From Candidatus Heimdallarchaeota archaeon (GTDB taxonomy: Archaea; Asgardarchaeota; Heimdallarchaeia; JABLTI01), in assembly GCA_023128635.1 (NCBI GenBank), contig JAGMDP010000157.1, positions 1 through 16,309 of the forward strand: a DNA stretch of 16,309 bases, in the 5' to 3' direction. The notes beneath the pieces are model-generated. The model was not told where the DNA came from, did no database searches, and worked only from the letters and a program-made list of their open reading frames with translations. Of this stretch, positions 1 through 16,309 are shown piece by piece; the first letter of the stretch is position 1, and the number at the start of each line of letters is the position of its first letter. A program made the translations under genes and the position numbers.

Positions 1-1359
1 AGTGGTTTTGCTGGCTATACAATGGGTTCCATTTCTGTTTATTTCTTAACAACAAATATAAAATCCAAACAAAACAACACAATTTTTATGGCTATTTTCG
101 TTTTAGGATTAGCCATTTTAGTGAATGTTTGGTTCTGGATAACTCCTTGGCAAATATTATGGAATATAGGAGTTTTACTAATTGCATTAGCATTTGGTTA
201 TATGTGGGCTACAAGAGGAATAATGAATCTCAAGTTTGATTCACCACTGCCAGAGAATCTACCAATTGATACAGAAGAAGACCGAAGCGCATTAATCATT
301 CTTTCGAAGGGTGAAGCAGAAGAATACAATCCTTTAGCTCTCGTGAGAAAATACTACAAACAAGCTGAAACTGGTGTTCCTCAGAAAGGAAAATTAGCTC
401 AACCTTTGGAGTTCTTCAAAGTCAAAAGAAAATATCGAGCTATAATAAAAAGTCAAACAGATCTCACAATTGAAGACATTAAAGTTAATGAACCAAAGAA
501 TCCTTACAGGAAAATTACTAGAAATCTCGTTGAGAAGTTAGAAAGCTCTTTCCTAACCTTCAATATGTATCAAGAAGCTTTTGTTAATGATTGGCCAACA
601 ATTAATCAAGCACTTCTTTCCATGATCTCTCGAGGTGCAAATAAGATTACCATATTGAACCTCTTCTTGGCAGAGAGCTTTGAATATGAAATGGCTTTGG
701 AAGAAATGAAGCGAATTGATTATTCAGAGATTGGTATTACAATTTCACAAACTGAATTCCTATCAAATTCTGATATTGTCCAAGATATCTTAGCAAAGAA
801 GATTAAAGCCGCATTACAAACATATCAAGACTTGTCCTCTATTGGTATCCTTCTCGTAGCGGAAGGACAACCTGAAGAATGGGATGCACTTTATCCAGTA
901 ACTGAACAAGAAGATATTTTCAGAAAAGGCATTGCAAAGAAATTAGCTAAACTAGGAATTAGCGAAGAGAAAATAAAATTAGCATGGATACAAGAACGAA
1001 CACCAACAATTGAAGAGAGTTATCAAGACTTGATAAAGAAAGGTTGCAGAACCATTGTACATGTGGCAACTACCACTCCAATTGATTGTGTTAATTCATT
1101 GTATGACATTCCTAAAGCTCTTGAGAATCAAGCAAAAGCAGACAATGTAGAATTGATTTCAATAAAAGCTTGGAATGAGGATACTGAAATCACTAATTCT
1201 TATTTAAGCTTAATAACCGATGCAAAAGAAATGCCTTTAGCAGAATTAGGTGAAAATGCAGAAATAGTTCTACAATCTACAAAAGTCGGAGCTACATTAG
1301 CGAGTCAAGAAGAAGACGAAGAAGACTTAGACGAAGAAACAAGCGAGGAAACAGAGTAG
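1..1359 (+). CDS. Membrane-anchored ferrochelatase-like (class II chelatase fold) protein, 5' end outside the window
   Basis: The frame is open to base 1, so the gene probably starts upstream; the first ATG inside is at 22 (445 residues from there). The leading residues look like the end of a membrane helix, followed by helices at about 21-40 and 44-63 and then a soluble domain. That domain resembles HemH/CbiX chelatases in two halves: about 88-265 (ILSKGEAEEYNP, then NPYRKIT, then NDWPTINQALLSM..GANKITILNLFLAES) and about 273-400 (GILLVAEGQPEEW, then GCRTIVHVATTTPIDCVNSLYDIP). The tail (428-445) is almost all Glu/Asp. In ferrochelatases an AHG-type histidine and a later glutamate are catalytic; by my alignment these positions are Glu281 and Asn358, so the chemistry may differ or be lost. 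The fold assignment is fairly confident. Function is unknown: metal or tetrapyrrole handling at the membrane is a guess. A strong terminator follows. Confidence 0.6.
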   Translation, partial: SGFAGYTMGSISVYFLTTNIKSKQNNTIFMAIFVLGLAILVNVWFWITPWQILWNIGVLLIALAFGYMWATRGIMNLKFDSPLPENLPIDTEEDRSALIILSKGEAEEYNPLALVRKYYKQAETGVPQKGKLAQPLEFFKVKRKYRAIIKSQTDLTIEDIKVNEPKNPYRKITRNLVEKLESSFLTFNMYQEAFVNDWPTINQALLSMISRGANKITILNLFLAESFEYEMALEEMKRIDYSEIGITISQTEFLSNSDIVQDILAKKIKAALQTYQDLSSIGILLVAEGQPEEWDALYPVTEQEDIFRKGIAKKLAKLGISEEKIKLAWIQERTPTIEESYQDLIKKGCRTIVHVATTTPIDCVNSLYDIPKALENQAKADNVELISIKAWNEDTEITNSYLSLITDAKEMPLAELGENAEIVLQSTKVGATLASQEEDEEDLDEETSEETE

Positions 1360-1377
1360 TAGAATGAAAGAGAGTAA

Positions 1378-1408
1378 TGTGCCTTTTGGCACAATTTTTA
1401 TTTTTCTT
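1378..1408 (+). terminator. Hairpin plus oligo-T terminator after the ferrochelatase-like gene
   Basis: Perfect 6-bp stem TGTGCC (1378-1383) / GGCACA (1388-1393) with a TTTT loop, followed by a T-rich run (1395-1408, two T5 blocks). It begins 18 bases after the stop of the upstream gene. It also argues against starting the next gene at 1377, because that extension would translate through the hairpin. Confidence 0.7.
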
Positions 1409-1466
1409 AATAAGACTTAAATTAAGAAATGATATTCTAATCTTGATTGTATTTGGTTTTGATGAT

Positions 1467-2423
1467 ATGAAAAAATACTCTATAATAGATGGACATACTG
1501 ATGTTTTATACTCACTCCCCATGCAGCTTAGGCAATTCCATCAAGAATCTGAGAAAGGACACGTTGACTTGCCAAGAATAAGAAAAGGCAATGTGAGTGC
1601 TATGTTTTTTGCAATATACCCAGGAATCAATCAGTATTTTGTTCTAAAAGGAGCAAGAAATCTTGTAGATTTAGTTAATGAGCCAAAAAATGAACTAATG
1701 TTTATCAAGAAACTTCCTGATTTAGAAAAAGCTGAAAAAGAAAACAAAGTAGGTGTTATTTTTCATATTGAGGGAGTAGGTGGGTTTGATACCGAGTTCC
1801 ATATATTGAATTTACTATATCATTTGGGATTAAGATCATTTGGTATTACTTGGTCTAACTCTAACATCTTTGGCTCTGGATCCTCATTTATGCCCGATGC
1901 TCCAAAAGACACTCGAGGAATAACTGCTGAAGGAAGGGAATTAATACTAGAAGCAAACAAATTAGGGGTTATTGTGGATGTCTCTCATTTATCAGATAAA
2001 AGCTTCTGGGATGTCCTTGAAGTATCAAAGAAACCAATAATAGCTTCTCATTCATGTTGTAGAGCAATTTCACCTCATGTTCGAAACCTAACAGATGAAA
2101 TGTTAAAAGCTCTGGCAGAAAACGGTGGAGTAATGGGAATCAATTTTGCTAATGCCTTTCTAAGAGAGGATTGTGGTCGTGAAGCGGATACACCTTACAC
2201 AAAAATAATTGATCATATTGATCACGTTGTAAATTTAGTGGGACCAAATCATGTTGCTTTCGGTAGTGATTTTGATGGAACAGGAGTTCCTGACGAAGTT
2301 AAAGATGTAACAGGATTCAATAAATTGGTAAAAGAATTGGAAAAAAGAAAGTATTCAGAAGAGGATATCAATAAAATTTGCCATGGAAACTTTCAAAGAA
2401 TATTCAAAGAAGTTTGGAAATAA
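1467..2423 (+). CDS. Membrane dipeptidase-type metallopeptidase (family M19, renal dipeptidase-like)
   Basis: 318 residues from the ATG at 1467, close to the family's usual size. M19 enzymes are binuclear zinc amidohydrolase-fold enzymes that cleave dipeptides, including D-residue forms. Expected ligands are all visible: HxD in DGHTD (His10, Asp12), the bridging Glu in HIEGVGG (Glu102), His174 in DVSHLSD, His195 in ASHS, and the acidic residue in GSDFDG (Asp268). The signature SHSCCRAISPHVRNLTDE near 194-211 and the GNFQRIF end also match. The frame is open back to 1377, but those 30 residues are a hydrophobic stretch overlapping a terminator, and the family normally begins a few residues before DGH, so I use 1467. 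There is no signal peptide, so it is probably cytoplasmic. It converges on the kinase gene with 7 bases between stops. The family call is strong; the natural substrate is unknown. Confidence 0.9.
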   Translation: MKKYSIIDGHTDVLYSLPMQLRQFHQESEKGHVDLPRIRKGNVSAMFFAIYPGINQYFVLKGARNLVDLVNEPKNELMFIKKLPDLEKAEKENKVGVIFHIEGVGGFDTEFHILNLLYHLGLRSFGITWSNSNIFGSGSSFMPDAPKDTRGITAEGRELILEANKLGVIVDVSHLSDKSFWDVLEVSKKPIIASHSCCRAISPHVRNLTDEMLKALAENGGVMGINFANAFLREDCGREADTPYTKIIDHIDHVVNLVGPNHVAFGSDFDGTGVPDEVKDVTGFNKLVKELEKRKYSEEDINKICHGNFQRIFKEVWK

Positions 2424-2430
2424 TTACAGA

Positions 2431-5400
2431 TTATTTCTGATCCTTGGGTAATTGGATAATAACTGTTGTTCCTTTCCCTTCTTCGCTCTCTAAAGTGAGT
2501 TCGCCACCATGGGCTTGTACGATTTTCAAAATAATTAGCATACCAAATGAAGAATATCTCATAGTTGTCCAAGATTCAATGATTTCTTCCTTCTTGTCTT
2601 TAGGAATACCTTTGCCATCATCCTTCACTATTATTTTATAGAAATTCTTGTAATCTTTCGCACTTATTTCTACTTTATAAGCTTCAGCATGTCTATAGAC
2701 ATTCATTAGTAAATTCTCAAGGACTTGACGCAGCTTTATTGGATCACCTTTGATTTTTGGTAATTTGCCAACCTCAATTTTCAAGTTAGGTTCAAGTGAC
2801 GTTATTTTCTCAGAAATCTCATTTACCATAGTATTCAAGTTAACTACCTTGAAATCACCTAAGAGTTCACCTTTCTTTGCTAATAAGAGCAAATCTTCTA
2901 TGAAAGCAGACATCTCCTCTATACTTTCCCCTATTCTATCACTATATTCGGAATCAGTCATTGAATTGTAAAGAGAGATCACTTGCATCTTACCTCTCAA
3001 GTCATGGGCAATTGTAGAAGCAAAAGACTCTAATTCATCTCTTTGTTTAAACAATTCTTCTTGCTGTTCTCTCAACTGTTCTTCTGTTTGTTTTCTCTCT
3101 GAAATATCAGTTATTACTGCAAAACTTCCCCTATAGTTCCTTTCTGAGTCAAAAATAGGTTGAGGTGAAATAATCGTTGGTATTAAGGTTTTGTCTTTCT
3201 TTATCCAACTGATTTCATATGATTCCAATGTCCCGTTTTCTCTTTCTATTGAATGATTAGCATAGAGATGCCTGTTTTCCTCATCAAGAAATTCACTGAC
3301 TTTATGACCAATTATTTCTTCTTCATTGTAACCAAGCATAATGCATAATTTTCTATTCACATATGTGAAAACTCCTTTCTCATCATCCACAGCTAAACCG
3401 TCATTCATGGTTTCAATTAGTGTTTTGAAACGTGTCTCACTATCAAGTAATTCTTCTTCTGCTTGTTTTCTTAATAATGCGACAGATGCTTGCTGCGCAA
3501 ATGCTTCAACAAGCTCTGGATTTTTAATTTCATGGCCTTCTTGCATAATAAGAAGAACATTACCTAACAATCTGCTTTTACGCATAAAAGCAACCGAATA
3601 AATTTTATCTGTTTTCAGTAATTTTCGCAAAGGTTTTACTGCTTGTTTTGGAAAACCTCCTTGAGTTAGTTCAGCGAGATCTATATCTACTTCTGAAATA
3701 CCAGTTTTAGTTAATTTTCGTCTTGTTTTTTCCTTTACCTTAAATGTCATCCCCACTGGATTTCTACCAAGAAAATTAAGAACATTACCAATTCTCCTGC
3801 CCAGTCCCAAAACTGCTCGAACATGATAATCTATAGTAAGTTCATTAAATGAGGTTACAACTGTTATTGCTTTGCCAGCAAGTTCCCTCATTCTTTCAGC
3901 AATGTATTGATAAATATCTAACTCTGAAGAAAATCCTATGAAATCTGTTGCTGTTTGTGATAAAAATGTTAAATTTTGAACGTATTCTTGTTCTTCTTCT
4001 TTAGCCATTCTCTTCTCTGTTATATCTTGGAATATCGCTACACATGAACCCGGGACTGTTTGAAAAACTCTTACTTCATAAGAACCTGTGACTTTATCAT
4101 CTGAATAATCAATATGCTCTGAGTCCCAAGATCCACCTTTCAAAGCTATCTGTTTGTATATTTTCGGTAATTCGGTATCTGCTGCCGATGGAAAGGCTTC
4201 CTCAATTGTTTTCCCAATTAAATTATTGTGTTTAATCTTTAATATTTCATCAGCAGAGGGATTTCCACCTTGGAAAATAAGTTGACCATTTTGATTCATG
4301 CTATAAATATGGATGCCCAAAGGTGTTGAGTTAATAATCTGTCTAAACCTTTCTTCACTATTCATCAATTCATCTTGAGCTTGGTTTCTTAGAATAGCAA
4401 CAGAAGCTTGACTTGCAAAAGCTTCGATTAAATTTTTGTTCTTAAGTTCATGACCATTCTTTACAAGAATTAAAAGTCCACCTACAATTTGTTTACCTTT
4501 ATTAAATGTAGTAGTATAAACCTTATCAATTTTCAAAAGATTATAGATTGCTTTACTAGCTCTCTTTGAAATTGCTCCCACGGAGATTTCACTCAAATCT
4601 CCTTCAACTAAAGTCAATTTGCCAAAAGGAGTCTTTTTCATAAATTCAACATTTAATTTAGCTTCAACTTTGTATGGATCTTTGCCAACTAGTTTTGCAA
4701 TTGCTTTGTGTTGTTTTTTAATTCCCAGAAGCGATTTAATATTGAATATTTCTTTTTCTTTATCAAATGAAGCAGTTATAATATAAGCCTCACCCGCTAA
4801 ATCTTTTATTTCCTCAGCAATATATTGGTAGATGTTTTTGGAAAATGTTTGTCCTACAAAATGCATTGCTGAATTCGAGAGAAATAGTAAATCATTTATT
4901 CTTTTTAATTGAACCTCTTCCATTAGTTTGCGAGAAGTTATATCTCGAACAACTCCTTGAACAAATTTCTTACCTCCAATTTTAATTAGTGAAGCTGATA
5001 ATTCTCCGAATATTTTTTCTCCGTTTTTCTTTATCAGATGAACTTCTGCTTCAACGAAATTTGTTTTTTCGATTTGCTCAAATGCTGTTTTAGCTATCTT
5101 CTGCCCCTCTGCTGTGGTAAAATCAAGAAGATTCATATTTAGAATTTCTTCCTTGGAATAACCAAAAATTTCCGTAGTTCTTTCATTTATATTAAGAATA
5201 TTTCCTTGTAAATCATAGAGAAAAACTGCATCGTTTGAATTATGAAAAAGACTACTATATTGTTCTGCGATTTCTCTTAATTCTTGTTCAGTTTTCTTTT
5301 CGTCAGTAATATCTCTAATTATTGTAATTGTTCGGACAGCACTCCCATTCTCAATAACTGGAATTTTTCTGGTTTCTGTTATTACGGGATGGTTATTTAA

Positions 5401-6993
5401 CACATTAGTTTCTATAGTGGAAAGTGGTCTGCAGGTACTCATTACTTGTTGATATTCCTTCTTAATGTTTTCAGATAGAAACGGAAAGGCATCGAATATG
5501 TTTTTACCAATTATGTTTGAATCTACATTTAGCTCTTCTAACCATCTTGTTAAAGCACTGTTTAAAAGTACAATATCTAAATTCTCATCTACAACATGCA
5601 AAGGAATACCTAAAGAATTTATAGTAGATTCATATTGTTTCTCAGATGCAAGAATTATTGCTTCTGCATTAACTTGATCTGTAATATCTACACCTGAGCT
5701 TAAAACACCTACAACACGGTTATTATTATCTTTAATAACATTTGATTTCCAAGAGATAATTCTCTCTTTACCATTATTTGTGACTATTGGATTTTCATAA
5801 ATTGTGGCTGAATCTATTCCTCCAAGTATTATATCTGTGAATCTCTGTCTAATTTTACTTTTCAATCTATTAGGAACAAAATCTTCTATCCAATCCTTTC
5901 CAACTATATCACTCTCTTCCAACCCTAGAATCTCGCAACCTCTCTTATTGATCATTTGAATTTTAGCAGTAGGATCTAAAACATTGATAATAACATCTAC
6001 AACATCTAGATACGTTTGTGTTCTTTTTTGTTCGTCTAACAATTCAATATTGGTTTGTCGCTGCAAGTTAAATAATCTGGCATTCTGAATAGCAACAGCA
6101 GCTACATTTGCTAGAGCAGATAACAAATCAATATCTTGCTTTGAATATGCATTAAAATTGTAACTTTGTACTTCAATAACTCCGATTGTGTCTCCGCCAA
6201 TCTTCATTGGGACGTAAACAGCTGATTTTGTATATTCGCCTTCATGATGAGTTTTCTTTTTAGTAATTGGGTCTTGTTTTACGACCCTACGCAAATCTGG
6301 CAGATAAAGATGATTTCCAGTTGTTATGACATTGCTTTGAATTTCACTCTCTTTGTGAGATAAAGGAGATGCTGGAAAAATTGTAATATCTAAAGTTTTT
6401 CCTTCTATAAGTGCAAATCCTGGAGAAATAGTTTGTTTTTCTTTATCATAAAATGAAACTACGAATGTATCAGCATCCATAATTGAATAAATGTGTTGGA
6501 AAATTGTCTTATAAATTTTATTTAAATCACGGGTCTCTCCAAGAGTGAGAGCAAGTTTATTAATAGAAATCTGTTGATCAAGGAGGTGTTTTCGTAATTT
6601 GTCAGCTTGTTTTTTCTCATATAATTTATCAATGAGATTATCAAGTTCATGGAATTGACTTGATTTTTCCCCACCTTTTTGAAGATAAAAATCAGCCCCA
6701 AGATTCAAAGCTTGAATTGCTACTTCTTCTCTTCCCTTCCCTGTAAAAACAATGAAAGGTATTTCATTGCCTGCATCTCTAACAATAGATAGAAACTCTA
6801 AACCATTCATCTCAGGCATTTGATAGTCAGAGATTATAACATCAAATTCTTGTTCTTTAATCATTTCTAGAGCTTGAATTGCAGATTCAACTGTTATTAT
6901 ATTGAATTTTTCATTCATTTTTTCTAGATAGAGTTTTGAAACTTCAAGCAAAGTTTCTTCGTCGTCAACTAGAAGTATTTTAATCTCCGGCAC
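2431..6993 (-). CDS. Large soluble hybrid sensor histidine kinase: REC-GAF-PAS(3)-[GAF-PAS](2)-kinase core
   Basis: 1520 residues from the GTG at 6993; a TTG at 7047 would add 18 basic residues. GTG is preferred because receiver domains begin right at IKILLVDDE. Order, approximate: REC 3-125 (acidic DDE, phospho-Asp56 in SDYQMPEMNG, Thr in VFTGKG, Lys in LQKGG); GAF 147-307; PAS 327-437, 447-562 and 577-687; GAF-like 697-870; PAS 877-992; GAF-like 1002-1177; PAS 1185-1299; dimerisation helix with His1330 in AHDLRGKMQ; HATPase with N box (Asn1427/1431), DDGKGIP at 1458-1464 and GKGTT near 1506. The usual GxGLGL lid is FGMLIIL, a deviation. No membrane helix is visible, so it is probably a cytoplasmic sensor of small ligands or redox state. 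Having REC at the N-terminus and the kinase at the C-terminus suggests phosphorylation input from another kinase. No separate response regulator lies next to it. The second and third GAF-like modules are clear internal duplicates. Confidence 0.93.
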   Translation of the reverse strand: MPEIKILLVDDEETLLEVSKLYLEKMNEKFNIITVESAIQALEMIKEQEFDVIISDYQMPEMNGLEFLSIVRDAGNEIPFIVFTGKGREEVAIQALNLGADFYLQKGGEKSSQFHELDNLIDKLYEKKQADKLRKHLLDQQISINKLALTLGETRDLNKIYKTIFQHIYSIMDADTFVVSFYDKEKQTISPGFALIEGKTLDITIFPASPLSHKESEIQSNVITTGNHLYLPDLRRVVKQDPITKKKTHHEGEYTKSAVYVPMKIGGDTIGVIEVQSYNFNAYSKQDIDLLSALANVAAVAIQNARLFNLQRQTNIELLDEQKRTQTYLDVVDVIINVLDPTAKIQMINKRGCEILGLEESDIVGKDWIEDFVPNRLKSKIRQRFTDIILGGIDSATIYENPIVTNNGKERIISWKSNVIKDNNNRVVGVLSSGVDITDQVNAEAIILASEKQYESTINSLGIPLHVVDENLDIVLLNSALTRWLEELNVDSNIIGKNIFDAFPFLSENIKKEYQQVMSTCRPLSTIETNVLNNHPVITETRKIPVIENGSAVRTITIIRDITDEKKTEQELREIAEQYSSLFHNSNDAVFLYDLQGNILNINERTTEIFGYSKEEILNMNLLDFTTAEGQKIAKTAFEQIEKTNFVEAEVHLIKKNGEKIFGELSASLIKIGGKKFVQGVVRDITSRKLMEEVQLKRINDLLFLSNSAMHFVGQTFSKNIYQYIAEEIKDLAGEAYIITASFDKEKEIFNIKSLLGIKKQHKAIAKLVGKDPYKVEAKLNVEFMKKTPFGKLTLVEGDLSEISVGAISKRASKAIYNLLKIDKVYTTTFNKGKQIVGGLLILVKNGHELKNKNLIEAFASQASVAILRNQAQDELMNSEERFRQIINSTPLGIHIYSMNQNGQLIFQGGNPSADEILKIKHNNLIGKTIEEAFPSAADTELPKIYKQIALKGGSWDSEHIDYSDDKVTGSYEVRVFQTVPGSCVAIFQDITEKRMAKEEEQEYVQNLTFLSQTATDFIGFSSELDIYQYIAERMRELAGKAITVVTSFNELTIDYHVRAVLGLGRRIGNVLNFLGRNPVGMTFKVKEKTRRKLTKTGISEVDIDLAELTQGGFPKQAVKPLRKLLKTDKIYSVAFMRKSRLLGNVLLIMQEGHEIKNPELVEAFAQQASVALLRKQAEEELLDSETRFKTLIETMNDGLAVDDEKGVFTYVNRKLCIMLGYNEEEIIGHKVSEFLDEENRHLYANHSIERENGTLESYEISWIKKDKTLIPTIISPQPIFDSERNYRGSFAVITDISERKQTEEQLREQQEELFKQRDELESFASTIAHDLRGKMQVISLYNSMTDSEYSDRIGESIEEMSAFIEDLLLLAKKGELLGDFKVVNLNTMVNEISEKITSLEPNLKIEVGKLPKIKGDPIKLRQVLENLLMNVYRHAEAYKVEISAKDYKNFYKIIVKDDGKGIPKDKKEEIIESWTTMRYSSFGMLIILKIVQAHGGELTLESEEGKGTTVIIQLPKDQK

Positions 6994-7054
6994 GATAAAA
7001 CACCGTTTCAAGAATATTATTCTCTTTCTGGTTTCACTTTTCCACAATATTTTT

Positions 7055-7065
7055 GATATTATATT
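7055..7065 (-). promoter_or_regulatory. Candidate TATA box of the histidine kinase gene
   Basis: Read on the minus strand this is AATATAATATC, 62-72 bases ahead of the GTG start. Archaeal transcription starts about 25 bases downstream of TATA, which would put the start near 7035. That is below the alternative TTG at 7047 and so favours the GTG. The surrounding 7048-7161 gap is very AT-rich, so a chance match is possible; another candidate (GTTTATATTTTTG) lies farther up near 7101-7113. Confidence 0.35.
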
Positions 7066-7161
7066 CTTTATTCTTAATGCAATCTCAATTACATCTAATC
7101 AAAAATATAAACGGAATATCAATAAGTCTTCGATAGCTGCAAAAGAATTCCTTATATTTCA

Positions 7162-8235
7162 CTATTTTTTACTTTTTAGTTGATCTTCCCATTTTCTTAC
7201 AAGGATCACTTTCTTGTTTTCGTAATCAATGTATTTGTGTTCATTTAACCAACTCACTGATTCGTGTATTACTTTTTTACCATCTGTGTATTTTGGTTCC
7301 CAATCCAGATCTTTCTTGATTTTTGAGATATCCAGAATTCTAGTATTGCCATATCGCATAACGCGATATCGAGTTAAAGTCGGTTTTCCAATACCTTTTC
7401 TTTTTGCAGATATTTCTTTCATCCATGCATATATCATGACTACCCACCGAGGATAATTAGGAATCTTAAAATCAGATTTTATTGCTTCCTTATGTACAAA
7501 CCAATAGTCTTTTTGAGAAATATCAAAACTCTTTATATTGTAGGCATTGCCATTTGCTTCTTCTCTCATACCCAATGATATAATTGCTCGAGCAGCATCT
7601 CTAACATCAACTCCTGAGTAAAAGTTTTTACCTCCTCCAACCATTTTCACTTCTTCATCAAAAAAGGCTTGAACAACTCGAGGTGTTGTTAATGTATCAC
7701 TTGGACCTAGAATCATGGGTAATCTAGCAACAGTAACAGGAAGATTGTGTTTCTTCTGATAATTCCAAGCAATTTGCTCAGAAACTTGTTTTGATTTATG
7801 ATAATCATTTGTGGGATTAAATGGTTGATCCTCTTTCATTGGTTTAGGTTTAACCTTATACCCATACACTCCCCAAGTACTAACGAAGACAAATTTTTCT
7901 GCTGTTTTTTCTTTAACAAAAGCATCTAATAACGCTTCAGTTCCGTCTATGTTTACCTTTTGCAACATTTCTGACGAAACTTGATCTAGCACGACAGCAC
8001 CGAGATGAAAAACTAATGATTTGCCCTTCACTGCTTTCTTTAAAGACTCATGATCAGTTAAATCTCCGATGACCAGTTCCACATCTAGTTTCTTCAAAGC
8101 ATCAATATTGCTATTTTCTCGAACTAGAACAAATATGTCTTTCTTATCTATTCCCCATTCCTCTTTATTTTCTACTAGTTCTTTTACGAGATTTCCACCA
8201 ACAAATCCAGAACCGCCTGTAATTAAAATTGCCAT
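7162..8235 (-). CDS. Extended SDR: NAD(P)-dependent epimerase/dehydratase (3-beta-HSD-like)
   Basis: 357 residues, usual length for extended SDRs. The N-terminal Rossmann motif is TGGSGFVG (6-13), the acidic turn GDLTD is at 57-61, the active-site strand is FVSTWGVYG (117-125, Ser119), and the catalytic YxxxK is Tyr145-Lys149 in DYHKSK. PMILGPSD (173-180) and the VDVRDAARAI segment (209-218) match sugar epimerases and 3-beta-hydroxysteroid dehydrogenases. The C-terminal part is basic and has one hydrophobic stretch (about 264-272), which may bind substrate or a membrane. Its start is fixed by a GGTGA site. It is divergent from the KaiC-like gene and followed 168 bases later by the kinase start, so it is probably its own unit. 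The substrate (nucleotide sugar, isoprenoid or sterol-like lipid) cannot be told from sequence. Confidence 0.88.
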   Translation of the reverse strand: MAILITGGSGFVGGNLVKELVENKEEWGIDKKDIFVLVRENSNIDALKKLDVELVIGDLTDHESLKKAVKGKSLVFHLGAVVLDQVSSEMLQKVNIDGTEALLDAFVKEKTAEKFVFVSTWGVYGYKVKPKPMKEDQPFNPTNDYHKSKQVSEQIAWNYQKKHNLPVTVARLPMILGPSDTLTTPRVVQAFFDEEVKMVGGGKNFYSGVDVRDAARAIISLGMREEANGNAYNIKSFDISQKDYWFVHKEAIKSDFKIPNYPRWVVMIYAWMKEISAKRKGIGKPTLTRYRVMRYGNTRILDISKIKKDLDWEPKYTDGKKVIHESVSWLNEHKYIDYENKKVILVRKWEDQLKSKK

Positions 8236-8297
8236 TTACAATTTTCACCGTTATCTCATGTTTGTGTAAATCTTGGAATAAGGGTTTTTAAAAATTT
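8236..8297 (-). promoter_or_regulatory. Promoter and Shine-Dalgarno site of the SDR gene
   Basis: On the minus strand a TATA-like TTTTTAAAAA lies at about 8297-8285 and a GGTGA at 8249-8245, 9 bases ahead of the ATG. GGTGA is complementary to the usual archaeal 16S rRNA 3' end. The spacing predicts a transcript start near 8262 and a leader of about 27 bases. The site shares the 188-base divergent spacer with the KaiC-like gene promoter. Confidence 0.55.
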
Positions 8298-8365
8298 CCA
8301 GAAATAAACCTATCTGGAGAAGTTATAAGAATGAGAAAAATCAAACAATCTCGTCAGTTAAATAC

Positions 8366-8375
8366 TTATATAAAA
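8366..8375 (+). promoter_or_regulatory. TATA box of the KaiC-like gene
   Basis: TTATATAAAA is a near-ideal archaeal TATA box. Transcription would start near 8396-8400, giving a leader of about 25 bases before the ATG at 8424. No convincing Shine-Dalgarno site is visible in that leader. Confidence 0.6.
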
Positions 8376-8423
8376 GAACACGAAATATAGTTAGGATAAT
8401 AATTAATTGTTACATTTGTTGGT

Positions 8424-9179
8424 ATGGAGGAAAAAGTTGTGTCTCAAAATGAAATTACCCCTGCGAGATTTGGTCTGCCAATACTAGATGCTGCTCTTGG
8501 AGGAGGAGTGCCTAGAGGATCAGTTATTTTACTTGAAGATGAAATCGGTGTAAATGCTGATCTTGTTGCTTTACACTTTCTAACAGAAGGATTGCGTGGG
8601 GGAGAAACTGGCTATGTTCTGAGCACAGAGCACCCCTACAAATATTATGTCGATAATTTACGAACCCTAGGTGTGAATGCTGAAATTCTTCTTGAAACAG
8701 AAAGAATGGTCTTTATTGATGCATTTACCAATCCTTACGGTTATTCAGATATACGGTCCGAGTTCAAGAATGTAGTAAATAACCTTACTCAACCTCGAGC
8801 AATAAGTGAATCAATTAGAAGAGCATTATTGCATACCCAAACTCAGAATATTCCCTGTAGAGGTCTTATAGACAGTGCTTCTGCAATTTTACTTGCAAGT
8901 GAGAATGTGAGAACTGCTTTGTCTTTCGTACAGAATCGAATTGCTTCAAACAAAGAAGATGGAACTGTAACAATAATGACCTTGCATCGTGATATTCACT
9001 CTGATCATGATTTACGAGCACTTGAGCATTTAGTGGATGGAGTAATTACCATTACCCTTGGTGACGAAACTTATAGTACAGTTAAAATCGTGAAAATGAG
9101 AGGATCTTACACCTATAGTAAGAAACCTATGGCAATGACCGTTTCTGCTGGACAATTATCGATCATGGAAATGCAATAA
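8424..9179 (+). CDS. RAD55/KaiC-like RecA-fold protein with a degenerate Walker A (probable inactive ATPase)
   Basis: 251 residues, a single RecA-like domain. FGLPILDAALGGGVPRGSVILLE (16-38) is the typical entry to the P-loop in RAD55/KaiC/GvpD-type proteins. The loop itself reads EDEIGVNADLVALHFL where family members have the GxxGxGKTT pattern: the lysine is Ala45 and the threonine Asp46. The Walker B-like strand GLIDSASAILL is kept (Asp150), as are TEHPYKYYVDNLRTLG (68-83) and the C-terminal VDGVITITLGDE..VKIVKMRG strands. The fold therefore appears conserved while ATP binding is probably lost. Such proteins are usually linked to signalling or recruitment, but no partner is obvious here. 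The start is well placed behind a TATA box. It is a single-gene unit ending at a palindromic terminator. Family call is confident, role unknown. Confidence 0.85.
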   Translation: MEEKVVSQNEITPARFGLPILDAALGGGVPRGSVILLEDEIGVNADLVALHFLTEGLRGGETGYVLSTEHPYKYYVDNLRTLGVNAEILLETERMVFIDAFTNPYGYSDIRSEFKNVVNNLTQPRAISESIRRALLHTQTQNIPCRGLIDSASAILLASENVRTALSFVQNRIASNKEDGTVTIMTLHRDIHSDHDLRALEHLVDGVITITLGDETYSTVKIVKMRGSYTYSKKPMAMTVSAGQLSIMEMQ

Positions 9180-9192
9180 GAGAAATTTGTTT

Positions 9193-9222
9193 GGGAATTA
9201 ATTCCCACTTTTATATTTTTTT
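9193..9222. terminator. Palindrome plus T-run between convergent genes
   Basis: Perfect 14-base palindrome GGGAATTAATTCCC (9193-9206), able to form a 5-bp stem with TTAA loop, followed by a T-rich stretch ending in seven Ts (9216-9222). It starts 14 bases after the stop of the KaiC-like gene. The A-run behind it (9223-9227) gives only a short T-run on the other strand, so use by the convergent winged-helix operon is less certain. Confidence 0.55.
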
Positions 9223-9269
9223 AAAAATAGCAGTATTACTTTTTTGAGACTAATTTAACTTTACACTTA

Positions 9270-9581
9270 CTAATCAAGTAAAAGTTGCCAAACATAGCCT
9301 ATTTTTGATAGTTGACCAACTATCCATCCTTGTTCTTGAAGCTTTTTTAGTGCTCGATAAACACTATCTGCTGAAGCACAAGTGACACATTCTTGTTCAT
9401 ACTCAGGTGTTAAAGCAAGTTCAACAACACGTTTTGTGGGTATATGATTCTCTCTTGTTAAAATTGTGTAGACACAGATGAGACGTTTATCCTCAACTGT
9501 TTCATAGAGTTTTGCCAAATTTTCTTGCAATATATTTGGTTCTGTAGTATAAGACCCGTTTGGATTCACCAATGTTGACAT
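9270..9581 (-). CDS. Small winged-helix-like protein with three conserved cysteines (second of a paralogous pair)
   Basis: 103 residues. About residues 35-103 align without gaps to the gene just upstream (30 of 69 identical by my count). Shared features are a first Cys (Cys36 in ICVYTIL), TPEYE followed by CVTC (Cys65, Cys68), a SADSVYRALKKLQEQGWI helix-strand and a GYVWQLL end. The helix, RALKKL helix, G-W/Y turn and hairpin look like a winged-helix DNA-binding domain. The cysteines could bind a metal or sense redox state. It has an N-terminal extension of about 34 residues that its partner lacks. It starts 12 bases after the partner's stop, so they form an operon. DNA binding and cysteine function are inferred; I do not recognise a named family. 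Confidence 0.75.
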   Translation of the reverse strand: MSTLVNPNGSYTTEPNILQENLAKLYETVEDKRLICVYTILTRENHIPTKRVVELALTPEYEQECVTCASADSVYRALKKLQEQGWIVGQLSKIGYVWQLLLD

Positions 9582-9593
9582 CTCGAATTTAAA

Positions 9594-9839
9594 TTATTCA
9601 GTAATTAATAATTGCCATCGATAGCCACCTTTTCCCAATGAGGATTTGACATAACCATGCTTTTCCAATTTTTTAATAGCTCGTAGAAATGCATCGCCTG
9701 AAACACAACCAGTGCAGATTGCTTCGAATTCCGGAGAAACTGCATAATCTAGAATTTTCTTAGAAGAAATATTGTTCTCTTTCTTTAGGATTTGATAGAT
9801 GCAGTTTGCGTCTTCTCCGAGTACGATGTTCTCTGTCAT
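9594..9839 (-). CDS. Small winged-helix-like protein with three conserved cysteines (first of a paralogous pair)
   Basis: 81 residues, nearly all the conserved domain: Cys13 in NCIYQIL, SPEFEAICTGC (Cys42, Cys45), DAFLRAIKKLEKHGYV and GGYRWQLL. It is the first gene of a two-gene unit, divergent from the DMT transporter gene at 10031 across a 191-base spacer, which makes it a candidate regulator of itself and of that transporter. Two different but related subunits in one operon suggest a heterodimer, though two independent homodimers are equally possible. No enzyme motif is visible. Confidence 0.75.
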   Translation of the reverse strand: MTENIVLGEDANCIYQILKKENNISSKKILDYAVSPEFEAICTGCVSGDAFLRAIKKLEKHGYVKSSLGKGGYRWQLLITE

Positions 9840-9861
9840 TTTTTCTTGAAACCTGTCTTTA

Positions 9862-9880
9862 AATTAAAAATCTTTTAATT
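9862..9880. promoter_or_regulatory. AT-only inverted repeat over the winged-helix operon promoter, possible operator
   Basis: AATTAAAA-ATC-TTTTAATT, a perfect 8-bp inverted repeat, 23-41 bases ahead of the ATG at 9839, where the TATA box should be. TTTAAA-type flanks extend the symmetry imperfectly. A dimeric winged-helix regulator could bind here and block transcription, but the DNA is low complexity and the repeat may simply be the TATA element. Confidence 0.3.
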
Positions 9881-10030
9881 GTTTAAATCAAGTTTAGATT
9901 CTTACATTTAAATCCATCTGTAAGCATCAAAATATCACTGGTAAAAACAAGTATGACTGTTTTCCTTTAATAATTTAATCTAAAGAAGAATTCATATACT
10001 CATGAAAAAGATTGAGTTTGTGAATTATAT

Positions 10031-11095
10031 TTGTGGTATTTTGGGATATTATATGCTGTAGGAAACATGATTCTCTCTGGTATAGCAGCTGTAATATATA
10101 AATCACAAACCGACAAAATAAAACCTATTGCAATGGTTTTGATTCAAACATTAACTTCTGCCATTTCCTTTCTGATTCTTACTGCAATTATGGGCGATTT
10201 TCTGGATATGTTTCGCATTCCATGGATGGCTTTTCTCCCTTTATTATCCGCCGCAATTATGGGAATAATAATAGGAAATTTCATGTATCTAACTAGTTTG
10301 CAATACGTAGGATTAACAATTACATATCCAATAGCTATGACTTATCCCCTCCTAACATATATTTATGAAATCATTATTTTTGATGCTGTATTTGATTGGT
10401 TGAAATTTTTAGGTATAATGCTTATAATAGGTGGAGTTGTGATGATTTCATTCTCACAAGTAAACGAAGATACTCCTGAAAAAAATGTATTGCCAAACAC
10501 AAAATCAATTTCTGATGTAGATGACACAAGTGAATCTATTCTATTAAATTCAAAAACTGAACAATCAGAACCAAAAATTTTGGAAGAAACAGAGAAATTA
10601 GAAAAAGCTGGTAGAAAGTTCTCGCAATTGCTTGCAAACAAAAAAATCTTGGGCATCATTCTTGCATTATTGGCAACAGTAACCTGGGCAACAGGGACTA
10701 CTCTAATTAAAGTTGGATTAGATAGGACAGATATTGACATCATTCCAATCAGTGGCGCTCGAATGACTTTGTTGCTACCTATAACATTTACCTTGTTTCT
10801 AGCTACTAAGAAAAAAACTAATCACTACAAGTTTTCTTGGAAAGCAACTTCATTTCTAATTTTAGGAGCCCTCATAGGTTTGTTTGCATCCAATATTTTC
10901 TATCTGAAATCAATAGAAATTTTAGAAGGAACTTCTATTCCTGCTGCAATCGCAGCTTCTGGACCTCTGATTACAATACCCTTATCAATATTATTCCTGA
11001 AAGAAAAAGTAGATTGGAAGATCTTACTTGGAACATTATTAACTATTGGTGGTATAGTTCTAGTAATTTTAAATATCTCAGAATTCCTTATCTGA
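10031..11095 (+). CDS. DMT-superfamily (EamA) transporter with ten membrane helices
   Basis: 354 residues from a TTG at 10031. The first ATG (10067) would cut off half of helix 1, and the frame closes at 10013, so TTG is preferred. Ten helices lie near 3-23, 33-53, 67-88, 94-114, 125-142, 206-227, 238-257, 272-290, 302-323 and 330-349, in two EamA halves. The last repeat carries the family pattern ASGPLITIPLSILFLKEK..GTLLTIGGIVLVI. The halves are joined by an unusually long polar, acidic loop (about 143-204). EamA proteins export or exchange metabolites such as amino acids or nucleotide precursors; the substrate here is unknown. A TATA-like CATATACT (9993-10000) would give an almost leaderless mRNA. 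The helical-repeat gene follows after 23 bases, probably in the same unit. Confidence 0.88.
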   Translation: MWYFGILYAVGNMILSGIAAVIYKSQTDKIKPIAMVLIQTLTSAISFLILTAIMGDFLDMFRIPWMAFLPLLSAAIMGIIIGNFMYLTSLQYVGLTITYPIAMTYPLLTYIYEIIIFDAVFDWLKFLGIMLIIGGVVMISFSQVNEDTPEKNVLPNTKSISDVDDTSESILLNSKTEQSEPKILEETEKLEKAGRKFSQLLANKKILGIILALLATVTWATGTTLIKVGLDRTDIDIIPISGARMTLLLPITFTLFLATKKKTNHYKFSWKATSFLILGALIGLFASNIFYLKSIEILEGTSIPAAIAASGPLITIPLSILFLKEKVDWKILLGTLLTIGGIVLVILNISEFLI

Positions 11096-11118
11096 TATGA
11101 ATCTATTAATCACTATAA

Positions 11119-11766
11119 ATGAGTAAGTTTGCAATGTCCAACATAGAACAAAATCGCAAAATTGCAGAAGAAAAGCAAGATGAAATTATTCCACAGGAAA
11201 ACTTTGCCACTAGTCTTTCAAATGAAATTATAGCTCACTCCCAAAAAGATGATATGGAGAAGATGGAGTTACTTCTAACAGAATTAAAGAATCTTCTTGT
11301 TAAATTCCCGAAATCAAAACATATTCAGAAAACTTATGGAAGTACCCTTCTGAATATCCTGCCTGTGTTTTTTGCTCATGCAACACAAACAGATGTTAAA
11401 AGTAAAATCAATTCCCTAAGAGAATTAGCCATACAATATGAAAGTATGACCTTAATTGAAATATTGGCTATGATTTTAGTAAATGCCATTTATGATTTTA
11501 GCTTGATTAATAAATCGGGATCAATACAAGAATTTTCATTAGAATTATCTGATCTTAGCAGAAAATATCCTAAGAATGATACGATTCAAACTGCTGGTGC
11601 TAAAGGAATGGTGAATTCTACTATGTTCTTTGTTCAGAATAATGATTTACAAGCTGCAAAGAAACATTATCGGATTCTACAAAGAATTTTGCTATCTAAT
11701 CCTGATAAAGAAATGGTTGATTCCTTTCAATTAATACAATTAGGAAAATATTTCGAAGATAAATAA
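11119..11766 (+). CDS. Alpha-helical repeat (TPR-like solenoid) protein of unknown function
   Basis: 215 residues, no signal peptide, no cysteine. I do not recognise a named family. I see about four repeats with a period of 43-44 residues, marked by KFPKSKHIQ (62-70), QYESMTLIE (106-114), KYPKNDTIQ (149-157) and SNPDKEMVD (193-201). Each is preceded by a leucine-rich helix and followed by a helix with a hydrophobic end such as LLNILPVFF. This is TPR-like architecture, suggesting a binding scaffold. The first about 45 residues are polar and probably flexible. A second Met at residue 6 (11134) could be the start. It lies 23 bases after the EamA gene and probably shares its mRNA, then meets the pilin-like gene tail to tail. 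Confidence 0.75.
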   Translation: MSKFAMSNIEQNRKIAEEKQDEIIPQENFATSLSNEIIAHSQKDDMEKMELLLTELKNLLVKFPKSKHIQKTYGSTLLNILPVFFAHATQTDVKSKINSLRELAIQYESMTLIEILAMILVNAIYDFSLINKSGSIQEFSLELSDLSRKYPKNDTIQTAGAKGMVNSTMFFVQNNDLQAAKKHYRILQRILLSNPDKEMVDSFQLIQLGKYFEDK

Positions 11767-11770
11767 TAAC

Positions 11771-11790
11771 CTTCTTTTTTAAAAAAAACC
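11771..11790. terminator. Bidirectional oligo-T/oligo-A terminator between convergent genes
   Basis: CTTCTTTTTT followed directly by AAAAAAAA in the 29-base gap between two convergent stops (11766 and 11796). Each strand reads a T-run just after its gene, the usual archaeal termination signal. There is no GC stem. Confidence 0.5.
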
Positions 11791-11795
11791 AATTA

Positions 11796-12644
11796 TTACT
11801 CCAAAACAATCATTTGAAATCCAATGGTAAATATTACTAGATTAATTGAAACTCTTGTTCTCGCACCATTTGAGGAATAAACCTCTATTGGTCCGGTTCC
11901 GGTATTAATTGTAATTCTGAAATCATCACCTGAAGTGGTAATTGGGTCACCATTTACAGGGAAACCAAATAAAGTTGGATTAACCTCAATATCAGTTTTA
12001 TTTATTATCAAATGATACGAGCCAGAACTCAATCCTACTAAAGAATCAACTGCATTGAAATTTACAGCGATTACAGAAACATCGATTACTCCTCCTACAC
12101 CTGTATCTCTTATTAATAGTTGTAATCTATACCAGAGTTCAAGCTGATATGTTTCTGAATTTGTTCGTTCTAAAACCATTGTTGCTGGATCAATTGAACC
12201 ATCTTGAGTTACTGCAGGTGGGAAAAATGCTCCACCCTTAATGTACTCTTGTGAGTTTTCCGGCATAATTCCAATCTCGCTTGGTATAGATAACCTAGCT
12301 ATTCCATATTCTAATCCTGGAATTGGTAGATACATTGCTCCGTCAATAAAGGCACGAAAATTAAGCCCCATAGAACTAAATCCTAATGATCCATCAAATG
12401 CATCAACAGGTAGTAATCTAGCTGAACCTAATCCATCATAAAACATAGATTGAGTGGCTGCATCAACTTTAGTTAAGAATAAGGTGGAAGCATATATTGA
12501 AGCAGTTGTACTCGCACGATCTATAGTTGGAATCAAATACGAATAAGTTAATGCTACTGAAGTAATCATTATACTAGTAATTAATAACGTAGAAATAATA
12601 TTAGAAACGCCAGATTTATTCTTTCTAATTTTCTTCAATAACAT
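11796..12644 (-). CDS. Archaeal type IV pilin-like protein with class III signal sequence
   Basis: 282 residues from the ATG at 12644; a TTG one codon upstream is rejected because it leaves only one base after GGTGA. The N-terminus has a basic stretch (KKIRKNK), then SGVSNIISTLLITSIMITSVALTYSYL, the pattern of archaeal prepilins. A prepilin peptidase would be expected to cut near Gly12, leaving a hydrophobic helix (about 13-36) to pack in a filament core. The remaining about 245 residues are rich in Ser, Thr, Gly, Ile and Val and look like a beta-rich extracellular domain, ending in hydrophobic strands (VSINLVIFTIGFQMIVLE). No pilus ATPase or membrane platform gene is in the window. It could be a minor pilin or an adhesin displayed by the pilin route. 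Signal type is fairly sure; function is inference. Confidence 0.8.
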   Translation of the reverse strand: MLLKKIRKNKSGVSNIISTLLITSIMITSVALTYSYLIPTIDRASTTASIYASTLFLTKVDAATQSMFYDGLGSARLLPVDAFDGSLGFSSMGLNFRAFIDGAMYLPIPGLEYGIARLSIPSEIGIMPENSQEYIKGGAFFPPAVTQDGSIDPATMVLERTNSETYQLELWYRLQLLIRDTGVGGVIDVSVIAVNFNAVDSLVGLSSGSYHLIINKTDIEVNPTLFGFPVNGDPITTSGDDFRITINTGTGPIEVYSSNGARTRVSINLVIFTIGFQMIVLE

Positions 12645-12648
12645 CAAA

Positions 12649-12653
12649 TCACC
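12649..12653 (-). promoter_or_regulatory. Shine-Dalgarno site deciding the pilin-like start
   Basis: GGTGA on the minus strand, 4 bases before the ATG at 12644. The TTG at 12647 would leave 1 base, so the ATG is preferred. An AT-rich AATAAAATAAATAG element farther up (about 12680-12694) is a possible TATA box. Confidence 0.5.
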
Positions 12654-12745
12654 AACAACAATTGTATAAGTGGTTCTATCTATTTATTTTATTTTCTAGG
12701 TTAAAATCTTTCTGTATGGTAGAAAAACAAGTACTTGATGAGATA

Positions 12746-13369
12746 TTAAAGGAGTGTTACAAATTTCATCAAATCTTCACCTGAGGATAATCTATCACCT
12801 ATAGCATCAATTCCTGATTTCTTTAATTGCTTAAAGAAAGGTTTCGCAAGAACAAATGCAAATGAATCAAATAATAATGAACCATCTTCAACAGTGATTC
12901 CTTTTTTTCTTGCTTCATAGGCTTCCACAGCGTTTCCCATGAGATTACCTAAAGTGATTATTTGTATATAGACAAGAACATCTCTTGCTTTTTGAAGACC
13001 ATAATAGTTGACAAGCTTCTCTTTCTCTTTTTTAGTTGGATTATTATTACTTCTCGCACAATGTTTCGCAAAATTCAAAGCTACTATTTCATCTTCTTTG
13101 CATGATTCGAACGAATTGTCAAATATTGAAATAATTTCTGCTTCGTAAGCCCCACTCTTAAGAGCTGCTCCTGAATGACCGTATGAACAATAAATGCAAT
13201 TATTGATCGAAGTAACAGATAACATGATTCGTTCAGCAAATTGCCTGCTAATTCGGTTACTTGTGAAAGTTTCTTTTACTTGTTGGAAATTAGCGATGAG
13301 CTGTTTGATATCCTTAAAGAGACTTTGAAATGTATATCTTCTCTTATGGAAAGTATTAATCGAAGCCAT
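12746..13369 (-). CDS. AhpD/carboxymuconolactone decarboxylase-family protein
   Basis: 207 residues. The AhpD core is ERIMLSVTSINNCIYCSYGHSGAALKSG (46-73), with the redox motif CxxCxxxH as Cys58, Cys61 and His65, followed by helices including LNFAKHCARSNNNPT. AhpD-type proteins act as thiol-dependent alkylhydroperoxidases. Family members with CxxCxxxH are usually peroxidase-like rather than true decarboxylases, so this is likely a thiol redox enzyme. The last about 55 residues (SLLFDSFAFVLAKPFFKQLKKSG) extend past the core and have no obvious motif. The ATG at 13369 sits about 26 bases from a TATA element, predicting a leaderless mRNA. Its promoter and first codons recur as a dead copy near 14776, and a stub of the LigB-like gene lies 130 bases upstream. 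Family is sure, substrate unknown. Confidence 0.88.
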   Translation of the reverse strand: MASINTFHKRRYTFQSLFKDIKQLIANFQQVKETFTSNRISRQFAERIMLSVTSINNCIYCSYGHSGAALKSGAYEAEIISIFDNSFESCKEDEIVALNFAKHCARSNNNPTKKEKEKLVNYYGLQKARDVLVYIQIITLGNLMGNAVEAYEARKKGITVEDGSLLFDSFAFVLAKPFFKQLKKSGIDAIGDRLSSGEDLMKFVTLL

Positions 13370-13459
13370 ACTTTACCTTACTTCAGAGTATATTAAAATA
13401 ATACTCCTTAGAAAGGATGAATTTTTCCTTTTAGAGCTTTACAATTTATCATGTCTATT
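13336..13459 (-). repeat. Direct repeat copy A: promoter and first codons of the AhpD-like gene
   Basis: Aligns without gaps to 14743-14866 at a constant offset of 1407. The core 13347-13413 matches at 56 of 67 positions by hand count. The outer part to 13459 is weaker (27 of 46), with a better block at the end (TTTACAATTTATCAT versus TTTAGAATTTAACAT). The shared DNA covers about 11 codons, the ATG, the TATA element and about 60 bases farther upstream. Confidence 0.8.
13388..13404 (-). promoter_or_regulatory. TATA element of the AhpD-like gene (leaderless arrangement)
   Basis: Minus strand GTATTATTTTAATATAC, centred about 26 bases before the ATG at 13369, so transcription should begin at or next to the start codon. 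With one more base on each side it has AGTAT/ATACT arms, a possible operator. The element and its spacing are kept in the second copy (centre about 14802, stub ATG 14776). Confidence 0.55.
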
Positions 13460-13498
13460 ATCGAAACAAAGATCGTTATGTTAGAAAACAGATATAAT

Positions 13499-13524
13499 TT
13501 AAAGATACTTTGCGACCATCATTC
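13499..13524 (-). pseudogene. Stub of a second LigB/MEMO-like gene: last seven codons and stop
   Basis: On the minus strand this reads ATG ATG GTC GCA AAG TAT CTT TAA, i.e. MMVAKYL and stop, identical in protein to the end of the intact gene at 15342. The DNA match 13495-13524 / 15338-15367 is 27 of 30. The differences within the seven codons and stop are all synonymous (GTA/GTC, AAA/AAG, TGA/TAA). Just before it the frame has a TGA where the intact gene has GGA, and similarity ends, so the rest of the gene is gone. It is too short to be a gene; it is a relic. Confidence 0.75.
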
Positions 13525-13619
13525 ACAATGGAAAAAGAGAATCTATTCTCACATTAATGAGAAACAATAAATAGTTCTCTTATCTATCTTTAGATATTGT
13601 TGATGGTTTGGTTATAAGA

Positions 13620-14714
13620 ATGAAAAAACAAGCACGTATTTTCTTTGTTTTGTTAATTATTACATCTATATTTTGTTCTTCATCTGTAAAACAAGTAAAA
13701 GGTCTAACGTACGAATTTACCTTTGAAGAAAAGACCCATATTGAATCTACAGGGGGAGACACTTTTATGTGTGAAGTTTACGATGATTTGGCAATAATCA
13801 TAGATATGGATGGTGGTTTACTAACGTATAATATAAGCAATCCAGCTACTCCTGTGCATTTGGACACTTTCTATGATGGTGGCATTCCACATGATTTCTT
13901 TGTAGAAGACGACCTTCTATATCTTGCTGATCATCATCAAGGACTCGAAATATACAACATTAGTAACCCTAGTAATTTAGTAAAACTTGGTCAAATTGCA
14001 GATCTTGGTGATGGAGAGACAGATGGAGTATTTGTTTGCGATAATATTGCATATACTGCAGAGTGGCATGATTCGACTTGGGACTGGAGTTTGGTATTAA
14101 TAAATGTAACAAATCCTAGCACTCCTGTAAAAATCTCAGAGTATGTAGACGGAGATAATGAATTTCACAGATTTTATGTAGAAAATGAAATTTGCTATGC
14201 ATCATGTCTAACAAGCGGTTTCAAGATTCTTAATGTCACAAATCCCAATAGTATTGTGGAAATTGGAGTTTTTAACAATGGTGGTTATAACTATGACTTG
14301 ATTATACAAGACAACATTGCTTGGGTTACAAGTGGGGAACTAGAAATTCTGAATTTGACTGACCTAAGTAATCCTACGTTAATTAACAGTTATTCTTCGG
14401 TAAATTCCATTTTCGACTTAGAAATCAAAGATGACTTGGCATTTGTAGTTGTGTTTCAAAATGGTGTTGAAGTAGTAAACATTAGTTCATTTGATGATCT
14501 TGAAAAAATAGGTGAATATAACGATAATCTAGTAAGTAATCTTGTCGTTACCAGTAACTTACTCTATGTTTCAATGCATGGGAATGGATTCAAAATATTT
14601 GAGTATCAACTTTCAGAGGTTACAGAAACAGCTAATATGTTTGGGATTACAATTATATTCACAAGTCTAGCAACAATATCGTTGTTAATTCTTATTAAAC
14701 GAAAGAAAAACTAA
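13620..14714 (+). CDS. Secreted, membrane-anchored LVIVD-repeat beta-propeller protein
   Basis: 364 residues from the ATG at 13620. A TTG four codons upstream is rejected because the signal peptide begins cleanly at MKKQARIFFVLLIITSIF. After cleavage (around 28) come seven repeats of about 40-48 residues, marked by DLAIIIDMDGGLLTYNISNP (56-75), DLLYLADHHQGLEIYNISNP (98-117) and equivalents at 142-166, 190-209, 232-252, 272-290 and 313-329: a seven-bladed propeller of the LVIVD family. A C-terminal helix (341-359) and RKKN tail anchor it, so the propeller faces outside. Six blades carry an N-[ILV]-[ST] sequon at the same place (Asn71, 113, 162, 205, 245, 287), suggesting a glycosylated surface protein. 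A cysteine at 19 does not fit a lipobox. It lies between relics of two other genes, so it is probably a newcomer here. Role (binding or adhesion) is inferred. Confidence 0.85.
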   Translation: MKKQARIFFVLLIITSIFCSSSVKQVKGLTYEFTFEEKTHIESTGGDTFMCEVYDDLAIIIDMDGGLLTYNISNPATPVHLDTFYDGGIPHDFFVEDDLLYLADHHQGLEIYNISNPSNLVKLGQIADLGDGETDGVFVCDNIAYTAEWHDSTWDWSLVLINVTNPSTPVKISEYVDGDNEFHRFYVENEICYASCLTSGFKILNVTNPNSIVEIGVFNNGGYNYDLIIQDNIAWVTSGELEILNLTDLSNPTLINSYSSVNSIFDLEIKDDLAFVVVFQNGVEVVNISSFDDLEKIGEYNDNLVSNLVVTSNLLYVSMHGNGFKIFEYQLSEVTETANMFGITIIFTSLATISLLILIKRKKN

Positions 14715-14776
14715 TAATGCTTAGATATTAGATTGTCTTTTACTCCTCTATTTTGGAAAGTGTTAACCGATGTCAT
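14711..14776 (-). pseudogene. Stub of a second AhpD-like gene: start codon and about eleven codons
   Basis: From an ATG at 14776 the minus strand encodes MTSVNTFQNRG, matching MASINTFHKRR of the intact gene, then diverges and stops after 21 codons at 14711, touching the end of the LVIVD gene. The TATA element and its 26-base spacing are preserved upstream. The catalytic CxxCxxxH region is absent, so this is a truncated relic, though its promoter might still fire toward the LVIVD gene's 3' end. Confidence 0.7.
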
Positions 14777-14866
14777 ACTTTACCAATCTTCATAGAATAT
14801 TAAAAGAATACTACTTAGAATAGTTATTATTTTTCTTCAAGTTGTTTAGAATTTAACATATTTTAT
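14743..14866 (-). repeat. Direct repeat copy B: promoter and first codons of the lost AhpD-like gene
   Basis: Ungapped partner of 13336-13459, same orientation. Similarity stops at about 14743 on the left, just past the LVIVD stop, and at about 14866 on the right, where the promoter of the small gene at 14921 begins. It fills most of the 206-base gap between those genes; I see nothing else in the gap except the TATA-like TTATATAA at 14863-14870. Confidence 0.8.
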
Positions 14867-14909
14867 ATAATGATTCACCCAAATAATAAGTAGAAGATAG
14901 TATTAGTTA

Positions 14910-14914
14910 GGGGG
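14910..14914 (+). promoter_or_regulatory. G-rich ribosome binding site of the 139-residue gene
   Basis: GGGGG preceded by A, 6 bases before the ATG at 14921. It pairs imperfectly with a CCUCC-type anti-Shine-Dalgarno sequence. It differs from the GGTGA and GAGG sites of other genes here. The TATA-like TTATATAA at 14863-14870 would start transcription near 14893. Confidence 0.45.
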
Positions 14915-14920
14915 AATTAC

Positions 14921-15340
14921 ATGAAAGAAAGAACTCAACTAGAGATAGCATGTGCGGAAATTGTTGGTGATGAGACAAATCAATACTACGATATCCTTTC
15001 AGAAATGTTGATAATGAATCCTCATTTATTAAAGAAAGATGATACTAGACTTTCTGCTCAATTTACTTCTATACTTTTCAGTGAAGAAGTTGAAGACAAA
15101 GCTCATCTTATCTGTAGTATTATTGAAACAATTGATAATAAATCAGAGGATAAATATGTAAAACAAGCTAAGCTCTTGTTAGAAATCGATCCTGTTCTTG
15201 AAATTACAAAACAAATTGTTGATAAACTCAAAACATTTCCAAATCCAAATTATTCGGAAATAATGAGAAAAGTGAATATTCATAAAGATGAAGTAAGAAT
15301 AATTCGAAGAGGATTTGTATATCATAAAAGACGTGTCTAA
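14921..15340 (+). CDS. Small, mostly helical protein of unknown function
   Basis: 139 residues; I do not recognise the family. There is no signal peptide or membrane helix. Predicted helices with alternating acidic and hydrophobic residues run through about 5-115 (LEIACAEIVG, YYDILSEMLIM, AHLICSIIETID, YVKQAKLLLEIDP), with recurring (N/D)P turns (NPHLL, DPVLEI). The C-terminus is strongly basic (EVRIIRRGF then HKRRV) and could bind nucleic acid or acidic lipid. The start is supported by a G-rich site 6 bases upstream and a TATA-like box about 55 bases upstream. Its stop is 1 base from the convergent LigB-like stop. It sits in a spacer that is only about 130 bases in the other copy of the duplicated region, so it was inserted here or lost there. 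Confidence 0.7.
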   Translation: MKERTQLEIACAEIVGDETNQYYDILSEMLIMNPHLLKKDDTRLSAQFTSILFSEEVEDKAHLICSIIETIDNKSEDKYVKQAKLLLEIDPVLEITKQIVDKLKTFPNPNYSEIMRKVNIHKDEVRIIRRGFVYHKRRV

Positions 15341-15341
15341 T

Positions 15342-16172
15342 TCAAAGATATTTTGCTACCATCATTCCGTAGTATGTAGGAGCTGACCTACTTGTTACTT
15401 CGGGTTTCAATTTCTTCTTCTCCAGCATTCCTTGAAGCATAACAAAACCAATGTAGCCGCAACAAAGTGCTTCTCCTAGTTTTGGAACTGCTTTCTTTAC
15501 GAGTAATTTTGAATCTAAAGACCCAGCCCATTCTTCCATAAGAGCATCAAAAGGCGCAGCATCTTCAGAGAAACCGTAAGGACCGTCTTTATCATGAGTA
15601 TGGCCCATGTCAGCACTTATAATAATAACAACATTTTTCTTCAATTTTTCAAAGAAAAGTCGAAGATCATTACCTAAGCATAATGTTTCCGGAATTAATT
15701 CTTCTGTTTGATCATGCCTACGTAAGGGTTGTGAAAGAAGAACGTATTTGGGTTTTGAAGAGATTTTTCTGAGGAACCATAATGGAACCGCATCCCCCCA
15801 TCTTAGATTTACTTCAACACCTGGAGTGTATGCAGCTATTCCAGTAACAGCTGTTTCTTTTTCCAGAAGATAATCAAGTAATTTATTCGAAATCTCTTGA
15901 TCAATATCAATTTTAACAGTATAATTCTGATATTCATTCTCCCACTCACAAGATGCGATAGCTCCTTTATTCAAGCAAATACCAAAATCATTTGACAAAG
16001 CAATACCATGTGGAGACGTCATGAAAATTAAATCAGGTTTTAGTTTCTCTATTGCTTTAGTAGCATCAATCATTGCTTTGTGAAGATCTTTGGCTTCTTT
16101 CGGAAGTCCCTTTTTCTTTGGGTCAAGTATCATTGACCCATGTGGTAGAATAAATGCCCCAACAATAACCAT
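15342..16172 (-). CDS. Class III extradiol dioxygenase-family (LigB/MEMO-like) protein
   Basis: 276 residues from the ATG at 16172. A GTG at 16217 would add 15 residues, but GAGG lies 8 bases before the ATG and the family begins right at xIVGAxxLPHG. Conserved points: LPHG (His11), SPHG (His55), SADMGHTHDKDGPYGFSEDAAPFDALM (186-212) and KLGEALCCGY (Glu234). In LigB-type enzymes two histidines and a glutamate bind Fe(II), fitting His11, His55 and Glu234; MEMO proteins share the fold without dioxygenase activity. The real substrate is unknown, and either an oxygen-dependent ring-cleaving enzyme or a MEMO/AMMECR1-type role is possible. The C-terminal MMVAKYL is duplicated near 13499, evidence that a second copy once existed next to the AhpD-like gene. 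Family confident, activity not. Confidence 0.85.
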   Translation of the reverse strand: MVIVGAFILPHGSMILDPKKKGLPKEAKDLHKAMIDATKAIEKLKPDLIFMTSPHGIALSNDFGICLNKGAIASCEWENEYQNYTVKIDIDQEISNKLLDYLLEKETAVTGIAAYTPGVEVNLRWGDAVPLWFLRKISSKPKYVLLSQPLRRHDQTEELIPETLCLGNDLRLFFEKLKKNVVIIISADMGHTHDKDGPYGFSEDAAPFDALMEEWAGSLDSKLLVKKAVPKLGEALCCGYIGFVMLQGMLEKKKLKPEVTSRSAPTYYGMMVAKYL

Positions 16173-16180
16173 TTGACTAT

Positions 16181-16184
16181 CCTC
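16181..16184 (-). promoter_or_regulatory. Shine-Dalgarno site fixing the LigB-like start
   Basis: GAGG on the minus strand, 8 bases before the ATG at 16172. It would lie inside the coding region if the upstream GTG (16217) were used. A TTTAAAT element near 16266-16272 is a possible TATA box. I see no gene in the last 90 bases of the window. Confidence 0.5.
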
Positions 16185-16309
16185 TGAAAATGAATGAGGA
16201 TATAAAACTAGATTCACTTCATTTATTTAGTTTTTCGTCGAGAGTATCATCTAAAAAAATTGAGATTTAAACATAACGAGAATAAAAAAAAGTAAAATAG
16301 GATAAAGAA

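Follow-up and report, generated by a model that had tools for sequence, protein, structure and literature searches.

What history could leave an archaeal locus with intact LigB-like, AhpD-like and LVIVD genes interspersed with fragments of the first two? This question arises in a stretch of 16,309 nucleotides from a Candidatus Heimdallarchaeota archaeon (the window, meaning the whole stretch of DNA that was analysed). By comparison with nine genomes of the family, we conclude with a probability of about 0.87 that the locus descends from a tandem double cassette whose copies underwent complementary loss, whatever the start of that tandem.

Composition of the locus

The five pieces listed by the first-pass annotation (a LigB gene, an AhpD stub, an LVIVD gene, a LigB stub and an AhpD gene) all lie where it had placed them. 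A further gene, X1, which it overlooked, sits between LigB and the AhpD fragment. From high to low coordinates, the parts are:

15342..16172, minus strand: intact LigB-like gene, 276 aa, class III extradiol dioxygenase family
14921..15340, plus strand: gene X1, intact, 139 aa, convergent with LigB
14777..14868, minus strand: region upstream of AhpD1, the AhpD lost from copy 1; shared with the X1 upstream region
14711..14776, minus strand: AhpD1 scar, a 21-codon ORF (MTSVNTFQNRGVKDNLISKHY*) in which about 11 first codons run on in frame into what is likely an AhpD tail
13608..14714, plus strand: LVIVD1, intact LVIVD beta-propeller gene; ORF from TTG at 13608, ATG at 13620 likelier
13528..13607, plus strand: region upstream of LVIVD1; homology with G001 and G002 extends to about 13528 (L001 6990, L016 2678)
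13525..13528, no strand: copy 1 / copy 2 junction, LVIVD upstream region joined to LigB tail
13499..13524, minus strand: LigB tail fragment, MMVAKYL*, left edge of copy 2
13462..13497, plus strand: X2 scar, 11 final codons and stop of a second X gene
13370..13461, minus strand: AhpD2 upstream region (copy 2)
12746..13369, minus strand: intact AhpD-like gene AhpD2, 207 aa, CIYCSYGH motif
12723..12745, minus strand: AhpD-LVIVD spacer remnant fused with sequence upstream of the pilin-like gene; inferred LVIVD2 deletion site
11796..12647, minus strand: pilin-like flanking gene, the unduplicated right border; 93% identical to G001, where this neighbour is unchanged

The LigB-like protein has 188 homologues at E 0.001, and a profile built from 22 relatives matches the TK2203 structure 5hee (E 1.2e-19). 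For PF02900 (LigB), the window protein gave no match up to E 5 and those of G001 and G004 none up to E 0.01; P0005, which is 88% identical, scores 33.8 bits against a cut-off of 26.3. LVIVD1 (PF08309, 39.7 bits, cut-off 20.2) and AhpD2 (PF02627, CMD/AhpD-like, 25.7 bits, cut-off 23) both exceed the curated cut-offs, AhpD2 falling far under those of the NCBIfam AhpD models. The motif of PF02627 is CxxCxxxH, which AhpD2 carries as CIYCSYGH. X1 has 28 homologues, all 4 of those with a source name being from Heimdallarchaeota, and matched no Pfam family at E 0.001. The name pilin-like is a guess from the N-terminus, the best family match having an E of 0.77. The LVIVD-repeat, CMD/AhpD-like and LigB-type dioxygenase genes look ordinary here, and the rearrangement is the sole oddity seen.

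Gene order in relatives and tiling of the window

In both complete close relatives (G001 and G002), the genes run LigB, X (reverse), AhpD, LVIVD (reverse), pilin-like gene. G003 fits this unduplicated order as far as its contig reaches, being cut off inside AhpD, and X occupies the same place in all three genomes. Laid on this order (L001), the window follows it with one backward jump and three gaps: window 16309-14743 corresponds to L001 3623-5190, 14517-13528 to 6003-6990, 13522-13459 to 4568-4631, 13452-12723 to 5076-5805 and 12725-12400 to 7081-7406 (the end of LVIVD, 14714 to 14517, was aligned as protein only). The sole backward jump is the copy junction, from window 13528 (L001 6990) to window 13522 (L001 4568), and at the putative LVIVD2 deletion site window 12723 corresponds to L001 5805 and window 12725 to L001 7081. 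By the tiling and the fragments, two direct, same-register copies of one segment are present, partly as remnants, and each gene survives once, from different copies, with X1, LVIVD1 and AhpD2 intact.

A DNA search of the nine family genomes with window 13337-13620 recovered the pieces of this segment in G001, G002 and G003, each where it normally lies, and all other matches had E > 0.01. None of the nine genomes proved to carry two whole cassettes, the complete cassette being present in two relatives only (G001 and G002). The copy junction has no clear repeat, and it is too diverged for a claim of microhomology despite an ATGG on both sides in L001. Elsewhere in the family, G005 has an X tandem of its own, one copy of which is broken, and LVIVD lies near X in G004 and G008.

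In the history that we propose, the order of G001 and G002 would be ancestral, and a tandem stage would have read LigB-[X1-AhpD1-LVIVD1]-[LigB tail-X2-AhpD2-LVIVD2]-pilin, with a repeat unit of ~2.4 kb and the LigB tail marking the left edge of copy 2. Three deletions would have removed most of AhpD1 from copy 1 and X2 and LVIVD2 from copy 2, leaving one surviving copy per gene in the present order X-LVIVD-AhpD. LVIVD2, which left no coding remnant, would have been present judging by the gene order, and the history does not require a second complete LigB. Of the tandem duplication and single deletion/insertion first suggested for this locus, the tandem double copy with losses stands, and three deletions are needed, not one. 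As a likely result of the swap, AhpD now leads into the co-directional pilin-like gene, and the scar region has become the shared starting point from which AhpD and LVIVD diverge.

Remnants of the lost copies

The lost genes differ in what they left behind: AhpD1 is recognisable, X2 is detected by an anchored test and not by free alignment, and LVIVD2 is represented by a spacer junction alone. The AhpD fragment (14744-14868) agrees at 92 of 125 ungapped bases with 13337-13461, which spans the start of the intact AhpD gene and the region before it (66/92 for the upstream part against the AhpD2 upstream region), with a score of 59 against a shuffle maximum of 20 (n=500), or 89 against 32 under stricter scoring. 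The LigB fragment (13495-13524) shares 27 of 30 bases with 15338-15367; over 48 nt (37/48) it scores 26 against a shuffle maximum of 21 (n=500) and, under stricter scoring, clears the maximum only narrowly (45 against 41). Against LigB alone, the score of this stub was reached by 0 of 2000 shuffles, and the fragment matches three relatives (L020, L016, L001) at E 6e-9 to 6e-7. The shuffles preserve base composition, not dinucleotides.

The LigB fragment continues into X2, whose 11 last codons and stop read YRNKDRYVRKQI* against YRSRDAYAKRRI* in G001. Identity of this scar is 23/36 to G001, 22/36 to G002, 19/36 to the window's X1 and 16/36 to G003; in an anchored test these matches were reached by 0 (G001), 6 (G002), 92 (X1) and 572 (G003) of 20000 shuffles, and free local alignment was not significant (238, 85 and 90 of 2000 shuffles). 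The AhpD1 fragment forms an in-frame 21-codon ORF ending SKHY*, similar to the AhpD end KHH* of G001 and G002. Its tail gave 13/21 and 14/21 matches when anchored (37 and 20 of 20000 shuffles), and free local alignment was again not significant (133 and 153 of 2000). Only anchored tests, picked after inspection of the data, support the X2 scar and, modestly, the AhpD1 tail, and both count only through their expected position.

Two diverged types of copy

Across the upstream region and first codons of AhpD, copy 1 (A) is 80.6% identical to G002 and 76.0% to G001, copy 2 (B) is 88.0% identical to G001 and 72.6% to G002, and the two copies share 73.6% with each other (A-B). The 13 informative quartet sites of the AhpD start segment, split 12 / 1 / 0, group copy 1 with G002 and copy 2 with G001. 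In this segment the copies are of two diverged types and are not each other's closest relatives, contrary to the expectation for duplication within one genome. A recent self-duplication in the window's lineage is ruled out by these identities and quartet sites. The X2 scar is about equally near the two types (G001 and G002), and the type of copy 2 therefore rests on AhpD.

At silent sites, the cassette types exceed the flanking genes (dS 0.7-1.5 vs 0.24-0.55): cross-type dS is 0.71-0.77 for X, 1.19-1.42 for the AhpD N-half and 1.32-1.47 for LVIVD, and flank dS is 0.31-0.55 for LigB, 0.24 for the pilin-like gene and 0.35 for the next gene. A tree joining the AhpD N-halves of the window (W), G001, G002 and P0126 was rejected (p-AU 0.0001). 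Between G001 and G002, dS is 0.07-0.08 in the AhpD C-half and LVIVD, yet 0.44 in LigB, a pattern that points to exchange between species at this locus. In its AhpD C-half the window is roughly equidistant from the two (dS 0.66 to G001, 0.76 to G002), and LVIVD1 is without a same-type relative; together with the uneven cross-type dS (~0.7 for X, ~1.4 for LVIVD), this means that one clean event cannot explain every segment.

Origin of the second cassette

We give about even odds to import of the second cassette by recombination with a sister lineage, rather than by old in-place duplication. The fuller scenario, put forward a shade more tentatively, is that interspecies recombination would have driven the swap: a diverged cassette from a sister Heimdallarchaeal lineage would have landed in tandem beside the resident copy, and losses of resident and foreign genes would have fixed the merger, leaving a mosaic locus with X and LVIVD resident and AhpD foreign.

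Possible, though rather doubtful, is a rival to the import step only, in which an old in-place duplication preceded the species split, its copies grew apart, and different mixes were retained in G001, G002 and the window. G001 and G002 would then have regained the plain order via crossing over between copies, and sliding identity indeed shifts G002 from the copy-1 type to a G001-like type inside AhpD, left to right, as a tandem-copy crossover would leave. Cross-type dS above species dS, the copy-2 type of G001 in the AhpD start and the X tandem of G005 also agree with such a duplication. Against it, the LVIVD dS of 0.08 between G001 and G002, far below that of LigB (0.44), means that interspecies transfer is needed anyway; several more losses would be required, the AhpD type of G002 being also found in G003, P0128 and P0129 (a clade of 6 rows, 96/97); and cross-type dS is unequal among X, AhpD and LVIVD. 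P0128 and P0129 probably belong with the outer LigB proteins P0004 and P0003.

It is improbable that the fragments persist because of a function, with the AhpD1 upstream region and 21-codon ORF still serving X1 or yielding a short peptide. The scar does have a start, an open frame and a stop, and shares the X1 upstream region, but the two segment copies have diverged to 74%, an ordinary AhpD start and no such ORF is found there in G001, G002 and G003, and one third of deletions are in frame by chance. An assembly chimera of two strains, joining an L016-like to an L001-like contig, is less probable still: it would account for copies that resemble two different relatives, but the repeats found at the junctions are only 74-77% alike and lack long exact stretches of the kind that misleads assemblers, a chimera would not produce the AhpD1, X2 and LVIVD2 deletions, and every surviving gene is full-length. 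The window's AhpD has identical proteins reported from 3 contigs, which says nothing on gene order.

The least credible is the version of the first-pass annotation, with LigB-AhpD as the duplicated unit and a foreign LVIVD gene filling the gap: LVIVD is further from G001 (63% aa identity) than LigB (97%), the pilin-like gene (93%), AhpD (86%) and X (78%), but it adjoins AhpD in G001 and G002 with an upstream region homologous up to the LigB fragment (window 13528, L001 6990), it lies near X in two further genomes, and X stands between LigB and AhpD. The synteny of G001 and G002 refutes a foreign filler; LVIVD is an original cassette member, and the actual repeated unit is LigB tail-X-AhpD-LVIVD. 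That version would have given way if all relatives carried LVIVD here and none had LigB beside AhpD; half of that is seen, the two complete close relatives having LVIVD there and X between LigB and AhpD.

The proposed redox pathway shared by LigB and AhpD is not supported. The two genes are neighbours only in the 3 closest of 9 genomes, with X between them there. LigB occurs in 9/9 family genomes, AhpD in 6/9 and was not found in 3/9 (assemblies of untold completeness), and in G005, G006 and G007 the two lie on different contigs. Synteny and presence across the nine genomes speak against a conserved pair.

Discussion

The locus fits known models of duplication with complementary loss. In tandem duplication-random loss (TDRL) of mitochondrial genomes, an ancestral order acquires one backward jump and complementary losses. 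The window likewise shows one backward jump and complementary losses, but on a cellular chromosome and with copies that do not stem from one recent self-duplication.

The SNAP model of bacterial gene-order change has a segmental duplication followed by loss of different genes from each copy; its authors recommend looking for traces of intermediate stages, among them pseudogenes whose active counterpart is still present (Brandis and Hughes 2020, PMC7055797). With this model our locus shares the duplication, the different losses per copy, the rearranged order and the gene remnants with active copies; it differs in lying in an archaeon, in its size (~2.4 kb and three genes vs tens to hundreds of genes), in presenting an end state with scars vs early steps, and in the two diverged types of its copies (PMC7055797). 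SNAP has the duplication kept by selection in a new niche (PMC7055797). Natural transformation makes tandem merodiploids (Johnston et al. 2013, PMC3784515), imported DNA with partial homology giving a tandem double copy. Those were shown in pneumococcus, span ~100-900 kb and are tied to repeats, whereas here import is the favoured reading and the junction has no clear repeat (PMC3784515). A literature search, restricted in collection and terms, found no title on such a footprint in archaea.

Gene-order swaps in prokaryotic chromosomes are largely a matter of models, and this Asgard locus lets the junctions of a single event be compared with intact relatives. The locus also counsels caution: gene neighbours and fragments can hint at a common pathway, here LigB with AhpD, for which relatives give no support. 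The two diverged copy types may link gene-order change to recombination between lineages. If import between species is true, the locus would be a scar-level Asgard example of lateral transfer altering gene order without gene gain.

A tandem double copy probably underlies the gene order

Between the LigB-like and pilin-like genes, the window carries intact genes interleaved with fragments:

15342-16172, minus strand: LigB-like gene
14921-15340, strand opposite to LigB: gene X
14868-14744, minus strand: AhpD upstream region and first codons (fragment)
13608-14714, strand opposite to LigB: LVIVD propeller gene
13524-13499, minus strand: last seven codons of LigB (fragment)
13462-13497: tail of X (fragment)
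13461-12746, minus strand: AhpD gene, intact, plus upstream region
11796-12647, downstream of AhpD: pilin-like gene (name guessed; best family match E 0.77)

Against shuffled sequences (n=500), the AhpD start fragment scored 59 vs a maximum of 20 (89 vs 32 under stricter scoring) and the LigB tail 26 vs 21 (45 vs 41); when the tail was compared with LigB alone, none of 2000 shuffles reached its score. The X and AhpD tails exceeded shuffles in anchored tests only, and were not significant in free local alignment. The AhpD scar forms an open 21-codon frame (14711-14776) that retains the old start region; that this frame is open is probably chance.

When aligned to L001, the corresponding locus of the relative G001 (isolate 12R2_15, LigB 97% identical), the window tiles as 3623-5190, a gap, 6003-6990, back to 4568-4631, a gap, 5076-5805, a gap, and 7081-7406. 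The interval 5190-6003 covers the lost AhpD1 and a diverged LVIVD end, the latter alignable as protein. The single backward jump means that one tandem double copy of ~2.4 kb (L001 4568 to 6990) stood here, with copy 1 (X1-AhpD1-LVIVD1) followed by copy 2 (LigB tail-X2-AhpD2-LVIVD2). Three losses, of AhpD1, X2 and LVIVD2, then followed. X, AhpD and LVIVD are each retained once and from differing copies, so that the order X-AhpD-LVIVD became X-LVIVD-AhpD. Copy 2 most plausibly begins at the LigB tail, whether or not a longer LigB2 once stood there, and the former presence of LVIVD2 is suggested by order alone.

The surviving genes look functional

Between the window and G001, dN/dS is 0.09-0.19 for X, each half of AhpD, and LVIVD, by which these genes look functional. 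The LVIVD protein matches PF08309 (39.7 bits, cut-off 20.2); its sequence opens with a hydrophobic stretch and shows a further one ahead of a basic C-terminus, a layout that would suit a surface-anchored protein. Propellers of this type are abundant, with 30-74 matches (not genes) per genome in nine family genomes. The AhpD-like protein matches PF02627 (25.7 bits, cut-off 23). The LigB-like proteins of the window, G001 and G004 each lack a Pfam match when searched alone; a relative 88% identical passes the PF02900 cut-off, and a search with 22 relatives combined into a profile matched the TK2203 structure 5hee (E 1.2e-19). X matched no Pfam family at E 0.001; of its 28 homologues, the four with a named source are all from Heimdallarchaeota. 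Elsewhere in the window (9270-9839, minus strand) lie two adjacent, related small proteins of 103 and 81 aa, at a guess winged-helix, a pair that recurs in G006 and G007.

Relatives carry a single cassette or a variable slot

We compared nine genomes of the G001 family (order-level searches gave the same nine). G001 and G002 have the order LigB-X-AhpD-LVIVD-pilin without any duplication, and in G003 the contig ends after LigB-X-AhpD. LigB and X are each present in 9/9 genomes. AhpD is present in six and not found at E 0.001 in G004, G008 and G009, in assemblies whose completeness is not stated; it lies close to LigB in three, and on other contigs than LigB in G005, G006 and G007. The first-pass annotation had hinted at a shared LigB-AhpD redox unit, which finds no support here: X sits between the two genes, transcribed toward LigB and away from AhpD, and farther relatives lack the pairing.

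The slot, defined as the LigB-to-pilin-like interval (or LigB's side where the contig ends sooner), holds other genes in farther relatives, which we take to be glutamine synthetase-like (GS) and Lrp-like (Lrp). AhpD in the window's clade sits where G004 and G008 have GS-Lrp. GS is intact in G005 (X-GS-Lrp; L010 12144-13445), broken by one stop in G004 (X-GS-Lrp-LVIVD; L004 13608-14909), broken by a frame change in G008 (X-GS-Lrp-LVIVD; L024/L036, on a contig without LigB), and reduced to a 90-codon remnant in G006 (L007 7828-8097). The other five genomes gave no close match (G003 and G009 contigs are cut), and the G007 slot is a ~230-base spacer matching none of the queries used. The GS series amounts to parallel decay of one gene. 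G005 also has two tandem X genes beside LigB (L010 11052-11406 and 11649-12068), of which the one nearer LigB is in pieces and the other intact; it reads as a second duplication with decay. Duplication and decay seem recurrent at this slot.

The two copies resemble different relatives

Over the AhpD upstream region and first codons, copy 1 is nearest G002 (80.6%) and copy 2 nearest G001 (88.0%), the copies being 73.6% identical to each other. Twelve of 13 informative sites repeat this pairing, one pairs the copies, and none supports the third pairing; by these comparisons the copies belong to two types. Comparisons across types give dS values of 0.71-0.77 (X), 1.19-1.42 (AhpD N-half) and 1.32-1.47 (LVIVD). 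For the flanking genes the values are 0.31-0.55 (LigB, in each of the six pairings of the window, G001, G002 and G003) and, between the window and G001, 0.24 (pilin-like gene) and 0.35 (the gene after it). Window X sides with that of G002 (dS 0.29). Against a tidy two-type picture speak the X of G003, which lies at dS 0.69-1.12 from those of the window, G001 and G002, the window AhpD C-half (0.66 to G001, 0.76 to G002) and the X scar, which does not tell the types apart (23/36 and 22/36 matches). The LigB tree groups the window, G001, G002 and the homologue P0001 with modest support (84/84). For AhpD N-halves, a single clade of the window, G001, G002 and the homologue P0126 was rejected (p-AU 0.0001), as was the same clade with G003 added (p-AU 0.0002).

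Import as a possible source of the second copy

Starting at roughly the final third of AhpD and continuing across LVIVD, G001 and G002 are 94-99% identical per 100 bases. This tract spans L001 5612-6910 and, in G002, L016 about 1300-2600; farther upstream in the locus, identity is 74-93%. Since dS in the tract is 0.07-0.08, far below the 0.44 of LigB, DNA probably passed between the two lineages at this locus, and the tract is probably a recent exchange between species. Given such transfer, we tentatively favour import of the second cassette as the origin of the tandem pair, with a probability of about 0.5. An old duplication, sorted differently among lineages, ranks next as a less likely reading; the dS values are uneven.

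Precedents place the locus within a known course of events. The SNAP model (PMC7055797) describes such a course as proposed here; a follow-up (PMC8046335) names asymmetrical loss after a duplication or after a transfer from close species, and a pneumococcus study (PMC3784515) demonstrates tandem copies made by import. The locus would add a further case to this known kind, with the twist that neither copy arose from the other by recent self-duplication.
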